Positions 1 to 64,000 of a DNA stretch of 64,000 bases are shown here, piece by piece; positions within the stretch are counted from its first letter, which is position 1; each line of letters opens with the position of its first letter. Under the pieces are notes generated by a model. The model was not told where the DNA came from and ran no database searches. It was given only the letters and a program-made list of their open reading frames with translations. Source of the DNA: Azospirillum brasilense (GTDB taxonomy: Bacteria > Pseudomonadota > Alphaproteobacteria > Azospirillales > Azospirillaceae); assembly GCF_007827795.1 (NCBI RefSeq), contig NZ_VITI01000016.1, forward strand, positions 1-64,000, read 5' to 3'. A program made the translations under genes and the position numbers.

Positions 1-294
1 GCTTGGTCACTCTGGCGAAGACGCCATCAGCAGCGGGCGCGACGCTCCCACTGGAAACGCCGCACCCAAACCGATAAAGACCAGCTGTAGTACTAACCTA
101 GGGCCACATGCGCCGCCAACCAAGGAAGACGGGCCGTGCGCCGGCTGCATGGCGGTGCACCGGGGCGTTTCCACACGGATGACGGGAATCGATCGCCGAA
201 AAATTGCACGCGGACGAAAGGATAAAACCGTATTAGACTTATTGTCTATCTCCGTTGGCGAGGGCTGCGGAGCGATTGCCGCATAGGGCCGAAC
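1..294. other. Unassigned leader upstream of chemotaxis receptor gene
   Basis: No convincing gene is seen here. One plus-strand frame stays open from the window edge to a TAG at 284-286, but its composition does not resemble a protein domain. The stretch from about 200 is locally AT-rich and carries a perfect 5-bp inverted repeat, TAGAC-TTATT-GTCTA, at 234-248. That lies about 46 nt before the GTG start of the receptor gene and could be part of its promoter or an operator. This is a guess from position only. Confidence 0.3.
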
Positions 295-2373
295 GTGCTG
301 AAAAACCTCTCCCTGACCGCCAAACTGTCCCTGCTGAACGTGCTGGGGCTGTTCATCCTGGCCATCGTGCTGACGCTGGCCTCCAGCCAGGTGCTGAGCG
401 ACCGCAGCGCCGCCTCCGCGCAGGAGCAGCGGGAGCGCAGCATGGCGCTGGCCCACATGCTGCTGAAGCAGAACGGCGCCGACTACACCCTGCGCGACGG
501 CGCGCTTTACGTCGGATCGGTGCGGATCGACGGCGACACCCGGATGGTCGACCAGATCCGCGAGCTGACCGGCGGTGCGGCCACGGTGTTCCGCGGCGAC
601 ACCCGCGTCGCCACCACCGTGCAGAACCCAGACGGCAGCCGGGCCAACGGCACGAAGCTGGGCGCCGGGCCGGTCTTCGACAGCGTCATCACGCAGCGCA
701 AGCCCTACCGCGGCGAGGCCGACATCCTGGGCGAACGCTACTTCACCTCCTACGACCCGCTGCTCGACGCCTCCGGCTCGGTGGTCGGCGTGCTGTTCGT
801 CGGGCTGAAGCGGGCCGACGTGATGAGGGTGGTGGACGAGGTGGAGCGGACCATCCTGGTGGTGGCGCCGCTGGTCACGCTGGCCTTCGGTCTGGTCAGC
901 TTCTTCCTGGTCCGCCGCCAGATGGGCGCGGTGCGGGCGATGAGCGCGACCATGCACGACCTCGCCGCCGACAAGCTGGACGTCGCCGTTCCCGGCCTCG
1001 ACCGCGGCGACGAGATCGGGCAGATGGCCCAGGCGGTGCAGGTGTTCAAGGACAACGCCATCCAGAAAAAGGCGATGGACGAGTCCGAGCGCGCGCGCCT
1101 GGAGGCCGAGCGCCGCGCCGACGAGGCGCAGCGCGCCCGTGAGACGGCCATCGGCGAGGAGATCGCCGCGCTGATCGACGGCGTGTCGAAGGGCGACCTG
1201 TCGCGCCGCCTCGATCTGACCGGCAAGGATGGTTTCTACAAGACCATGTCGGCGGGCATCAACCGCCTGACCGACACCGTGGAGGCGGTCATCGCCGACC
1301 TCGGCGCGGTGCTCAGCGCGCTCGCCCAGGGCGACCTCAACAAGCGGGTGCAGCGCGACTACGAGGGGGCCTTCCAGACGCTGAAGACCGACGTCAACGC
1401 CACCTCCACCAAGCTGTCGGAGATCGTCGGCCAGATCACCCAGGCGGCGGACACAATCGCCTCGGCGGCGGGCGAGGTCTCCATCGGCTCCTCCGACCTC
1501 GCGGAGCGGACGGAGCAGCAGGCCTCCTCGCTGGAGGAGACGGCGGCGAGCATGGAGGAGCTGGGGGCGACCGTACGCTCCAACGCCGACAACGCCCAGC
1601 GCGCCAACGGCATGGCCGCCGACGCCCGCACCGCCGCGGAGTCCGGCGGCACGGTGGCGGACTCCGCCATCGAGGCGATGAAGCGCATCGAGGCGTCGAG
1701 CCGCAAGATCACCGACATCATCGGGGTGATCGACGAGATCGCCTTCCAGACCAACCTGCTGGCGCTGAACGCGGCGGTGGAGGCGGCGCGGGCCGGCGAC
1801 GCCGGGCGCGGCTTCGCCGTGGTGGCGCAGGAGGTGCGCAACCTCGCCCAGCGCTCCGCCCAGGCGTCCAAGGAGATCAAGGGCCTGATCCTCGACAGCG
1901 ACAGCCAGGTGAAGGACGGGGTGGAGCTGGTCAAGAAGGCCGGCGACGCGCTGGAGGGCATCGTGTCGGGCGTCCAGCAGGTCGCCGGGCTGATCGCCGA
2001 GATGGCCTCGGCGTCGAGCGAGCAGGCGGCGGCGCTCGACGAGATCAACGCCACCGTCTCGCAGATGGACGAGATGACCCAGAAGAACGCCGCGCTGGTC
2101 GAGGAGACCACCGCCGCGGCGCAGGCGATGGCCGGTCAGGCGAACGACCTGAAGGGGCTGATCGGCTTCTTCAAGCTGGACCCGCGCGCCGTGCCGGTCG
2201 CCGTTGCGACCACCGCTGCGGCGCCGCGGCACGTCGCGCCAGTTGCCCGTACGGCCGCTCCGGCATCGCGCCCGTCCCGCGCCGCGGCCAAGCCGGCGGC
2301 TCGTGCGGCGGCCCATTCGGGCACCGCGCTCAAGCGCAACGTCAGCGAGGACGACGACTGGAAGGAGTTCTGA
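295..2373 (+). CDS. Methyl-accepting chemotaxis protein with periplasmic Cache-type sensor
   Basis: Transmembrane chemoreceptor of 692 aa. It has a GTG start, TM1 at about residues 11-30, a periplasmic sensor of about 150 residues resembling a single-Cache domain, and TM2 at about 186-206. A HAMP domain (about 207-260), a second HAMP-like region before residue 370 and the long coiled-coil signalling domain follow. The hairpin tip is recognisable from the conserved stretch around [20 protein letters not shown]. An Ala/Pro-rich linker precedes the last five residues, DWKEF, which fit the xWxxF tether by which CheR and CheB dock on receptors. It should signal to the flagellar motor through CheW and CheA, none of which is encoded nearby. 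The ligand cannot be told from sequence. It is an orphan receptor, as is common in Azospirillum. Confidence 0.95.
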
Positions 2374-2387
2374 GAGGCGAGATCAGC

Positions 2388-2444
2388 CTTGCCCCCACCC
2401 TAACCCTCCCCCGCCCAGCGGGGGAGGGCCGGGGTGGGGGCAAG
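2388..2444. repeat. GC-rich palindromic repeat, copy A (short form)
   Basis: A 57-bp near-perfect palindrome from CTTGCCCCCACCC to GGGGTGGGGGCAAG, with an inner hairpin CCCTCCCCCGC / GCGGGGGAGGG. It lies between the convergent receptor and lipoprotein genes. It shares its arms with the copies at 10981, 49696, 58921 and 63646. It may double as a bidirectional transcription stop. Confidence 0.85.
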
Positions 2445-2459
2445 CCGTAACCCCCCGCC

Positions 2460-2921
2460 TCAGTTCGCGATCGGCGTCGCCTCGATCCTGCGGCGCGGCG
2501 CGGCCTTGATCGAGGGGCCGGCGTTGTCCTCCGGCTTGGCGACCGTTGTCGTCGTGCCGCGGGCCGTCTGGATGGGCGCGCTGCCGCGCAGGCGCAGCAG
2601 ATGAATCCGCACATAGGCGGTCGACCCCACCGCCTGCACCGCCACCCAGTCGGTGCCGCGTGCGCGGCCCAGAACCTTCAGGGGCTGGCCGGGCGGGAAG
2701 GTGGCGACGATGGGCGCGCCGTTGCTCGGCTGCGACCGCAGCGCGGTGGTCTTGTCGGTTTCCCACTCGCCGGAGACAGTGTCGAGCCCGGCCGGGGATG
2801 CGCTGGCGGTCCCCTGCACGACGGGCGCGCGGTTGGTCCGCTGGCCCGTCTGGCAGGCGGTCAGCATCACCGCGCAGGCCACGGCGAGAGAGACGGGAAC
2901 GAGGCGCAGGCGTCTGGTCAT
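2460..2921 (-). CDS. Small lipoprotein with SH3-like domain
   Basis: Predicted 153-aa outer-envelope lipoprotein. The chosen ATG at 2921 gives a compact signal peptide with basic start MTRRLRL, a hydrophobic core and the lipobox LTAC with Cys23 as the lipidated residue. The frame extends upstream to 2999 but that part is hydrophilic and would spoil the signal. Residues about 55-115 resemble a bacterial SH3 domain: a 'ALRSQPS' turn, a Pro/Gly segment 'FPPGQPLKVLG' and 'DWVAVQ'. Such domains usually bind peptidoglycan or peptides. The C-terminal 30 residues are low complexity. It is transcribed toward repeat copy A. No specific function can be assigned. Confidence 0.75.
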   Translation of the reverse strand: MTRRLRLVPVSLAVACAVMLTACQTGQRTNRAPVVQGTASASPAGLDTVSGEWETDKTTALRSQPSNGAPIVATFPPGQPLKVLGRARGTDWVAVQAVGSTAYVRIHLLRLRGSAPIQTARGTTTTVAKPEDNAGPSIKAAPRRRIEATPIAN

Positions 2922-3049
2922 CACGGACTCTGTCGGGTAGCCCTTTCGATCGGACGACCATACAGGATGGCCCCCACCCGCGCCACCGCGCCGCGGCAAA
3001 GCCGCTATGCACTGTTTGTGGCAGGAAAGTGGCGCCGCCGGTTCCAGTC

Positions 3050-3388
3050 CTAGGCGAGGACGCCCAGCTGCCAGACGAAGAAGACGCCGAGCGCCACGGC
3101 GATGGTGAGGAGCTGCTTGCCCGTCACCACGCAGGCCAGGACGGCGGCCAGCGCGCCGACCAGTTGAGGGTTCCCCCAGGTCAGCTCCAATCCCTCGCCG
3201 TTCGGGGACAGGATCATCGGCACGATGATGGCGGTCAGCACCGTCACCGGGACGAAGCCCAGCGCCTGCTTCAGCAGCGGCGGGAAAACCACCCGGTCGC
3301 CCAGCACGAACAGCGCCGCCTTCACGAAGACGGTGACCGCCGCCATGCCCAGGATCATGACGGTGTTGGTCAGGACGGTCCCGCTCAT
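3050..3388 (-). CDS. azlD: AzlD family small subunit of branched-chain amino acid exporter
   Basis: Small integral membrane protein of 112 aa with about four hydrophobic segments, the typical size and profile of AzlD (YgaH-like), the partner of AzlC. The pair forms a branched-chain amino acid exporter in the cytoplasmic membrane. Its ATG overlaps the azlC stop codon in an ATGA, which implies translational coupling. The open frame runs far upstream through azlC in another frame, but only the last 112 residues look like protein. Residues such as PVTVLTAIIVPMIL match the family by memory. The substrate could be another amino acid, since some family members are only loosely characterised. Confidence 0.9.
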   Translation of the reverse strand: MSGTVLTNTVMILGMAAVTVFVKAALFVLGDRVVFPPLLKQALGFVPVTVLTAIIVPMILSPNGEGLELTWGNPQLVGALAAVLACVVTGKQLLTIAVALGVFFVWQLGVLA

Positions 3389-4113
3389 GCCGCTTCCTCC
3401 TCCCGCCGTCCAGCCTCCAGCCCGCCGGAGCGCCAGCGCTGCAGGGCCATCCCGACGGTGACGCCGGCCACCACGGCGGCCATCAGCCCCAGCTTGTAGG
3501 GCACGTCCTGTCCCAGATAGGCCACGGCACCCGCCGCCACCGCCGCCGCGAAGTTGGGCAGGCTGGCGAGCTGCGGAACGACGATGGCGATGAAGGTGGC
3601 GACCATCGCGAAATCGAGCCCAAGCGACTGGAGCTGCGGAAAGGCCGCGCCGAACAGCAGCCCGACCAGGGTCCAGAACTGCCAGTTCGCGTACATCGAC
3701 AGGCAGGAGCCCAGAAAGTACCAGTGCCCGAGCGGCGCCCGCGGATGCCGGGCGTAATAGCCGGCCATCACCGCGAAGGTCTCGTCCGTCAGGAAGAAGC
3801 CCAGCGTCCAGCGCCAGCGCGCCGGCAGATGGGCGACGTGCGGCAGCAGCGTGGCGGCGTAGAGGGCGTGGCGCAGGTTCACGATCAGGGTGGTCAGCCA
3901 GATCACCGCCAGCCCGGCGTGGCCGGCCACCAGACCGAGCGCGATGAACTGGCTGGATCCCGCGAAGACCGACAGGGACATGAGCTGCCCCTGCCACGCC
4001 GCCAGCGGCCCGGTGGCCACCAGCGTGCCGAAGATTATCCCGAAGGGCGCCGCGCCGATGACCATCGGCAGGGTGTCGCGGGCGCCGGCGGCAAAGCTGG
4101 ATCGTCTGGTCAT
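3385..4113 (-). CDS. azlC: AzlC family large subunit of branched-chain amino acid exporter
   Basis: Polytopic membrane protein of 242 aa. Family features are the early 'GAAPFGIIFGTLV' segment, the 'FAGSSQFIALGL' segment and 'NLRHALYAATLLPH', all conserved in AzlC/YgaZ proteins. It should form the exporter with AzlD, whose gene overlaps its stop by 4 nt. It starts with ATG at 4113 and faces a divergent gene beginning at 4323. The roughly 210-bp gap between them presumably holds both promoters. No Lrp-type regulator gene is adjacent, although azl genes in other bacteria are often next to one. The charged tail GRREEEAA is cytoplasmic-looking. Confidence 0.92.
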   Translation of the reverse strand: MTRRSSFAAGARDTLPMVIGAAPFGIIFGTLVATGPLAAWQGQLMSLSVFAGSSQFIALGLVAGHAGLAVIWLTTLIVNLRHALYAATLLPHVAHLPARWRWTLGFFLTDETFAVMAGYYARHPRAPLGHWYFLGSCLSMYANWQFWTLVGLLFGAAFPQLQSLGLDFAMVATFIAIVVPQLASLPNFAAAVAAGAVAYLGQDVPYKLGLMAAVVAGVTVGMALQRWRSGGLEAGRREEEAA

Positions 4114-4322
4114 GATCGTTCTGAAGCGTCTTGTCGGACCGGTCCGTGGAACGGCGTCGGGCTGCGGACCATAGCGCTGCGACGGGCCATCCGCCCGCCT
4201 TTTATTGTCCGGGAGACAAGTCCATCCGGCTCCGCTTACCCTTGTGGGGTTACCGCCTCCGATGGGGCCGGGGTGCCAGGGGAGGGCTTTCCATCCGCCC
4301 GCCTTTCCGGCAGGCTGGTCCC

Positions 4323-4982
4323 ATGAAGCCCGATTCCTGCTTCGAGTTTCCCGTCCACACGGCGGGGGAGCGTGCGGCGGACGCGGTCATCCACGCCATC
4401 GGCGTGATCGCCGGCCTGATCGGCGCGTCCTGGCTGCTGGTCGTGACGGCGGGCCACGCCTCCGCGACCGAGATGGTGTCGCTGGTCGCCTACGGCGCCG
4501 GGCTGGTCGGCATGCTGACCGCCTCCGCCGCCTACAACCTGGCACCGCCGGGGCGGCGCAAGGCGGTGCTGCGGCGGATCGACCACGCGATGATCTATGT
4601 GATGATCGCCGGAAGCTACACCCCCTTCACCCTGAACCGGCTGGACGGCGCCGCGGGAATCCCGCTGGGCATCGCGGTGTGGGTGGTGGCTCTGGGCGGG
4701 GCGGGGCTGAAGCTGTTCGCGTCCTGGCGGTACGAGCGGCTGGGCTTCGTGCTTTATCTCGGGCTCGGCTGGGCCATCCTGTCGGTGGCCGAACCGCTGT
4801 GGCGGTCGCTGTCCCCGGTCACGCTCGCCCTGCTGGCGGCGGGCGGGGTGGTCTACACGGTGGGGGCCTTCATCCACACAATGGACCGTCTGCCCTACAA
4901 CATCCCGGTCTGGCACGCGCTGGTCGTCGTGGCGGCCTCCTGCCACTTCGCCGCGGTGGCGCGGGAATTCGTGGTGACGTGA
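4323..4982 (+). CDS. Hemolysin III / PAQR family membrane protein
   Basis: Integral membrane protein of 219 aa with seven hydrophobic segments. An N-terminal 'ERAADAVIHAIGVIAG' motif, 'RIDHAMIYVMIAGSYTPF' in the middle and a C-terminal 'WHALVVVAASCHF' provide the conserved His/Asp/Ser set of the PAQR/hemolysin III superfamily (YqfA type). These residues coordinate zinc in characterised members, which are proposed hydrolases. True haemolytic activity is not implied by the name. ATG 4323 is chosen because the conserved 'H' motif begins shortly after it; the frame is open further upstream to 4131 but with no family similarity. It converges on clpB with a hairpin between them. Confidence 0.9.
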   Translation: MKPDSCFEFPVHTAGERAADAVIHAIGVIAGLIGASWLLVVTAGHASATEMVSLVAYGAGLVGMLTASAAYNLAPPGRRKAVLRRIDHAMIYVMIAGSYTPFTLNRLDGAAGIPLGIAVWVVALGGAGLKLFASWRYERLGFVLYLGLGWAILSVAEPLWRSLSPVTLALLAAGGVVYTVGAFIHTMDRLPYNIPVWHALVVVAASCHFAAVAREFVVT

Positions 4983-4986
4983 CGAA

Positions 4987-5012
4987 CGAGGGGCCTCGCG
5001 AAAGGCCCCTCG
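4987..5012. terminator. Hairpin between convergent hlyIII-like gene and clpB
   Basis: A 10-bp perfect stem, CGAGGGGCCT / AGGCCCCTCG, with a 6-nt loop, just after the hemolysin III stop and just beyond the clpB stop. No T-run follows on either side, so it may be a weak or bidirectional terminator. Confidence 0.6.
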
Positions 5013-5022
5013 CCACACGTCA

Positions 5023-7653
<2,631 letters not shown>

Positions 7654-7747
7654 GATGTGCTCCCTTCATCGCCGACCGTCCGCGAGGCAGCCCGGTCAGT
7701 CCGATCCACGTTACCAGTGCGATCCGCAAGGATGCATGCGTCGCCGT

Positions 7748-7777
7748 AGATGTGGGAGAGGCCCATCCGTATGCAAG
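7748..7777 (-). promoter_or_regulatory. Candidate sigma-32 (RpoH) heat-shock promoter of clpB
   Basis: On the minus strand, CTTGCAT, a 15-nt spacer and CCACATCT. This matches the classical RpoH pattern CTTGAAA-N13-17-CCCCATNT at 7 of 8 bases in the -10 box. It lies 95-125 bp before the clpB start, where a heat-shock promoter is expected. Confidence 0.65.
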
Positions 7778-7870
7778 ACCCCCCGAGGTGCGTGGTTATT
7801 GCTTTTGTCGGACCCGCGCCGAAAGGGTGGCTTTCCGCGGCCCCCCGGATAGGGCTAGGGTTTTCGTTCA

Positions 7871-8446
7871 ATGCCACGGAATGCTTTTTTCATGACGGCG
7901 ACGCCCACCAGCACCTCGCGCAACCCCTCACCCACGGCCCTGCGGCCCACTCTGACCTCCCCCCTGTTGCGGCTGGCCTGGCACGGCCGCAACGTCTGGC
8001 ATTGGGTGGCGCGTCCGCTGACCATGGGGGTGCGGGGAATCATCCTGGACGACTCGGGCACCGGAGGGGGCGCCGGGGGCGGTCCGGCCTCGGTCCTGCT
8101 GATCCGTCACAGCTATGTCGGCGGCTGGCATTTTCCGGGCGGTGGAGTCGGAAAAGGGGAGACGCTGGTGGAGGCCATGCGGCGCGAGGTGCGGGAAGAG
8201 GTCGGGTTGACCGTGGAGAGCGGCCCGCAGCCCTTCGGCGTCTACGCCCGCTTCCGGCACGGGGCGAGCGACCATGTGGCGGTCTTCGTCGCGCAAGGAT
8301 GGTCGGGAACGCTGCGGGCCGATGGGGTGGAGATCCTGGAGGCGCACTTCTTCCCGCTGGACCGGCTGCCGGAGGACACCTCCCCCGCGACGCGGCGGCG
8401 AATCGCCGAGTTCCAGGGTCGGGAGCCTTTGGCCGAGCGGTGGTGA
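7871..8446 (+). CDS. NUDIX hydrolase
   Basis: Cytosolic nucleotide-diphosphate hydrolase of 191 aa. The Nudix box is visible around residues 95-117: GGGVGKGETLVEAMRRE followed by VREEVGL, with the Gx5Ex7REUxEExGU spacing intact and thus the Mg-binding Glu residues present. The preceding 'LLIRHSYVGGWHFPGGG' is the usual lead-in. The substrate is unknown; the family covers NDP-sugars, dinucleoside polyphosphates, oxidised nucleotides and others. The first ATG is at 7871; an internal ATG at 7892 would remove 7 residues and is also possible. It is divergent from clpB and precedes the MOSC gene by under 60 nt, so the two may be cotranscribed. Confidence 0.92.
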   Translation: MPRNAFFMTATPTSTSRNPSPTALRPTLTSPLLRLAWHGRNVWHWVARPLTMGVRGIILDDSGTGGGAGGGPASVLLIRHSYVGGWHFPGGGVGKGETLVEAMRREVREEVGLTVESGPQPFGVYARFRHGASDHVAVFVAQGWSGTLRADGVEILEAHFFPLDRLPEDTSPATRRRIAEFQGREPLAERW

Positions 8447-8503
8447 CGGTTTTCGATTGCGACGGTTGACAGAAGCGAACCGGTCCCACCATTGTGCGAT
8501 GCA

Positions 8504-9298
8504 ATGCCCGCGACCGTCGCCGCCATACGCCGCTACCCCGTGAAGGGGCTGAGCGGCCAGGATCTTCCCGCCGTTGACCTCGTCACCGGCCAACCCATCC
8601 CCTTTGACCGGCGCTTCGGCCTGCTGCACGGCCCGGCGGCCCAGACCGCGGATGTCGAGGGCTGGCGCCCCAACGAGGATTTCTTCACGCTCGACCGGAA
8701 CGAGAAGCTGGCGCTGCTCGACACCGAGTTCGACGAGGCCACCCAGTCGCTGATCATCCGGCGCGGCGGCAAGCCGGTGTCGCGCGGGCGCCTGGACCAG
8801 CCGATGGGCCGGATGCTGGTCGAGCAGTTCTTCGCCGCCTATCTGGCCGGCGCGGCTCCCGGCCTGCCCAAGCTGGCCGAGGCCAGGCACCCGGCGCAGG
8901 GCGGCGGCTTTTCCTTCACCGACCGGGAAGAGGCCGCGGTCTCCATCCTCAATCTCGCCAGCGTGCGCGATCTGGAGGAGCGGGTGGCCAAGCAGCCGGT
9001 CGATCCGCGGCGCTTCCGCGCCAACCTGATGATCGACGGGCTGGAGCCCTGGGTGGAACGCCAGTGGATCGGCGCGCTGCTGTGCGTCGGCGGCGTCACC
9101 CTGCGCATCTGCGACCATAAGGACTGCCGGCCGTCCAGCGAGGTCAATCCGGCGACCGGCGCGCGCGACCTCAACACGCTTCCCATCCTGGAACGCGGTT
9201 ACGACCACACGCAGTGCGGCGTCTATGCCCGGGTGGTGCATGGGGGCCGGATCGCGGTGGGCGACCCGGTGTCGTTGGCCGAAGACCTGCCGGCCTGA
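8504..9298 (+). CDS. MOSC domain protein with N-terminal beta-barrel
   Basis: Protein of 264 aa with an N-terminal MOSC_N-like barrel (opening 'IRRYPVKGLSGQDLPAVDL') and a C-terminal MOSC domain. The conserved 'RFRANLMIDGLEPWVE' and the terminal 'CGVYARVVHGGRIAVGDPV' with its Cys mark the domain. MOSC proteins bind a sulfur-carrying or molybdenum cofactor; mARC and YcbX are relatives. ATG 8504 is preferred over an in-frame TTG at 8492 because the conserved barrel begins right after it. It ends in a tandem 16-bp repeat whose first unit contains its stop codon. A role in reduction of N-hydroxylated compounds, as for YcbX, is possible but unproven. Confidence 0.9.
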   Translation: MPATVAAIRRYPVKGLSGQDLPAVDLVTGQPIPFDRRFGLLHGPAAQTADVEGWRPNEDFFTLDRNEKLALLDTEFDEATQSLIIRRGGKPVSRGRLDQPMGRMLVEQFFAAYLAGAAPGLPKLAEARHPAQGGGFSFTDREEAAVSILNLASVRDLEERVAKQPVDPRRFRANLMIDGLEPWVERQWIGALLCVGGVTLRICDHKDCRPSSEVNPATGARDLNTLPILERGYDHTQCGVYARVVHGGRIAVGDPVSLAEDLPA

Positions 9299-9356
9299 AA
9301 CCGAACATTCCTGAAACCGGCCAGTCCTAAAGCCGGCCAGTCCTGAAACCGGGTGT
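9294..9356. repeat. Four-unit 16-bp tandem repeat
   Basis: Units begin at 9294, 9310, 9326 and 9342 with the form CCTGAAACCGGCCAGT. Units 1 and 4 diverge at their 3' ends and unit 3 has two changes. The MOSC stop TGA lies inside unit 1. The repeat fills the gap between the MOSC gene and the convergent DUF4167 gene. Confidence 0.8.
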
Positions 9357-9394
9357 CGCCGGCCTCGGGACTGACGGGCGTCAGACTCTTTGTA

Positions 9395-9835
9395 TCAGGC
9401 GCTCATCGGGGTGCGTTCGTCGGCAACGGTGTCGGACTCGTCGCCCATCTCGCCGTCGTCCTCGTCCTCCGCCGAACCGCCCATGCTGGGCTGCGGGCCG
9501 AGGCCCGCGGTGCCGACGTTGCCGCGCTGGCGGTTTTCCGATTCCTGGATCTGGTTGATGATGCGGAAATAATGCTCCGCATGCTGCATGTAGTTTTCCG
9601 CCTGGACGCGGTCGCCGGACGAGGAGGCGTCGCGGGCCAGCGCCAGATACTTCTCATGGACCTGCCACGCGTTGCCGCGGATGCGCACGTCCGGACCATT
9701 GCTGTCGAAGGTCTGGTGACGCAGCGGAACGTTCTGCCGGCGGTTGCCGCCGCCACCTCCGCCGCCGCCACCTCCGCCACCACCGCCGCCGTTGCCACGA
9801 CCGCGCGAGCGCCTGGAGTTCGGTCCTTGTCTCAT
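9395..9835 (-). CDS. DUF4167 domain protein with polyglycine tract
   Basis: Alphaproteobacterial protein of 146 aa. The chosen ATG at 9835 begins MRQGPNSRRSRGRGN, the basic RNA-binding-like opening typical of DUF4167. A run of about 15 glycines follows, then the conserved core 'NVPLRHQTFDSNGPDVRIRG' and 'ENYMQHAEHYFRIINQIQE', and an acidic tail. The frame extends upstream to 9946 without family features. DUF4167 genes usually follow prfA-prmC; here the gene lies 286 bp downstream of prmC on the same strand. The Arg/Gly-rich head suggests nucleic-acid or ribosome binding, an inference only. The Gly tract is encoded by a GGC/GGT-type microsatellite that could vary in length. Confidence 0.88.
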   Translation of the reverse strand: MRQGPNSRRSRGRGNGGGGGGGGGGGGGGGNRRQNVPLRHQTFDSNGPDVRIRGNAWQVHEKYLALARDASSSGDRVQAENYMQHAEHYFRIINQIQESENRQRGNVGTAGLGPQPSMGGSAEDEDDGEMGDESDTVADERTPMSA

Positions 9836-10121
9836 TTGGCTCTTATGGCCCCATGTAAGAGAAGTGCAATCCCGCGAACGCCCTGGCTGACCATCCGGTC
9901 GCCGAGCCCGCCGCGGAACCAACCGCGGATGGGTCGCAGGGATCAAATCGACGCGCCCAACCGATCAACCGGTCTGCCTTCTCGGACGTCCGCCCAACCG
10001 CGCGGGGTTTCCGGAGGCCATGGGACGCCCTGGGATGATCGTCCCTGGGCCATCGTCGTACTTGCACCCTACTGGGGACCGCGCGCCAATCCAACCTTTT
10101 TTTTGGGGGGATGGGGCGAAA

Positions 10122-10976
10122 TCACACGCGCTTCCACCCCAGGACACAGCGTTCCACGCCGCCCAGATCCCGGAAGACGCCCGCCGGTTCCAGCCCGGCG
10201 GCGGCCAGCAGCCCCGTCACGTCCGCCGCCTGGCCTTGCCCGACCTCCAGCCCGGCCAGACCGCCCGGCTGGAGCAGGTCCGGAAGCTGGGAGGCGATGA
10301 TCCGGTAAGCGTTCAGCCCGTCCGCGCCGCCGTCCAGCGCGCGCAGCGGGTCGTGCTCCCGCACCTCCGGGTCCAGGGCGGCGATGTCGGCGCTGGGGAT
10401 GTAGGGCGGGTTGGAGACGACGACGGCGAACCGCTCGGCCAGCCCGGCGCCCCAGTTCCCGGTCTGGAAGCGCGCCCGCTCCGCCAGCCCGTTGCGCGCC
10501 GCGTTTTCCGTGGCGGCGGCCACCGCGCCGGGGCTGAGATCGACGCCAAGGCCGCTGGCGTTGGGCAGTTCGGCCAGCAGGGCCAGCAGGATGCAACCGG
10601 TGCCGGTGCCGAGGTCGAGCAGCCGCAGCGGCGCGTTGCGGTCGGACAGGGCCTTCAGCACCGCTTCCACCAGCGTCTCGGTGTCGGGACGGGGTTCGAG
10701 GGTGTCGGGGGTGAGGGCGAGGTCGATCGTCCAGAACTCACGATGGCCCAGGATGCGCCCCACCGGCTCCCGCGCCGCCCGCCGCTCGACCAGGGCGAGG
10801 AGGCGCGCGGTGTCCGGTTCGGGCACGGGGTCGTTGGCCCGGGTGAACAGGTCATGGCGGGTGACGCCCAGCGCGTGCTCGACCAGAAGGCGCGCGTCGA
10901 GGTCGGGGGTGTCCACCCCGGCCTCGCGCAGGCGGGCCTCGGCGGTGCGGCGGAGTTGGTGAAGCGTGATGGTCAT
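10122..10976 (-). CDS. prmC: Peptide chain release factor N5-glutamine methyltransferase PrmC
   Basis: Cytosolic SAM-dependent enzyme of 284 aa that methylates the Gln of the GGQ motif in RF1 and RF2. The N-terminal helical domain (to about 75) contacts the release factor. The Rossmann core carries 'LLDLGTGTGCILLALL' for SAM and the catalytic NPPY in 'VVVSNPPYIP'. Its partner gene prfA lies upstream on the same strand but is separated by 516 bp holding repeat copy B and an opposite-strand DUF559 gene. The repeat ends only 4 nt before the ATG, so its GGTGGGGGC arm occupies the ribosome-binding position. Confidence 0.96.
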   Translation of the reverse strand: MTITLHQLRRTAEARLREAGVDTPDLDARLLVEHALGVTRHDLFTRANDPVPEPDTARLLALVERRAAREPVGRILGHREFWTIDLALTPDTLEPRPDTETLVEAVLKALSDRNAPLRLLDLGTGTGCILLALLAELPNASGLGVDLSPGAVAAATENAARNGLAERARFQTGNWGAGLAERFAVVVSNPPYIPSADIAALDPEVREHDPLRALDGGADGLNAYRIIASQLPDLLQPGGLAGLEVGQGQAADVTGLLAAAGLEPAGVFRDLGGVERCVLGWKRV

Positions 10977-10980
10977 GAAT

Positions 10981-11100
10981 TGCCCCCACCCTCCCCATGC
11001 GCTGCATGGGTCCCCTCCCTCCCCCGCTGCGCAGGGGAGGGCGATTGATGCGACGTCCTATCCCCTCCCCTGCGCAGCGGGGGAGGGTTAGGGTGGGGGC
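10981..11100. repeat. GC-rich palindromic repeat, copy B (compound form)
   Basis: A 120-bp element running from TGCCCCCACC to GGGTGGGGGC. It contains two mutually inverted blocks, CCCTCCCCCGCTGCGCAGG near 11018 and its reverse complement near 11063, around a central spacer, plus an extra segment at about 10997-11013. It lies between the prmC start and the DUF559 gene, 22 bp from the latter's ATG. Confidence 0.85.
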
Positions 11101-11122
11101 CCGTGTTGCCACACGAGCGCCT

Positions 11123-11482
11123 ATGCGGAACTCCAAGCTGAAATACCGCGCTCGCGATCTGCGCACTCAGCCCACCGACGCCGAACGGGCGCTCTGGCGC
11201 CAATTGCGCAGCGAACAGCTCAGCGGATGGAAGTTTCGTCGCCAGCACCCCATTCCCCCCTACATTGCTGATTTCGCCTGCATCCAGGCCAAGCTGGTTG
11301 TCGAAGTCGACGGCGGCCAGCACGCCGACTCCGCCTACGACTCCGCTCGGGACGAGCATCTGCAGCAACACGGCTGGAGGGTCCTGCGCTTCTGGAACAA
11401 CGACGTGCTGAACAACCCGGAGGGCGTGACGGCGACGATCCTCGCCGCCATCGGCGGGCCGAAACTCCCGGAGGGGAATTAA
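11123..11482 (+). CDS. DUF559 endonuclease-like protein (Vsr/PD-(D/E)XK type)
   Basis: Solitary protein of 119 aa. The N-terminal 'ARDLRTQPTDAERALWRQLR' is the family signature. A nuclease-like core follows: 'RRQHPIPPYIADF' (Asp50), 'LVVEVDGGQH' (Glu61, Asp63, Gln66, His67) and 'GWRVLRFWNNDVL'. These match the Vsr-like, PD-(D/E)XK-related fold assigned to DUF559, so a DNA endonuclease is likely by family but unproven. ATG 11123 is chosen since the signature starts 10 residues later. The gene is on the strand opposite to hemA-prfA and prmC, splitting that conserved run, and is bordered by repeat copy B. This looks like an insertion. Confidence 0.9.
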   Translation: MRNSKLKYRARDLRTQPTDAERALWRQLRSEQLSGWKFRRQHPIPPYIADFACIQAKLVVEVDGGQHADSAYDSARDEHLQQHGWRVLRFWNNDVLNNPEGVTATILAAIGGPKLPEGN

Positions 11483-11492
11483 ATGACCCGCC

Positions 11493-12566
11493 CTATTGCA
11501 GTTCCGACAGCCGCGCCGCCTCGTCCTCGGCCGTCAGCGCGTCGATCAACTCGTCCAGCGCTTCACCGGCCATCACCTTCTCGATCTTGTAGAGCGTCAG
11601 GTTGATGCGGTGGTCGGTCACCCGGCCCTGTGGGAAGTTGTAGGTGCGGATGCGCTCCGAGCGGTCGCCGGAGCCCACCTGGCTCTTGCGGTCGGCGGCA
11701 CGGGCCTTGTCCTTCTCGGCACGCTCCCGCTCGTAGAGGCGGGCGCGCAGCACCTTCAGGGCCTTGGCCTTGTTCTTGTGCTGGCTCTTCTCGTCCTGCT
11801 GGCTGACGACCAAGCCGGTCGGCAGGTGGGTGATGCGCACCGCGCTGTCCGTCGTGTTCACCGACTGGCCGCCGGGACCGCTGGAGCGGAACACGTCGAT
11901 GCGCAGGTCCTTCTCGTCGATGTGGATGTCCACCTCCTCCGCCTCGGGCAGCACCGCGACGGTGGCGGCGGAGGTGTGGATGCGCCCCTGGGTCTCGGTC
12001 GCCGGGACGCGCTGCACGCGGTGGACCCCCGATTCGAACTTCAGCCGAGCGAACACGTTGCGGCCGGTGATGTTGGCGATGGCCTCCTTGTAGCCGCCGA
12101 TGCCGGTCTCGCTGACCTCCATCGTCTCGAACCGCCAACCCTGAAGCCCGGCGTAGCGGCGGTACATCTCGAACAGCTCCGCGGCGAACAGGGCCGCCTC
12201 GTCGCCGCCGGTGCCGGCGCGCACCTCCAGGATGGCGTTCTTCTCGTCCGCCTCGTCCTTGGGCAGCAGGGAAATCTGCACCCGGCGCTCCAGGGCGGGG
12301 ATGCGGCGGGTGAGATCGCCGAACTCCTCCTCGGCCAGCGCCTTCATGTCGGCGTCACCCGCCGGGTCGGCGATCATGCCGGCGAGGTCGGCGGCCTCGG
12401 CCTTCGCCTTCTTCAGCTCTCCGATGGCCTCGGCCACCGGGGTTAGGTCGGCATATTCCTTCGACAGCCGGGCGAAGTCCGCCGGGTCCACCGTCCCCGC
12501 CGCCATCGCGTCCCGCAGCTCGTCATGGCGGGCCACGACCCTATTGAACTTCTCGTCCAGGCTCAC
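11493..12566 (-). CDS. prfA: Peptide chain release factor 1
   Basis: Class I release factor of 357 aa that reads UAA and UAG and triggers peptide release in the ribosomal A site. The GGQ motif is in '[18 protein letters not shown]', flanked by the usual RF1 context and followed by the conserved '[15 protein letters not shown]'. The coiled N-terminal domain is complete. The start is taken as GTG 12566, where alignment to other RF1 proteins begins and an AAGGA precedes by about 9 nt. The frame is open to an ATG at 12611 that would add 15 residues of hemA-overlapping sequence. It overlaps the hemA 3' end by 26 nt, implying cotranscription and coupling. Confidence 0.95.
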
Positions 12567-13896
12567 GTCGCTCGTCCTTATCCAAATCACTCCCGGCGCC
12601 AAGGCCGGCACCTGGGCCGGCGCCCAGACCGGTTCCGGCGGGCTCGTCCAGCCGGAACAGCCGGAACAGCAGCCGTTCCGCCGCCGCCCGCTCCGCCATC
12701 CCGGCGCCGTCCGGCTCCGCCGCCATGGCGCGCAGCGCCTCCGACGGGCCGTGCAGCAGCCGGTTGACCAGCAGCCGCGTCGCCGACGCCGCGTCCAGCC
12801 CCCGCTGCTCGTCCAGCAGGCGCCGCCGCTCCGTCTCGAAATGCGTCCGCAGTGCCGCCACGGCGGGCACCGCGGCGCGCTCGGCCCGGTGGCGGGCGAA
12901 GGCCGCCAGGGCCTCGTCCACGATGCTCCAGGCCGCCTGGGTCGCCGCCTCGCGCCCCACCCGCCCCTGCAGCGCCACGCGCTCCAGGTCGGCGAGGTCG
13001 TAGACGAAGGCCTCGTCCAGCCCGGCGACGTCCGGATCGACGTCGGCGGGGATCGCCGCGTCCACCACGAACACCGGGCGCCGGCGGCGGCGCTTCAAGG
13101 CCGCCCCCAACTGCGGCGCGGAAAGGATATAGCGCCCCAGACCCGCCGCGGTCACCACGATATCCGCGCTGGTCAGCGCCGAATCGAGATCCGCCCAGGG
13201 CGTGAAGTGGCTGTCCAGCCGCCGCGCCGCCGCTTCGGCCCGGCGGTCCACCGGGGCGGCGACGGTCAGCCGGCCCAGCCCGGCCTCGCGCAGACCCTCC
13301 AGCACCAGGGCGCCCATGTCGCCCAGCCCCATCAGCAGGCCGGTGCAGCGCTTCAGGTCACCGTGCAGGTCGCGCGCCACCTGGACCGCCGCGGCGACCA
13401 GCGAGGTGGCGCCCTCGGCGATCGGCGTCTCGCGGCGCACCCGCTTGGCGGCGCCGTAGGCGGCCTGGAGAAGCACCTCCAGTTCCGGCCCGGACAGGCC
13501 GGCGGCGGCGGCGTGGCGATGGGCGGCCTTGACCTGCCCCAGGATGTGCGGCTCGCCGATGATCTGGCTGTCGAGCGAGCAGGCGACGGCGAAGACGTGC
13601 CGCACCGCCGCCGCACCGGTCAGGGTGTAGAGCTGCCCGGCGAGGTCGGTGTCCCCCAGCCCCACCCGCTCCGCCATGATCCCGGCGATGGCCAGCGCCG
13701 CCTCGTTCGGGCGCTCGTGGACCGCCTGCACTTCGACCCGGTCGCAGGTGCTGAGCCACATGGCCTGGGCGATGCCGGCGGCGCTCAGCCGCTCCAGCAT
13801 AGCCGGGACCTCCGCCTCCTCCGTCGTCAGACGGTCGCGGATCGCGCCGGAGCAGGACCGGTGGCTGGCGCCGATGACGAAGTAGGAAGCGGTCAC
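12541..13896 (-). CDS. hemA: Glutamyl-tRNA reductase
   Basis: NADPH-dependent enzyme of 451 aa that reduces glutamyl-tRNA to glutamate-1-semialdehyde, the first step of the C5 haem pathway. The catalytic Cys51 sits in 'LSTCDRVEV', where most homologues have STCNR; Asp replaces Asn. The NADPH domain has '[16 protein letters not shown]', and a C-terminal dimerisation helix follows. GTG 13896 is preferred because [14 protein letters not shown] is the standard opening; the frame extends to 13929. The C terminus ends in a Gly/Ala-rich tail ([14 protein letters not shown]) that overlaps the prfA start. Having GluTR is notable because many alphaproteobacteria make 5-aminolevulinate by the Shemin (ALA synthase) route; no such synthase lies in the window. 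Confidence 0.93.
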
Positions 13897-14009
13897 TCTG
13901 ACTCTGGCCCAGGCCGCGGCACGGCCCACAGGAATGATACGATTGCCGCGGATTTAAGCACGGATGGCACGGAGCGTCCTTAACTCAATTTCCGCCCGCG
14001 CCGGTTCCG

Positions 14010-15146
14010 TCACTCGGCGGTCGGTTCCGCAGCCTTCTCCGCCGCCTTTGCAGCCTCGATCTCGGCGGCCTTCTTCTCGACCAGCCCGACGAGGTGGTTC
14101 ACGATGTCCTGGTCCTTCAGCCGGTGGTCGGTGACGCCGGACAGATAGACCTGATGGGTGTTGTTGCCGCCACCGGTCAGGCCGATGTCGGTCTCGCGCG
14201 CCTCGCCGGGGCCGTTGACCACGCAGCCGATGACCGACAGGGTCAGCGGCGTGGTGATGTGGGCGAGCCGCGCCTCCAGCGTCTCCACCGTCTTGATGAC
14301 GTTGAAGTTCTGCCGCGCGCAGCTCGGGCAGGAGATGACCGTGACGCCGCGCCGCCGCAGGCCCAGCGACTTCAGCATCTCGTAGCCGACCTGGACCTCC
14401 TCCGCCGGCTCGGCCGACAGGGACACGCGGATGGTGTCGCCGATGCCCGACCACAGCAGCATGCCCAGCCCGATGGACGACTTCACCGTCCCGGCGCGCA
14501 GGCCGCCGGCCTCGGTGATGCCGATGTGCAGCGGATAGTCGCAGGCCTCGGCCAGGCCCTGGTAGGCGGCCACTGCCAGGAACACGTCGGACGCCTTCAC
14601 CGAGATCTTGAACTCGGTGAAGTCATGGTCCTCCAGGATCTTGGCGTGGTTCAGGGCGCTTTCGACCAGCGCCTCCGGGCAGGGCTCGCCGTACTTCTCC
14701 AGCAGGTCCTGCTCCAGCGAGCCGGCGTTGACGCCGATGCGCATGGAGCAGCCATAGTCCTTGGCCGCCTTCACCACCTCGCGCACCCGCTCCGCCGAGC
14801 CGATGTTGCCGGGGTTGATGCGCAGGCAGGCCGCCCCGCTCTGCGCCGCCTCGATGGCGCGCTTGTAGTGGAAATGGATGTCCGCGACGATCGGCACCGA
14901 GACCTGCGTCACGATCTGCTTCAACGCCAGCGCCGATTCCTGGTCGGGGCAGGAGACGCGCACGATGTCGGCGCCCACCCGCTCCGCCGCCTGGATCTGC
15001 GCCACCGTCGCCGCCACGTCGGCGGTCGGCGTGTTGGTCATCGTCTGCACCGAGATCGGCGCATCGCCGCCGACGAGCACGTTGCCCACCCGGATCTGGC
15101 GGGACTTGCGGCGAAGGATCTGACGGTAGGCGCGCACGCTGCTCAT
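14010..15146 (-). CDS. ispG: 4-hydroxy-3-methylbut-2-en-1-yl diphosphate synthase IspG
   Basis: Cytosolic [4Fe-4S] enzyme of 378 aa in the MEP isoprenoid pathway. It converts ME-cPP to HMBPP with reducing equivalents from flavodoxin or ferredoxin. The cluster cysteines are in '[11 protein letters not shown]' and '[11 protein letters not shown]', and the glycine-rich C-terminal domain '[17 protein letters not shown]' is present. It starts [21 protein letters not shown], typical of the short bacterial class lacking the plant insert. The Ala/Glu-rich last 20 residues are lineage-specific padding. It lies 119 bp downstream of the RodZ-like gene on the same strand. Confidence 0.97.
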
Positions 15147-15265
15147 GGGCTGTGGCCTCGGGGCATGAATCGGGTCCGGCGCGATCTTATAGCGCAGCCG
15201 GCGTCACGCCAGAAGTGCGGTCCGCCGCGCCGGATTCAAGGGAAAAAGCCGTGAATGCCCCGTCC

Positions 15266-16591
15266 TCAATGGGCGGGAGCGGCGCCGCGCAGGGTCGGAG
15301 CGTGCTGGTCCAGCGACACGTCGCGCAACACCTGCCCGACCGCCCCCATCGGCGCGCCGTCCACCCCGTCGGTGACGACGACCAGCCCGCCGGCGTTGCC
15401 GGTGCGGACGCGGATGCCGGAGCGATCGGGCACGCGGTAGACGTCGCCCGGCTTCAGCACGCGGGTGAAGATGATCTCGCCGCTGTTGTCTCGCACCTGA
15501 ATCCAGCTGTCCTGCGTGGCGCGGAGTTGGATGCGCGAAGCCGCGTTCTGCGTGCCGTAGACCTTCGACGGCAGCGCCCCGTCCACCGGAGGCGCCGCGG
15601 GGGCCGTGGGCGGCAGGCTGACAATCGCCGGGGCGGCGGGGGTGAGCGGGGTCGGCTCCTGCGTGGCGCCCTCGGACTCGTCGTCCTCGGCCGGAGGCGG
15701 CGGGACGTTCACCAGGGCCGAGGGCGCGGGGGCCGGAGCCGGGGCCGCCGTGGGAGCGTTCGGCTTGGCGGAAGCGGCCGGCGCCGGCTGGGCGACCACC
15801 GCAGCGGGGGCCGGGGCGGGCTTCGCCGGAGCCGAAGAGGCTGGGGCCTGGGCGGTCGGGACCTGGGCAGTCGGGGCCTGGGCGGTTGAGGCCGGGGCGG
15901 CGGGAGCCGGGGCCGCCGGAACAGGCACCGCCGTGGACGCGCCACCGGCCGCGGGCGGGGCGGACACCGGGGGAACCGCCGAAGCGGACGGGGCCTCCGC
16001 CATCACGGTCGGAACGGACGCGGGGGCGGCGGGCGACTCGGCGGGCGCCGGCACCGTGGCGTTCTGTCCGCCACCGTTCTGGCTGGCGTTGAAGGGCAGC
16101 GTGTCGAGCAGCGAGACCAGCCGGTCGGGCAGGGTCGGGACCAGATCGACCATCGTCCGGTCGGTCGCCGACAGATAGTACCAGCCGCCATAGACGATGC
16201 CGGCCAGCACCATCGTGCCGAGCAGGACCGTGCCGCCGGGGATGCGGCCTTCCGGCACCGGGGTCGGGAAATAGAGCTGCTGGCTGCGCGTGCGGCCCGC
16301 TGCCTCGTCCTTGTAGCGGGTGAGGATGGTGTCCGGGTCGAGCCCCAGGCATTCCGCGTAGGAGCGCAGGAAGCCCGCGGCGTAGGTGGTGCCCGGCAGG
16401 TCCTCGAACCGGCCCGCCTCGATGGCCTGGAGGTAGGGGTAGCGGATGCGCAGCATCGTCGCGACCTCGCGCAGGTCGTAGCCGAGGCTCTCGCGCGTCT
16501 CGCGCAGGGTGTCGGACACGCTGGGGCCGGTCTGCGCCGGGCCGTCCTGCGCGGGGTCGTAGGAGCCGAAAACCTTGCGCTTGCCCATCAT
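15266..16591 (-). CDS. RodZ-like helix-turn-helix membrane protein
   Basis: Bitopic membrane protein of 441 aa. A cytoplasmic HTH of the RodZ type lies at about 25-95 ('LRETRESLGYDLREVATMLRI', split here by the helices). One TM helix follows at about 115-140, then a periplasmic Ala/Pro-rich linker of roughly 180 residues and a C-terminal DUF4115-like beta domain ('RIQLRATQDSWIQVRDNSGE', then 'LKPGDVYRVP'). RodZ links MreB to the elongation machinery and keeps rod shape. The linker is unusually long and repetitive (PTAQVPTAQAPASSAPA). Two adjacent ATGs (16591, 16588) could start it. It lies between ptsP and ispG; rodZ next to ispG is a common bacterial pairing. Confidence 0.88.
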   Translation of the reverse strand: MMGKRKVFGSYDPAQDGPAQTGPSVSDTLRETRESLGYDLREVATMLRIRYPYLQAIEAGRFEDLPGTTYAAGFLRSYAECLGLDPDTILTRYKDEAAGRTRSQQLYFPTPVPEGRIPGGTVLLGTMVLAGIVYGGWYYLSATDRTMVDLVPTLPDRLVSLLDTLPFNASQNGGGQNATVPAPAESPAAPASVPTVMAEAPSASAVPPVSAPPAAGGASTAVPVPAAPAPAAPASTAQAPTAQVPTAQAPASSAPAKPAPAPAAVVAQPAPAASAKPNAPTAAPAPAPAPSALVNVPPPPAEDDESEGATQEPTPLTPAAPAIVSLPPTAPAAPPVDGALPSKVYGTQNAASRIQLRATQDSWIQVRDNSGEIIFTRVLKPGDVYRVPDRSGIRVRTGNAGGLVVVTDGVDGAPMGAVGQVLRDVSLDQHAPTLRGAAPAH

Positions 16592-16769
16592 CTCAACCGT
16601 ACCGTCGCCTCGGATGACTTATGGTCGCACCCCCGGCATGGGTACGCCAGCCGCGGGATCGGCGCAACCGGGAACGACCGTGATCCTGCCATCTTGTATA
16701 CGCCCTTCGTCCGGACCGCTGTAACAAAACGCCGATACCGGACATGATTCCGGAAGGGTCTGCGCGGCC

Positions 16770-19070
16770 TCAGATGATGACGCCGTGGTCCTTGGCGAAG
16801 CTGCGCAACTTGTCGCGCAGGCTGTGGTCGCCGCGCAGATAGAGCCCGTTCATGTACTGGCGCAGCGCCGCCACGTCCAGGGAGCGCAGCATCGTCTTCA
16901 CCGGCCCGACCGAGGGCGGCGACATCGACAGGGTGCGGAAGCCGATGCCGATCAGCGCCATGGCGTCGAGCGGCCGGCCGGCCATCTCGCCGCAGATGCT
17001 GACCGGGACGTTGGCGTCGCCGCAGGCCTCGACCAGCCGCCGCAGCAGGCTGAGCATGGCCGGCGACAGCGGGTCGTAGCGGCCGGAGGTGCGCGGGTTG
17101 CCGCGGTCGCTGGCGAAGATGTACTGGGTCAGGTCGTTGGAGCCGACCGACAGGAAATCCACCCGTGGCAGCAGGGCCGGCAACTGCCACAGCAGCGCCG
17201 GCACCTCGATCATCGTGCCGACGCGCACGCGGCTGGGCGGCTCGCCGCCCTGGCTCGCCAGCCGGGTGATCTCCAGGTCGAGCAGGCGGCGGGCGGCGTC
17301 GAATTCCGCCACCTCGGCGATCATCGGGAACATCACCGACAGCGGACGCCCGGCGGACGCCCGCAGCAGCGCGCGCAGCTGCTGGCGCAGCAGCGACGGG
17401 TGGTCCAGTCCGATGCGGATGGCCCGCCAGCCGAGCGCCGGATTCTCCTCCCCCTCGCTGGCCGCGATGTAGGGCAGCATCTTGTCACCGCCGACGTCGA
17501 GCGTGCGGAAGACCACCGGCTTGTCGTCGGTCTGGTCGAGGATGCGGGAATAGAGGTCGGTCTGCGCGTGGACGTCCGGGTAGGTGGAGCGCACCATGAA
17601 GGGGATTTCGGTGCGGTAGAGGCCGATCCCCTCCGCCCCGCTGGCCTTCAGATGCGGCAGGTCGATCAGCAGGCCGCAGTTCAGCTGGATGGAGATCGGC
17701 ACGCCGTCCCGCGTCACCGAGGGCAGCGCGCGGATCGCCTCGTACATCTGCTCCTTGCGGGCGCGCAGGGCCACGGCCTCCGCGAAGGCCATCTGGATGT
17801 CCTCGGCCGGGCGGACGAAGGCCTGCCCGTGGTCGCCGTCCACGATCACCGGGTCCAGCGGCTCGATCCGGTTCAGCGCGTCGGGCGCCTGCACCACCGG
17901 AATGTTCAGCGCGCGGGCCACGATGCAGACGTGGCTGGACGGCGAGCCTTCCTCCAGGATCACGCCGCGCAGGCGGCGCTGGTCGTAGTCGAGAAGCTCC
18001 GCCGGCCCCATGGACCGCGCGACCAGGACGATGTCCTCCGGCAGCGTGCCGCCGTCGGCCTCCGACTTGCGCCCGGCGAGATGCTGGAGCAGCCGGTTGG
18101 TCAGATCCTCCAGGTCGAGCAGCCGTTCGCGGATGTAGGGGTCCGTCAGGTGGCTCATGCGGGCGCGGGTGTCGTTCTGCACCTGCTGCACCGCCCCTTC
18201 CGCCGTCAGCCCCATGCGGATCGCCTCGCGGATGCGCGACAGCCACCCGCGGTCCTCCGCGAACATGCGGTAGGTTTCCAGAATGTCCTTGGGCTCGCTC
18301 AGTCCCGCCAGCGCCGCCGCGTTCAACAGGTCGTCGATGGCGCTGTGCATGGTGGCGATGGCGGCGTTCAGCCGGGCCAGCTCGCTCTCCGCGTCCTCCG
18401 ACACCATCTGGCGGATGGTCAGCTGCGGGCGGTGGATCACCGCCAGACCCATCGCCAGACCACTGGCCAGCGACGTGCCCGACAGGCGGGCCGGCAGCAG
18501 GGCCGGATCGCCGGTGGAGGCGACCTCCTGCGGGTTGACCAGTTCGCCCTGGGCAACCAGCTCGGCCACCACCATGGCGATGGTCTGGAGCGTCTCGACC
18601 TCGACCTCGGTGTAGCGGCGGCGGTCCTTGTGCTGGATGACCAGGACGCCGCGGACCTTGCCGCCGCGCAGGATCGGCACGCCGGCCAGCGACAGGAAGG
18701 GGTCCTCCCCGGTTTCCGGGCGGTAGACGAAGCTGGGGTGCGACGGCGCGTTGTCCAGCGCGATGGGCCGCGCGTGGCCGGCGATGTCGCCGACGATGCC
18801 CTCGCCCACGCGCAGGCGGGTGTTGTGCACGGCGTCCTGGTTCAGGCCGACGGTGGAGAACAGCTCCAGCACCTCGCCCGCCCGCATGACGTAGCAGGAG
18901 CAGACGTCCGCCCCCATCTCCATGCCGATCAGCGTGACGATCTTGTCCAGCCGCTCCTGGCCGGACCCGGACCCCGCCATGACGTCGCGCAGCCGCGCCA
19001 GCAGGCGGCGCGACGCGGCGCCGTCGAAGCCCGGCGAACCGGCGGGGATGTCGCCCAGGACGCCGGTCAT
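16770..19070 (-). CDS. ptsP: Phosphoenolpyruvate-protein phosphotransferase PtsP (EI-Ntr)
   Basis: Cytosolic enzyme of 766 aa, first component of the nitrogen PTS. It takes phosphate from PEP and passes it through NPr to PtsN, which is encoded at 22514. Domain order: GAF sensor (about 20-170), EI N-terminal domain, the phospho-His swivel domain with 'EGSPSSHVCIVARALNIPVV', and the PEP-utilising TIM barrel with 'GIGLYRTEIPFM' and 'LSVGSNDLTQYIFASDRG'. GAF domains of EI-Ntr bind glutamine in characterised alphaproteobacterial cases. The ATG overlaps the stop of the preceding nitronate monooxygenase gene. NPr is not in this window. Confidence 0.96.
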   Translation of the reverse strand: MTGVLGDIPAGSPGFDGAASRRLLARLRDVMAGSGSGQERLDKIVTLIGMEMGADVCSCYVMRAGEVLELFSTVGLNQDAVHNTRLRVGEGIVGDIAGHARPIALDNAPSHPSFVYRPETGEDPFLSLAGVPILRGGKVRGVLVIQHKDRRRYTEVEVETLQTIAMVVAELVAQGELVNPQEVASTGDPALLPARLSGTSLASGLAMGLAVIHRPQLTIRQMVSEDAESELARLNAAIATMHSAIDDLLNAAALAGLSEPKDILETYRMFAEDRGWLSRIREAIRMGLTAEGAVQQVQNDTRARMSHLTDPYIRERLLDLEDLTNRLLQHLAGRKSEADGGTLPEDIVLVARSMGPAELLDYDQRRLRGVILEEGSPSSHVCIVARALNIPVVQAPDALNRIEPLDPVIVDGDHGQAFVRPAEDIQMAFAEAVALRARKEQMYEAIRALPSVTRDGVPISIQLNCGLLIDLPHLKASGAEGIGLYRTEIPFMVRSTYPDVHAQTDLYSRILDQTDDKPVVFRTLDVGGDKMLPYIAASEGEENPALGWRAIRIGLDHPSLLRQQLRALLRASAGRPLSVMFPMIAEVAEFDAARRLLDLEITRLASQGGEPPSRVRVGTMIEVPALLWQLPALLPRVDFLSVGSNDLTQYIFASDRGNPRTSGRYDPLSPAMLSLLRRLVEACGDANVPVSICGEMAGRPLDAMALIGIGFRTLSMSPPSVGPVKTMLRSLDVAALRQYMNGLYLRGDHSLRDKLRSFAKDHGVII

Positions 19071-20188
19071 CAGGCCGCTCCCAGGATGGCCGATTGACCG
19101 ATCACCGGCTGCCCGCCCACCGCGGGCGACCGGTCGGAGGATCGGTCGGAGGACGGCGGGCAGCGGGCGGCCAGCGCCGCTTCGGCCTGGGCGATCAGGT
19201 CGCCGATGATCTCGGCCACCGGCTGCTCGCGCGTGACCAGCCCGACGCTCTGCCCGGCCATCAGCGAGCCGCTTTCAACGTCGCCGTCGATCACCGCGCG
19301 GCGCAGCGCGCCGGCCCAGAAATGCTCGATCTCCAGAATGCCTTCGTCGCGCGTCTTCTCGCCGCGGTCCACGCGGGCGATGACCTCGCGCTGAAGCTCC
19401 ATGAAGCGCTTCGACCCGGCGTTGGTCAGCGCCCGCACCGGGATCACCGGAAAGCGCGGGTCGATCTGCACCGACGCCTGGGCGTCGCGCGCCGAGGCCT
19501 TGATGAAGACCTGCTTGAAGCGCTGGTGCGCGATGGATTCGGTGGCGCAGACGAAGCGGGTGCCGATCTGCACGCCCGCCGCCCCCTGCTCCAGATAGGA
19601 CAGGATGGCCTCGCCGCGCCCGATGCCGCCGGCCACGAAGACCGGGACCTCGCGCAGGTCGGGCAGGATCTCCTGCGCCAGGACGGTGGTGGAGACGGGG
19701 CCGATGTGGCCGCCGGCCTCCGTGCCCTCGATCACCAGGGCGTCGATGCCGAGCTTGACCATCCGCCTGCCGCTGACCAGCGTCGGGGCGAAGGTCATGG
19801 CGCGGGCGCCGCCGTCCTTGATCCTCTTGATGGTGGCGCCGCTGGGGAAGCCCCCGGCGATCACCACGTGGCTCACCGCCAGCTCCCGGCAGACGTCGAT
19901 CAGACGGCCGAGGTCCGGGTGCATGTTGATGAGGTTGACGCCAAAGGGCTTCGCCGTCAGCGCCTGCGTGGCGGCGATCTCCGCCGCCAGCAGGTCCGGC
20001 GGCATCGAGCCGCAGGCGAGGACGCCGAAGCCGCCGGCGTTGGAGATGGCGGAGACGAGGCGGCGTTCCGACACCCAGCTCATCGCGCCGCCCATGATGG
20101 CGGTGCGCGTGCCGAGGAAGGCGCAGCCACGCTCCCACAGCCGGTCGAGTCGGGCGTCTGCGACCGCGTCGGACCTGGCGTCGGTCAT
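19070..20188 (-). CDS. Nitronate monooxygenase family flavoprotein
   Basis: FMN-dependent TIM-barrel protein of 372 aa related to 2-nitropropane dioxygenase / FabK. Landmarks are '[21 protein letters not shown]' at the N terminus, '[19 protein letters not shown]' for FMN phosphate binding, and '[18 protein letters not shown]'. It may oxidise alkyl nitronates such as propionate-3-nitronate, but many members are uncharacterised enoyl-reductase-like enzymes. ATG 20188 has a strong GGAGGGG upstream. It lies between lysC and ptsP on the same strand, and its stop overlaps the ptsP ATG. The Ser/Arg/Asp-rich C terminus ([12 protein letters not shown]) is unusual tail material. Confidence 0.88.
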
Positions 20189-20214
20189 CGCCGCCCCTCC
20201 CCCTTCACCGCGAC

Positions 20215-21450
20215 TCAGGCCGCGTCCAGCCCGTAGGCGGTGTGCAGCGCGCGCAGCGCCAGCTCCGCATACTCCTCGGCGATCAGGACGGAGATCTTGA
20301 TCTCGGAGGTGGAGATGACCTGGATGTTGATGCCCTTGTCGGCCAGCGCCTTGAACATGCGCTGCGCGACGCCGGCGTGGCTGCGCATGCCGACGCCGAT
20401 CACCGACACCTTCACCACGTTGGCGTCGGAGACGATGCGCTTGTAGTTCAGCTCGGCCTTGGCGTCCTCCAGCACCTTCACGCCGCGGGCGATGTCGGCC
20501 TTGCCGACCGTGAAGGTCATATCGGTGGACTTGCCGTCTTCCGACACGTTCTGGACGATCATGTCGACATTGACGGCGGCGTCGGTCAGCGGACCGAAGA
20601 TGCTGGCCGCCACGCCCGGACGGTCGGCGACGCCGATGAGGGTGATCTTCGCCTCGTCGCGGCTGTAGGCGATGCCGCTCACAACTTCCTTTTCCACGAT
20701 CTCGTCCTCGTCAACAACAAGGGTACCGGGAAGCGCGCTGCCGGCGGCCTCCTCGAAGCTCGACAGAACCTGCACGCGCACGCGGTGGTTCATCGCCATC
20801 TCGACCGAGCGGGTCTGCAGGACCTTCGCCCCCTGCGACGCCAGCTCCAGCATCTCCTCATAGGTGATCTTGGAGAGCTTGCGCGCCTTGGTGACGATTC
20901 GCGGGTCGGTGGTGTAGACGCCGTCCACGTCGGTGTAGATGTCGCAGCGGTCGGCCTTCAGCGCCGCCGCCAGGGCGACCGCCGAGGTGTCGGAGCCGCC
21001 GCGGCCCAGCGTGGTGATGCGGCCGCTTTCGGTCACGCCCTGGAACCCGGCGACCACGGCGACCTCGCCGGTGTTCATCCGCTTGTCCAGCTCCGCCGTG
21101 TCGATCGACACGATGCGCGCCTTGCCGTGCGTCTCGTCGCTGTAGATCGGAATCTGCCAGCCGAGCCAGGACCGCGCCTGGATGCCGAGCGACTGCAGCG
21201 CGATGGCGAGGAGACCGGAGGTCACCTGCTCGCCCGAAGCGACGATGGCGTCGTACTCGCGCGCGTCGTGCAGCTTGTCGATGTCGTTGCAGTATTTCAC
21301 GAGCTGGTTGGTCACGCCGGACATCGCCGACACGACGACGGCGACCTGATGCCCCGCCTTGACTTCCTGCTCGACCTTTCGGGCCACGTTCTTGATGCGG
21401 TCGATGTCGCCGACCGACGTGCCGCCGAACTTGAGGACGATCCGCGCCAT
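20215..21450 (-). CDS. lysC: Aspartate kinase
   Basis: Cytosolic kinase of 411 aa that phosphorylates aspartate as the entry step to lysine, threonine, methionine and diaminopimelate synthesis. It starts '[15 protein letters not shown]' (the ATP-binding KFGGTS motif) and has '[18 protein letters not shown]' for catalysis. Two ACT domains in the C-terminal 150 residues ('[15 protein letters not shown]', '[15 protein letters not shown]') give feedback control by lysine and/or threonine. The length and the in-frame beta-subunit region fit the LysC alpha2-beta2 class, in which an internal start gives a separate beta subunit. It is divergent from ubiG with about 156 bp between. Confidence 0.97.
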
Positions 21451-21606
21451 ACCTCACACCATGTCTGGGCCGGCACAAAAGCCGGCAGTCCGCGCCCCCG
21501 CTCTACCGTTGCCGGCGCGGGGCGGCGTATCCATACTCTGTCGATCACAGCGAGGCAAGTTCGCCCCGCAATTGTTCTCGCAATCCAAGCATACGGGATT
21601 TCCTTC

Positions 21607-22368
21607 ATGACCGCGACCGCCGGAACCGCAGGCACCTCTGGCACTGTAGACCCCCAGGACATCGCCCGCTTTTCGGCCATCGCCGCGGAATGGTGGGACC
21701 CCGCGGGCAAGTTCCGGCCCTTGCACCGGCTGAACCCGCTGCGGCTGGCCTACATCCGCGACACGCTGTGCCGCCGCTTCGGCCGCGACCCGCTGGCAAC
21801 GGAGCCGCTGAAGGGCCTGCGCATCGTCGACATCGGCTGCGGCGGCGGCCTGCTGTCGGAGCCCGTGGCCCGCATGGGCGCCACCGTGGTCGGCGTGGAC
21901 GCGGCCGAGCGCAACGTCCGCACCGCCGCCGCCCACGCTGCGGAGACCGGCACCCCCGTCGACTACCGCGCCACCACCGCCGAGGCCCTGGCGGCAACCG
22001 GCGAGCGCTTCGACGCCGTCCTGGCGATGGAGGTGATCGAGCATGTCGCCGACGTGCCGCTGTTCGTGAAGTCCTGCGCGGAACTGACCGCGCCGGGCGG
22101 CGCGCTGTTCCTGGCGACGCTGAACCGCACGCCGAAGTCCTTCGCGCTGGCCATCGTCGGGGCGGAGTACATCCTGCGCTGGCTGCCCCGCGGCACCCAC
22201 AACTGGCGCCAGTTCCTGCGCCCCGGCGAGCTGGCCGCCGCCGTGCGCGCGGAGGGGATGGCGATCCGCGACCTGACCGGCATCACCTACAACCCGCTGT
22301 CCGACGAGTTCCGCCTGAACCCGCGCGATCTCGACGTGAACTACATGGGCTGGGCCGAGCGGGCCTGA
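21607..22368 (+). CDS. ubiG: Bifunctional ubiquinone O-methyltransferase UbiG
   Basis: SAM-dependent methyltransferase of 253 aa that performs both O-methylations in ubiquinone synthesis at the inner membrane face. Motif I is '[16 protein letters not shown]', with post-I '[11 protein letters not shown]' and motif II '[13 protein letters not shown]'. The family-typical '[23 protein letters not shown]' and C-terminal '[23 protein letters not shown]' make the UbiG call secure. ATG 21607 is used; the open frame upstream runs through the lysC region and is noise. It is divergent from lysC and followed by an inverted repeat and a strong shared terminator with ptsN. Confidence 0.97.
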
Positions 22369-22386
22369 ACGTACAGGGCATCGGCA

Positions 22387-22414
22387 AAGCGTACGGGCGT
22401 ACATACGTACGCTT
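22387..22414. repeat. GTAC-rich inverted repeat downstream of ubiG
   Basis: AAGCGTACG and its perfect reverse complement CGTACGCTT, separated by 10 nt that contain another GTAC. One bulged base would extend both arms with GGC/GCC. It lies 18 nt after the ubiG stop and upstream of the terminator at 22459, so it may be an mRNA 3' hairpin or a protein-binding site. Confidence 0.6.
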
Positions 22415-22458
22415 GCCGGTGCTGGCGGAAGAGGCGGCGGCATCGGATGCAGCACAAC

Positions 22459-22493
22459 GAAAAACGGGAGAGCCATCGGCTCTCCCGTTTTTC
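22459..22493. terminator. Bidirectional rho-independent terminator for ubiG and ptsN
   Basis: A perfect 15-bp stem, AAAAACGGGAGAGCC / GGCTCTCCCGTTTTT, with a 3-nt ATC loop. The A-run and T-run flanks make it work in both directions, serving the convergent ubiG and ptsN transcripts. It is among the strongest terminator candidates in the window. Confidence 0.95.
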
Positions 22494-22513
22494 CTGTTCG
22501 CAGGAAATGCGTC

Positions 22514-22972
22514 CTACGCCGCGTGGCTGGCTTCGTGCTGGGTCAGCAGCGCATAGATCGCGTCCGCCGAGTCCGAACCGCGCAGCTTCTCGCACATGGA
22601 CTGGTCGCGCAGCAGGCGTGACACGCGGGCCAACGCCTTCAGATGGTCGGCGCCGGCATGATCCGGAGCCAACAGCAGGAAAATCAGATCGACCGGCTGC
22701 TCATCGATCGCATCGAAGTCGATGGGCCGCTCCAGCCGGGCGAAGACGCCGTGGACGCGGTCGAGGTTGGGCAGCTTGCCGTGCGGGATGGCGATGCCAT
22801 GCCCCACGCCGGTTGTGCCCAACCGCTCGCGCTCCAGGAGGACGTCGAAGATCGCCCGTTCGTGCTGGCCGGTCAGCTCGGACGCCTTGCGCGCCAAGTC
22901 CTGCAGGGCCTGCTTTTTGCTGCCGGCCTTGAGGTTCGGGAGAATGGCGTGCGGCGTGATGAGATCGAGCAT
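22514..22972 (-). CDS. ptsN: Nitrogen regulatory PTS IIA protein PtsN
   Basis: Cytosolic EIIA-Ntr of 152 aa, the terminal phosphate acceptor of the nitrogen PTS fed by PtsP. Phospho-acceptor His64 is in 'GIAIPHGKLPNL', and the 'DLIFLLLAPDHAGADHLKALA' helix and strand are intact. The start at 22972 (MLDLITPHAIL) is the family opening; the frame is open to 23053. It is last in the run lptC-lptA-lptB-rpoN-hpf-ptsN, a synteny conserved across proteobacteria. In other bacteria PtsN controls potassium transport, RelA/SpoT or PHB metabolism; the target here is unknown. Confidence 0.97.
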   Translation of the reverse strand: MLDLITPHAILPNLKAGSKKQALQDLARKASELTGQHERAIFDVLLERERLGTTGVGHGIAIPHGKLPNLDRVHGVFARLERPIDFDAIDEQPVDLIFLLLAPDHAGADHLKALARVSRLLRDQSMCEKLRGSDSADAIYALLTQHEASHAA

Positions 22973-23006
22973 GACGCTATGAATGTGGTTGGAACGGAAA
23001 CCGGAC

Positions 23007-23603
23007 TCAGGCGCCGGCCTTCTCCGCCGGGTCCACCCAACCGATGTTGCCATCGGCGCGGCGGTAGACCAGATTCAGACGGCCATGGGCGCCGTTGCGG
23101 AACATCAGGGCCGGGGCGTCGGCGAGTTCCATGCGCATCACCGCCTCGCTGACCGCCAGGGTCGCGATGGTGGTTTCCATTTCGGCGATCACCATGGGCT
23201 GCGCCGCCTCGGCAGCGGCCTCTTCGCTCTCCACATGGGCCTCGTCCGTCTCCGCTTCCAGGATCTGGTAACGGGCCGGGAAGGCTTCCTGCGCGGGGGC
23301 TTCGACGCTGTGGTGGTCGCGCAGGCGACGCTTGTAGCGACGCAGGCGCTTGGCCAGCTTCTCGCACGCGGTGTCGAAGGCGGGGTACGGCTCGGTGGCG
23401 TCGGACGCGCTCTGAAGGACGATCCCACGACCGACATGGACCTGAATGTCGGCCTTGAACAGATGCGCTTCGCGCGTCAGGACGACGTTGGCCTCGATCG
23501 GCTTGTTGAAATACTTGCCGACGATGGTGTTCAGGCTGTCCGCGACGTGGGTGCGCAGAGCGTCGCCAACGTCAAGCTGCTTGCCTTTGACGGTCAGTTG
23601 CAT
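23007..23603 (-). CDS. hpf: Ribosome hibernation promoting factor, long form
   Basis: Protein of 198 aa with an N-terminal HPF/RaiA domain ('MQLTVKGKQLDVGDALRTHV', then 'VHVGRGIVLQS' and 'EKLAKRLRRYKRRLRDH'), an acidic linker, and a C-terminal dimerisation domain ('VIAEMETTIATLAVSEAVMRME', 'VYRRADGNIGWVDP'). Long HPFs dimerise 70S ribosomes into inactive 100S particles in stationary phase or starvation. It lies 34 nt upstream of ptsN and downstream of rpoN, the standard arrangement. ATG 23603 follows the start of conservation exactly. Confidence 0.95.
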   Translation of the reverse strand: MQLTVKGKQLDVGDALRTHVADSLNTIVGKYFNKPIEANVVLTREAHLFKADIQVHVGRGIVLQSASDATEPYPAFDTACEKLAKRLRRYKRRLRDHHSVEAPAQEAFPARYQILEAETDEAHVESEEAAAEAAQPMVIAEMETTIATLAVSEAVMRMELADAPALMFRNGAHGRLNLVYRRADGNIGWVDPAEKAGA

Positions 23604-23726
23604 TTTGGGATGTTTCCAATCTGGTCCGCGATAGACATAGGACGACGGAAGGCCGCCGCGTGCGGACGGGGACCATAGTGACGGCGGTATGGGCTGTCAA
23701 TCGAGGACGGCCCCCTCCCGGCCCGG

Positions 23727-25316
23727 TTACATGCGTGACATCTTGGCACGGCGTCGCTGCACCGATGACGGAATGCGCATCGCTTCACGATACTTCGCGA
23801 CCGTCCGGCGCGCAATGTCGATCCCTTCACCACGAAGGATTTCGACGATTTTATCGTCCGACAGCACGTCCTCGGGTTTCTCGGCGTCGATCATCGCCTT
23901 GATGCGGTAGCGCACGGCTTCCGCCGAGTGGGCCGCCTGCCCGTCGGCCCCCTGGATGGCGGAGGTGAAGAAATATTTCAGCTCGAACACGCCGCGCGAC
24001 GTCGCCATGAACTTGTTGGTTGTGACGCGGCTGACCGTGCTCTCGTGCATGCCGATCGCCTCGGCGATGTCGCGCAGGATCAGCGGCTTCAAATGCGAAA
24101 CGCCGTGGATGAAGAAGGCGTCCTGCTGCCGGATGATCTCGCTGGCCACCTTCAGGATCGTGGTGGCGCGCTGGTGCAGCGACTTGACCAGCCAGTTGGC
24201 CGACTGGAAGCGCTCGGTGATGTATTCCTTGTCCGCCTTGTTGCGGGCGGTGCCGGAGATGCGCGCGAAATAGCGGTGGTTGACCAGCACCCGCGGCAAC
24301 GTGTCCGGGTTCAGGTCGATCAGCCAGCCGCCGCCGGGATTGGCGCGCATCAGGATGTCGGGGGTGACGAGCTGGGCGGGCGTGTGGTCGAAGCTGAGCG
24401 CCGGCTTTGGGTTCAGCTTGCGGATCTCCGCCACCATGTCGGTGACGTCCTCGGCGTCCACGCCGCAGACCTTCATCAGCGCCGGCAGGTTGCGCGCCGC
24501 CAGCAGTTCCAGATGGTCGAGCAGCGCCGCCATCGCCGGGTCGAAGCGGTTCTTCTCGCGCAGCTGGATCGCCAGGCATTCCTTCAGTGAGCGGGCGAAG
24601 ATGCCCGGCGGGTCGAAGCGCTGGCAGGCGGCGAGCACCCGCTCCACCCGCTCCGGCGCGCAGCCGAGCTGCCCCGCCAGACTCTCGACCTCCAGCCCGG
24701 TGATCCAGCCGGCCTCGTCCAGCATGTCGATCAGCGCCAGACCGATGAGCTGGTCGCCGAGGTCCGGCAGGTCGATCTTCAGCTGCTCGGTCAGATGGTC
24801 GCGCAGGCTTTTCTGGCCGGTCAGGGTGGCTTCCAGATTGGACTCGTCGTCCTCGAAACCGCCGCGCCCGCCGCGCTCCTGCCAGGAGCCGTAGACGTCG
24901 CTCGACCCGTCCGTTCCGTCGGAAAAGCGGTCGTCGGAATAGACATTCTCGAAATCGGTGTCGAGCGGCGCGTCGGAGGCCGATCCCATCGTCTCCGACG
25001 ACGTCATCTCCACCGTGTCGCGGGTGCGCCCGTCGGTCATCGGCGGCTGGCGTTCCTCCGGCGCGGCGAGGTCCACCGCGCCCGGCTCGCCCCGGCTCTC
25101 ACCGGCACCGTCGCCCCCGGCCTCGCCGCCGCCCTCGCCCCCTCCTTCGCCGGAGCCGCCGTCGCGCTCCAGCAGGGGGTTCTGCTCGATCTCGCGATCC
25201 ACGAAGTCCGACAGTTCGATGTTCGACAGCTGCAGCAGCTTGATGGCCTGCTGCAGCTGCGGAGTCATCACCAGGGACTGGGTCTGACGAAGATCGAGGC
25301 GTTGGCTGAGCGCCAT
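23727..25316 (-). CDS. rpoN: RNA polymerase sigma-54 factor
   Basis: Sigma factor of 529 aa for nitrogen-fixation, nitrogen-assimilation and related promoters of the -24/-12 type, which need enhancer-binding activators. Region I is Gln/Leu-rich ('LRQTQSLVMTPQLQQAIKLL'). An acidic, Gly/Glu-rich region II follows, then the core-binding region III, a HTH near 'HESTVSRVTTNKFM', and the RpoN box 'ARRTVAKYREAMRIP'. ATG 25316 is chosen as the start of region I; the frame extends to 25373. It lies 16 nt after lptB, whose linkage with rpoN is classic. Region II contains repetitive GGEGGGEAGGDG segments. Confidence 0.97.
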   Translation of the reverse strand: MALSQRLDLRQTQSLVMTPQLQQAIKLLQLSNIELSDFVDREIEQNPLLERDGGSGEGGGEGGGEAGGDGAGESRGEPGAVDLAAPEERQPPMTDGRTRDTVEMTSSETMGSASDAPLDTDFENVYSDDRFSDGTDGSSDVYGSWQERGGRGGFEDDESNLEATLTGQKSLRDHLTEQLKIDLPDLGDQLIGLALIDMLDEAGWITGLEVESLAGQLGCAPERVERVLAACQRFDPPGIFARSLKECLAIQLREKNRFDPAMAALLDHLELLAARNLPALMKVCGVDAEDVTDMVAEIRKLNPKPALSFDHTPAQLVTPDILMRANPGGGWLIDLNPDTLPRVLVNHRYFARISGTARNKADKEYITERFQSANWLVKSLHQRATTILKVASEIIRQQDAFFIHGVSHLKPLILRDIAEAIGMHESTVSRVTTNKFMATSRGVFELKYFFTSAIQGADGQAAHSAEAVRYRIKAMIDAEKPEDVLSDDKIVEILRGEGIDIARRTVAKYREAMRIPSSVQRRRAKMSRM

Positions 25317-25332
25317 GGGCAGGGAAACCGCA

Positions 25333-26157
25333 CTAGAGGCTGAACCGGTCCCCGAGGTAGACCCGGCGCACATCCTCGTGCGCCACGATCTCGGCCGGCT
25401 CTCCCTCCATTAGTACCACACCATCGTGCAAGATGTATGCCCGATCGACGAGATCGAGCGTTTCACGCACGTTGTGGTCGGTGATGAGCACGCCGATGCC
25501 GCGGTCGCGCAGGTGGCTGACCAGTTCGCGGATGTCGTTTACCGCGATCGGGTCGATGCCGGCCAGCGGCTCGTCGAGCAGGATGAAGTGCGGCTGGGAG
25601 GCCAGCGCGCGGGCGATTTCCACGCGCCGCCGCTCGCCGCCCGACAGCGCCAGCGCCGGGGCGCGGCGCAGGTGGGTGATCGAGAACTCCGCCAGCAGCT
25701 CGTCCAGCATCTGCTCGCGCGTGTCGCGGTTGGGCTCGACCACCTCCAGCACGGAACGGATGTTGTTCTCCACCGACATGCCGCGGAAGATCGACGCCTC
25801 CTGCGGCAGATAGCCGATTCCGAGCCGCGCCCGGCGGTACATGGGCAGCGACGTGATGTCCTGCCCATCGAGCAGGATGGTGCCGGAGTCGGCGGCGATC
25901 AGCCCGGTGATCATGTAGAAGCAGGTCGTCTTGCCCGCCCCGTTGGGGCCGAGCAGGCCGACCGCCTCGCCGCGCTGGACCGTCACGGTCACGTCGCGGA
26001 CGACCGGACGCTTCCTGTACGCCTTGCCAAGATGCAGGGCCACCAGCCCTTCGGTCGGGCGCACGTTGCTGCCGGGGTGGTCCGCCGGATGGCCGGACGC
26101 GTTCGGGGCGGAAAGGGTCGGACCGCCGAGGTTCCGGTCTTCGATGTCCATGGTCAT
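25333..26157 (-). CDS. lptB: LPS export ABC transporter ATPase LptB
   Basis: Cytosolic ATPase of 274 aa that powers lipopolysaccharide extraction by LptB2FG. It has Walker A 'GPNGAGKTTCF', the Q-loop 'YLPQEASIFRGMSVENNI', signature 'LALSGGERRRVEIARAL' and Walker B 'FILLDEPLAGIDP'. The H-loop follows in 'ITDHNVRETL'. A 35-residue N-terminal extension precedes the ABC core. The start is uncertain: ATG 26157 or ATG 26151, both shortly after lptA; the frame is open to 26241 but that would run back into lptA. It is cotranscribed with lptA upstream and rpoN downstream. Confidence 0.95.
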   Translation of the reverse strand: MTMDIEDRNLGGPTLSAPNASGHPADHPGSNVRPTEGLVALHLGKAYRKRPVVRDVTVTVQRGEAVGLLGPNGAGKTTCFYMITGLIAADSGTILLDGQDITSLPMYRRARLGIGYLPQEASIFRGMSVENNIRSVLEVVEPNRDTREQMLDELLAEFSITHLRRAPALALSGGERRRVEIARALASQPHFILLDEPLAGIDPIAVNDIRELVSHLRDRGIGVLITDHNVRETLDLVDRAYILHDGVVLMEGEPAEIVAHEDVRRVYLGDRFSL

Positions 26158-26176
26158 TGATTCGCTGCCGGGTCCG

Positions 26177-27067
26177 TCAGGGCTTCGCGGCGGGCTGGCC
26201 GCCCGCCTGCGCGGTGGGCTGGCCGGCGGGAGCCGAGCCACCCGGAGCGCCCGGCTCCTGGCCGGGGACCAGCAGGCCCATCACCCGCCCGCCGGTGGCG
26301 GGACCGGCGATCACCCGGTTGACCTTGGTCCTCATGTTCATCTCGGCGGCGTCGCCGTTGAGCTGGTTGTCGCTGCGGGTGATCTTGACGTTGCCGAGCA
26401 GCACCGCGGTTTCGTCGGCCACCGAATAGACCAGCTTGTCCGACAGCGCCACGTCGGTCGCGGTGGTCACCACCACGCTGCCGGCGCCGTCGATGCGCTC
26501 CATCTGGGTCGAGCCGTCCGGCATCTTCTTGAGCTGGCCGATCAGGATGTCGGCGCGCAGCCGGTCGCCGTTGGCGATGCGCACGGCCACGGCGTCGCCG
26601 CGGGCCACCGTCATGTTCCTGGCTTCGTAATATTCCAGCGTGTCGCGCGCCGTCACGATGTCGGTGCGGGTGACCAGCTTCAGGTTGCGCCCGGTGACCA
26701 CCGCCACCTGCTTGTCCACGTCGTAGACGCCGCGCTCGCCGAAGACCTCCTGGGTCGGGCTGACGATGCGCACGTTGCCTTCGGCGAGAAGCTGGAACAC
26801 CTCGTTCCCCTTGCCGGGCACCTCGCGGTAGTAGGCGGTCAGCACGTCGGCGTAGACGGTGCTGTCGGTGCGCTTGGCCGAGGCGTTGCCGCGCGCCACA
26901 TAGGCGCGCACGTCCTGATGCCATTCGATGGCCTGATCGGCGTTGACCTCGACCGGGTTGGGGCCGCCGCCGAGGCCGGGCAGCCCCTGGGCCGCCGCCG
27001 GGACGGAGGCCCCCGACAGCAGGAGGAACGCGGCCATGAACGGGGCCGCAAAGGTGGCTGCACTCAA
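26177..27067 (-). CDS. lptA: LPS transport periplasmic protein LptA
   Basis: Periplasmic bridge protein of 296 aa that carries lipopolysaccharide between LptC and LptD. A signal peptide with core 'FMAAFLLLSGASVPAAAQ' precedes an OstA-like jellyroll built of repeated strands ('VYADVLTAYYREVPG', 'GERGVYDVDKQVAVVTG'). The C terminus is Gly/Pro/Ala-rich. The TTG at 27067 overlaps the lptC stop as TTGA and has GGAGG 9 nt upstream inside lptC, so it is a credible coupled start. The alternative ATG at 27037 would give a shorter signal peptide. It is longer than E. coli LptA (185 aa), mostly by the tail and extra repeats. Confidence 0.9.
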   Translation of the reverse strand: MSAATFAAPFMAAFLLLSGASVPAAAQGLPGLGGGPNPVEVNADQAIEWHQDVRAYVARGNASAKRTDSTVYADVLTAYYREVPGKGNEVFQLLAEGNVRIVSPTQEVFGERGVYDVDKQVAVVTGRNLKLVTRTDIVTARDTLEYYEARNMTVARGDAVAVRIANGDRLRADILIGQLKKMPDGSTQMERIDGAGSVVVTTATDVALSDKLVYSVADETAVLLGNVKITRSDNQLNGDAAEMNMRTKVNRVIAGPATGGRVMGLLVPGQEPGAPGGSAPAGQPTAQAGGQPAAKP

Positions 27068-27813
27068 CGCGTCTTTCCTCCCGGGCTTTCGGCGGCCTGG
27101 ACGTCGGCCTTGGACTGGTTCAGGAACACCATCGTCTTGCCGCGGTCGGACAGGCGGAAGCCCTCGGCGTTGATGACGCCCTGCGGCCCCTGACCCACGA
27201 CATGGACATCGCCCCAGGCGGTGCCCTTGCGGATGTCGGAATCCGCTTCCTCGGTGGTGAATTCGTTGCCGTCGTCGCGCATGACGCGGACATGGCCGCG
27301 CATCTTCAGGATGCCGGTGACCTGGTTGTACCAGCCCTTGTCGGACCGCATGGTCACCCAGGTGCCGTCGGTCTGGGTCATCTCGGCCTCCGGCTGGTCG
27401 AGCAGGACGATGTCCGGCTGGTCGGCGATGCGGTCGGCCTTGACCGCCACCAGCGAGAAGGGCTGGTTGTCTTCGTCCACCGCGATGTAGCGCGGCTTGA
27501 TCATCTCAAGCTGGCCCTTGTCGGCGGAAATGCGCAGGGTCGGCAGTTCGGTCAGCGAAGGCCACACCGCGATCAGCGCCATCACCGCCAGCGCCAGCGC
27601 CGGAAGCGCGAACTTCATCCCGGTGACGAAGCGGCTGTAGACCCGGCTGACCGGGCGGATATCCCGGCGCCGGTGGATGCGCTTGACCGCCTCGCCATCC
27701 GGCGCCGGTCCTTGCGTCGCCCCCGGCACGGCCATGAGCCGCTCGGCGAGGGAAGGCGCGTCGGCGCGCCGCTCCTCCGTGTTCACCGTCCGATCCTTCA
27801 GGTCGCTGTCCAT
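27064..27813 (-). CDS. lptC: LPS export inner-membrane protein LptC
   Basis: Bitopic inner-membrane protein of 249 aa linking LptB2FG to LptA. The cytoplasmic N terminus is long (about 65 residues). A TM helix follows at about 66-85 ('MKFALPALALAVMALIAVWP'), then a periplasmic beta-jellyroll with 'RYIAVDEDNQPFSLVAVKADR' and 'NEFTTEEADSDIRKG'. ATG 27813 begins MDSDLKDRTVN. The frame upstream is open for a further kilobase but is a shadow of kdsD. It overlaps the lptA start and lies 26 nt after kdsD, so the block makes Kdo precursors and exports LPS from one transcript. Confidence 0.92.
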   Translation of the reverse strand: MDSDLKDRTVNTEERRADAPSLAERLMAVPGATQGPAPDGEAVKRIHRRRDIRPVSRVYSRFVTGMKFALPALALAVMALIAVWPSLTELPTLRISADKGQLEMIKPRYIAVDEDNQPFSLVAVKADRIADQPDIVLLDQPEAEMTQTDGTWVTMRSDKGWYNQVTGILKMRGHVRVMRDDGNEFTTEEADSDIRKGTAWGDVHVVGQGPQGVINAEGFRLSDRGKTMVFLNQSKADVQAAESPGGKTR

Positions 27814-27839
27814 GGCGTCAACCGTCCTCCGGCTGCCCG

Positions 27840-28961
27840 TCACGCCGCCCCGGCGCGCAGGCAATCGTGAATGTGCACAACACCGAGCGGCCGGTCCGCC
27901 TCCACCACGAACAGGCTGGTGATCTGCTTCGCGTTCATTTCCCGCAACGCCTCCTCGACCAGCGCCTTGGGGCGGATGGTCTTGGGCCGCGGCGACATGA
28001 TGCTGTCGGCGCGCTCCGCCCACAACTCCGGCGTCAGGTGGCGGCGGAGGTCGCCGTCCGTGATCACCCCGGCCAGCGCGCCCGTGGCGTCGACCACGCC
28101 GACGCAGCCCAACCGCTTGGCCGTCATCTCGAATATGACGGTGGAAAGCGGCGTATCCAAGGCGCACAGGGGCATATCGTCGCCCTTGTGCATCACGTCG
28201 GTCACCTTCAGCAGCGCCCGGCCGAGCTGGCCGCCAGGGTGGAACTGCTTGAAATCCGCCGCCGTGAAGCCGCGCCGCTCCAGCAGCGCCACCGCCAGGG
28301 CGTCGCCCAGCGCCAGCATCATCGTGCTCGACGTGGTCGGGGCCAGCCCCAGCGGGCAGGCCTCCGGGGCCGGCGGCAGCACGAGCGCCACGTCCGACTG
28401 CTCGGCCAGGGAGGAGCCGGCGCGCCGGGTGATGCCGATCAGAGGAATGTCGAAGCGGCGGGTGTAGGCGACGATGTCCGACAGCTCGTGCGTCTCGCCG
28501 GAGTTGGACAGGGCGATGACCGCGTCCTGCCGGGCGATCATGCCGAGGTCGCCGTGGCTCGCCTCGCCCGGATGGACGAAGAAGGCCGGCGTTCCGGTGG
28601 AGGCCAGGGTCGCGGCGATCTTGCGCGCCACATGGCCGGATTTGCCCATGCCGGAGACGACGACGCGCCCCGCGATTCCGGCCAGCCGGTCCAGCGCGCG
28701 GACGAAGGCGCCATCCAGCCCGTCCGCCAGCGCGGTCAGGGCGTCGGCCTCCATCCGCAGAACGCGCCGGGCGCTGGCGAGGTCGCGGCCGGCTGCGGCA
28801 TCGGACGCACCGTCGGCTTGACCGCTGAGCGGGCTGCTGAGCGGGCTTGCCGGGATCAGGCTGGGGGCGGTCAGGCTCGACAAGGCGGCGCATGCCTCTT
28901 CAGTTTGGCCCGTGCGGGCGAAAGCGGGTACTCCGGCAGGGGTCGCGCCTAGACGCAACAA
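27840..28961 (-). CDS. kdsD: Arabinose-5-phosphate isomerase (KdsD/KpsF family)
   Basis: Cytosolic enzyme that isomerises ribulose-5-phosphate to arabinose-5-phosphate, the precursor of Kdo in LPS. The SIS domain has 'VVVSGMGKSGHVARKIAATLAS' with 'HPGEASHGDLGMI' and 'ALSNSGETHEL' (phosphosugar site). Two CBS domains follow ('DVMHKGDDMPL', 'SIMSPRPKTIRPKALVEEALRE'). The frame opens with TTG at 28961 (373 aa). Conserved sequence starts only near residue 60, and an internal TTG at 28883 preceded by GAAGAGG is an equally good start, so the N terminus is uncertain. It leads the lptCAB-rpoN run on the same strand. Confidence 0.92.
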   Translation of the reverse strand: MLRLGATPAGVPAFARTGQTEEACAALSSLTAPSLIPASPLSSPLSGQADGASDAAAGRDLASARRVLRMEADALTALADGLDGAFVRALDRLAGIAGRVVVSGMGKSGHVARKIAATLASTGTPAFFVHPGEASHGDLGMIARQDAVIALSNSGETHELSDIVAYTRRFDIPLIGITRRAGSSLAEQSDVALVLPPAPEACPLGLAPTTSSTMMLALGDALAVALLERRGFTAADFKQFHPGGQLGRALLKVTDVMHKGDDMPLCALDTPLSTVIFEMTAKRLGCVGVVDATGALAGVITDGDLRRHLTPELWAERADSIMSPRPKTIRPKALVEEALREMNAKQITSLFVVEADRPLGVVHIHDCLRAGAA

Positions 28962-29083
28962 CGAGCCTGCCGCCGCGCGGGCAGTATGCCCACCCGCGCG
29001 CGTCCGGTCAAATCAACGTCCGGAACGCCCGGCCTATTCCACCGGACCGTTCTTCACGGCGCAGGACGTCGATGCGGCAGCGG

Positions 29084-29710
29084 TCAATGCGCCAGAATAT
29101 CCGGCTGCTCCCAGCCGCCGAGGTCCAGTTCCCCGCGGGCCGGCAGGAAGTCGAAGCAGGCCTTGGCGAGATGGGTCCGCCCCTCGCGCGCCAGCATGAC
29201 ATCGAGCTTTTCCTTGAGGTCATGCAGGTGCAGCACGTCGGAGGCGGCGTATTTCATCTGCTCCGGCGTCAGTTCCGCGGCGCCCCAGTCGGAGGACTGC
29301 TGCTGCTTGGACAGTTCCACCCCCAGCAGGTCCTTCACCAGATCCTTCAGCCCGTGCTTGTCGGTGAAGGTGCGGACCAGCTTGGACGCGACCTTGGTGC
29401 AGTAGACCGGCTGACAGGCGACGCCCAGATAGGCCCGCATCACCGCCACGTCGAAGCGGGCGAAGTGGAACAGCTTGGTGACGTCGGGGTCGGCCAGCAG
29501 GCGCTTCAGGTTCGGCGCCTCGTACTGGCCCTTGCGGAACTGGACCAGATGGACCGTGCCGTCGCCGGGGGAAAGTTGGACCAGGCACAGCCGGTCGCGG
29601 TGGGGGTTCAGCCCCATGGTCTCGGTGTCGATGGCCACGGCGCCGCCGCGGGCGAGGGATTTCAGGTCGAGACCGTCCGGCAGGTCGCCGTCATGGAGGT
29701 CGATGGGCAT
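29084..29710 (-). CDS. rnd: Short ribonuclease D (DEDDy 3'-5' exonuclease)
   Basis: Protein of 208 aa consisting of one DEDD exonuclease domain. Metal-binding motifs are visible: Exo I 'AVAIDTETMGLNP', Exo II 'KLFHFARFDVAVMRAYLG' and Exo III 'YAASDVLHLHDL' (Tyr, Asp). It lacks the C-terminal HRDC domains of E. coli RNase D, as is usual for the short alphaproteobacterial form. A role in tRNA or other structured-RNA 3' trimming is expected by family. It lies upstream of kdsD on the same strand, and its promoter region adjoins the downstream side of the tRNA-Leu gene. Confidence 0.92.
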   Translation of the reverse strand: MPIDLHDGDLPDGLDLKSLARGGAVAIDTETMGLNPHRDRLCLVQLSPGDGTVHLVQFRKGQYEAPNLKRLLADPDVTKLFHFARFDVAVMRAYLGVACQPVYCTKVASKLVRTFTDKHGLKDLVKDLLGVELSKQQQSSDWGAAELTPEQMKYAASDVLHLHDLKEKLDVMLAREGRTHLAKACFDFLPARGELDLGGWEQPDILAH

Positions 29711-29833
29711 TGGGTGGCTTCCCGCTCAATAGGACGGCCCCCGGCCACGGACCCCAGAAACGACGAACGCCGCTCTGCTACCTGTCCGTCCCGCTGGGGG
29801 AGGGTCGTAGCATGCGGCGCAGCCGGGTAGATA

Positions 29834-29920
29834 TGGTGCCCAGGAGAAGACTCGAACTTCCACGACATTTCTGCCACAGGTACCTGAAACCTGCGCGTCT
29901 ACCAATTCCGCCACCTGGGC
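29834..29920 (-). tRNA. tRNA-Leu (anticodon CAG)
   Basis: An 87-nt gene including an encoded CCA (29834-29836). The acceptor stem GCCCAGG / CCTGGGC is perfect. The D-arm region is GGCGGAATTGGTAGACGC; the anticodon stem CAGGT / ACCTG encloses the loop TTCAGGT, with anticodon CAG reading CUG. The long class II variable arm (TGGCAGAAATGTCG) and the T-loop TTCGAGT identify it as leucine tRNA. It is probably a single-gene transcript. Confidence 0.97.
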
Positions 29921-30148
29921 TCGGTGTGGGCCGCTTATGTAGCCGTCCGGCGGAGACCCGTCAACAGCTTTTTTCACTTTCGCGCGGAAACCGTCGCCGG
30001 GCGCGAAATGGGCCGTGGGCGGCGCGTCAGGCCCTAGCCTCTTCCAGGAGGTTTCTATATAAGCAACCCCCGATCCGGTCGCCTCGCCCCGCTGGCAAGC
30101 GGCCCGGTCGGGAAGAATTTGCGGGCCCAACGGCACGGGAGAAGGTCG

Positions 30149-31138
30149 ATGTCCTATCGCTCTGAAGTGGTCACGGTGTTCGGCGGTTCGGGATTCGTCG
30201 GCCGCCACCTCATTCGCCGCCTCGCCAAGACCGGCGCCATCGTGCGCGTGGTGTCGCGCCACCCGAATCAGGCCAATTTCCTGAAGACCGCCGGCTCGGT
30301 CGGCCAGATCGTGCCGATGGCCGCCGACGTGAAGGACGACCAGTCCGTCGCGCGGGCCATCCAGGGCGCCGACACCGTCATCAATCTGATCGGCGTCCTG
30401 TACGAGCGCGGGGGCTGGAACTTCCAGACCGTGCACGTCGACGCTCCGGCGCGCATCGCCCGCATCGCCAAGGCCAGCGGCGTGCGCCATCTGGTCCATG
30501 TCTCCGCCATCGGCGCGGACGCCAAGTCCGCCTCCGGCTACGCCCGGTCCAAGGCGGCGGGTGAGCAGGCCGTCCGGCAGGCCTTTCCGGAGGCCGTCAT
30601 CATCCGCCCCAGCATCGTCTTCGGGCCGGAGGACGGCTTCTTCAACAAGTTCGCCGCCATGGCGCAGATCTCCCCGGCGCTGCCGCTGATCGGCGGAGCG
30701 ACGAAGTTCCAGCCGGTCTATGTCGGCGATCTGGCCGAAGCCATCGCCGCGGCCGCCACCCTGGACGGCGCCGCCGGCAGGACCTACGAACTGGGCGGCC
30801 CGCGGGTCTACAGCTTCAAGGAGCTGATGCAGCTCATGCTCAAGGAGATCCGCCGCAAGCGCTTCCTCGTCCCGGTTCCCTGGAGCGTGGCGGAGACGCT
30901 GGGCGGCCTGCTGGAGAAGGTGCCGCCGATCGTCGCCCCGCCGCTGACCCGCGATCAGGTGGAGATGCTGAGGACCGACAACGTCGCCGCGCCGGGCGCC
31001 CCGGGCTTCAAGGATCTGGGCATCACCAGCCTGTCGAGCTGCGAGGTGGTCCTGCCGACCTATCTGTCGCGTTTCATCGTCGGGGGCCGCTACAGCACGA
31101 TGTCGCCCGACGCCAACAACCACTCCGGCGCGCACTGA
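30149..31138 (+). CDS. NDUFA9-like NAD(P)-binding protein (complex I-associated)
   Basis: Atypical short-chain dehydrogenase of 329 aa. The N-terminal Rossmann motif is 'VTVFGGSGFVGRHLIRRL', with 'VINLIGVLYERGGWNFQTVH' and 'VSAIGADAKSASGYARSKAAGE' (SDR-type YxxxK) further on. The pattern matches the alphaproteobacterial homologues of mitochondrial complex I subunit NDUFA9, an accessory factor for NADH:quinone oxidoreductase. ATG 30149 has a GAGAAGG ribosome site. A strong terminator follows, so it is monocistronic. Other nuo genes are not in the window. Confidence 0.88.
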   Translation: MSYRSEVVTVFGGSGFVGRHLIRRLAKTGAIVRVVSRHPNQANFLKTAGSVGQIVPMAADVKDDQSVARAIQGADTVINLIGVLYERGGWNFQTVHVDAPARIARIAKASGVRHLVHVSAIGADAKSASGYARSKAAGEQAVRQAFPEAVIIRPSIVFGPEDGFFNKFAAMAQISPALPLIGGATKFQPVYVGDLAEAIAAAATLDGAAGRTYELGGPRVYSFKELMQLMLKEIRRKRFLVPVPWSVAETLGGLLEKVPPIVAPPLTRDQVEMLRTDNVAAPGAPGFKDLGITSLSSCEVVLPTYLSRFIVGGRYSTMSPDANNHSGAH

Positions 31139-31163
31139 ACCCACAGGCCCGCGCCATCGACAC

Positions 31164-31200
31164 GAAAGCCCCGGCCCGCCGCCGGGGCTTTCGCCGTTTT
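31164..31200 (+). terminator. Rho-independent terminator after NDUFA9-like gene
   Basis: A perfect 12-bp stem, GAAAGCCCCGGC / GCCGGGGCTTTC, with a 5-nt loop (31164-31192), followed by GCCGTTTT. It stops the NDUFA9-like transcript before the MFS gene. Confidence 0.85.
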
Positions 31201-31311
31201 CGGTTCCTGCGAACCCGCGCAAGGGTGCCCTGCGGCGCGCGGCCTTGATTCCGGCGCGCCCTTGCCGCATCTGGCCCCTTCATCGGGGCGAGGGAAGGGG
31301 CGCGGAGAGTC

Positions 31312-32487
31312 ATGCAGGCCGCAACGCAGGATTTCACCATACGGGAATTCGCCGACCGCGCGCCGGGCGCCCGGCTGGCCTCCCTGGCGGCCTTCTTCGT
31401 CAACGGGTCGGTCTTCGGCGTCTGGGCCACCCAGATCCCGGCGATCAAGGACCATCTGGACCTCAGCCCCGGCGTGCTCGGCGTCGCCCTGCTCTGCCTC
31501 GCCGCCGGTGCGCTGACGGCGATGGTCGGCACGGGTCCTCTGCTCGGCCGCGTCGGCAGCGCCCCGGTGATCCGGCTCACCGCCGTGGCCTTCGCCCTGA
31601 TCCTGCCGCTGCCGGCGCTGATGCCCGACCTGCTGTCGCTGTGCGCGGTGCTGTTCCTGTTCGGGGCGGCGGGCGGCACCATGGACGTGGCGATGAACGC
31701 CCACGGCGCCTTGGTGGAACGCCATCTCGGGCGGCCCATCATGTCGTCGCTGCACGGCATGTGGAGCCTGGGCGGCCTGTTCGGCGCCGGGGTTGGCGGC
31801 CTGCTGCTGCAGATCCTGCCGCCGCCGGTCCAGGCCTCCATCCTCGCGGCGGCGCTGCTCGTCCTGTTCTTCGCGCTGCACCGCCGCTTCCTGCCGGGAA
31901 GCGCTGACCGGCGGGCGGAGCCGTCGGGCCTCGCCCTGCCCGACCGCGGCACGCTGCTGCTGGGTGCGCTGACCTTCCTGGCCTTCATGAGCGAGGGCGC
32001 GATCCTGGACTGGAGCGCCGTCTATCTGCGCGAGGATCTGGGGGGTGCGGCGTCGATCGCGGCGCTGGGCTTCGCCGTCTTTTCCGGCGCCATGGCGGTG
32101 GGCCGCTTCTGCGGCGACCGGCTGCGCCAGCGCTTCGGCGGGCCGGTGCTGGTCCGCGCCGGCGCCGTGCTGGCCTTCGCCGGTCTGGCGGTCGCGCTGA
32201 CCGGAGGCGGGCCGGTGGTGGCGGTCGCCGGGTTCGGGCTGACCGGACTCGGCCTGTCGAACGTGGTGCCGGTGCTGTTCAGCGCCGCCGGCGCCAAGGC
32301 GGAGGGGGACGCCGGCCAGGCCATCGCCGCGGTGGCGACCCTCGGCTATGCCGGCGTCCTGACCGGCCCGGCCCTGCTCGGCTTCGTGGCGGAGGCCAGC
32401 ACGGTGGGCTTTTCCTTCGCCCTGGTCGCCGCGCTGGCGCTGGTCATCGCCGCGGCCTCCTCGCGCGCCGTCGCCCAGCAGGGCTGA
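31312..32487 (+). CDS. MFS transporter (YbjJ-like)
   Basis: Major facilitator protein of 391 aa with about 12 hydrophobic segments. The N terminus reads 'ARLASLAAFFVNGSVFGVWATQIPAIKDHLDLSPGV' in pieces, similar to the YbjJ-type family (fucose permease-like, ~400 aa). The middle loop after TM6 is charged ('RRFLPGSADRRAEPSG'). ATG 31312 has GGAGAG nearby. The substrate is unknown: relatives are loosely tied to sugars or drugs. It has its own terminator upstream and converges with uppP. It looks like a single-gene unit. Confidence 0.85.
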   Translation: MQAATQDFTIREFADRAPGARLASLAAFFVNGSVFGVWATQIPAIKDHLDLSPGVLGVALLCLAAGALTAMVGTGPLLGRVGSAPVIRLTAVAFALILPLPALMPDLLSLCAVLFLFGAAGGTMDVAMNAHGALVERHLGRPIMSSLHGMWSLGGLFGAGVGGLLLQILPPPVQASILAAALLVLFFALHRRFLPGSADRRAEPSGLALPDRGTLLLGALTFLAFMSEGAILDWSAVYLREDLGGAASIAALGFAVFSGAMAVGRFCGDRLRQRFGGPVLVRAGAVLAFAGLAVALTGGGPVVAVAGFGLTGLGLSNVVPVLFSAAGAKAEGDAGQAIAAVATLGYAGVLTGPALLGFVAEASTVGFSFALVAALALVIAAASSRAVAQQG

Positions 32488-32508
32488 GGCGCGCGGGAAA
32501 CCGGCTCT

Positions 32509-33309
32509 TTACAGGTAAAGAAACGCCAGCATCCCCGACCCGATGGCGATGCGGTACCAGGCGAAGGGCGCGAAGCCGTAGCGCCCGACGAAGTCCACCA
32601 GCACCTTGACCACCAGCGCCGCCGCGATGAAGGCGGTGACGAAGCCGACCCCGATCAGCAGAGCGGAGTCGACGCTCATCAGGCTCCAATTCTTGTAGAG
32701 GTCATAGACCGTGGCGCCGGCCATGGTCGGGATCGCCAGGAAGAAAGAGAATTCCGCGGCGGTCCGCCGGTCCACCCCCATCAGCAGCGAACCGAGGATC
32801 GTGGCACCCGACCGCGACACGCCCGGCACCAGCGCCAGGCACTGGCACAGGCCGATCTTCAGCGCGAGCGGCGCCGGGAAGCGCTCGATCTGGTGGTAGC
32901 GCGGGACCGGCACCAGCCGCTCCGCCATCAGGATCGCCACGCCGCCCAGGATCAGCGCGATGCTGACCACCGTCGGGTTGAACAGCACCGCCTTGATCAC
33001 GCCGTGCAGCGCCGCCCCCAGCACCATCGCCGGCAGGAAGGCCAGGATCACCGCCACGGCGAAGTGGCGGGCGCCCGGGTCGTCCTTCAATCCGGTGACC
33101 ACCTTCCACAGCCTGGCGAAATAGACCGTGCAGATCGCCAGGATCGCGCCGAGTTGGATCACCACCTCGAACACCTTGCCCGGCGGGCCTTCGAAGCCCA
33201 GCAGGGTGTCGAAAATGATCAGGTGGCCGGTGGACGAGACCGGCAGGAATTCGGTCAGCCCTTCGATCAGGCCGAGCAGAGCGGCGTCCAGATATTGGTC
33301 GATCAACAT
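32509..33309 (-). CDS. uppP: Undecaprenyl-diphosphate phosphatase UppP/BacA
   Basis: Integral membrane phosphatase of 266 aa that recycles undecaprenyl diphosphate, the lipid carrier for peptidoglycan and LPS sugars, and confers bacitracin tolerance. Both family motifs are present: 'LLGLIEGLTEFLPVSSTGHL' (catalytic Glu/His/Ser) and 'LVPGVSRSGATILGSLLMG'. The start MLIDQYLDAALLG at 33309 is the canonical one. The frame is open upstream to 33486 without similarity. It is divergent from gltD across 391 bp of non-coding DNA and convergent with the MFS gene. Confidence 0.96.
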   Translation of the reverse strand: MLIDQYLDAALLGLIEGLTEFLPVSSTGHLIIFDTLLGFEGPPGKVFEVVIQLGAILAICTVYFARLWKVVTGLKDDPGARHFAVAVILAFLPAMVLGAALHGVIKAVLFNPTVVSIALILGGVAILMAERLVPVPRYHQIERFPAPLALKIGLCQCLALVPGVSRSGATILGSLLMGVDRRTAAEFSFFLAIPTMAGATVYDLYKNWSLMSVDSALLIGVGFVTAFIAAALVVKVLVDFVGRYGFAPFAWYRIAIGSGMLAFLYL

Positions 33310-33700
33310 GCGGCGCGGGGCCTCTGGCAGGATTGCGGTGGCAATGTCCGGCTTATAGCAGCGCAACATGGCGAAGGCGACGACCCATGGGGCGATACCC
33401 CGAATTGGGCGATAGTCCCGGATCGGTCCTAATTTTCTTGCTTGTTTTTCAGGCGCTCCCGACCTTTGCGGAGGCATCCGCGACATCGCGTCACGGTTTG
33501 GTCATCCATGCTGTCCTAACGGCGAAAATATGCTCGCGCGGCGGCTTCTCTTGCGGTATATGACGTTCAGACCGCGTGACCGCGGGCTTTCGTTTTCACT
33601 GCGGCCACGCCCCTTCGCATGCCCCACCGGCATGGAAAAGGGTCGCCCGGCCGCCGGCGCCGTCCCCATGCACGGGACACGGGAAGAAGGAGCAGGCGTT
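33310..33700. promoter_or_regulatory. Divergent regulatory region between uppP and gltD
   Basis: 391 bp without a convincing gene. It should hold the uppP promoter on the minus strand and the gltD promoter on the plus strand. The part at 33500-33570 is locally AT-richer and has the -10-like TATATG at about 33556, but no partner -35 box is clear. The gltD ribosome site GAAGGAG lies 9 nt before its ATG. A weak TGGCA...TTGC at about 33332 has wrong spacing for sigma-54. Confidence 0.5.
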
Positions 33701-35149
33701 ATGGCGAACCAGAGGATGTTGGGCTTCGTGCACACCGCGCAGCGGATGCCCGACAAACGCCCGGCCGCGGAGCGCCGCCAGGATTTCGCCGAGATCTACG
33801 CCCGCTTCTCCGACGATCGCGCCAACGAGCAGGCCAACCGCTGCTCGCAGTGCGGCGTTCCCTTCTGCCAGGTGCACTGCCCGGTTTCCAACAACATCCC
33901 CGACTGGTTGAAGCTGACCTCCGAAGGCCGGCTGGAGGAGGCTTACGAGGTCTCCCAGGCGACCAACAACTTCCCGGAGATCTGCGGCCGCATCTGCCCG
34001 CAGGACCGCCTGTGCGAGGGCAACTGCGTCATCGAGCAGTCCACCCACGGCGCCGTCACCATCGGGTCGGTGGAGAAGTACATCAACGACACCGCCTGGG
34101 ATCAGGGGTGGGTGAAGCCGCGCACGCCGTCGCGCGAGCTGGGCCTGTCGGTCGGCATCATCGGCGCCGGCCCCGCCGGCCTCGCCGCCGCGGAGGAGCT
34201 GCGCGCCAAGGGCTACGAGGTGCATGTCTACGACCGCCACGACCGCATGGGCGGCCTGCTGGTCTACGGCATCCCCGGCTTCAAGCTGGAGAAGTCGGTG
34301 GTCGAGCGCCGCGTGCAGCTGCTGGCCGACGCCGGGGTCATCTACCACCCGAACTTCGAGGTGGGCCGCGACGCCTCCCTGCCGGAGCTGCGCCGCAAGC
34401 ACGTCGCCGTGCTGGTCGCCACCGGCGTCTACAAGGCGCGCGACATCAAGGCGCCGGGCTCGGGGCTCGGCAACATCGTGGCGGCGCTGGACTATCTGAC
34501 CACCTCCAACAAGGTCAGCCTGGGCGACACGGTGGAGGCTTACGAGAACGGCTCCCTGAACGCCGCGGGCAAGCATGTGGTGGTGCTGGGCGGCGGCGAC
34601 ACCGCCATGGACTGCGTGCGCACGGCCATCCGCCAGGGTGCCGCGTCGGTCAAGTGTCTGTACCGCCGCGACCGCAAGAACATGCCGGGTTCGCAGCGCG
34701 AGGTCGCCCACGCCGAGGAAGAGGGCGTGGAGTTCATCTGGCAGGCCGCTCCGGAAGGTTTCACCGGCGACAGCGTGGTGACCGGCGTGCGCGCCGTGCG
34801 CATCCATCTGGGCGTGGCCGACGCCACGGGCCGCCAGACCCCGCAGGTGATCGAGGGGTCGGAGTTCACGGTCCAGGCCGATCTGGTCATCAAGGCGCTC
34901 GGCTTCGAGCCGGAGGATCTGCCCGCCCTGTTCGGCGAGACGGAGCTGAAGGTCACCCGCTGGGGCACGCTGCTGGTCGACCACCGCAGCAAGATGACCA
35001 ACCTGGAGGGCGTCTTCGCCGCCGGCGACATCGTGCGCGGCGCCTCGCTGGTGGTGTGGGCCATCCGCGACGGCCGCGACGCGGCGGAGGGCATCCACGC
35101 CTACGCCAAGGCGAAGGCCGAGGCGCCGGTTGCCGTCGCGGCTGAATAA
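33701..35149 (+). CDS. gltD: Glutamate synthase small (beta) subunit
   Basis: FAD- and [4Fe-4S]-containing subunit of NADPH-glutamate synthase, 482 aa. It takes electrons from NADPH and passes them through its FAD and two 4Fe-4S clusters to GltB. Cys motifs lie at the N terminus ('CSQCGVPFCQVHCPV', 'CGRICPQDRLCEGNC'). Two Rossmann folds follow: 'VGIIGAGPAGLAAAEEL' for FAD and 'VVVLGGGDTAMDCVRT' for NADPH. The end is 'VFAAGDIVRGASLVVWAI'. ATG 33701 gives exactly the length known for A. brasilense GltD. It precedes gltB by 107 nt, an order reversed relative to E. coli. Confidence 0.98.
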   Translation: MANQRMLGFVHTAQRMPDKRPAAERRQDFAEIYARFSDDRANEQANRCSQCGVPFCQVHCPVSNNIPDWLKLTSEGRLEEAYEVSQATNNFPEICGRICPQDRLCEGNCVIEQSTHGAVTIGSVEKYINDTAWDQGWVKPRTPSRELGLSVGIIGAGPAGLAAAEELRAKGYEVHVYDRHDRMGGLLVYGIPGFKLEKSVVERRVQLLADAGVIYHPNFEVGRDASLPELRRKHVAVLVATGVYKARDIKAPGSGLGNIVAALDYLTTSNKVSLGDTVEAYENGSLNAAGKHVVVLGGGDTAMDCVRTAIRQGAASVKCLYRRDRKNMPGSQREVAHAEEEGVEFIWQAAPEGFTGDSVVTGVRAVRIHLGVADATGRQTPQVIEGSEFTVQADLVIKALGFEPEDLPALFGETELKVTRWGTLLVDHRSKMTNLEGVFAAGDIVRGASLVVWAIRDGRDAAEGIHAYAKAKAEAPVAVAAE

Positions 35150-35176
35150 GCCAAGCAATCCATAATTCCGCGGGTT

Positions 35177-35228
35177 CCAGGGGTCCATTTCGGCCCCTGG
35201 CGGGGGTGAAGGGGCGAAGTCCCCCTTC
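35177..35228 (+). other. Two tandem hairpins in the gltD-gltB gap
   Basis: Hairpin 1 (35177-35200) pairs CCAGGGG with CCCCTGG around a 10-nt loop. Hairpin 2 (35208-35228) pairs GAAGGGG with CCCCTTC. Neither has a T-run. They lie between the two glutamate synthase genes and could affect mRNA decay or the ratio of the two subunits. Confidence 0.6.
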
Positions 35229-35256
35229 CGAACAGACTGATTGAAAGGGTCCACCG

Positions 35257-39804
<4,548 letters not shown>

Positions 39805-39843
39805 GACCCAAGCAGTAAGTCCCAAGTGGGTTGTGCGTATGCG

Positions 39844-39877
39844 AACGGCGGTCCGGGGCAACCGGGCCGCCGTTTTT
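39844..39877 (+). terminator. Rho-independent terminator after gltB
   Basis: Stem AACGGCGG / CCGCCGTT (39844-39851 with 39867-39874), continued by an inner CCGG / CCGG pair, followed by TTTTT. It ends the gltDB transcript. Confidence 0.9.
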
Positions 39878-39991
39878 CACGCCGACGGCGGCGCGGGCGT
39901 CCTTTTCAGGGTGCGGGTTCTTGGAATAATCTGGTGTGGCGCGGGTTGTTAGGACCGCCTGGGGGCATCCGCAACCACACGGGAGGGCGTC

Positions 39992-40447
39992 ATGCCGGCA
40001 GAGGACGGCTTGCGCATCAGCATTCGCTTCGCCACGGCGGCCGACGGGCCGCGCTGCGCCGACATCTTCCTGCATGGGCGCCGCGCCGCCTTTTCCTGGC
40101 AACCCGAGGACCGCTTCGGCCTGGACGACTATTACGACTGCGTGGACGGGGAAGAGGTGCTGGTGGCGGAAGCCGGCGGCGGCGTGGTCGGCTTCATCTC
40201 CGTCGATGTGGCGGACCGCTTCATCCACAACCTGTTCATCGCCCCGCTGTGGCGCGGGCGGGGCATCGGCAGCGCGCTGCTGCGCGAGGCGCTGGCCCTG
40301 CTGCGCGGCTCCGCGGAACTCGCCTGCGCCTCGCGCAACGCGGCGGCCCGCGCCTTCTACGAGCACAACGGCTGGACCCCCGTTCCCGCCGCCGAAACCG
40401 GAGGGGATGCGGAACCCCTGGTGGTCTACCGCAAATCCGCCCTTTGA
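39992..40447 (+). CDS. GNAT family N-acetyltransferase
   Basis: Acetyl-CoA-dependent acetyltransferase of 151 aa. The acetyl-CoA pyrophosphate loop is 'APLWRGRGIGSALLREAL' (R-x-x-G-x-G/A). Other GNAT elements are 'FISVDVADRFIHNLFI' (beta4) and 'NAAARAFYEHNGWTPV' (alpha4-beta7). The acceptor is unknown. ATG 39992 is preceded by GGAGGG. It lies between gltB and a GST gene with a terminator on its left, so it probably has its own promoter. No similarity to a named acetyltransferase was recognised. Confidence 0.88.
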   Translation: MPAEDGLRISIRFATAADGPRCADIFLHGRRAAFSWQPEDRFGLDDYYDCVDGEEVLVAEAGGGVVGFISVDVADRFIHNLFIAPLWRGRGIGSALLREALALLRGSAELACASRNAAARAFYEHNGWTPVPAAETGGDAEPLVVYRKSAL

Positions 40448-40548
40448 CACCCCCTCGGCGCGGCTGATCCATAAGCCGAAGGAGCGGCGTCACAGGCCAA
40501 AGCGCAGACTGTTTTCCACGCTCCCCATACGCTACAGTCCGGCCCGGC

Positions 40549-41217
40549 ATGCGGACACTCCATCACCACCCCCTCCATCCCTTGTCCCGCGTCGCGCGGG
40601 TGATGCTGGCCGAGAAGGGTCTTCCCTTCGACGCGGTCATCGAGAAGCCGTGGGAACGGCGCGAGGATTTCCTGATGCTGAACCCCGCCGGCGAGCCGCC
40701 GGTGCTGGTGGAGGAGGACGGAACCGTCGTGGCCGGCGGGCTGCCCGTTCTGGAGTATCTGGAGGAGGCCTATCCCGACGTGGCCCTGATGCCGCGGGAG
40801 GTGGCGGCCCGCGCCGAGGTGCGCCGGATCGTCGACTGGTTCACCCGGACCTTCGACCGCGAGGTGACCGAGAATCTGGTCGGCGAGAAGCTGATCAAGC
40901 GGCTGTCGGGCCAGGGCCACCCCTACGCCCCGGCGATCCGCGCCGGTCTGGCGAACATCCAGTACCACATGGAATACATCGCCTTCCTGTCGGAGCGCCG
41001 CCCGTGGCTGGCCGGCTCCAGCTTCACGGTGGCCGACATCGCGGCGGCGGCGGCGCTGTCCTGTGTCGATTACGTGGACAACGTGCCGTGGGACAAGGTG
41101 CCGGAGGCCAAGGACTGGTACGCCCGCATCAAGTCGCGCCCCAGCTTCCGCGGCCTGCTGTCCGACAGCGTCCCCGGCTGCCCGCCGCCCCGCCATTACG
41201 CCGACCTGGATTTCTGA
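40549..41217 (+). CDS. Glutathione S-transferase family protein
   Basis: Two-domain cytosolic protein of 222 aa. The thioredoxin-like N-terminal domain has 'HHPLHPLSRVARVMLAEKGLP' (Ser or Pro/His at the catalytic turn), cis-Pro in 'EPPVLVEEDG', and 'GGLPVLEYLEEAYP' (glutathione-gamma-glutamyl site, but with Leu-Pro rather than the common ESxxI). The helical C-terminal domain has 'GSSFTVADIAAAAAL' (N-capping box). Substrate unknown. It may be involved in detoxification or redox repair. It stands 101 nt after the GNAT gene and 100 nt before a 56-aa gene. Confidence 0.9.
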   Translation: MRTLHHHPLHPLSRVARVMLAEKGLPFDAVIEKPWERREDFLMLNPAGEPPVLVEEDGTVVAGGLPVLEYLEEAYPDVALMPREVAARAEVRRIVDWFTRTFDREVTENLVGEKLIKRLSGQGHPYAPAIRAGLANIQYHMEYIAFLSERRPWLAGSSFTVADIAAAAALSCVDYVDNVPWDKVPEAKDWYARIKSRPSFRGLLSDSVPGCPPPRHYADLDF

Positions 41218-41317
41218 ACCGATCTGTCCGGCCGGGATAGGCCCCGCCGGAAGACGGAACCCCGTCCGTACCGGTCTGTTTCGCTTTGGTTGCAGAACGG
41301 CAGAGGAGGATGGGGGC

Positions 41318-41488
41318 ATGGCCCAACACGACTACGTGCGTCACACGCTCGATTGCCTGGAGGAGGCGCAAGCGGCCCTGCGGCTTGCCCAACGCAAGGG
41401 CCAGATCGCGCCGGAGGACGAGGACCAGCTGTCCCGCCGCCTTGATACGATCACCGAACGCATCGCCCAGGTTCAGGAGATGACCTGA
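41318..41488 (+). CDS. Small helical protein of unknown function
   Basis: Predicted 56-aa protein starting MAQHDYVRHTLDCLEEA, with a strong AGGAGG ribosome site 8-9 nt before ATG 41318. It is amphipathic and charged, likely two helices, with no membrane segment. I recognise no domain. The strong ribosome site, the clean start and the third-position GC typical of this genome support a real gene. It follows the GST gene and precedes the AT-rich patch at 41.6-43.7 kb. Confidence 0.65.
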   Translation: MAQHDYVRHTLDCLEEAQAALRLAQRKGQIAPEDEDQLSRRLDTITERIAQVQEMT

Positions 41489-41973
41489 CACCGGCAGGGG
41501 CCGCGCCGTCCCCGGCGCGGCCTGCGGCGACAGGCTGCCGCTTGTGCTCGGACACGTTTGGAAGGAACAGCACAGGCTTGGCGGCTCGGCCAACCGTGGG
41601 TGGCCATGGGTTTCCTTGTTGAGCCGCCGACCCGGTGAATTTTCTGACTGGGCCCAGTTACGAGCCGCGCGGTTTCCGGCCGCCCTTTGTCGAAAGCGTG
41701 GGCCGGTGGATCCGTCACCCGCCCTTGATTCCCCCTGCCGCGCCATGAGGCGCAGATCATTTCCCCGTGACGATTGGAAAGCAGATCACGGATCGCCGCC
41801 GTTGGAAATTCACCTCGCGAATGTGCGAATTCGTTACGCCGCAAAACAATTCACAATCTAATGGTTACCAGTTGAATGATTCTATCTTTTTTATAGACTC
41901 ATTGATACAAATATGCATTTTATGAGGGTGCATGGTAACGGTTTTCACAACTATAAAATTAATGGAGCATCTG
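41489..41973. promoter_or_regulatory. Non-coding region leading to the RTX gene
   Basis: 485 bp without a convincing gene. GC content falls sharply after about 41840. The last 110 bp are strongly AT-rich, with candidate promoter boxes: TTGAAT (about 41873) with TAGACT 16 nt later. A short inverted repeat ATGCA / TGCAT lies around 41911-41935. The RTX ribosome site GGAG is at 41964-41967. Confidence 0.5.
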
Positions 41974-42573
41974 ATGAGCACCGTCATTGGGACTGCCGGC
42001 AATGATTCCCTGCAGGGTTCCGCGGGGGACGACACCATCGTTGGGTTGCAGGGCAATGATACCCTTGAGGGCTTCGGGGGTAACGACAGACTCTGGGGCG
42101 ACGACGGCAATGATGTATTGGATGGTGGCGCTGGGAGCGACGTGCTTTACGGCAATAACGGCAATGACACACTCTTCGGTGGCGGTAACTCTGGACCTGG
42201 TGATTTTGCAAACTACGCCGACTACCTCTACGGCGGGTCCGGCAATGATTATTACTTCCACAACTTTGCGCTTGGTGGCGTGACCGTAATCGACGACATG
42301 TCTGGCGACCAAATTGGAAACGCTGACGCCCTGTTCATGTACAATGCGACGACGCTCAACCTCTACTGGGCTGGGGACCGTTCGACTTTGTACATTTTCC
42401 AACCGGGTGAGTGGGACGATGGCACCTTCGATAATGGCATTGCCATCCGCGGCATGCTGACGAATCAGGGCAATCCAGGAGTGGGTACAATTGAGTATGC
42501 CGTACTCGACGGCGGTCAGATCACCACCTGGGACGCCGCAATATTCAACAGCTGGGATGTGCAATTCGCCTAA
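41974..42573 (+). CDS. RTX nonapeptide-repeat calcium-binding protein
   Basis: Protein of 199 aa, likely exported by a type I secretion system. Seven contiguous RTX nonapeptides of the form GGxGxDxLx span about residues 6-68, for example [27 protein letters not shown] and GDDGNDVLD. An isolated eighth repeat, GGSGNDYYF, follows at about 85. These fold as a calcium-bound parallel beta-roll. There is no signal peptide and no obvious enzyme domain; the last 110 residues are unfamiliar. ATG 41974 is preferred over 41932 and 41962 for its GGAG spacing. Codon use is less GC-biased than in neighbours, suggesting acquisition. No ABC/HlyD export genes are in the window. Confidence 0.88.
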
Positions 42574-42621
42574 ATTGGCCGATCATCAACCGAAATTTTT
42601 TAACAACTGACCATCCGCCGT

Positions 42622-42654
42622 AGCTGGAGCCTGCAGTGCAGGCGGACTCCAGCT
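42622..42654. terminator. Hairpin between RTX gene and following gene
   Basis: A near-perfect long stem: AGCTGGAG / CTCCAGCT outside and CCTGCA / TGCAGG inside, separated by a 4-nt CGGA bulge. No T-run follows, so it may be a pause or processing structure rather than a strong terminator. It lies 49 nt after the RTX stop. Confidence 0.6.
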
Positions 42655-42770
42655 TGCGGGATATCAGTCGAGTGATGACAGATCTGGTCTTTCTTCTTTC
42701 ATTCTTATGATGCTGAGTGTGGGTGCGCTGAGATGTGCCCAAGTTGGACACGGCGAAGGAGGATGTAACG

Positions 42771-43721
42771 ATGAACGTGCTGGGAACATCAAATTTGACG
42801 AACAGCTCGGTACAGAGCCTCAACTCCGTCTCCCAAGCGATATCCGCATCATCAAAGATGGTTTCTGGAACTCCGGCGCCGACAGACCGGGTGTCATTCA
42901 GCCCATTAGCTTCGGCCCTTCATGATGAATCTCTTACCGCCTTCAACGCATTGTCGGTTGAGACACGGTCTCAGCTTTCCTCTCTCGTCGACAGCGGCGC
43001 GCTCTCTGGCGAGGACGTGCACAATGCTTTGAAGCAACGAACCAAGGAGGCGCGTCTCGGCGCCTATGCGGCAACCTTCCGCATGGCCAATAATGATAAC
43101 GCCGATCTTTTCTCCAGCGGTTCTGCGACGTCTTCCGATTTCCGGGAGGCGCTGCGCGCGGCTTCGGAAAAGCGGGCGGGAATGATGGAGAAACTGTCCG
43201 CATTGCTACAGAGCGGGCAGGATGGCTCCGACGATTACGCCGCACTGTCTGACCAACTTAAGGCATTGATACCAAACGCCCGGTTACTGGCTGGCGGGAG
43301 CGGCGTCGTCAACCCGTTCCAACCGATTGACCCAGGAGAATCCCGCCTGATGTCGACGCGCGGCGAAACCGACGCCGTTTACAAGCTGAAAGCCGCAGGT
43401 GTCGATTTGTCGGCCATCGACAAGGCCTTGCGCCCGATGGGTGAACGTGACGCCGCGTCGCTTGTGGCCGAGCGTACAGGTCTCCCGCAGACGCATACGG
43501 TCTCGAAGGACCGCGAGTTCTCACTGGATCAGGCGCTCATTCAGCCGATAACCGCACCACCTTCGGCGGCGGGGGCAGTTTCCGGTACCGATGGCCGCTT
43601 CATCGACACCGACTTCCTGGCCAGCATCGGGTCCGCCATCGGACCCTTAAAGGGAAACCCCTTCGGCGAGGAAGCAGATGCAGCTCGCCAATATTGGCGG
43701 GGCCTGCGAGCCAGCTACTGA
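42771..43721 (+). CDS. Unrecognised protein, Ser-rich N terminus, accessory patch
   Basis: Protein of 316 aa that I do not recognise. ATG 42771 has a strong AGGAGG 8 nt upstream; the frame is open to 42735. The first 60 residues are Ser/Thr/Asn-rich (NLTNSSVQSLNSVSQAIS), lack a classical signal peptide and have no hydrophobic stretch. The middle is helical and charged ('HNALKQRTKEARLGAYAATF', 'LREALRAASEKRAGMMEKLS'-like). No Cys is seen. Such disordered N termini occur in secreted flagellar-type or type I/III/VI substrates, so a secreted partner of the RTX protein is possible, an inference from context. Codon use differs from the core genes. Confidence 0.7.
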   Translation: MNVLGTSNLTNSSVQSLNSVSQAISASSKMVSGTPAPTDRVSFSPLASALHDESLTAFNALSVETRSQLSSLVDSGALSGEDVHNALKQRTKEARLGAYAATFRMANNDNADLFSSGSATSSDFREALRAASEKRAGMMEKLSALLQSGQDGSDDYAALSDQLKALIPNARLLAGGSGVVNPFQPIDPGESRLMSTRGETDAVYKLKAAGVDLSAIDKALRPMGERDAASLVAERTGLPQTHTVSKDREFSLDQALIQPITAPPSAAGAVSGTDGRFIDTDFLASIGSAIGPLKGNPFGEEADAARQYWRGLRASY

Positions 43722-43815
43722 TCATTTATGAAACTCATGGTTCCCGCTACGGTCAGTGGCAACGCCAAGCCTGTGCAGCACCTTCCGGATGTGTCTGAGC
43801 ACGAGTTCCGTCCCC

Positions 43816-45207
43816 TTACGCCACCCCCGCCATGCGCAGCGCCACGCCGGCCAGCGCGCAGGCACCCAGGGTGGGCAGCATCCCCGCCTTGAAGCGGAAC
43901 ACCGCCAGCACCGCCGCCACGGTCAGCGCCAGGGCCGGCAGGTTGACGCTGGCGAGAACCGGCAGATCCAGCCTCATGCCGGCGAAGGACACCGCTTCCA
44001 GGCGGGCGAACAGCGTGTGGAGGGCGAACCACAGCGCCAGATTCAGGATCACCCCGACCACCGCCGCGGTGATCGCCGACAGGGCGGCGCCGAGCATCCG
44101 GTTGCCGCGCAGCGCCTCCACATAGGGCGCGCCGAGGAAGATCCACAGGAAGCAGGGCACGAAGGTGACCCAGGTGGTCAGCAGCCCGCCCAGCACCCCG
44201 GCCAGCAGCGGCGGCAGCGCCCCCGGATCGCGCAGCGCGCCGAGGAAGCCGACGAACTGCACCACCATGATCAGCGGCCCCGGCGTCGTCTCCGCCATGC
44301 CCAGCCCGTCGAGCATCTCGCCGGGATGGAGCCAGCCGTAGGTCTCCACCGCCTGCTGCGCCACATAGGCCAGCACGGCATAGGCGCCGCCGAAGGTCAC
44401 CACCGCCATCTTGGAGAAGAAGACGGCGATGCCCGTGAACGTGTTGTCCGGCCCCAGCGTCAGCAGCAGCGCCAGCACCGGCCCCAGCCACAAGGCGAGG
44501 CAGACCGCCCCGACCCGCAGCGACCAGGCGGTTGAGGGGCGCGCGTGGTCCGGCGTCCCCTCGCCCAGCAGGCTGGTCCGGTTGGCGGACGGGTCCGGCC
44601 CGTGCGGCATAGGCCGGAAGGCGGAGACACCCAGCCGCGCCCCGGCCAGCCCGATCAGGGCGGCGGTCAGGATGATGAGGGGGAACGGGACGTTGAAGGC
44701 GAAGATCGCCAGGAAGGCCGCCGCCGACAGGGCGATCATCGCCCCGTTCTTCAGCGTGCGCCGCCCGACGCGGACCACCGCCTCCAGCACGACGGCGAGG
44801 ACCGCCGCCTTCAGCCCGAAGAACAGCCCCTGTACCGCCCCGGTGTGCCCCAGCGTCGCGTAGAGCAGGCTGAGCGCCATGATGGCCAGCGCGCCGGGCA
44901 GGACGAACAGGACGCCGGCGATCAGCCCGCCCACCGTCCGGTGCATCAGCCAGCCGATGTAGACGGCCAGCTGCTGCGCCTCCGGCCCCGGCAGCAGCAT
45001 GCAGTAGTTCAGGGCGTGGAGGAACCGCTCCTCCCCGATCCATTTCTTCTCGTCCACCACGATGCGGTGCATCATGGCGATCTGGCCGGCCGGACCGCCG
45101 AAGCTCAGCGCCGCGATCCGCGCCCACACCCGCGTGGCCTCGCCCAGGCTCACCCCGTGGCCGGCGGTGTCCACACCGGGTGCGTTGGCGCTGTCCGCCT
45201 GGGTCAT
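43816..45207 (-). CDS. chrA: ChrA family chromate transporter
   Basis: Long-chain chromate-ion transporter of 463 aa made of two homologous CHR domains. Repeat 1 has 'RIAALSFGGPAGQIAMMHR' and 'FLHALNYCMLLPGPEAQQLA'; repeat 2 has 'KMAVVTFGGAYAVLAYVAQQ' and 'GLGMAETTPGPLIMVVQFVGF'. ChrA exports chromate and confers resistance, possibly also acting on sulfate-like anions. ATG 45207 has GGAG 8 nt upstream. It lies 92 nt after the histidine kinase gene on the same strand, so the two-component genes may control it. No chrB regulator is seen. Confidence 0.93.
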   Translation of the reverse strand: MTQADSANAPGVDTAGHGVSLGEATRVWARIAALSFGGPAGQIAMMHRIVVDEKKWIGEERFLHALNYCMLLPGPEAQQLAVYIGWLMHRTVGGLIAGVLFVLPGALAIMALSLLYATLGHTGAVQGLFFGLKAAVLAVVLEAVVRVGRRTLKNGAMIALSAAAFLAIFAFNVPFPLIILTAALIGLAGARLGVSAFRPMPHGPDPSANRTSLLGEGTPDHARPSTAWSLRVGAVCLALWLGPVLALLLTLGPDNTFTGIAVFFSKMAVVTFGGAYAVLAYVAQQAVETYGWLHPGEMLDGLGMAETTPGPLIMVVQFVGFLGALRDPGALPPLLAGVLGGLLTTWVTFVPCFLWIFLGAPYVEALRGNRMLGAALSAITAAVVGVILNLALWFALHTLFARLEAVSFAGMRLDLPVLASVNLPALALTVAAVLAVFRFKAGMLPTLGACALAGVALRMAGVA

Positions 45208-45299
45208 GCGTCGTCTCCGGAGCAGGCGAAGGGACGGCATTCAGACCACAAGGGACGGTCGGCCGCCAGCGCGGAAATGTGACGGTAATGTTGCGCCGG

Positions 45300-46661
45300 T
45301 CAGGACAGCGTCGCTGCCGGCAGCACCAGTTCCACCCGCAACCCGCCGAGCGGCGAATCGCCCAGCCGCAGGTCGCCGCCGTAGAGCCGCGCCACGTCGC
45401 GCACGACGGCGAGGCCGAGACCGCTGCCCGGCGTGCTTTCGTCCAGCCGCACGCCGGGAGCCAGCACGGCGTCCCGCCGGTCGGCGGGCAGGCCCGGCCC
45501 GTCGTCCTCCACCACCACCGCAAGCATCCCGCCCGCCTCCAGCCGCGACGAAACATCGACGCGCGCCGCCGCCCATTTGCAGGCGTTGTCCAGCAGGTTG
45601 CCCAGCATCTCGTCGAGATCCTCGCGCTCCCCGGCGAAAACATGCTCGCGCGGGACGCGGACGGTGACGGTCACCCGGCCCCCGCCCTGACCACCGCTCT
45701 GGAGCTTCTCCATCACCCGCGCCAACGCCCCGGCGCTGTCGGCCACCGGTGTGGCGACGCCGGGCAGGCCGCGGGCGGCGGCGGCACGGGCGCGGGCCAT
45801 GTGGTGGTCGATGTGGCGGCGCATCTCCGCCACCCGCCGGGCGATGGCCTCCCCTTCCGCCTCGTTCGCCAGAACGGCGAGGTTCGTCTTCAGCGCGTGG
45901 GCGAGGTTCCCGGCCTGGAGCCGCGCCCGCACCACCACCTCCTCCGAATGGTCAAGCAGGGCGTTCAGGTCGTCGAGCAGCGGCTGCACCTCGCGCGGGG
46001 AGTCACCGCCGAAGCGCTTCCGGCGCCCGGCCCGCACCGCGGCCAGCTCGGCGCGCAGCCGCACCAGCGGGCGCAGCCCCACCGACACCTGGACCACCGC
46101 CGCACCGATCAGCGCCAGCGCCAGCGCCCCCAGCGACAGCCAGAGCACCCGGTTGAAATCCGCCACCACCGCCCGCAGCTCCGCCTCGTCCTGGGCCACC
46201 GCCATGCGCAGGGGCGCGGTCCCGTTGGGAAAGGTCACCGCGCGCTCCAGAACCTGCAATTGGCGCCCGGCGGGGCCGACGACGCTGTGGCGGTGAATGT
46301 CGCCGTCCGCGACCTCGTCCGGCGGCAGGGGCAGCGCCTCGTCCCACAGGGAGCGGGAGCGCAGGACCGGCGCGTCCCCCGGCCCGACCTGCCAGTACAA
46401 CCCCGACAGCGGCCGGCGGAAGCGCGGGTCGCTGAGCGGCTGGCGCAGCACCGGCGCGCCGTCCGCCCCCATCTCGGTCAGCGCGGCGAGCTGGTCCAGA
46501 TGGTTGCTCAGCTCCGCCTCGAAACGGCGGGCCACATGGTCGCGGAACAGGCCGGACAGCACCAGCCCGGCCAGCGCCAGGGCCAGCGCGATCCACACCG
46601 CCGCCCCGGCCAGCAGGCGGAAGCGCAGCGACCCGGTCAGCCGCCGCCCACCCCCGCTCAC
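45300..46661 (-). CDS. Sensor histidine kinase
   Basis: Membrane sensor kinase of 453 aa resembling the PhoQ/QseC group. TM1 spans about 18-38, a periplasmic domain about 39-170, and TM2 about 171-192. A HAMP-like linker is followed by the dimerisation H-box 'AGNLAHALKTNLAVL' with phosphorylatable His255. The catalytic domain has the N-box 'LGNLLDNACKWA', G1 'VEDDGPGLP' and G2 'GSGLGLAVV'. It overlaps the upstream response regulator gene by 4 nt. The signal is unknown. Partner genes around it (PepSY protein, cytochromes, chrA) point to envelope redox or metal stress, an inference. Confidence 0.94.
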   Translation of the reverse strand: MSGGGRRLTGSLRFRLLAGAAVWIALALALAGLVLSGLFRDHVARRFEAELSNHLDQLAALTEMGADGAPVLRQPLSDPRFRRPLSGLYWQVGPGDAPVLRSRSLWDEALPLPPDEVADGDIHRHSVVGPAGRQLQVLERAVTFPNGTAPLRMAVAQDEAELRAVVADFNRVLWLSLGALALALIGAAVVQVSVGLRPLVRLRAELAAVRAGRRKRFGGDSPREVQPLLDDLNALLDHSEEVVVRARLQAGNLAHALKTNLAVLANEAEGEAIARRVAEMRRHIDHHMARARAAAARGLPGVATPVADSAGALARVMEKLQSGGQGGGRVTVTVRVPREHVFAGEREDLDEMLGNLLDNACKWAAARVDVSSRLEAGGMLAVVVEDDGPGLPADRRDAVLAPGVRLDESTPGSGLGLAVVRDVARLYGGDLRLGDSPLGGLRVELVLPAATLS

Positions 46662-47326
46662 GGCGCCTCCAGCTTGTAGCCGAGCCCGCGCACGGTCTTG
46701 ATCAGGTCGGCGCCGAGCTTGCGGCGCAGGCGGCCGACGAAGACCTCGATGGTGTTGGAATCGCGGTCGAAATCCTGGGCGTAGATGTGCTCGGTCAGCT
46801 CCGTGCGGGAGACGAGCTGACCCTTGCGGTGCATCAGGTAGTCGAGCACGCGGAACTCGTGCCCGGTCAGGTCCACCGGCCGGCCGTCCAGCGTGACCCG
46901 GCCCGAGCGGGTGTCCAGCACCACCCCGCCGCAGGCGATCTCCGCCGAGGCGTGGCCCTTGGAGCGGCGGATCAGCGCGCGGATGCGGGCCAGCAGCTCC
47001 TCCATGCTGAAGGGCTTCGCCAGATAGTCGTCGGCCCCGGCGTCGATGCCCTGGACCTTCTCCGTCCAGGCGCCGCGGGCGGTCAGGATGATGACCGGTG
47101 CCGTGATCCCGCCCGTGCGCCAGGAGCGCAGCACCGTCAGCCCGTCGACCCGCGGCAGGCCGAGGTCGAGAACGATGGCGTCGTAGGGTTCGGTCTCGCC
47201 GAGAAACTGCCCCTCCTCGCCGTCGGCGGCGCGGTCCACGGCGTAGCCTTCGCCCTCCAGCCGTTCGGCGAGCTGGCGGGCGAGCGCCGGATCATCCTCG
47301 ACGACGAGCAGGCGCATGGCGCTCAC
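46658..47326 (-). CDS. OmpR family response regulator
   Basis: DNA-binding response regulator of 222 aa. The receiver domain has acidic 'VVEDDPALARQL', phosphoacceptor Asp54 in 'AIVLDLGLPRVDG' and Lys in 'DYLAKPFSMEELLAR'. The winged-helix effector is 'LTGHEFRVLDYLMHRKGQLV' and 'RDSNTIEVFVGRLRRKLG'. The sequence is typical of PhoP/QseB-like regulators. It overlaps PepSY upstream and the kinase downstream by 4 nt each, implying one coupled transcript. Likely targets include its own operon and the divergent cytochrome set. Confidence 0.95.
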   Translation of the reverse strand: MSAMRLLVVEDDPALARQLAERLEGEGYAVDRAADGEEGQFLGETEPYDAIVLDLGLPRVDGLTVLRSWRTGGITAPVIILTARGAWTEKVQGIDAGADDYLAKPFSMEELLARIRALIRRSKGHASAEIACGGVVLDTRSGRVTLDGRPVDLTGHEFRVLDYLMHRKGQLVSRTELTEHIYAQDFDRDSNTIEVFVGRLRRKLGADLIKTVRGLGYKLEAP

Positions 47327-47679
47327 CTCTTCCCATGATGGCCGCCCTCGCCTTTCCCGTTGCGCCCGCGCACCCGCAGCAGGTCGCCGGTGGCGGCGTC
47401 GTATTTCAGCTTCAGGACGCGGCCTTCGGCGGTGATGGTCTTGATCTCGTAAACGATCTGCCCGTCCTCATCCTCGAACTCGACGTCCAGGATGTCACCG
47501 GGAAAATCGGCCTGCGCGCGGCCCAGGATGGCCTCCAGCGGCAGCGCCCGGCCCGAACGGAACGCCTCCCGCGCCCGCTCATGGTCGCGGTCGTCATCGG
47601 CCGCCGCCGGCAGAGCGACGCCGGGGAGGGCGGCGGCGAGGAAGGCCAGGGACAGCAGGACGGCGCGGGCGGCGTTCAT
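47323..47679 (-). CDS. PepSY domain periplasmic protein
   Basis: Exported protein of 118 aa. Signal peptide 'MNAARAVLLSLAFLAAALPG' cuts before about ADDDRDHE. A single PepSY-like domain follows ('LPLEAILGRAQADFPGDILD', 'YEIKTITAEGRVLKLKYDAA'), and the tail is basic and Gly/His-rich (KGEGGHHGKR). PepSY proteins next to PhoP/QseB-type two-component systems are common and are thought to modulate the sensor or bind metal or haem. ATG 47679 is the start of a clean signal peptide; the frame upstream is open to 48021 but is a shadow of the divergent genes. Overlaps the response regulator by 4 nt. Confidence 0.88.
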   Translation of the reverse strand: MNAARAVLLSLAFLAAALPGVALPAAADDDRDHERAREAFRSGRALPLEAILGRAQADFPGDILDVEFEDEDGQIVYEIKTITAEGRVLKLKYDAATGDLLRVRGRNGKGEGGHHGKR

Positions 47680-47826
47680 GGTCGGAACCGGCGGTCGGGG
47701 CACGGGAAAGACGGACCCAGTTAGCACAAAGCCGCCTGAACGGCACCTGAATGGGTCGCTCAGGCTCCGTTCAGCGTGGGCGGCGCAGTCTTCACGGCAA
47801 CGAACCCGCCGGACTGGAGACCGCCG

Positions 47827-47994
47827 ATGATCCGCAGGATGCTGACCCACACCGCCGCCGCGACGCTCGTCATCGCCGTGGCGGCCTTCGCCTTCCAGGC
47901 TTTCTCCGACGGGGGCTCCGACGGGGGCGGCATGACCCGCACCGCCTGGACGCTGGCCGCCGCCATCGCGGGGGGCGATCATGACGTCGATTGA
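47827..47994 (+). CDS. Small single-pass membrane protein
   Basis: Predicted 55-aa protein, MIRRMLTHTAAATLVIAVAA onward, with one hydrophobic helix at about 8-26 and a Gly/Asp-rich hinge. ATG 47827 has GGAG 7 nt before it. It overlaps the next gene (cytochrome b) by 14 nt, so it heads the divergent cytochrome operon, 147 bp from the PepSY gene. I do not recognise a family. It may be a small assembly factor or accessory subunit for the cytochrome b. Confidence 0.6.
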   Translation: MIRRMLTHTAAATLVIAVAAFAFQAFSDGGSDGGGMTRTAWTLAAAIAGGDHDVD

Positions 47995-48520
47995 GGCCCG
48001 CCCCGCGCAGCCGCGCCGCACGCCGGGGCGGCTGCTGTTCCTGTTCGCCTTCCACGCCGCTCTGTCGGGCGCCTTCGTCGTCGCCTACCTGACGGGGGAC
48101 GAGGACACCTACGCCATGCACCAGTTCGCCGGCTACACGGCGCTGGCCGCGCTGGCGGTGCGGCTTCTGGCCGGGGTGCTGATGCCAGTGGGGCCGCTGC
48201 GCCTGCCCCGCCCCTCCCTGGCCGCGACATTGGACTGGCTGCGCCGGGTGGCTTCGGGCGACGCGCGGGCCTGGGGGCAGCGCAGCCCGCTGCTCGCCTG
48301 GATGGCGCTGGCGCTGCTGGCCGTGGTGGGCGCCGCCGCCCTCAGCGGGGCGGTCGCCGACGCCGTCGTCCCGATGGAAAAGCTGCACGAGGCGCTTGGC
48401 GAGTTTTCCCTGCCCGTCGTGCTGGCCCATGTCGCCCTGGTCGTCGCGCTGCTCGGCCTGAAGAAGGTCGCCGGCTGGCGCGCCCGCTCCAACACCCGAC
48501 ACGAGGTCATCGCCCCATGA
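47981..48520 (+). CDS. Cytochrome b561-type membrane protein
   Basis: Integral membrane di-haem cytochrome b of 179 aa with four hydrophobic segments. Candidate haem ligands are His in 'MHQFAGYTALAALAVRL', 'EKLHEALGEFSLPVVLAHV' and near the N terminus 'FAFHAALSG'. It belongs to the small cytochrome b/b6 family (COG3658-like) that pairs with periplasmic c-type cytochromes. It overlaps the SHP gene by 4 nt. It should pass electrons across the membrane between quinones and the SHP/DHC proteins, as in the Rhodobacter sphaeroides shp cluster. Confidence 0.9.
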   Translation: MTSIEARPAQPRRTPGRLLFLFAFHAALSGAFVVAYLTGDEDTYAMHQFAGYTALAALAVRLLAGVLMPVGPLRLPRPSLAATLDWLRRVASGDARAWGQRSPLLAWMALALLAVVGAAALSGAVADAVVPMEKLHEALGEFSLPVVLAHVALVVALLGLKKVAGWRARSNTRHEVIAP

Positions 48521-48951
48521 CGCCCCTTTCGATCCGCCTGATCCTGCCCACGCTGGCCGTCTTCGCCGTGGGTGGGGCCATCGCCGCCGCCCCGAACACG
48601 GCGCGCACCGCCCTCCTCGACGGCTACGCCGCCCAGGCGAAGGCGCAATCGCCCGCCTTCGCCGGCTTTTCCGCCGAGCGCGGGCGCGCGCTCTATCTCG
48701 GCCCGCACGGCGGGGGCAAGCCGGAGACCAACGCCTGCGCCGCCTGCCACACCCCCGACCCGACCGCCCAGGGCCGCCACCAGCGGACCGGGCGCGGGAT
48801 CGAGCCGATGGCCGTTTCCGCCAACCCCAAGCGCTTCACCGACCCCGCGGAGGTGGAGAGGCGCTTCGACCGCGATTGCCCCAACGTCCTCGGCCGCGCC
48901 TGCACGGCACAGGAGAAGGGCGACTTCATCACCTACCTCGCCGGACAATGA
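48517..48951 (+). CDS. SHP-like oxygen-binding cytochrome c (DUF1924)
   Basis: Periplasmic mono-haem cytochrome of 144 aa. Signal peptide of about 24 residues, then one haem-attachment motif CAACH (Cys74, Cys77, His78). 'GRGIEPMAVSANPKRFTDPAEVERRF' and the two later cysteines in 'DCPNVLGRACTAQ' are typical of DUF1924 / sphaeroides haem protein (SHP). In R. sphaeroides SHP has an unusual Asn distal ligand, binds O2 transiently and accepts electrons from DHC. Here the gene lies between cytochrome b and a diheme cytochrome, the same set. Overlaps cytochrome b by 4 nt. Confidence 0.9.
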   Translation: MTPLSIRLILPTLAVFAVGGAIAAAPNTARTALLDGYAAQAKAQSPAFAGFSAERGRALYLGPHGGGKPETNACAACHTPDPTAQGRHQRTGRGIEPMAVSANPKRFTDPAEVERRFDRDCPNVLGRACTAQEKGDFITYLAGQ

Positions 48952-48975
48952 GGCCGGCCAATGAGGAGTCCCGCC

Positions 48976-49407
48976 ATGCCCCGCCGCCTCGCCGCCGCGA
49001 CCGTCCTGCTTCTGCTGTCCGGCGCGCCCGCATCGGCCAACGAGTTCGAGCGAGTCCCGCCGGTGACCAACGACGCCACCCGCAAGGAATGCGGGGAATG
49101 CCATATGGCCTTCCAGCCCGGCCTGCTGCCGGCGGGAAGCTGGACCCGGATCATGGACGGGCTGGACGACCATTTCGGCGAGAAGGCCAGCCTGCCGCCC
49201 GGCCCGGCGGCGGAGATCCGCGCCTATCTGACCGGTAACGCCGCCGGGCGCGGCGACTCCGCGCTCCTGCGGATCACCGAACAGCGCTGGTGGCTGCGCG
49301 AGCACCGCTTCCGCCCGGAGGTCTGGCTGCGCAAGGAAGTGCTGTCCAAGGCCAATTGCGAGGCCTGCCACCGCGACGCATCCCGTGGCGTCTATGACGA
49401 GGACTGA
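48976..49407 (+). CDS. Diheme cytochrome c (DHC-like)
   Basis: Periplasmic di-haem cytochrome of 143 aa. Signal peptide MPRRLAAATVLLLLSGAPAS; haem motifs CGECH near the N terminus and CEACH near the C terminus. The 'WTRIMDGLDDHFGEKASL' and 'WWLREHRFRPEVWLRKEV' segments match the DHC family that donates electrons to SHP. ATG 48976 has GAGGAG 8 nt upstream and is preferred over ATG 48961. It lies 24 nt after the SHP gene and probably closes the cytochrome operon, though a DUF6494 gene follows closely. Confidence 0.92.
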   Translation: MPRRLAAATVLLLLSGAPASANEFERVPPVTNDATRKECGECHMAFQPGLLPAGSWTRIMDGLDDHFGEKASLPPGPAAEIRAYLTGNAAGRGDSALLRITEQRWWLREHRFRPEVWLRKEVLSKANCEACHRDASRGVYDED

Positions 49408-49471
49408 CGAGGCGGGACAAAGCGTTGCCACGACGGTTGTCTTCGGGAGCGATCAGAGAGGGAGGAGCATC

Positions 49472-49678
49472 ATGGACCACGACACCTTCAACATGGGCAT
49501 CCGGAAATACCTGAAGGTCGTCGGCGTCACCTCGCAGCGCGAGATCGAGCGCGCCGTGAGCGAAGCGATCGAGGCCGGCAAGCTGAAGGGCAACGAGACG
49601 CTCCAGGCCCGCGTCGCGCTGACCATTGAGGGCATCGGGCTGGAGCATGAGATCAAGGGGGAGATCGCGTTGGAGTAG
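49472..49678 (+). CDS. DUF6494-like small protein
   Basis: Protein of 68 aa beginning MDHDTFNMGIRKYLKVVG. A GGAGG ribosome site lies 4-8 nt before ATG 49472. The compact alpha/beta sequence with 'GVTSQREIERAVSEAIEAG' and 'LKGNETLQARVALTI' matches a small conserved family I recall as DUF6494, function unknown. It follows the diheme cytochrome by 64 nt on the same strand and precedes repeat copy C. The name rests on memory. Confidence 0.75.
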   Translation: MDHDTFNMGIRKYLKVVGVTSQREIERAVSEAIEAGKLKGNETLQARVALTIEGIGLEHEIKGEIALE

Positions 49679-49695
49679 GGGGGCGCTAGCGACGG

Positions 49696-49780
49696 GCCCC
49701 CACCCAACCCTCCCCCGCTTTCGCAGTGGAGGGCTAAACTCCTCCCCCTGCGCAGCGGGGGGAGGTCGGGAGGGGGGCAA
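49696..49780. repeat. GC-rich palindromic repeat, copy C (long form)
   Basis: An 85-bp element running GCCCCCACCCAACCC ... GAGGGGGGCAA, with two internal blocks: CCCTCCCCCGCTTTCGCAG and CCTCCCCCTGCGCAGCGGG. It lies between the convergent DUF6494 and SDR genes and may stop both transcripts. Its right arm has drifted from the consensus. Confidence 0.8.
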
Positions 49781-49793
49781 CGGCGCCCGCACC

Positions 49794-50561
49794 TCACCCC
49801 ATCACCAACCCCCCATCCACATACAGCACCTGCCCCGTCATGAAACGGCTCCAGCCGGAGGCCAGGAACAGCACCGGGCCGGTCACGTCCTCCGGCGTGG
49901 CGATGCGGCGCAGCGGGGTCTGGGCGACGATGGCGTCCTTCACGTCCTCCTTCGTCGCCCGACTGGCGTCGGTGGGGTAGACCAGCCCCGGCGCCACGCA
50001 GTTGACGCGGATGCCCAGCGGCCCCAGCTCCGCCGCCAGATTGCGGCTGAAGCCGACCAGCGCCGCCTTGGCCGTCGTGTAGTCGTGATAGGGCACGGTG
50101 GGCCGGGCGACGAGATCGGTCGCCATGTTCACGATGCTGCCGCCGGGCCGCCGCCGCATCACCGGCAACACCGCCCGGCAGACGTTGTAGGTGCCGAGCA
50201 GCGCACCGTCCACCTGCCCCCGGTAGTCCGCCCACTCGGTGTCCCAGAACAGCTTGCGCTTCTCCGGGTCGAAGGCGTAGGGGCGGAAGGCGTTGTTCAC
50301 CACCACGTCGATCTTGCCGAACTCCTCCGCCGTGCGCTCCACCATGCGGTTCACCGCCTCGGCGTCGGTCACGTCGGCCTGCACCGCCCAGGCGTCGCCG
50401 CCGGCTTCCCGGCAGGCCGCCGCCACCGCCTCGGCAGCGTCCGCGTTGCTCAGGTAGTTGACGGCGACCGCCGCCCCCTCCGCCGCGAAGGCCTTGGCGA
50501 TGGCGGCGCCGATGCCGCGGCTGGCACCGGTGACGAGGACGGTCTTGTCGCGGAAATCCAT
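49794..50561 (-). CDS. SDR family oxidoreductase, last gene of TPP-riboswitch operon
   Basis: Classical short-chain dehydrogenase of 255 aa. The cofactor motif is 'VLVTGASRGIGAAIAKAF' and the catalytic pair is in 'HDYTTAKAALVGFSRN' (YxxxK). The usual catalytic Ser, 13 residues before the Tyr, is Thr here ('NMATDLVARP'), a conservative but noteworthy change. 'GQVLYVDGGLVMG' closes the fold. It would be annotated as a 3-oxoacyl-ACP reductase by default, but its place 17 nt after the ABC binding-protein gene suggests it reduces the aldehyde produced by the LuxC/LuxE-like pair, or otherwise acts on the imported compound. That is an inference. Confidence 0.9.
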   Translation of the reverse strand: MDFRDKTVLVTGASRGIGAAIAKAFAAEGAAVAVNYLSNADAAEAVAAACREAGGDAWAVQADVTDAEAVNRMVERTAEEFGKIDVVVNNAFRPYAFDPEKRKLFWDTEWADYRGQVDGALLGTYNVCRAVLPVMRRRPGGSIVNMATDLVARPTVPYHDYTTAKAALVGFSRNLAAELGPLGIRVNCVAPGLVYPTDASRATKEDVKDAIVAQTPLRRIATPEDVTGPVLFLASGWSRFMTGQVLYVDGGLVMG

Positions 50562-50578
50562 GGCCCGGCGCGCCTTCC

Positions 50579-51556
50579 TTATTCGGGGATCAGGTCGGAC
50601 CGGACCAGCTTGGACATGTCGAGGTCGGTCCCGATCAGGCCGAGCTGCTTGAAGGTGTCCGCACCCTTCTGCATCAGTTCCGGATCGAAATGGCCGAGGC
50701 CCTTCGCCCTGGTCGTCTCCGACACGCTGGAGGCGTTGCGCAGCTTGATGATGGCGAGGTTGGTGGCCTCGTCGCGGCCGTTGATGGCGCGGGTCACGGC
50801 GAGGCGGGCGGCCTCCTCCGGCTCGGCGATCATCCAGGCGGCGCTGTCGCGGTAGGCGGCGAGGAAACGCTTCAGAACGTCCTTCTTCGTGCGGTAGGTC
50901 TCCTCCGTCACCACGAAGATGTCGCTGGGCAGGTTCAGCGTGTCCTTGACCTCGATGACGTTGACGTCCTTCAGCCCCTTCTGCATGCCGACATGCAGGC
51001 CGGTGTCGGTCGCCGCGGTGGCGTCCACCTGCCCCTGGATCACGGGGGCGAAGTTCAGCAGGCCGGTCACCTCGATGGTCACGTCCTTCTCGCTCAGCCC
51101 CACCTGATGCAGCAGCACCTGGAGGTTCTGGCGGGTGCCGCTGGACAGGCTGTAGACGCCGATGCGCTTGCCCTTGAGGTCTTCCGGCTTGGTGATGTTG
51201 CGCTCCTTCGGCGACACCACGTTGAAGACGTTCTGCGGGTAGATGTTGTAGATGGCGATCAGCTTCTCGCCCTTGTCGAGCGCGAGGTAGAAGGAGGCCG
51301 GGTCGGTGAAGGCCACGTCGGCCTGCCCGGTCAGCATGTTCTGGATGGCCGAGCCGCCGCCGGTCCCCGGCACATAGCCGAGATCGATCCCCTTGGCCTT
51401 GAAGAAGCCCTTGTCCGGCTCGGCCAGCAGGTTGGTGATCTCGCTGATCGGCTGGCTCCAGCCCGCCACGGTCACCTTGTCGAGCGCCAGCGCGGGAGAA
51501 GACAGAAGCAGGGCGGAAACGGCGACGGCACCCAGGGTGCGCAGGAACCCGAACAT
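50579..51556 (-). CDS. ABC transporter substrate-binding protein (NMT1/THI5-like)
   Basis: Periplasmic binding protein of 325 aa. Signal peptide MFGFLRTLGAVAVSALLLSS..ALA, cleaved before LDKVTVAGW. The fold is that of the SsuA/TauA/ThiY group: 'EPDKGFFKAKGIDLGYVPG', 'GGGSAIQNMLTGQADVAF', 'LKGKRIGVYSLSSGTRQNLQ'. Such proteins bind sulfonates, taurine or thiamine pyrimidine precursors. The TPP riboswitch at the head of the operon favours a thiamine-related ligand. ATG 51556 is chosen for the signal peptide; the frame is open to 51601. Lies 7 nt after the permease stop. Confidence 0.92.
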   Translation of the reverse strand: MFGFLRTLGAVAVSALLLSSPALALDKVTVAGWSQPISEITNLLAEPDKGFFKAKGIDLGYVPGTGGGSAIQNMLTGQADVAFTDPASFYLALDKGEKLIAIYNIYPQNVFNVVSPKERNITKPEDLKGKRIGVYSLSSGTRQNLQVLLHQVGLSEKDVTIEVTGLLNFAPVIQGQVDATAATDTGLHVGMQKGLKDVNVIEVKDTLNLPSDIFVVTEETYRTKKDVLKRFLAAYRDSAAWMIAEPEEAARLAVTRAINGRDEATNLAIIKLRNASSVSETTRAKGLGHFDPELMQKGADTFKQLGLIGTDLDMSKLVRSDLIPE

Positions 51557-51563
51557 CGTGTGA

Positions 51564-52310
51564 TTATCCTTTCCACGGACGGCGCAGCAGCCACCGCTCA
51601 AGCCCGGCGGCGGCCTGATAAACGATCATGCCCAGCACCGTGATGACGATGAACAGGGCGAACATCATGGTCGAATCCATCATCCCCTGCGCCGCGATGA
51701 TCGAGGCGCCCAGCCCCTGCCGGCCTCCGATGAACTCGCCGACGACGGCGCCGACCAGCGCCAGCACGACGGCGACGCGCAGCCCCGCCAGGATCACCGG
51801 CAGGCCGGAGGGGATCTTCAGCCGCAGCAGGGTTTGCAGGCGCGTCGCCCGCAGCATCCGGAACAGCTCCCGCTTGTTGGGATCGACCTGCTGAAGGCCG
51901 GTCATGGTGTTTTCCAGCAGCGGGAAGAAGCAGATCAGCGCCGTGATGACGACGGTGGAGGTCATGCCGAAGCCGAACCAGACGATGAACAGCGGCCCCA
52001 GCGCCAGCTTCGGCACCACCTGGCTGGCGAGGATGTAGGGGTAGAACAGGCGGCGCAGCACCGGCACCTCGGCCAGCAGCACCCCGGCGAGGAAGCCGAT
52101 GGTGCAGCCGGCGGCGAGGCCCATCCCCATCTCCGCCGTGGTGACCCAGAGATGCGGCAGCAGGTATCCCCCCGCCAGCCCGTCCCACAGCGTGCGCAGC
52201 ACCGCCGAGGGCAGCGGCACGACCAGCGCGGACACCCCCGCCACCCGGCAATGGACCTCCCACCCCGCCAGCAGCAGGACGAGCAGCAGGGCCGAGGCGA
52301 GGCGGACCAT
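51564..52310 (-). CDS. ABC transporter permease (SsuC/ThiX-like)
   Basis: Inner-membrane permease of 248 aa with six hydrophobic segments. The BPD_transp_1 EAA loop is recognisable in 'LFRMLRATRLQTLLRLKIPSG' (split by residue groups), and 'LRVAVVLALVGAVVGEFIGG' is typical of the SsuC/TauC/ThiX family. ATG 52310 overlaps the ATPase stop as ATGA. With the binding protein and ATPase it makes a complete importer. Upstream codons to 52376 overlap the ATPase gene and are discarded. Confidence 0.93.
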   Translation of the reverse strand: MVRLASALLLVLLLAGWEVHCRVAGVSALVVPLPSAVLRTLWDGLAGGYLLPHLWVTTAEMGMGLAAGCTIGFLAGVLLAEVPVLRRLFYPYILASQVVPKLALGPLFIVWFGFGMTSTVVITALICFFPLLENTMTGLQQVDPNKRELFRMLRATRLQTLLRLKIPSGLPVILAGLRVAVVLALVGAVVGEFIGGRQGLGASIIAAQGMMDSTMMFALFIVITVLGMIVYQAAAGLERWLLRRPWKG

Positions 52311-53080
52311 CACGACGCGCGCTCCAGCGCCGGACGGTCGGGTTTGCCGTCCATGGCGTGGCGAAGCTCCAGGCACAGGGCGTTGAAGCGGGGGCTGTAG
52401 CGGACGTCGCGCCCGCGCGGGCGGGCCAGCGGCACCGGCAGGGCGTGGCGCAGGTGCCCGCCCTCCATCACCGCCACCCGGTCGGCCAGATAGACCGCCT
52501 CCGCGATGTCGTGGGTGACGAACAGCACGGTGGTGCGGTGCCGGGCGCAGAGCTTCAGCAGGTCGTCCTGCAACTCCTCCCGCGTGATGGCGTCGAGCGC
52601 GGCGAAGGGCTCGTCAAGCAGGAGCAGCGGCGGCTCGGTGACCAGCGCGCGGGCCAGCGCGACGCGGCTCTGCTGCCCGCCCGACAATTGGCTGGGGAAG
52701 CGCCCTTCGAGTCCGGTCAGGCCGACGAGGTCCAGCAGCTCCTCCGCCTTGCGGCGGTCCGCCGGCTGCGGACGGCGCGTCAGCGACACCGGAAGCAGCA
52801 GGTTGTCGAGCACCGTCCGCCAGTCCAGCAGCGTCGGCGCCTGGAAGACGAAGCCGACCTGGGCGCCCGGCCCCCGCACCGGCTCCCCCTGGATGCGGAC
52901 GGTTCCGGTCGAGGGGGCGAGCAGCCCGGCGACCAGCTTCAGCAGGGTCGTCTTGCCGCAACCGCTGCGCCCGACCAGCGCGTGGAACTCGCCCTCCCCG
53001 ATGGTCCAGTCGATGCGGTCCAGGATGGTGCCGCCGCTCGGGACGCCGTAGCCGGCCTGTTCGATGCTGACGAAGCTCAT
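52310..53080 (-). CDS. ABC transporter ATP-binding protein (SsuB/ThiZ-like)
   Basis: ATPase of 256 aa. Walker A 'LVGRSGCGKTTLLKLVAGL', Q-loop 'VGFVFQAPTLLDWRTVLDNL', signature 'PSQLSGGQQSRVALARAL' and Walker B 'LLLLDEPFAALDAITREEL' are intact, with 'FVTHDIAEAVYLADRV' as the H-loop. The sequence is that of the nitrate/sulfonate/taurine/thiamine-precursor importer ATPases. ATG 53080 has GAGG about 10 nt upstream; a TTG at 53095, overlapping the luxC-like stop, is the alternative. It is coupled to the permease gene. Confidence 0.94.
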   Translation of the reverse strand: MSFVSIEQAGYGVPSGGTILDRIDWTIGEGEFHALVGRSGCGKTTLLKLVAGLLAPSTGTVRIQGEPVRGPGAQVGFVFQAPTLLDWRTVLDNLLLPVSLTRRPQPADRRKAEELLDLVGLTGLEGRFPSQLSGGQQSRVALARALVTEPPLLLLDEPFAALDAITREELQDDLLKLCARHRTTVLFVTHDIAEAVYLADRVAVMEGGHLRHALPVPLARPRGRDVRYSPRFNALCLELRHAMDGKPDRPALERAS

Positions 53081-53091
53081 GGCCGGGCGCC

Positions 53092-54540
53092 TCAATCCGT
53101 GTAGGGGGCGAAGATGTCCGCCGCCCGTTCCGCCGAGCCTTCGATCTCGGTCATGGTGACGAGGTCCAGCAGGTTGAACCGCCCGTCATGATGCCAGCCC
53201 GCCTCCGGCGCGGTCATGCGCCCCAGCGCGCAGAGGCGCGTCACCCCGACCGCCCCCAGCGCCCCGGCCAGCGCGAACAGCTCCTCCGGCGGCGCGGCGA
53301 TGCCCACGGTCTGGAGGAAGGCGCGGTGGGGCGCCAGCCCCGGCACCGCCTCGGCCAGCCGGTCCACCGCCACCACCGTCACCGTGCGGTTCAGCCCGCA
53401 AGGGCTCAGGCCGTCCGCCGCGTCGGTGTAGGCGACCGCCCAGCTTCCCGCCGGATCGCCCAGCAGGGCGCGGGTCGGATCGGCAAAGCCCTTCGTCTCC
53501 TCCGCGTTGCGCCAGGACGCGACGCTGCCCGCCTCGCCCATCGACAGGGGGCGGCGCGGGAACTTGCTGCCGAGGGCGTCCAGTTCGTGCGCCAGATAGC
53601 CGGCGAACTCGCGCGGCGACACCCGCCCGCCGCGCTCCACGAACACGGTCTGCGGCGAGTAGCAGCCCTGCTGGTCGTAGCGCGCCACGTCGTAGGCCGC
53701 CTGCCGCGCCACCGCCCCCGCCTTCCCGGCGTCGAGCGCGGAGCGGGCGACCATGCCGAAACTGATCTTGTGCCCGTAGGGCAGGAAGCGCGTGGTGATC
53801 GGCACCCGCGCCCGGATGGCCTCCAGCGCGTCGTTGCCGCCATAGGCGACCACCGTGTCGGCGCGGGTCAGCCACGCCCGTTCCGCCGCCGCGTCGCCAC
53901 CCTTCCACCAGACGATGGCGATGCAGTCGGCCAGTTCCGGGTCGATCTCCGCCAGGATCTGGGCGAACCATCCGGCGAACAGCGGCTCGGCGCTCGGCAG
54001 CTTGCCGACCGTGCCGGCCTTCACCAGCAGGCCAGAGATCAGGCTCCACAACGGCAGGCCCGGCACGTTGCCCGCCCAGACATGCAGCAGAAGCTCCGGC
54101 CCGAAGGCGCGGGCGAAGCCGCCCTTGGGCATCGGCTGGAAATCGTCGAGCACCGCCGGGTTGGCGAAATCCTCCGCGACGAATTTCCGAAGCTCCGGCC
54201 CGCGGAAGGTCTTCAGATAGCCGGTCAGCCCCAGCCGGACCATCTCCGCGTCGTAGCCGGTGACCAGCGGCAGCAGCCGTTCCGCCTTCCGCCGCCACGG
54301 GTCGTCGCGGTCGAGCAGCCGGGCGACGGCGCGGTCGATGGTGGCGGCGATCTCCGCGACGGTGCGGCTTCTCAAGTAAGTCCGCGCGTTGGTCCGCACC
54401 CGCGTTGCCAATTCAGCGATCTGCGCCTCGCTCAGCACCGGCACCGCCACGTCGAGCGTCTCGGCGCCGCGCCGGAAGGTCAGCGTCCGCCAGTCCACCG
54501 CGTCGGCGGACAGCCCCGGCAGATGCCCGGCCCGCTCCAT
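53092..54540 (-). CDS. LuxC-like acyl-CoA reductase
   Basis: NADPH-dependent aldehyde dehydrogenase-type reductase of 482 aa. The acyl-Cys nucleophile is Cys293 in 'YDQQGCYSPQTVFVE', equivalent to LuxC Cys286. 'LLHVWAGNVPGLPLWSLISG' and 'VVAYGGNDALEAIR' are cofactor-domain landmarks of the LuxC family. In bioluminescence LuxC reduces a fatty acyl group handed over by LuxE to aldehyde; no luxAB genes are here. ATG 54540 overlaps the luxE-like stop as TGATG, so the pair is translationally coupled. Under a TPP riboswitch it may reduce a thiamine-related carboxylate, an inference. Confidence 0.92.
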   Translation of the reverse strand: MERAGHLPGLSADAVDWRTLTFRRGAETLDVAVPVLSEAQIAELATRVRTNARTYLRSRTVAEIAATIDRAVARLLDRDDPWRRKAERLLPLVTGYDAEMVRLGLTGYLKTFRGPELRKFVAEDFANPAVLDDFQPMPKGGFARAFGPELLLHVWAGNVPGLPLWSLISGLLVKAGTVGKLPSAEPLFAGWFAQILAEIDPELADCIAIVWWKGGDAAAERAWLTRADTVVAYGGNDALEAIRARVPITTRFLPYGHKISFGMVARSALDAGKAGAVARQAAYDVARYDQQGCYSPQTVFVERGGRVSPREFAGYLAHELDALGSKFPRRPLSMGEAGSVASWRNAEETKGFADPTRALLGDPAGSWAVAYTDAADGLSPCGLNRTVTVVAVDRLAEAVPGLAPHRAFLQTVGIAAPPEELFALAGALGAVGVTRLCALGRMTAPEAGWHHDGRFNLLDLVTMTEIEGSAERAADIFAPYTD

Positions 54541-55619
54541 CAAGTCGCCCGCGCCGCTTTGAGGAAGTCCTCGACCGCCATGGAGCAGCCCTTGGCATCC
54601 GCCCCGTCGGCCCGGCCGAGAAGCTGGAAGCCGCCGTCCACCTCAACCCCGGCGTCCTCGGTCAGGATGGCCGACGCGCAGTTGAAATGGGCCAGATCGT
54701 GATGGACCAGCACGCCGACGCTGCCGCGCGGCACCTCCTGCCCGGTCAGCGGGTTGATGACCCGGCTGCGTATCCAGTGCGGTCCGGACTTCACCGACGG
54801 GCACACCTCGTTGCCGTCGTCGTAGAACTGGGTGCTCAGCTCCGTCATGCCGTACATGTTGATGCACAGGCGGCGCGGCACGCCGAAGGTGGCGGACAGG
54901 CGGCCGTAGAACTCCTCCGCCGCCATCTCGCGCGACTGGCCCTTGAAGCCGCCGGTGTCGAGGATGCGGCTGCCCGCCGGCAGGGCGAAGCTCCGCCCCC
55001 GCTCGGCCAGCGCGTCCATCAGATGCACGACGCTGAAGCTCGCCCCCAGCAGGGCGTAGGGCTCGCCGGTCGCCTCCGCCCGCGACAGCGCCTCGATGGC
55101 CCCGTCCACGTCCAGCCCGGCGTCGGACACGAAGTAGCGGCTCTCCGCCGTCCCGAATTCGCTCTTGGCCAGCGCCAGATAATGGGCGAGCGAGGAGTTG
55201 GGCATTGCCTGCTCGGTCGGGAACAGGATGCCCATGCGCAGCCGGTCATAGCCCGCCATGAAACGGCGGCGGAAATTGACGGTCATGGAGCGGTCGTAGA
55301 CCGCCAGCGTCGGATGGTGGCTCTTGCCCCGCACGCCCTTGGTGGTGCCGCTGGTCATGAAGACGTGCGGGCATTCCTCCGGCGGCCGTCCGCTCAGCGT
55401 CAGGTCCTTGAAGGCGCTGATCGGCACGGCGGGCACGTCGCGCCAGCTCTTCACCGTGCGCAGGGTGCGCGCCCGCTGGGTGGCGAAGCGGCGGTAGGGG
55501 GCGTTGGTCTCGAACTGGTGGGCGAAGACGGCCAGCGCCATGCGGTTGAACGCCTCCTCGTCCGCCTCTCCGGCGGCGATGAAGGCCAGCAGCTCTTCGA
55601 CAAGTCGGGCTTCGGTCAC
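54540..55619 (-). CDS. LuxE-like acyl-protein synthetase
   Basis: ANL-type adenylating enzyme of 359 aa that activates a carboxylic acid with ATP and transfers it to LuxC. The phosphate loop is 'FMTSGTTKGVRGKSHHP', the adenylation motif is 'INMYGMTELSTQFYDDG', and the acyl-accepting Cys345 is in 'ADAKGCSMAVEDF', 14 residues from the C terminus, exactly as in Vibrio LuxE (Cys364 of 378). GTG 55619 starts the frame; an AAAGG lies about 11 nt upstream. It is the first gene of the operon, 92 nt after the TPP riboswitch. Its substrate is unlikely to be myristate for light, since luciferase genes are missing. Confidence 0.92.
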   Translation of the reverse strand: MTEARLVEELLAFIAAGEADEEAFNRMALAVFAHQFETNAPYRRFATQRARTLRTVKSWRDVPAVPISAFKDLTLSGRPPEECPHVFMTSGTTKGVRGKSHHPTLAVYDRSMTVNFRRRFMAGYDRLRMGILFPTEQAMPNSSLAHYLALAKSEFGTAESRYFVSDAGLDVDGAIEALSRAEATGEPYALLGASFSVVHLMDALAERGRSFALPAGSRILDTGGFKGQSREMAAEEFYGRLSATFGVPRRLCINMYGMTELSTQFYDDGNEVCPSVKSGPHWIRSRVINPLTGQEVPRGSVGVLVHHDLAHFNCASAILTEDAGVEVDGGFQLLGRADGADAKGCSMAVEDFLKAARAT

Positions 55620-55711
55620 GTCCGCACACCTTTTGCAACGCCAACAAACTGTTGCCGGAGCAAGCGGTGTCTGGATGGAATGGGGGTACGCCGTGCCGCC
55701 CTTCAGTCCCG

Positions 55712-55817
55712 TCCCTACGCCGGTATGACCCGGATCAGGTTCGATGGGTCACCGCGTTGTCCGGATGAAAGCGCCGGACCGGCGGAGTCTCAGCCTCCTA
55801 GCGAGGCCCCCCAGGGA
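55712..55817 (-). promoter_or_regulatory. TPP riboswitch (THI element)
   Basis: On the minus strand the P1 helix pairs TCCCT (55813-55817) with AGGGA (55712-55716). The invariant CTGAGA lies at 55788-55793, and the second conserved half reads ACCTGATCCGGGT followed by ATACCGGCGTAGGGA. An enlarged P3 arm (CCGGTCCGG.../...CCGGAC) is present. It leads the luxE-like gene with a 92-nt expression platform lacking a T-run terminator, so control may act on translation. High TPP should shut the operon off. Confidence 0.95.
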
Positions 55818-55880
55818 ACATTCGCAAGCTAAGGGACCGGCCCCCGCCCGTCAAGCCGGTCGGGTTCAAAGAGATCGGGT

Positions 55881-56456
55881 TCAGGCGGCGCCCTTCACCA
55901 CCTCCAGGACCATGGCGATCTCGTCGATGACGTTGTTCTGGCTTTCCATCGCCTCCATCACCTCCTGGTTCGTGACCTCTCCGGACGCCAGCTTGTGGTG
56001 CCAGCGCGGGGTTGGGGCGTAGGTGATCGACAGCATGCGGAAATCGACGTTCAGATGCATGGCCAACCGGGTGTTCGGCCAGCCGCGCTCGATGAACTTG
56101 CGGTTCTCCTCCATTGAGAACAGGCTCAGCACGTTGGGCGTGATCGGGCGGACGTGGGTCGGATCGCCGAGATAGCCGTCGCTACGCGGGTGCGGCACCT
56201 TGATGGTGATCCGCGCGCCGTGGCGGCAGACGCGGTACAGCTCCCTCATGATGTTCAGGAACCCCTCCGTCGTCTGGCCCATATGCTCCAGCGCATGGAT
56301 GAGTTGGACGTCGGCGACGCTGCTCTCCTCGAAGGGCCAGGGCACGACCTCCAGGTCGGCCACGATGTCCGGCCCGAAGGTGCCGTATTTGTCCACATTC
56401 ACATAGCCGGGCATCCGCGTGTCGCCGCAGCCGAGGTTGAGCTTGATATCCGACAT
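55881..56456 (-). CDS. Class I SAM-dependent methyltransferase
   Basis: Methyltransferase of 191 aa. Motif I 'IKLNLGCGDTRMPGYVNVD' and 'VADVQLIHALEHMGQTTEG' mark the SAM fold, a type often seen in sugar or surface-polymer clusters. The central 'RHGARITIKVPHPRSDGYLGDPTH' with 'HVRPITPNVLSLFS' is a recurring pattern in that group. Acceptor unknown. It starts 45 nt after the M20 deacylase on the same strand, so the two are probably cotranscribed, and ends 64 nt before the TPP riboswitch. Confidence 0.88.
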   Translation of the reverse strand: MSDIKLNLGCGDTRMPGYVNVDKYGTFGPDIVADLEVVPWPFEESSVADVQLIHALEHMGQTTEGFLNIMRELYRVCRHGARITIKVPHPRSDGYLGDPTHVRPITPNVLSLFSMEENRKFIERGWPNTRLAMHLNVDFRMLSITYAPTPRWHHKLASGEVTNQEVMEAMESQNNVIDEIAMVLEVVKGAA

Positions 56457-56501
56457 CGCGTGCGTTTCCGGTCAGCCGTTGTTGTTGCCACGATGGCGAC
56501 C

Positions 56502-57785
56502 CTACACCTCCCGCCGCAGCAGCGACAGGGCGGCCATCGCCATGACCTGTGCGGCATGGACCATGTCGTCGATGTCCACATACTCGTCCGGCTGGTGGGC
56601 GAGATCGAGGATGCCGGGGCCGTAGGCGATGCAGTCCTTCAGATGCCCGACCCGCGCGATGTGCTTCTGGTCGTAGGTGCCGGGGGACACCACCTGCGCC
56701 GCCGGGCGGCCCAGCACCGTCTCGATGGCCGCCCCCACCGCCCGCACCACCGGCGCGTCGGCGTCGGTCAGGGTGGGCAGAAAGGCCAGAACCTCGCGCA
56801 GCTCGTAATCGAAGCCGGGGCGCTCGCGGCGCAGATCCTCCAGGATGCCGACGATCTCCGCCCGCACCTCCTCCGGGTCCTCCTCGATCAGATACCGGCG
56901 GTCGATGACCATGCGGCAGCGGTCGGGCACCATCGGGCTCGGCAGTCCGCCATGGTCCTCCGGCTGGCCGCCATGGATGGCGTTGATGTTCAGGGTGGAC
57001 TGCCGCGCCCCCTCCGGCACCACCGGCATGGCCGTGCGCTTGGCGGCCAGCCGGGGGATCAGCTCCGTCTCGATCCGGTGCAGCACGGCCCCCATGTGGC
57101 GCACCGCGCAGTTGCCGAGGAAGGGCATGGACCCGTGGGCGACGCGGCCCTTCGTCTCGATCTCCGCCCACCAGACGCCGCGGTGGCCGATGCACACCCG
57201 GTCAACGTTCAGCGGTTCCGGGATGATGACGTGGTCGACCCGAGGGCGGGAGAAGTAGCCGAGCTTGGCGAGATGCCCGACCCCGCCGTAGCCGCCGGAC
57301 TCCTCGTCCACCGTGCCGGAGATTTCCAGCGCGCCGGGGAAGGGAATGCCCTCCTCCAGGATCGCCTCCACGGCGATGATCGACGCGGCGATCCCGCCCT
57401 TCATGTCGCAGGCGCCGCGGCCGTAGACGCGCCCGTCCTTCACCACCCCTTCGAAGGGATCGACCGTCCAGCCCTGGCCGGCGGGCACCACGTCGATGTG
57501 GCCGTTGAAATGCACGCAGGGACCGGGCTCGCGCCCCTCGATCCGGGCGATGACGTTGGTGCGCGGGTAGCGGTCGCTGTCGCCGGGCGCCCCCTCCGCC
57601 CGCACATACTCCACGGCGAAGCCGCGCCCGGCCAGCCGCCGCCCGAGGAATTCAGCGCAGTCGGTGTAGACGTCGCCGGGCGGGTTCACGGTGGGAATGC
57701 GGATCAGGTCGCGGGTCAGCGCGACAAGGTCGTCGCGCCGTTCCGCGATCCGGCGGAACAGCGACTCCCGGTGGTCGAGCGGCAT
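56502..57785 (-). CDS. M20 family ArgE/DapE-type deacylase (possible YlmB-like)
   Basis: Zinc-dependent amidohydrolase of 427 aa. Metal ligands: His96 and Asp98 in 'HFNGHIDVVPAGQGW', Asp127 in 'GACDMKGGIAA', the Glu161-Glu162 pair in 'GTVDEESGGYGG', and a C-terminal His in 'TYDQKHIARVGHL'. The frame belongs to the ArgE/DapE-like deacylase group. B. subtilis YlmB, the formylaminopyrimidine deformylase of thiamine salvage, is of the same family and about the same length. Proximity to the TPP-controlled importer makes a YlmB role attractive, but the gene lacks its own riboswitch and acetylornithine or succinyl-DAP-type substrates remain possible. Confidence 0.88.
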   Translation of the reverse strand: MPLDHRESLFRRIAERRDDLVALTRDLIRIPTVNPPGDVYTDCAEFLGRRLAGRGFAVEYVRAEGAPGDSDRYPRTNVIARIEGREPGPCVHFNGHIDVVPAGQGWTVDPFEGVVKDGRVYGRGACDMKGGIAASIIAVEAILEEGIPFPGALEISGTVDEESGGYGGVGHLAKLGYFSRPRVDHVIIPEPLNVDRVCIGHRGVWWAEIETKGRVAHGSMPFLGNCAVRHMGAVLHRIETELIPRLAAKRTAMPVVPEGARQSTLNINAIHGGQPEDHGGLPSPMVPDRCRMVIDRRYLIEEDPEEVRAEIVGILEDLRRERPGFDYELREVLAFLPTLTDADAPVVRAVGAAIETVLGRPAAQVVSPGTYDQKHIARVGHLKDCIAYGPGILDLAHQPDEYVDIDDMVHAAQVMAMAALSLLRREV

Positions 57786-57861
57786 GCTTCCCCCCTACGC
57801 ACAATTCGTTGCGCGGAAGGATCGGTCATGCCGGCCCGCCTGTCGAGAGGTGTTCCGCGCC

Positions 57862-58866
57862 TCACTCCGCCGCGCGATGCCGCAGCCGTTCGTCCTCGTT
57901 GGCCCGGCCGTTGCGGAGCTGCTCCTCGTACCAGCGGCGGTGATGGTCCTTGGCCCAATTCTCGTCCACCACGCCGCTGCCCATGGCGTCGAAGGCGCCC
58001 TCCATGCCGATGGTGCCGATGTAGATGTGCCCGATGATCAGCGCGATCATCAGCGCGGCCACCACCCCGTGCGCCACATGCAGGATCTGCATGCCGCCGA
58101 TCCCGGTGACGGCGAAGGGCATCATCAGCAGGAAGCCGGTGAGCGACAGCGCGAAACCGCCGAACACCACCGCCCAGAAGACGCCCTTCTGGCCGGCGTT
58201 GAAGCGCCCGGCCTCCGGATGCTCGCCGGACTTGCTCAGCACGCCGCCGAGTGTCTTCAGCCAGACGAGATCGGCCTTCTCCGGGATGTTGTCGCGCACC
58301 CACAGCACGAAGATCAGCACCAGCCCGAGGACGAACGGCACGCTGAAGAAATTGTGCATGTACTTGCTGGCCTCGGCCAGCATCGTGAAGTTCGGGTGGC
58401 CGATCAGCGGAATCAGCAGCATGCGCCCGAAGGTCAGGATCAGCCCGGTCAGCGCCATCAGCAGGAAGCTGACCGCCGTCGTCCAGTGGGCGAAGCGGTC
58501 CATGCCGCTGAAGCGCGGCACCGGACGCCCCGACCGGCCGCCCTGGATGCGGATGGTGCCGCGGATCAGGTAGAAGATCGCCAAAACCGCGATCGGCCCC
58601 AGGATCAGCGCCCCCGCGATGATCTTCAGCCAGACCATGCGGAACTCGCGCCACTCCCGCCCCTCCGGCTGGACCAGGACGCCCAGCTTCGCGTCGGGGA
58701 TGCTGACCCGCCCGGAGAGCTTGCCGTCCGGTGTCTGGTAGAGCTGCACCTCGTCCTTCGAGGTCGGCGAGTTCGGCCCCGGCGTCTGGTAAAATTGCGC
58801 CTGCACCGCCGGGGCGGCGAGCAGCAGAACGAACAGGACCAGCAGGGGGCGCAGGAGCTTCGTCAT
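57862..58866 (-). CDS. Formate dehydrogenase cytochrome b556 (gamma) subunit
   Basis: Membrane di-haem cytochrome b of 334 aa that passes electrons from formate oxidation to quinone. A signal-like segment precedes a periplasmic Tyr/Gln-rich domain ('FYQTPGPNSPTSKDEVQLYQ'). Four membrane spans follow, with candidate haem His residues in 'MDRFAHWTTAVSFLLMALTG', 'MHNFFSVPFVLG', 'LHVAHGVVAALMIALIIGHI'. The tail is cytoplasmic and charged. ATG 58866 begins MTKLLRPLLV; the open frame upstream to 59175 runs through repeat copy D. It follows the iron-sulfur subunit by 160 nt, occupied by that repeat. Confidence 0.93.
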   Translation of the reverse strand: MTKLLRPLLVLFVLLLAAPAVQAQFYQTPGPNSPTSKDEVQLYQTPDGKLSGRVSIPDAKLGVLVQPEGREWREFRMVWLKIIAGALILGPIAVLAIFYLIRGTIRIQGGRSGRPVPRFSGMDRFAHWTTAVSFLLMALTGLILTFGRMLLIPLIGHPNFTMLAEASKYMHNFFSVPFVLGLVLIFVLWVRDNIPEKADLVWLKTLGGVLSKSGEHPEAGRFNAGQKGVFWAVVFGGFALSLTGFLLMMPFAVTGIGGMQILHVAHGVVAALMIALIIGHIYIGTIGMEGAFDAMGSGVVDENWAKDHHRRWYEEQLRNGRANEDERLRHRAAE

Positions 58867-58920
58867 GTCGCGTCCTTCCCTAGAGAGTGTGCGCTTTGCG
58901 GGGTGCTGCGTCGGGACACC

Positions 58921-59009
58921 CTTGCCCCCACCCCGGCCCTCCCCCGCTTCGCGGGGGAGGGAGAATTGTCCCCTCCCCTGCGGCAGCGGGGGAGGGTTAG
59001 GGTGGGGCA
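58921..59009. repeat. GC-rich palindromic repeat, copy D (long form)
   Basis: An 89-bp element, CTTGCCCCCACCCC to GGGTGGGGCA, with a perfect inner hairpin CCCTCCCCCGC-TTC-GCGGGGGAGGG and a second block CCCTCCCCTGCGGCAGCGGG. It sits inside the formate dehydrogenase operon, between the iron-sulfur and cytochrome b subunit genes, so it could tune the expression of the latter. Confidence 0.85.
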
Positions 59010-59026
59010 TCACTCCCCCAACCCAC

Positions 59027-59662
59027 TCAGCTCCCGCCGGTGCCCTCGCGGCCCGGCCCGAAGGCGTCGCCGCGGTCGTTCTGGCCATAGGCGGTGGACC
59101 AGCCCCAGGCGCCGGAACCGTAGCCGCGGCGCACCGTCCGCTCCTTGTAGATGTCGGCCAGAACGTCGCCGTCACCGGCCATCAGCGCGCGGGTGGAGCA
59201 CATCTCCGCGCAGAGCGGCAGCTTGCCCTCGGCCAGCCGGTTGGTGCCGTATTTCTGGTACTCCTCCATCGTGTTGTCCGCTTCCGGACCGCCGGTGCAG
59301 AAGGTGCATTTGTCCATCTTGCCGCGCCCGCCGAAGTTGGTCGCCTGGGGGTACTGCGGCGCGCCGAAGGGGCAGGCGTAGAAGCAGTAGCCGCAGCCGA
59401 TGCACAGGTCCTTGGAATGCAGCACCACCCCGTCCGCCGTCTGGTAGAAGCAGTCCACCGGGCAGACCGCGGCGCAGGGCGGGTCGTTGCAGTGCATGCA
59501 GGCCATGGAGATCGACCGCTCGCCGGGCACGCCGTCCTTCAGCGTGATGACGCGGCGGCGGTTGATGCCCCAGGGGATGTCGTGCTCGTTCTTGCAGGCG
59601 GTGACGCAGGCGTTGCACTCGATGCAGCGCTCCGCGTCGCACAGGAATTTCATGCGGGCCAT
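59027..59662 (-). CDS. Formate dehydrogenase iron-sulfur (beta) subunit
   Basis: Electron-transfer subunit of 211 aa with cysteines for four [4Fe-4S] clusters: 'CIECNACVTACKNEHD', 'CMHCNDPPCAAVCPVDC', 'CIGCGYCFYACPFG' and 'CTFCTGGP' with 'CAEMC'. This is the DMSOR-family ferredoxin-type subunit found in Fdh3/FdhABC-type enzymes. It connects the molybdenum subunit to the cytochrome b556. It starts 25 nt after the catalytic subunit stop. No signal peptide or C-terminal membrane helix is visible, so it must ride with the Tat-exported alpha subunit. Confidence 0.95.
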   Translation of the reverse strand: MARMKFLCDAERCIECNACVTACKNEHDIPWGINRRRVITLKDGVPGERSISMACMHCNDPPCAAVCPVDCFYQTADGVVLHSKDLCIGCGYCFYACPFGAPQYPQATNFGGRGKMDKCTFCTGGPEADNTMEEYQKYGTNRLAEGKLPLCAEMCSTRALMAGDGDVLADIYKERTVRRGYGSGAWGWSTAYGQNDRGDAFGPGREGTGGS

Positions 59663-59687
59663 GAATGTCTATCCTCCCTGGGGCGCG

Positions 59688-62606
59688 TCAGGCCGGTTCG
59701 ACGCGGCACAGCGTCACCTTGGTTTCCTGCATGAAGGTCATGGGGTCGTAGCCGTAGGTCGTCACCCCGTTGGCCGGCTCGCCCAGGACGATGGGGTCGG
59801 TGCCCGGCGGGTAGTTCTCCCGCAGGCTGTTGCCCTGCCAGTAGCCGGAGAAGTGGAAGGGCATGAAGACGGTGCCGGCGCCGATGCGTTCGGTCACCAG
59901 CGCGCGCATCCGCGCCTTCGCGCTGTCCTCCGGTCCGTAGACCCAGACCATGCCGCCGTCGCGGATGCCCAGCCGCTCGGCGTCCTTGGGGTTGATCTCC
60001 ACGAACATCGACTGCTGCAGCTCGGCCAGCCAGGGGTTGGAGCGGGTCTCCTCGCCGCCGCCCTCATACTCGACCAGCCGTCCGGAGGTGAGGATGAAGG
60101 GGAAGCGCTGGCGGATGTCGCTGTCCGCGATCTTGAACTGGAGCGAGCGGGCCAACTGCGGCAGGCGGAAGTCGCGCCGGTCCTCGATTGCCGGATACTC
60201 CTTCACCAGTTCCGGCCGCGGGGAGTAGATCGGCTCGCGGTGGAGCGGCACCGGGTCGGGCAGGTTCCAGGCGACGGCGCGGGCCTTGGCGTTGCCGTGC
60301 GGTGAGCATCCATGCTTCAGCGCGACGCGGATGATGCCCATCGACAGGTCGGTCTGCCAGCTCACCTCGTCGGTCTTGTCGCCGCCGATGGCCTGGATGA
60401 CCCGCATCTCCTCCGCCGTCAGGTCCTTGTCCCAGCCCAGCTTCCTCAGCATCGCCATGGTGAATTCGGGATAGCCGTCCTCGATCTCCGACCCCTTGGA
60501 ATAGGAGCCGTCCGCGAGCAGGCTGACGCCGTTGCGCTCCACCCCGAAGCGGGCGCGGAAGACGCCGCCGCCCTCCATCACATGCTTGGAGGTGTCGTAG
60601 AGAACGGCGCAGCCGGGGTGGCGAAGCTCCGGATGTCCCCAGCAGGGCCAGGGCAGGCCGTAATACTCGCCCTTCAGCGGGCCGCTGGTCGCCTGCATGG
60701 TGATCTTGTCGAAGTCTGCCTGATGCTTCATGTGCATCTTCAGCCGTTCCGGCGACTGGCCGGTGTAGCCGGTGGACAGGCAGCCGCGGTTGATCTCGCG
60801 CAGGATGTCCTCGGGCACCGGGCGGGTCTCCTCCACCGTGATGTGCTTGAACATCTCGTCGGCGAAGCCGAACTTGCGGGCCAGCAGATAGATGATCGTG
60901 TAGTCGTCCTTGGACTCGAAGATCGGCTCCACGACCTTCTCGCCCCACTGCATCGACCGGTTGGAGCAGGTGCGCGAGCCGTCCGTCTCGAACTGGGTGC
61001 AGGCGGGCAGGATGTAGGTGCCGTTCCGGCGCTCCTTGAAGGCGGCGAAGGTGGTCGGGTGCGGGTCGGCGATGACCAGCAGGGACAGCTGCTCCAGCCC
61101 CTTCAGCATCTCCGGCATGCGGGTGACGGTGTTGCCGCCATGGCCGAAGACGACCATCGCCTTCAGCGGCGACGGCTGCTGGATCTCCTCAGGCTCGTAG
61201 GTGACGCCGTCGAACCAGCGGGTGGTCGGGATGCCCTTGGCCTCCATCAGCTCCTTGGAACCGAATCTGGCCTTCATCCAGTCGTAATCGACGTCCCAGA
61301 CGCGGCAGAAATGCTTCCACGCCCCCTCGGCCAGCCCGTAGTAGGAGGGCAAGGTGGAGACGTCGAGCCCGAAGTCGGTGGCGCCCTGCACGTTGCAGTG
61401 GCCGCGGTAGATGTTGGCCCCGCCGCCGGCCACCCCGATGTTGCCGAGCGCCAGCTGCAGGATCGACAGGGCGCGGACGTTGGCGGTGCCGGTGGTCTTC
61501 TGGGTGATGCCCATGCACCAGATGACGGTGGACGGCCGGTTCTTCGCCAGCGCCTCCGCCACGCGGTGGAGCTGCTCGCCCGGCACGCCGCTGACCCGCT
61601 CCACCGTGGCGGGGTCCCACTTCTTCACCTCGGCGCGGATCTCGTCCATGCCGTAGACGCGCTGGCGGATGTACTCCTTGTCCTCCCAGCCGTTCTCGAA
61701 GATGTGCCAGAGGATGCCCCAGGTGACCGGGATGTCGGTGCCGGGGCGGATGCGCACATAATCGGTGGCGTGGGCGGCGGTGCGGGTGAAGCGCGGGTCG
61801 ATGACGATGAAGGGCGCGCGGTTGTGCTCCTTGCCGCGCAGCATGTGCGGCAGCGAGACGGGGTGGGCCTCCGCCGGGTTGCCGCCGATGATCAGCAGCG
61901 CCTTGGAATTCTGGATGTCGTTGTAGCTGTTGGTCATCGCGCCATAGCCCCAGGTGTTCGCCACCCCGGCGACCGTGGTGCTGTGGCAGATGCGCGCCTG
62001 ATGATCGACGTTGTTGGTTCCCCAGAAGGCCGCCAGCTTGCGGAAGAGATAGGCGCCTTCGTTGGAGAATTTGGCCGAGCCCAGCCAGAAGGTGGCGTCC
62101 GGCCCGGACTGCTCACGGATCTCCAGCAGCTTGGTCCCGATCTCCTCGATGGCCTGGTCCCAGGAGATGCGCTGCCACTGGCCGTCGACCAGCTTCATCG
62201 GGTATTTCACCCGCCGTTCACCCTTGGTCAGTTCGCGGACCGAGGCACCCTTCGCACAATGCGCGCCCTGGCTGATCGGGCTTTCCCAGCCCGGCTCCTG
62301 CCCGGTCCAGACGCCGTTCTGCACCTCCGCGATCACGGTGCAGCCGACGGAGCAGTGGGTGCAGACGTTCTTGCGGGTGACGATCTCGACGTTGGGCAGG
62401 GTCGGCCCGGCCTCGGCCTTTTGGATCATCGCGGCGGGCAGCGCGCCCAGCGCCGCCATGCCCCCGGCGGCGAGGCCGGAGGTCTTCAGGAAGCCGCGGC
62501 GGTCGACGGTTTCTCCCAGCCCGGCGGTGCCCGCCGACAATCCGTTCAGGCGGCGGGCGAGGGAGGCGCGGGTGGCGGCGGTTCCGGCGTTGCGCTTGAC
62601 GAGCAT
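59688..62606 (-). CDS. Formate dehydrogenase molybdopterin (alpha) subunit, Cys form
   Basis: Catalytic subunit of 972 aa, exported by the Tat system (twin Arg36-Arg37 in 'DRRGFLKTSGLAAGG'). A [4Fe-4S] cluster is bound by Cys82, Cys85, Cys89 and Cys117. The metal-ligand residue is Cys207, followed by His208, in 'QARICHSTTVAGVANTWGYG', so it is a Cys rather than Sec enzyme. Molybdopterin-domain landmarks follow ('GMGITQKTTGTANVRALSIL'-type, 'GNIGVAGGGANIYRGHCN'). It oxidises formate to CO2 at the periplasmic face. ATG 62606 gives a Tat leader of about 65 residues. Flanked by its small Tat-type protein and TorD-like chaperone. Confidence 0.96.
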   Translation of the reverse strand: MLVKRNAGTAATRASLARRLNGLSAGTAGLGETVDRRGFLKTSGLAAGGMAALGALPAAMIQKAEAGPTLPNVEIVTRKNVCTHCSVGCTVIAEVQNGVWTGQEPGWESPISQGAHCAKGASVRELTKGERRVKYPMKLVDGQWQRISWDQAIEEIGTKLLEIREQSGPDATFWLGSAKFSNEGAYLFRKLAAFWGTNNVDHQARICHSTTVAGVANTWGYGAMTNSYNDIQNSKALLIIGGNPAEAHPVSLPHMLRGKEHNRAPFIVIDPRFTRTAAHATDYVRIRPGTDIPVTWGILWHIFENGWEDKEYIRQRVYGMDEIRAEVKKWDPATVERVSGVPGEQLHRVAEALAKNRPSTVIWCMGITQKTTGTANVRALSILQLALGNIGVAGGGANIYRGHCNVQGATDFGLDVSTLPSYYGLAEGAWKHFCRVWDVDYDWMKARFGSKELMEAKGIPTTRWFDGVTYEPEEIQQPSPLKAMVVFGHGGNTVTRMPEMLKGLEQLSLLVIADPHPTTFAAFKERRNGTYILPACTQFETDGSRTCSNRSMQWGEKVVEPIFESKDDYTIIYLLARKFGFADEMFKHITVEETRPVPEDILREINRGCLSTGYTGQSPERLKMHMKHQADFDKITMQATSGPLKGEYYGLPWPCWGHPELRHPGCAVLYDTSKHVMEGGGVFRARFGVERNGVSLLADGSYSKGSEIEDGYPEFTMAMLRKLGWDKDLTAEEMRVIQAIGGDKTDEVSWQTDLSMGIIRVALKHGCSPHGNAKARAVAWNLPDPVPLHREPIYSPRPELVKEYPAIEDRRDFRLPQLARSLQFKIADSDIRQRFPFILTSGRLVEYEGGGEETRSNPWLAELQQSMFVEINPKDAERLGIRDGGMVWVYGPEDSAKARMRALVTERIGAGTVFMPFHFSGYWQGNSLRENYPPGTDPIVLGEPANGVTTYGYDPMTFMQETKVTLCRVEPA

Positions 62607-62634
62607 GGGGCGGCCCTCTGGATCAAAGTCGCGG

Positions 62635-62850
62635 TCAGAGTCGGTTCAGCGCGTAGAAACGCTTCACGTGTTCGGTTTCGCGGTAGCGGGACTTGACCTG
62701 CTCCTGCCGCGATTCCATCGCCTCCGCCGGGGCGGCGCGCAGGGTGGCGGCCGCCGCGGCGGCTCCCGCCGCACCCAGCCCGAGGCCCTTCAGGAGACTG
62801 CGGCGTTCCAGTCCGGTCTTGCCGGCTTTCGGGGTGTCGTCACGGTGCAT
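62635..62850 (-). CDS. Formate dehydrogenase region Tat-targeted small protein
   Basis: Protein of 71 aa with twin-Arg motif 'LERRSLLKGLGLGAAGAAA' and a short mature end 'YRETEHVKRFYALNRL'. The family (I recall TIGR02811) is found only next to formate dehydrogenase genes and is thought to be a small periplasmic factor or subunit. ATG 62850 overlaps the upstream TorD-like gene stop at 62840 by 11 nt and lies 28 nt before the alpha subunit. Its function is not established. Confidence 0.9.
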   Translation of the reverse strand: MHRDDTPKAGKTGLERRSLLKGLGLGAAGAAAAAATLRAAPAEAMESRQEQVKSRYRETEHVKRFYALNRL

Positions 62851-63520
62851 GGATCGTGCCCTCCCGCTGGTCGGCCCCGCGAGCCGCACCCGGAGGGGCG
62901 GGCGCGATCATCGCGAAGGCGTTGGTCTCGATGTCCAGGAACAGCCGCCCGAAGGTCCCCAGGGGCCGGTAGAGATGCGCCGCCGACGCCTCCTCCAGAT
63001 CCTGGAAGAAGCGGCCCGCCCAGGGGACGAGGTGGCGCTCGAAGAAGCGCTTCTGGAACGGCAGGTCCGGCTCGCCGTCCGCCGTGCCGACGGTTCCGGC
63101 GGCCAGCGCGCCCATGATCTCGGCGATGGCGGCGATGTGGTCCTCCGGCTCGCTGACGCCGGGGGTGCGCTCGATGCCCAGCGCCTGCATGTCTTCGCGC
63201 AAGCGGGCCAGCGGCCGGTCGATCAGGAAGCCGGTGCGGTAGTAGGAGGCGAAGGGAACCAGTTCGCCCCGCGTCACCCCGAGGAACAGCTCATGATACT
63301 CGCGCTCGGCGCGGTGTTCGCCGTCCGGGTCGTCGGCGAGCGTACGGGCGCGTACGGCCAGATCGCTGATGGCCCGGCCCAGTGGTGAACCGTCCCCGGC
63401 CAGCGCGCCGATCGTGGCCAGCAAGTCGCGCGACGGCGGGCGCGCCAACAGGTGGGCCAGCAGGCCGTACGCCTGCGCCCGCAGCCGATCCGCGTCGTCG
63501 ATGATGGCCGTTTCCGCCAT
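62840..63520 (-). CDS. TorD/DmsD-family chaperone for formate dehydrogenase
   Basis: Cytosolic all-helical protein of 226 aa in the TorD family, which binds the Tat leader of a molybdoenzyme and checks cofactor loading. Features are the 'RLRAQAYGLLAHLLARPPSRDLL' N-terminal helix, 'EYHELFLGVTRGELVPFASYY' (the E-Y-x-x-L-F motif) and 'LPFQKRFFERHLVPWAGRFFQDL', with the conserved PxxxFxxxHLxPW motif. It precedes the small Tat protein and the alpha subunit, so the operon order is chaperone, small Tat protein, alpha, beta, gamma. Confidence 0.93.
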   Translation of the reverse strand: MAETAIIDDADRLRAQAYGLLAHLLARPPSRDLLATIGALAGDGSPLGRAISDLAVRARTLADDPDGEHRAEREYHELFLGVTRGELVPFASYYRTGFLIDRPLARLREDMQALGIERTPGVSEPEDHIAAIAEIMGALAAGTVGTADGEPDLPFQKRFFERHLVPWAGRFFQDLEEASAAHLYRPLGTFGRLFLDIETNAFAMIAPAPPGAARGADQREGTIHAP

Positions 63521-63645
63521 GCCCTTGCCCCGCTTCGCCTTTTCCCTGGCCGGTTAAGGTCCGGCTCATCAGCGACAACAGCGGGATTGCCCAAAGGTTG
63601 CGCAGTCCAGGACAGGCGATGATCTTGCCTCCCTGCCTCCGTGCT

Positions 63646-63750
63646 GCCCCCACCCTAACCCTCCCCCGCTTTCGCAGGGGAGGGAACTGCCGCCGCATCG
63701 CGATCATCTCCCTCCCCCGCCCAGCGGGGGAGGGTTGGGGTGGGGGCAAG
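63646..63750. repeat. GC-rich palindromic repeat, copy E (long form)
   Basis: A 105-bp element, GCCCCCACCCTAACCC to GGGTGGGGGCAAG (with one base change), containing CCCTCCCCCGCTTTCGCAGG and CCCTCCCCCGCCCAGCGGGG with its partner GGGGGAGGG. It overlaps the 3' end of the DUF3306 gene, whose final residues are encoded by it. Confidence 0.85.
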
Positions 63751-64000
63751 ACTGTCGGTGGGGGCAAGACCCTCACTTTCCTCAGACTTAGTCGTGTCAG
63801 CGACCACAACCTCCTCCGGCTTCTCCTCCTCCGGCGGTTTCTCGTCGGTGGCGATGCGGTCCAGCAGGTCGGCGATGCGGTCGGTGGCGAGCAGCTTGCC
63901 GTAACCGGGGGCATTGCAGTCCCAGTCATACTCGGCGAAGCCGCGGAAGCCCGCGATCACCGGGTCGCTGGTCCAGGCCTTGCGCAGGGCCAGCCGTTTC
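63655..64000 (-). CDS. DUF3306 protein, partial (5' end beyond window)
   Basis: C-terminal part of a protein running off the right edge. Translating the edge gives 'LRKAWTSDPVIAGFRGFAEYDWDCNAPGYG', in pieces the exact hallmark of DUF3306, a family that accompanies formate dehydrogenase clusters with DUF3305. The domain is followed by an acidic 'EKPPEEEKPEEVVVADTTKSEE' linker region and a tail of about 30 residues that is encoded by repeat copy E (APTPTLPRWAGEGDD). So the repeat has been read into the protein and supplies its stop codon at 63655. It belongs to the formate dehydrogenase gene neighbourhood. Confidence 0.85.
   Translation of the reverse strand, partial: KRLALRKAWTSDPVIAGFRGFAEYDWDCNAPGYGKLLATDRIADLLDRIATDEKPPEEEKPEEVVVADTTKSEESEGLAPTDSLAPTPTLPRWAGEGDDRDAAAVPSPAKAGEG

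Follow-up and report, generated by a model that had tools for sequence, protein, structure and literature searches.

Why should a gene encoding a domain of unknown function (DUF559) lie, together with a compound palindrome, between prmC and prfA and on the opposite strand to both? The question is raised by a locus near the start of contig 16 of the 6.24 Mb genome of Azospirillum brasilense, the first 64,000 nucleotides of that contig, referred to here as the window, having been analysed; the A. brasilense sequence record bears no annotation at this locus. A first-pass annotation of these letters had described a hemA-prfA-prmC gene order with such a gene and palindrome wedged into it, had likened the arrangement to REP palindromes and their RAYT transposases, and had inferred that DUF559 proteins could drive the spread of the repeats; empty sites in relatives and an enrichment of repeats around other DUF559 genes were named as checks. 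The gene order was correct and the layout was borne out by ORF calls and profile matching. Both prmC (10122–10976; PrmC_N and MTS domains) and prfA (11493–12566; PCRF and RF-1 domains) are encoded on the minus strand, the start codon of the former ending at 10976 and the stop codon of the latter occupying 11493–11495, and the intervening 516 nt hold a plus-strand gene (11123–11482) for a PD-(D/E)XK nuclease of 119 aa (DUF559, PF04480; Pfam E 8.8e-41), the likely start of which is the ATG at 11123 with the stop at 11482.

The compound palindrome (10980–11103) begins 3–4 nt from the prmC start, as had been noted. It consists of an outer tail, TTGCCCCCACCC, in which a small hairpin (CCCCATGCGCTGCATGGGG) is embedded (10980–11016, assigned from sequence); a first hairpin, CCCTCCCCCGCTGCGCAGGGGAGGG (11017–11041, from core-hairpin matches and folding); a spacer of the 20–21 nt class (11042–11062); a second hairpin, CCCTCCCCTGCGCAGCGGGGGAGGG, inverted relative to the first (11063–11087, from sequence and folding); and a type-A tail, TTAGGGTGGGGGC, which faces the nuclease gene (11088–11103) and of which an exact-tail search found 60 copies in the genome. 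Read outward from the gene, the cassette doublet thus runs from the tail TTAGGGTGGGGGC through a hairpin, a spacer of 20–21 nt and an inverted hairpin to a further tail. Folded as DNA, the palindrome yields −64.5 kcal/mol compared to −31.0 ± 3.0 kcal/mol for dinucleotide shuffles (z −11.3), and the outer tail TTGCCCCCACCC with a comparable inner hairpin recurs at the prfA/prmC site of two further genomes (G009 and G031). An Rfam search returned no structured-RNA match at the repeats. The prmC-prfA gap of the window is one type-A nuclease-repeat cassette. The DUF559 frame remains open upstream across the palindrome (10997–11122, from an ATG at 10997), so that translation of the repeat could extend the protein at its N-terminus. 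Elsewhere in the window, a TPP riboswitch (55694–55823) and a tRNA-Leu (CAG) gene (29834–29920), both on the minus strand, are ordinary.

The encoded protein matches PF04480 with 138.6 bits (gathering cut-off 20.6) over profile positions 2–108 of 109. Residues E21, W25, F38, R40, Q41, D50, E61, D63, G64, H67 and R89 are invariant in 60 homologues, and include the catalytic-type residues of a PD-(D/E)XK-type active site (E21, D50, E61, D63 and H67). The predicted structure (pLDDT 85) matched 3hrl from Neisseria (42% identity) and, in a Foldseek search, the I-Bth0305I domain (PDB 3r3p; E 6.3e-5, TM 0.73 by target length); the TM score against Vsr was about 0.5 by target length. The gene is under purifying selection (dN/dS 0.05–0.19) and encodes a conserved PD-(D/E)XK nuclease of the Vsr/EDxHD-like kind, its cleavage and binding activities being inferred. 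The nearest NCBIfam model, PRK09767 (a DUF559 family), was matched with 118 bits against a cut-off of 218, while the Vsr model TIGR00632 gave 22.3 bits, far under its cut-off of 97.85. The domain match spans residues 5–109, leaving no additional DNA-binding region, and no cytosine methyltransferase is adjacent, the neighbours being prmC, prfA and hemA. Membership of a defence system was rejected, as only trivial PADLOC scores were obtained.

The hairpins belong to a dispersed family, the unit of which is TTGCCCCCACCCTAA followed by a CCCTCCCC hairpin; the core pattern CCCTCCCC-N3-13-GGGGAGGG has 173 matches in the genome, and its reversed control two. Of 34 exact hairpins on contig C1, 18 are paired at a distance of 7–25 nt, indicating that inverted doublets are a standard form, and doublet spacers fall mainly at 8–9 and 20–25 nt. 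The window carries further copies, namely a type-A repeat that is a singlet here and a doublet in five close relatives (2391–2444), a partly decayed doublet that is missing in relative G003 (about 49696–49778), a doublet in the fdoH-fdoI gap (58909–59008) that serves below as an independent orthologous test site, and a type-A doublet (63646–63754). At the window sites other than fdoH/fdoI, the doublets of close relatives vary in loops, spacers and tails within aligned flanks that are 92–98% identical. No target-site duplication was seen in comparisons of close relatives at fdoH/fdoI or at window positions 49.7k and 55.9k, where the borders were too worn for a decision.

A single-protein search of a collection of genome contigs yielded 16 loci. 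Only two DUF559 genes are present in this genome. The second separates ruvA from ruvC and is accompanied by a compound palindrome that belongs to another family (CCCTCTCCCC type). Since both genes were thus found wedged between genes that are normally neighbours, each with a palindrome, a systematic test was undertaken, for which DUF559 loci were sampled from 45 congeneric, 289 alphaproteobacterial and 397 phylum genomes and scored for perfect hairpins (arm of at least 9, loop of 3–12) within 300 bp of the gene, other ORFs of the same loci, picked by a longest-ORF rule, serving as controls. Such hairpins accompanied 64 of 81 DUF559 genes in Azospirillum (neighbouring ORFs 0/52), 89 of 105 in other Alphaproteobacteria (11/73) and 41 of 45 in other classes (12/35), and were found on both sides of 23, 48 and 24 DUF559 genes, respectively, compared to 0, 2 and 1 controls. 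Hairpin density was 6–7 per kb in the first 100 bp and 0.1–0.3 per kb past 600 bp. The enrichment of repeats around other DUF559 genes that had been proposed as a check is strong at all three levels sampled, from Azospirillum to classes of the phylum beyond the Alphaproteobacteria. The sequences of the flanking hairpins depend on lineage, being mostly of CCCTCYCC types, with CCCCTCTTTGC types in genomes of 40–42% GC, and the flanking unit is often a C-rich tail, a TAA, TGA or CAA joint and a hairpin. The gene is bracketed by units in inverted orientation, in which a TAA/TGA-like joint connects an asymmetric C-rich tail with a hairpin; copies of this unit are scattered across the genome, often in the form of inverted doublets.

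The prfA/prmC junction was occupied in 29 of the 45 Azospirillum genomes, leaving 16 relatives with the empty sites that had been called for. In seven of these 16, prfA and prmC overlap or are at most 21 nt apart, while four carry one tail-less solo hairpin and nothing else, which looks as if a cassette had collapsed to a single hairpin. Several occupied genomes have hairpin and tail on one side and their inverse on the other, and so meet the insertion-sequence criterion of terminal inverted repeats; clean ends in the order hairpin-tail-gene-tail-hairpin are seen in G012, G024, G033, G034 and G036. Carrier genomes have 1–5 DUF559 cassettes, mostly at two recurrent sites, and three repeat types were distinguished: A (tail GCCCCCACCCTRACCC) and B (tail GCCCCCTCCCTRACCC) at prfA/prmC, and C at ruvA/ruvC. 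In the protein tree, A and B stand apart from C, and B forms one clade (support 95/95); most DUF559 genes at other sites group with proteins whose repeat type matches theirs, and two loci with CCCTCTCC hairpins (L105 and L110) fall on the A/B side. As types A and B occur at one genomic site, position cannot explain the match between protein and repeat. One prfA/prmC locus (L036; G042, C13:102401–102712) has a DUF559 gene with an in-frame TGA and, on its two sides, repeats of different type (A and B), and is possibly a decaying hybrid cassette.

Copy numbers of A and B per genome, determined by exact tail searches, follow the resident cassette. Genomes with a prfA/prmC cassette contain 36–182 A and B tails and those without it 0–8, with no overlap among the 45 genomes; presence of the cassette coincides with a count above 10 in 45 of 45. 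A minimum of eight changes in cassette presence is needed on the prfA tree. The supported independent pairs, of which there are four, all agree, a number too small for a formal test at the 5% level. Genomes with a B cassette are rich in B repeats and those with an A cassette are, on average, rich in A (difference in A share, p 3.5e-4). Sister genomes on supported branches bear different cassette types (G004/G005 and G009/G027), from which it follows that cassettes replace one another at prfA/prmC. Some repeats outlive the nuclease or cassette of their type, as with the 58 C-type hairpins of G013, which lacks DUF559, and the B copies in A genomes.

The fdoH/fdoI doublet lies about 47 kb from the window cassette. 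Of 26 cassette genomes, 20 have an A or B element at the orthologous position, whereas the 11 cassette-less genomes have none (p 1.4e-5, or p 2e-4 when a degenerate relic in G001 is included), and among pure doublets the type matches that of the resident cassette in 14 of 16 cases (p 0.013). The two mismatches are G034, a B-rich genome with an A cassette and a B doublet, and G044, which has a B cassette and an A doublet. Mosaic doublets with a B left half and an A right half occur in G003, G004 and G008, all with an A cassette and yet with B repeats still outnumbering A. Judging from these sequences, we read the pattern as a putative, lagging replacement of repeats by those of the resident type. 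Of the borders at fdoH/fdoI, the right one alone (AAGTAAAG) is clean, and no exact insertion footprint was established. In two genomes (G031, locus L211; G027, locus L207) a CGTC-type palindrome (CCGTCATCCCCGC...) takes the place of the A/B doublet, the gap there being used by an unrelated repeat family.

Bracketing by inverted units, cognate subtypes of nuclease and repeat, coupled abundance, replacement of type at a remote site and a conserved active site are thus all observed, each nuclease subtype being paired with its own repeat subtype and both the abundance and the type of repeats following the resident cassette. Given that, within Azospirillum, repeat families rise, switch type and vanish with the nuclease, DUF559 is probably their long-missed driver. 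We consider it probable that the DUF559 nuclease and the palindromes beside its gene act as partners in a system resembling a REPtron (REP plus RAYT), in which a Vsr/EDxHD-type PD-(D/E)XK nuclease takes the place of the RAYT and drives the repeats; the driving role is inferred, no binding, cleavage or transposition having been observed. The nuclease would recognise its cognate hairpin or doublet, perhaps as a cruciform or as single-stranded DNA of the lagging strand, and would nick or cut it. Repair from another copy could then create doublets at new intergenic sites, overwrite non-cognate repeats and allow whole cassettes to replace each other at one locus. Upon loss of the nuclease, the family would no longer be renewed and would decay, and a cassette might collapse to one hairpin. 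The inference that DUF559 drives the spread of the repeats is supported, neither of the two refuting conditions put forward with it having been fulfilled, as empty sites exist and repeats are enriched, while causation remains unproven, cleavage, binding and movement being inferred.

A perfect co-occurrence cannot in itself separate a nuclease that makes repeats from one that needs them. The palindromes may instead spread by replication slippage, host recombination or another transposase, with DUF559 being a free-standing homing parasite that inserts into or between hairpins and depends on them. Such a parasite would be in keeping with the homing endonuclease I-Bth0305I being among the nearest solved folds, with the replacement of one cassette type by another at one site, and with the single solo hairpin found at four empty sites, as against the two that surround the gene at occupied ones. 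EDxHD homing systems, like the DUF559 cassette, display occupied and empty sites, and I-Bth0305I and Vsr share the catalytic fold of the DUF559 protein; unlike these, however, the window protein has no DNA-binding extension, lies outside any intron or intein, scores below the Vsr cut-off and is tied to dispersed repeats. The near absence of A/B repeats from cassette-less genomes is also difficult to reconcile with such a parasite, as any separate agent of spread would have to be missing from just those genomes that lack the cassette, and repeats far from the cassette switch type along with it. A RAYT acting as a hidden mobiliser was rejected: the Y1 transposase family (PF01797, the RAYT superfamily) has no match in this genome and none in 34 of the 45 Azospirillum genomes, and its presence does not track repeat number, so that it does not explain the distribution. 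The scarcity of A/B repeats where the cassette is lacking and the remote switching of type favour the nuclease as driver, without proving it. Supported independent contrasts for the coupling number only four, and the repeats that outlive their nuclease also weigh against this reading; we nevertheless regard the homing parasite as unlikely.

Still less probable, in our estimation, is that DUF559 is a Vsr-like repair enzyme near which palindromes are kept for expression control or for the processing of hairpin-stalled forks, without being spread by it. The only functionally studied member of the domain family that was found, VsrA of Caulobacter (CCNA_02930), has been linked to the cytosine methyltransferase ScmA and to the SOS response, and interpreted as a mismatch-repair endonuclease working with that methylase, with palindromes unmentioned (PMC12907096); the DUF559 fold does resemble Vsr. 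An in-frame join of RuvC and DUF559 at 38 of 41 ruv-site loci is also consistent with a repair role. In contrast, the window gene lacks a DNA-cytosine methyltransferase neighbour, although linkage to one is not required in the VsrA case (PMC12907096), and its Vsr score is 22 bits against a 98-bit cut-off; moreover, the matching of repeat and nuclease subtypes, the tracking of copy number and the inverted bracketing would remain unexplained. As to the ruv site itself, the two domains share one stop-free frame (for example L002:1438–2547 in G000, C6) in which the palindrome is translated as a linker of variable length, and it is possible that a RuvC-DUF559 fusion has been kept in frame across the genus.

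That terminator-like hairpins and small accessory genes merely accumulate in the same intergenic gaps, so that their adjacency is meaningless, is barely tenable: hairpins are indeed intergenic and widespread, and in other classes a number of control ORFs also lie near one, but the neighbouring-ORF controls rule out chance or terminator-like hairpins, as two-sided hairpins occur at 95 of 231 DUF559 loci and at only three of 160 controls, the flanking pairs are inverted copies, and the repeat subtype tracks both protein clade and cassette presence.

Against this background the comparison with REP elements can be made specific. REPIN/RAYT systems comprise a solitary gene flanked by inverted palindromes, intergenic inverted doublets and several coexisting families, each with a gene of its own (PMC3116915, PMC3733652), and this layout of a flanked solitary gene, dispersed inverted doublets and family-specific genes is shared by the DUF559 system. 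The REPtron criteria of a gene flanked by inverted repeat pairs (71 inverted, 14 direct and 10 tied) and of dispersed inverted doublets at fixed spacing are met. Two others are not: RAYTs are HUH Y1 tyrosine transposases (PF01797) whereas the DUF559 enzyme is of the PD-(D/E)XK type, and REPs of RAYTs carry a GTAG tag where the DUF559 unit has a C-rich tail and a CCCTC-type hairpin. The proposed resemblance therefore holds for architecture and dynamics and fails for the enzyme family, since there is no relationship between DUF559 and the HUH Y1 transposases, a family missing from this genome; DUF559 genes and their repeats work like a REPtron but are not one. The CGTC-tagged REPs, which "apparently lack a dedicated transposase", are short palindromes, mostly head-to-head dimers, found in Alphaproteobacteria including Azospirillum lipoferum (PMC3733652). 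They are like the DUF559 repeats in being short, mostly dimeric and common in the same class, but differ in sequence, with CGTCAT-type stems. DUF559 as their missing partner was rejected, as no such hairpin was observed beside a DUF559 gene, and the present finding thus leaves the question of the CGTC transposase unsolved. In the open-access literature searched, which did not cover subscription journals, no report of a link between DUF559 and palindromes was found, nor is any mobiliser of CCCTCYCC-type palindromes on record there.

A comparable arrangement is seen in Escherichia coli K-12, where ycjD, a DUF559 gene between fabI and sapF, lies, as in the Azospirillum cassette, beside a dispersed unit, although only one flanking unit is recognisable. 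This unit, in the fabI-ycjD gap (L345:4041–4407), has the tail-TAA-hairpin form (CCCTCACCCTAACCCTCTCCCC-AGA-GGGGCGAGGGG) and is found in 5,376 of 5,426 E. coli genomes, the median number of places being 19. It may be the repeat called "box C", first noted next to envM (fabI); the wording "box C" was not found in the candidate literature. The ycjD gene is present in 3,365 genomes, while in 1,999 the regulator region of an efflux operon occupies the fabI-sapF gap instead; strain 20, for instance, has an RND efflux operon and a TetR regulator there and no ycjD (L347:6619–12264). Sampled strains bearing ycjD (EC31, O111:H8 7-15 45A and THO-008) hold 15–29 copies of the unit, compared to 15 in O157:H7 lineages without the gene and four in SCU-101, which has the efflux-type gap; across the sample, lineages with ycjD mostly have 15–32 copies and those without it 2–15. 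O157-type E. coli, with 13–15 copies and no ycjD, is a further instance of repeats outliving their nuclease. On the strength of this sample alone, without a full per-genome analysis, the link between ycjD and copy number would appear to be mostly at the level of lineages.

It may even be that the system represents a hitherto unrecognised, phylum-wide class of mobile repeats that includes those of ycjD, in which a PD-(D/E)XK nuclease acts as a gene-conversion (homing-like) engine on dispersed hairpins without a transposase, overwriting rival types while cassettes capture sites; we advance this wider reading only tentatively, at somewhat less than even confidence, and a categorically new mechanism is not excluded. 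Few short repeats are as common in these Pseudomonadota genomes as palindromes of the CCCTCYCC type. If DUF559 does drive them, the origin of a large share of intergenic hairpins, which serve as terminators, mRNA ends and typing targets, would become testable with one small gene, and ycjD of E. coli K-12 would make such a test feasible in a common laboratory strain. On the same condition, DUF559 would gain a concrete substrate, and a lifestyle like that of REP/RAYT would have arisen by convergence in a second enzyme superfamily.

Follow-up and report, generated by a model that had tools for sequence, protein, structure and literature searches.

A TPP riboswitch-preceded operon with LuxE- and LuxC-like enzymes as a candidate route for the reductive salvage of a thiamine-related acid

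What would relatives of the LuxE and LuxC proteins do behind a TPP riboswitch? The question was raised by a window of 64,000 nucleotides (the whole stretch of DNA analysed here), which corresponds to bases 1-64000 of contig 16 of a 6.24 Mb Azospirillum-type genome, and whose LuxE-like protein shows 97% identity to its nearest named relatives, from Azospirillum brasilense and others, among the matches listed. Thiamine and its fragments are exchanged among the microbes of soils, oceans and guts. To our knowledge, the known thiamine salvage routes start from alcohol- or amine-level precursors, and oxidised thiamine fragments are known catabolites for which no return route has been described. Judging from the sequence comparisons presented below, the operon very probably serves a TPP-linked reductive salvage of a thiamine-related acid, and we lean, if only slightly, towards the pyrimidine acid as the substrate of this pathway.

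The operon lies on the minus strand, where six ORFs are found 3' of the riboswitch, neighbouring ones either overlapping or sitting 10-20 bases apart. The aptamer, a THI element with an extended P3 hairpin (55694..55823), is followed by the genes for a LuxE-like ATP-dependent acyl-protein ligase of 359 aa (54540..55619; PF04443, 73 bits, cut-off 24.9), with a GTG start and an AAAAGG stretch 5' of it; a LuxC-like acyl-thioester reductase of 483 aa (53092..54543; PF05893, 295.9 bits, cut-off 21); an ABC importer ATPase of the NrtD/SsuB/TauB type (52310..53077; PF00005, 123 bits), whose top NCBIfam matches, ntrCD and PRK11248, both remain below cut-off; a BPD permease of the SsuC/TauC type (51564..52376; PF00528, 99.8 bits); an NMT1/THI5-like periplasmic binding protein with a signal peptide (50579..51601, the true start being likely at 51556; PF09084, 163 bits); and an SDR oxidoreductase (49794..50561; PF13561, 219 bits). 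The RF00059 and Pfam matches, together with the ORF spacing, confirm the view of the initial annotation that a THI element and six same-strand genes form one operon. Its statement that luciferase genes are missing also holds for the operon, since the profile search assigned all six genes to other families and none to luciferase (luxA/luxB).

The RF00059 match (55823-55694, minus strand) covers all 105 model positions and, with 70.6 bits (E 7e-12), lies above the gathering score of 54.3. Orthologous leaders retain the P3 hairpin in many sequence versions, as expected for a working RNA, and folding of the leader RNA revealed no excess stability (z -0.56). A search for a T-run terminator found none in the stretch, which makes it more likely that the riboswitch acts on translation rather than on termination; control of the operon by TPP is presumed.

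In the LuxE-like ligase, the alignment shows the motifs TSGTT and YGMTE, typical of adenylate-forming enzymes, and a cysteine, Cys345, which lies in KGCS, 14 residues from the C-terminus, and is conserved in all 88 rows covering the position. The LuxC-like Cys294 (numbered from the TTG start) is part of the motif YDQQGCYS and does not vary in any of 89 rows. In alignments, both residues coincide with the cysteine motifs of LuxE and LuxC from Photobacterium (PDB 7xc6, in which LuxE is chain E). The two acyl-cysteines previously noted are indeed present, although the LuxC-like residue, given earlier as Cys293, has to be renumbered as Cys294. The AlphaFold model of the LuxE-like protein (pLDDT 89.9) has PaaK-type aryl-acid ligases as its top folds, a ranking that says nothing on substrate class as only 118 modelled residues of 7xc6 chain E are present in the fold library. 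As for the SDR, at least 97% of 86 rows keep Y161 and K165 of its YxxxK motif. Judging from their families, the three enzymes would convert an acid to an aldehyde and the aldehyde to an alcohol.

The association with the riboswitch is widespread. At least 80 loci were obtained from a species-level genome scan, to which others were added by tblastn of plasmids. Among the loci listed, orthologous LuxE-LuxC-SDR genes occur in Azospirillum, Bosea, marine alphaproteobacteria, Pantoea/Erwinia/Enterobacter, Polaromonas/Curvibacter, Pseudomonas, Bacillus-type species and Lactobacillus plasmids, the linkage being kept in Alpha-, Beta- and Gammaproteobacteria and in Bacilli. A TPP riboswitch was found directly upstream in 87 of the 88 loci listed, a set with some duplicates and with related species that are not independent, using a covariance model (R1) that has 8 base pairs only and is hence mostly a sequence model; L091 ends at a contig edge, and the sole exception is a metagenome-assembled (MAG) locus, L053, with no TPP riboswitch at this place. 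With the Rfam thresholds, the riboswitch was detected in 34 of 36 ortholog loci (7/8, 7/8, 16/16 and 4/4, with some duplicates). By contrast, none of 16 more distant Bacillota relatives of LuxE (E about 1e-84 to 1e-70) is preceded by a TPP riboswitch, while all of the orthologs checked for comparison are (4/4). Only four TPP riboswitches exist in the 6.24 Mb of the window's genome and the riboswitch-luxE link recurs in distant taxa, which argues against a chance arrangement; conservation of this link, whose absence had been named beforehand as a refuting outcome, is very strong. The operon is a patchy, mobile trait, present in 17 of 37 genomes of the genus and often carried on large replicons or plasmids.

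The transporter varies and the enzymes do not. All six genes are found in 63 of the 88 loci listed and the three enzymes without the ABC importer in 22, enterics and marine alphaproteobacteria having for the most part just these three; the remaining 3 loci miss some genes, at least partly through contig ends. In Lactobacillus plasmids, the TPP riboswitch is followed by an NCS2 permease, LuxE, LuxC and the SDR. In Niallia, two tandem TPP riboswitches precede ThiW, NCS2, LuxE, LuxC and the SDR; on the Niallia taxi megaplasmid pMEGANia, this tandem stands before ThiW at 6706-7002 of the locus (L107). NCS2 is a nucleobase permease family and ThiW a predicted thiazole transporter. That the enzymes stay linked while the transporter is swapped or dropped suggests that the three of them form one pathway. 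Clustering of gene neighbours across lineages revealed no common gene beyond the six, once shadow ORFs were discounted.

These observations fit the following model, in which the direction, the substrate and the order of the steps are those that we infer. When TPP is low, the riboswitch would permit expression of the TPP-repressed operon, and the ABC importer would bring in a heterocyclic carboxylic acid derived from thiamine, the most likely candidate being 4-amino-2-methylpyrimidine-5-carboxylate (oxidised HMP). The LuxE-like enzyme would activate the acid with ATP to an acyl-adenylate and transfer the acyl group onto its own Cys345, from which it would be handed to Cys294 of the LuxC-like protein, where NAD(P)H would serve to reduce it to the aldehyde. 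In a second reduction, the SDR would turn the aldehyde into the alcohol HMP, to be phosphorylated by ThiD for thiamine synthesis. The proposed substrate has been described as a metabolite of thiamine in urine (Neal and Pearson 1964, cited in PMC7780320). Import and two-step reduction of a thiamine-related carboxylate, as originally proposed, fit all the findings; the substrate, then left open among three, now points to the pyrimidine carboxylate on the grounds of kinase distribution, binding-protein fold and the NCS2 nucleobase family.

The same mechanism could act on other acids, and the enzymes that must follow it help to choose between them, as the alcohol products need different kinases: ThiD for HMP, ThiM for hydroxyethylthiazole (HET), and TPK or ThiK for thiamine. 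In a census of 50 carriers (one genome counted twice), ThiC and ThiD were found in all 50, with one ThiD split over two frames. If the acid were 4-methylthiazole-5-acetate, it would be reduced to HET, a reading in line with ThiW in the Niallia operon and with ThiM in enterics, Bacilli and Pseudochelatococcus (14/50 above cut-off) and, as split partial matches, in most Bosea (8/50). However, the other 28 carriers have no ThiM above noise, including every Azospirillum, Polaromonas and Curvibacter searched, and HET would there lead nowhere by known routes. If it were thiamine acetic acid, reduction would yield thiamine itself, but TPK was present in 2/50 carriers only and ThiK, among the 32 genomes tested, in enterics only, which leaves most carriers with no known route from thiamine to TPP. 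In Azospirillum, Polaromonas, Curvibacter, Azorhizobium and Methylobacterium, only HMP would thus have a known next step, an argument from the absence of known families, and these carriers may hold other, unrecognised thiazole or thiamine kinases. The model of the binding protein (pLDDT 94.5) bears on the same choice. Its nearest fold is ThiY (3ix1; Z 32.6, rmsd 2.7 over 293 residues, at 18% identity only), the formylaminopyrimidine binder, followed by the thiamin-bound Clostridioides difficile protein 4nmy (Z 31.3) and Thi5 (4esx, Z 28.5), with SsuA and TauA ranking below these three, all of which are proteins of thiamine or its pyrimidine half. The predicted fold thus speaks for a ligand that contains the pyrimidine more than for a bare thiazole, and fits the HMP acid and thiamine acetate alike; 4nmy being nearly as near as ThiY, an entire thiamine derivative might also be accepted by the protein. 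With pyrimidine or thiamin binders as the protein's closest folds, and NCS2 being a nucleobase family, we consider the thiazole acid unlikely; the thiamine acid appears slightly less probable still, given the distribution of TPK and ThiK. Thiazole-2-carboxylate (cHET) was also considered as the acid and rejected, since a reduced C2 carboxyl does not yield HET.

A further possibility is that fatty aldehydes or alcohols are the products of these enzymes, as they are of LuxCE, with the riboswitch link serving another need. Family membership with LuxE and LuxC speaks for it, as does the public annotation as 'long-chain fatty acid--CoA ligase'. Yet the LuxE-like protein scores 74.7 bits against the long-chain-fatty-acid equivalog NF052244 (cut-off 550) and the LuxC-like protein 80.7 bits against the long-chain-fatty-acyl equivalog NF052251 (cut-off 750), values so far under the cut-offs as to indicate broad-family members and not light-operon enzymes. 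The constant TPP riboswitch, the thiamine-type binding protein, NCS2 and the thiC and thiDME neighbours also argue against it, and from this context and these scores, activity on long-chain fatty acids alone appears unlikely, the reading as a whole being very improbable. As for the neighbours, the operon directly follows TPP-thiC in one locus (L083), and in a Bacillota genome (G217) that has neither thiC nor a true thiG, it stands divergently to TPP-thiD-thiM-thiE. Both being absent there, this gene content fits the pyrimidine and the thiazole acid equally; in the same genome, the HMP permease CytX also stands behind a TPP riboswitch. On balance, and by a small measure, we favour the view that horizontal transfer has spread through two or more phyla a TPP riboswitch-controlled pathway, undescribed as far as the open literature shows, in which HMP carboxylate would be converted to the aldehyde by LuxE/LuxC and to HMP by the SDR.

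What would carriers gain from HMP carboxylate salvage? In the window's genome, TPP riboswitches also precede thiC and thiO, so it probably makes both thiamine halves, and salvage would spare that cost; since carriers such as Azospirillum make HMP de novo, the benefit would be conditional.

The proposed route shares single features with several known systems. It has in common with the LuxC-LuxE fatty acid reductase (7xc6) the conserved motifs of the two cysteines between which the acyl group passes, one at the C-terminus of an acyl-AMP ligase and the other in the reductase; unlike it, the operon has neither luciferase nor LuxD, stands behind a TPP riboswitch and holds its own importer and an SDR. 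An NMT1-type binding protein, a TPP riboswitch and the (here proposed) supply of the thiamine pyrimidine are common to the ThiXYZ formylaminopyrimidine importer with TenA/YlmB, which works by hydrolysis and deformylation, whereas reduction of acid to alcohol is proposed for this operon, which lacks TenA and YlmB. In the CytX/ThiW/thiMDE salvage of HMP and HET, uptake is likewise TPP-controlled and the precursor alcohols are used by ThiD and ThiM, but the route proposed here would begin with an oxidised precursor unusable by kinases. Carboxylic acid reductases (CAR) also take acids to aldehydes with ATP and NAD(P)H, although on one polypeptide with a carrier domain instead of two separate Cys-acylated proteins. 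Our search of the open full-text literature retrieved no paper joining a TPP riboswitch with LuxE/LuxC-type genes, and these genes are not mentioned in the main text of a 2013 survey of TPP regulons (PMC3766115). If true, the proposal would provide a route by which a vitamin is repaired through reduction, a LuxE/LuxC pair acting on a small heterocyclic acid and a function for a family misannotated as 'long-chain fatty acid--CoA ligase' plus 'acyl-CoA reductase'; models of vitamin exchange would also gain a step if such a reductive route were common.

Some further observations were made around these loci. Downstream of the operon and convergent with it, the plus strand of the window (48961-49678) encodes a dihaem cytochrome c (PF09626) and a DUF6494 protein, neither of which was seen as an operon member in other lineages. 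Several LuxE homologues among the distant Bacillota relatives (L118-L133) lie inside long open frames (940-1060 codons) that may represent LuxE-LuxC fusions. In G217, a 517-aa ThiL/ThiN-like protein is encoded 3' of LuxE-LuxC-SDR (L136, 8826-10379), its N-terminal half being ThiL/HypE-like and its C-terminal half matching the last domain of an archaeal-type ThiD fusion (ThiN-like). Finally, another TPP riboswitch of the window's genome (L003 1501-2810, G000:C5:49278 on) precedes a Leu/Ile/Val-type periplasmic binding protein, and it is possible that this branched-chain-amino-acid-type protein belongs to an unrecognised importer of thiamine or a precursor.
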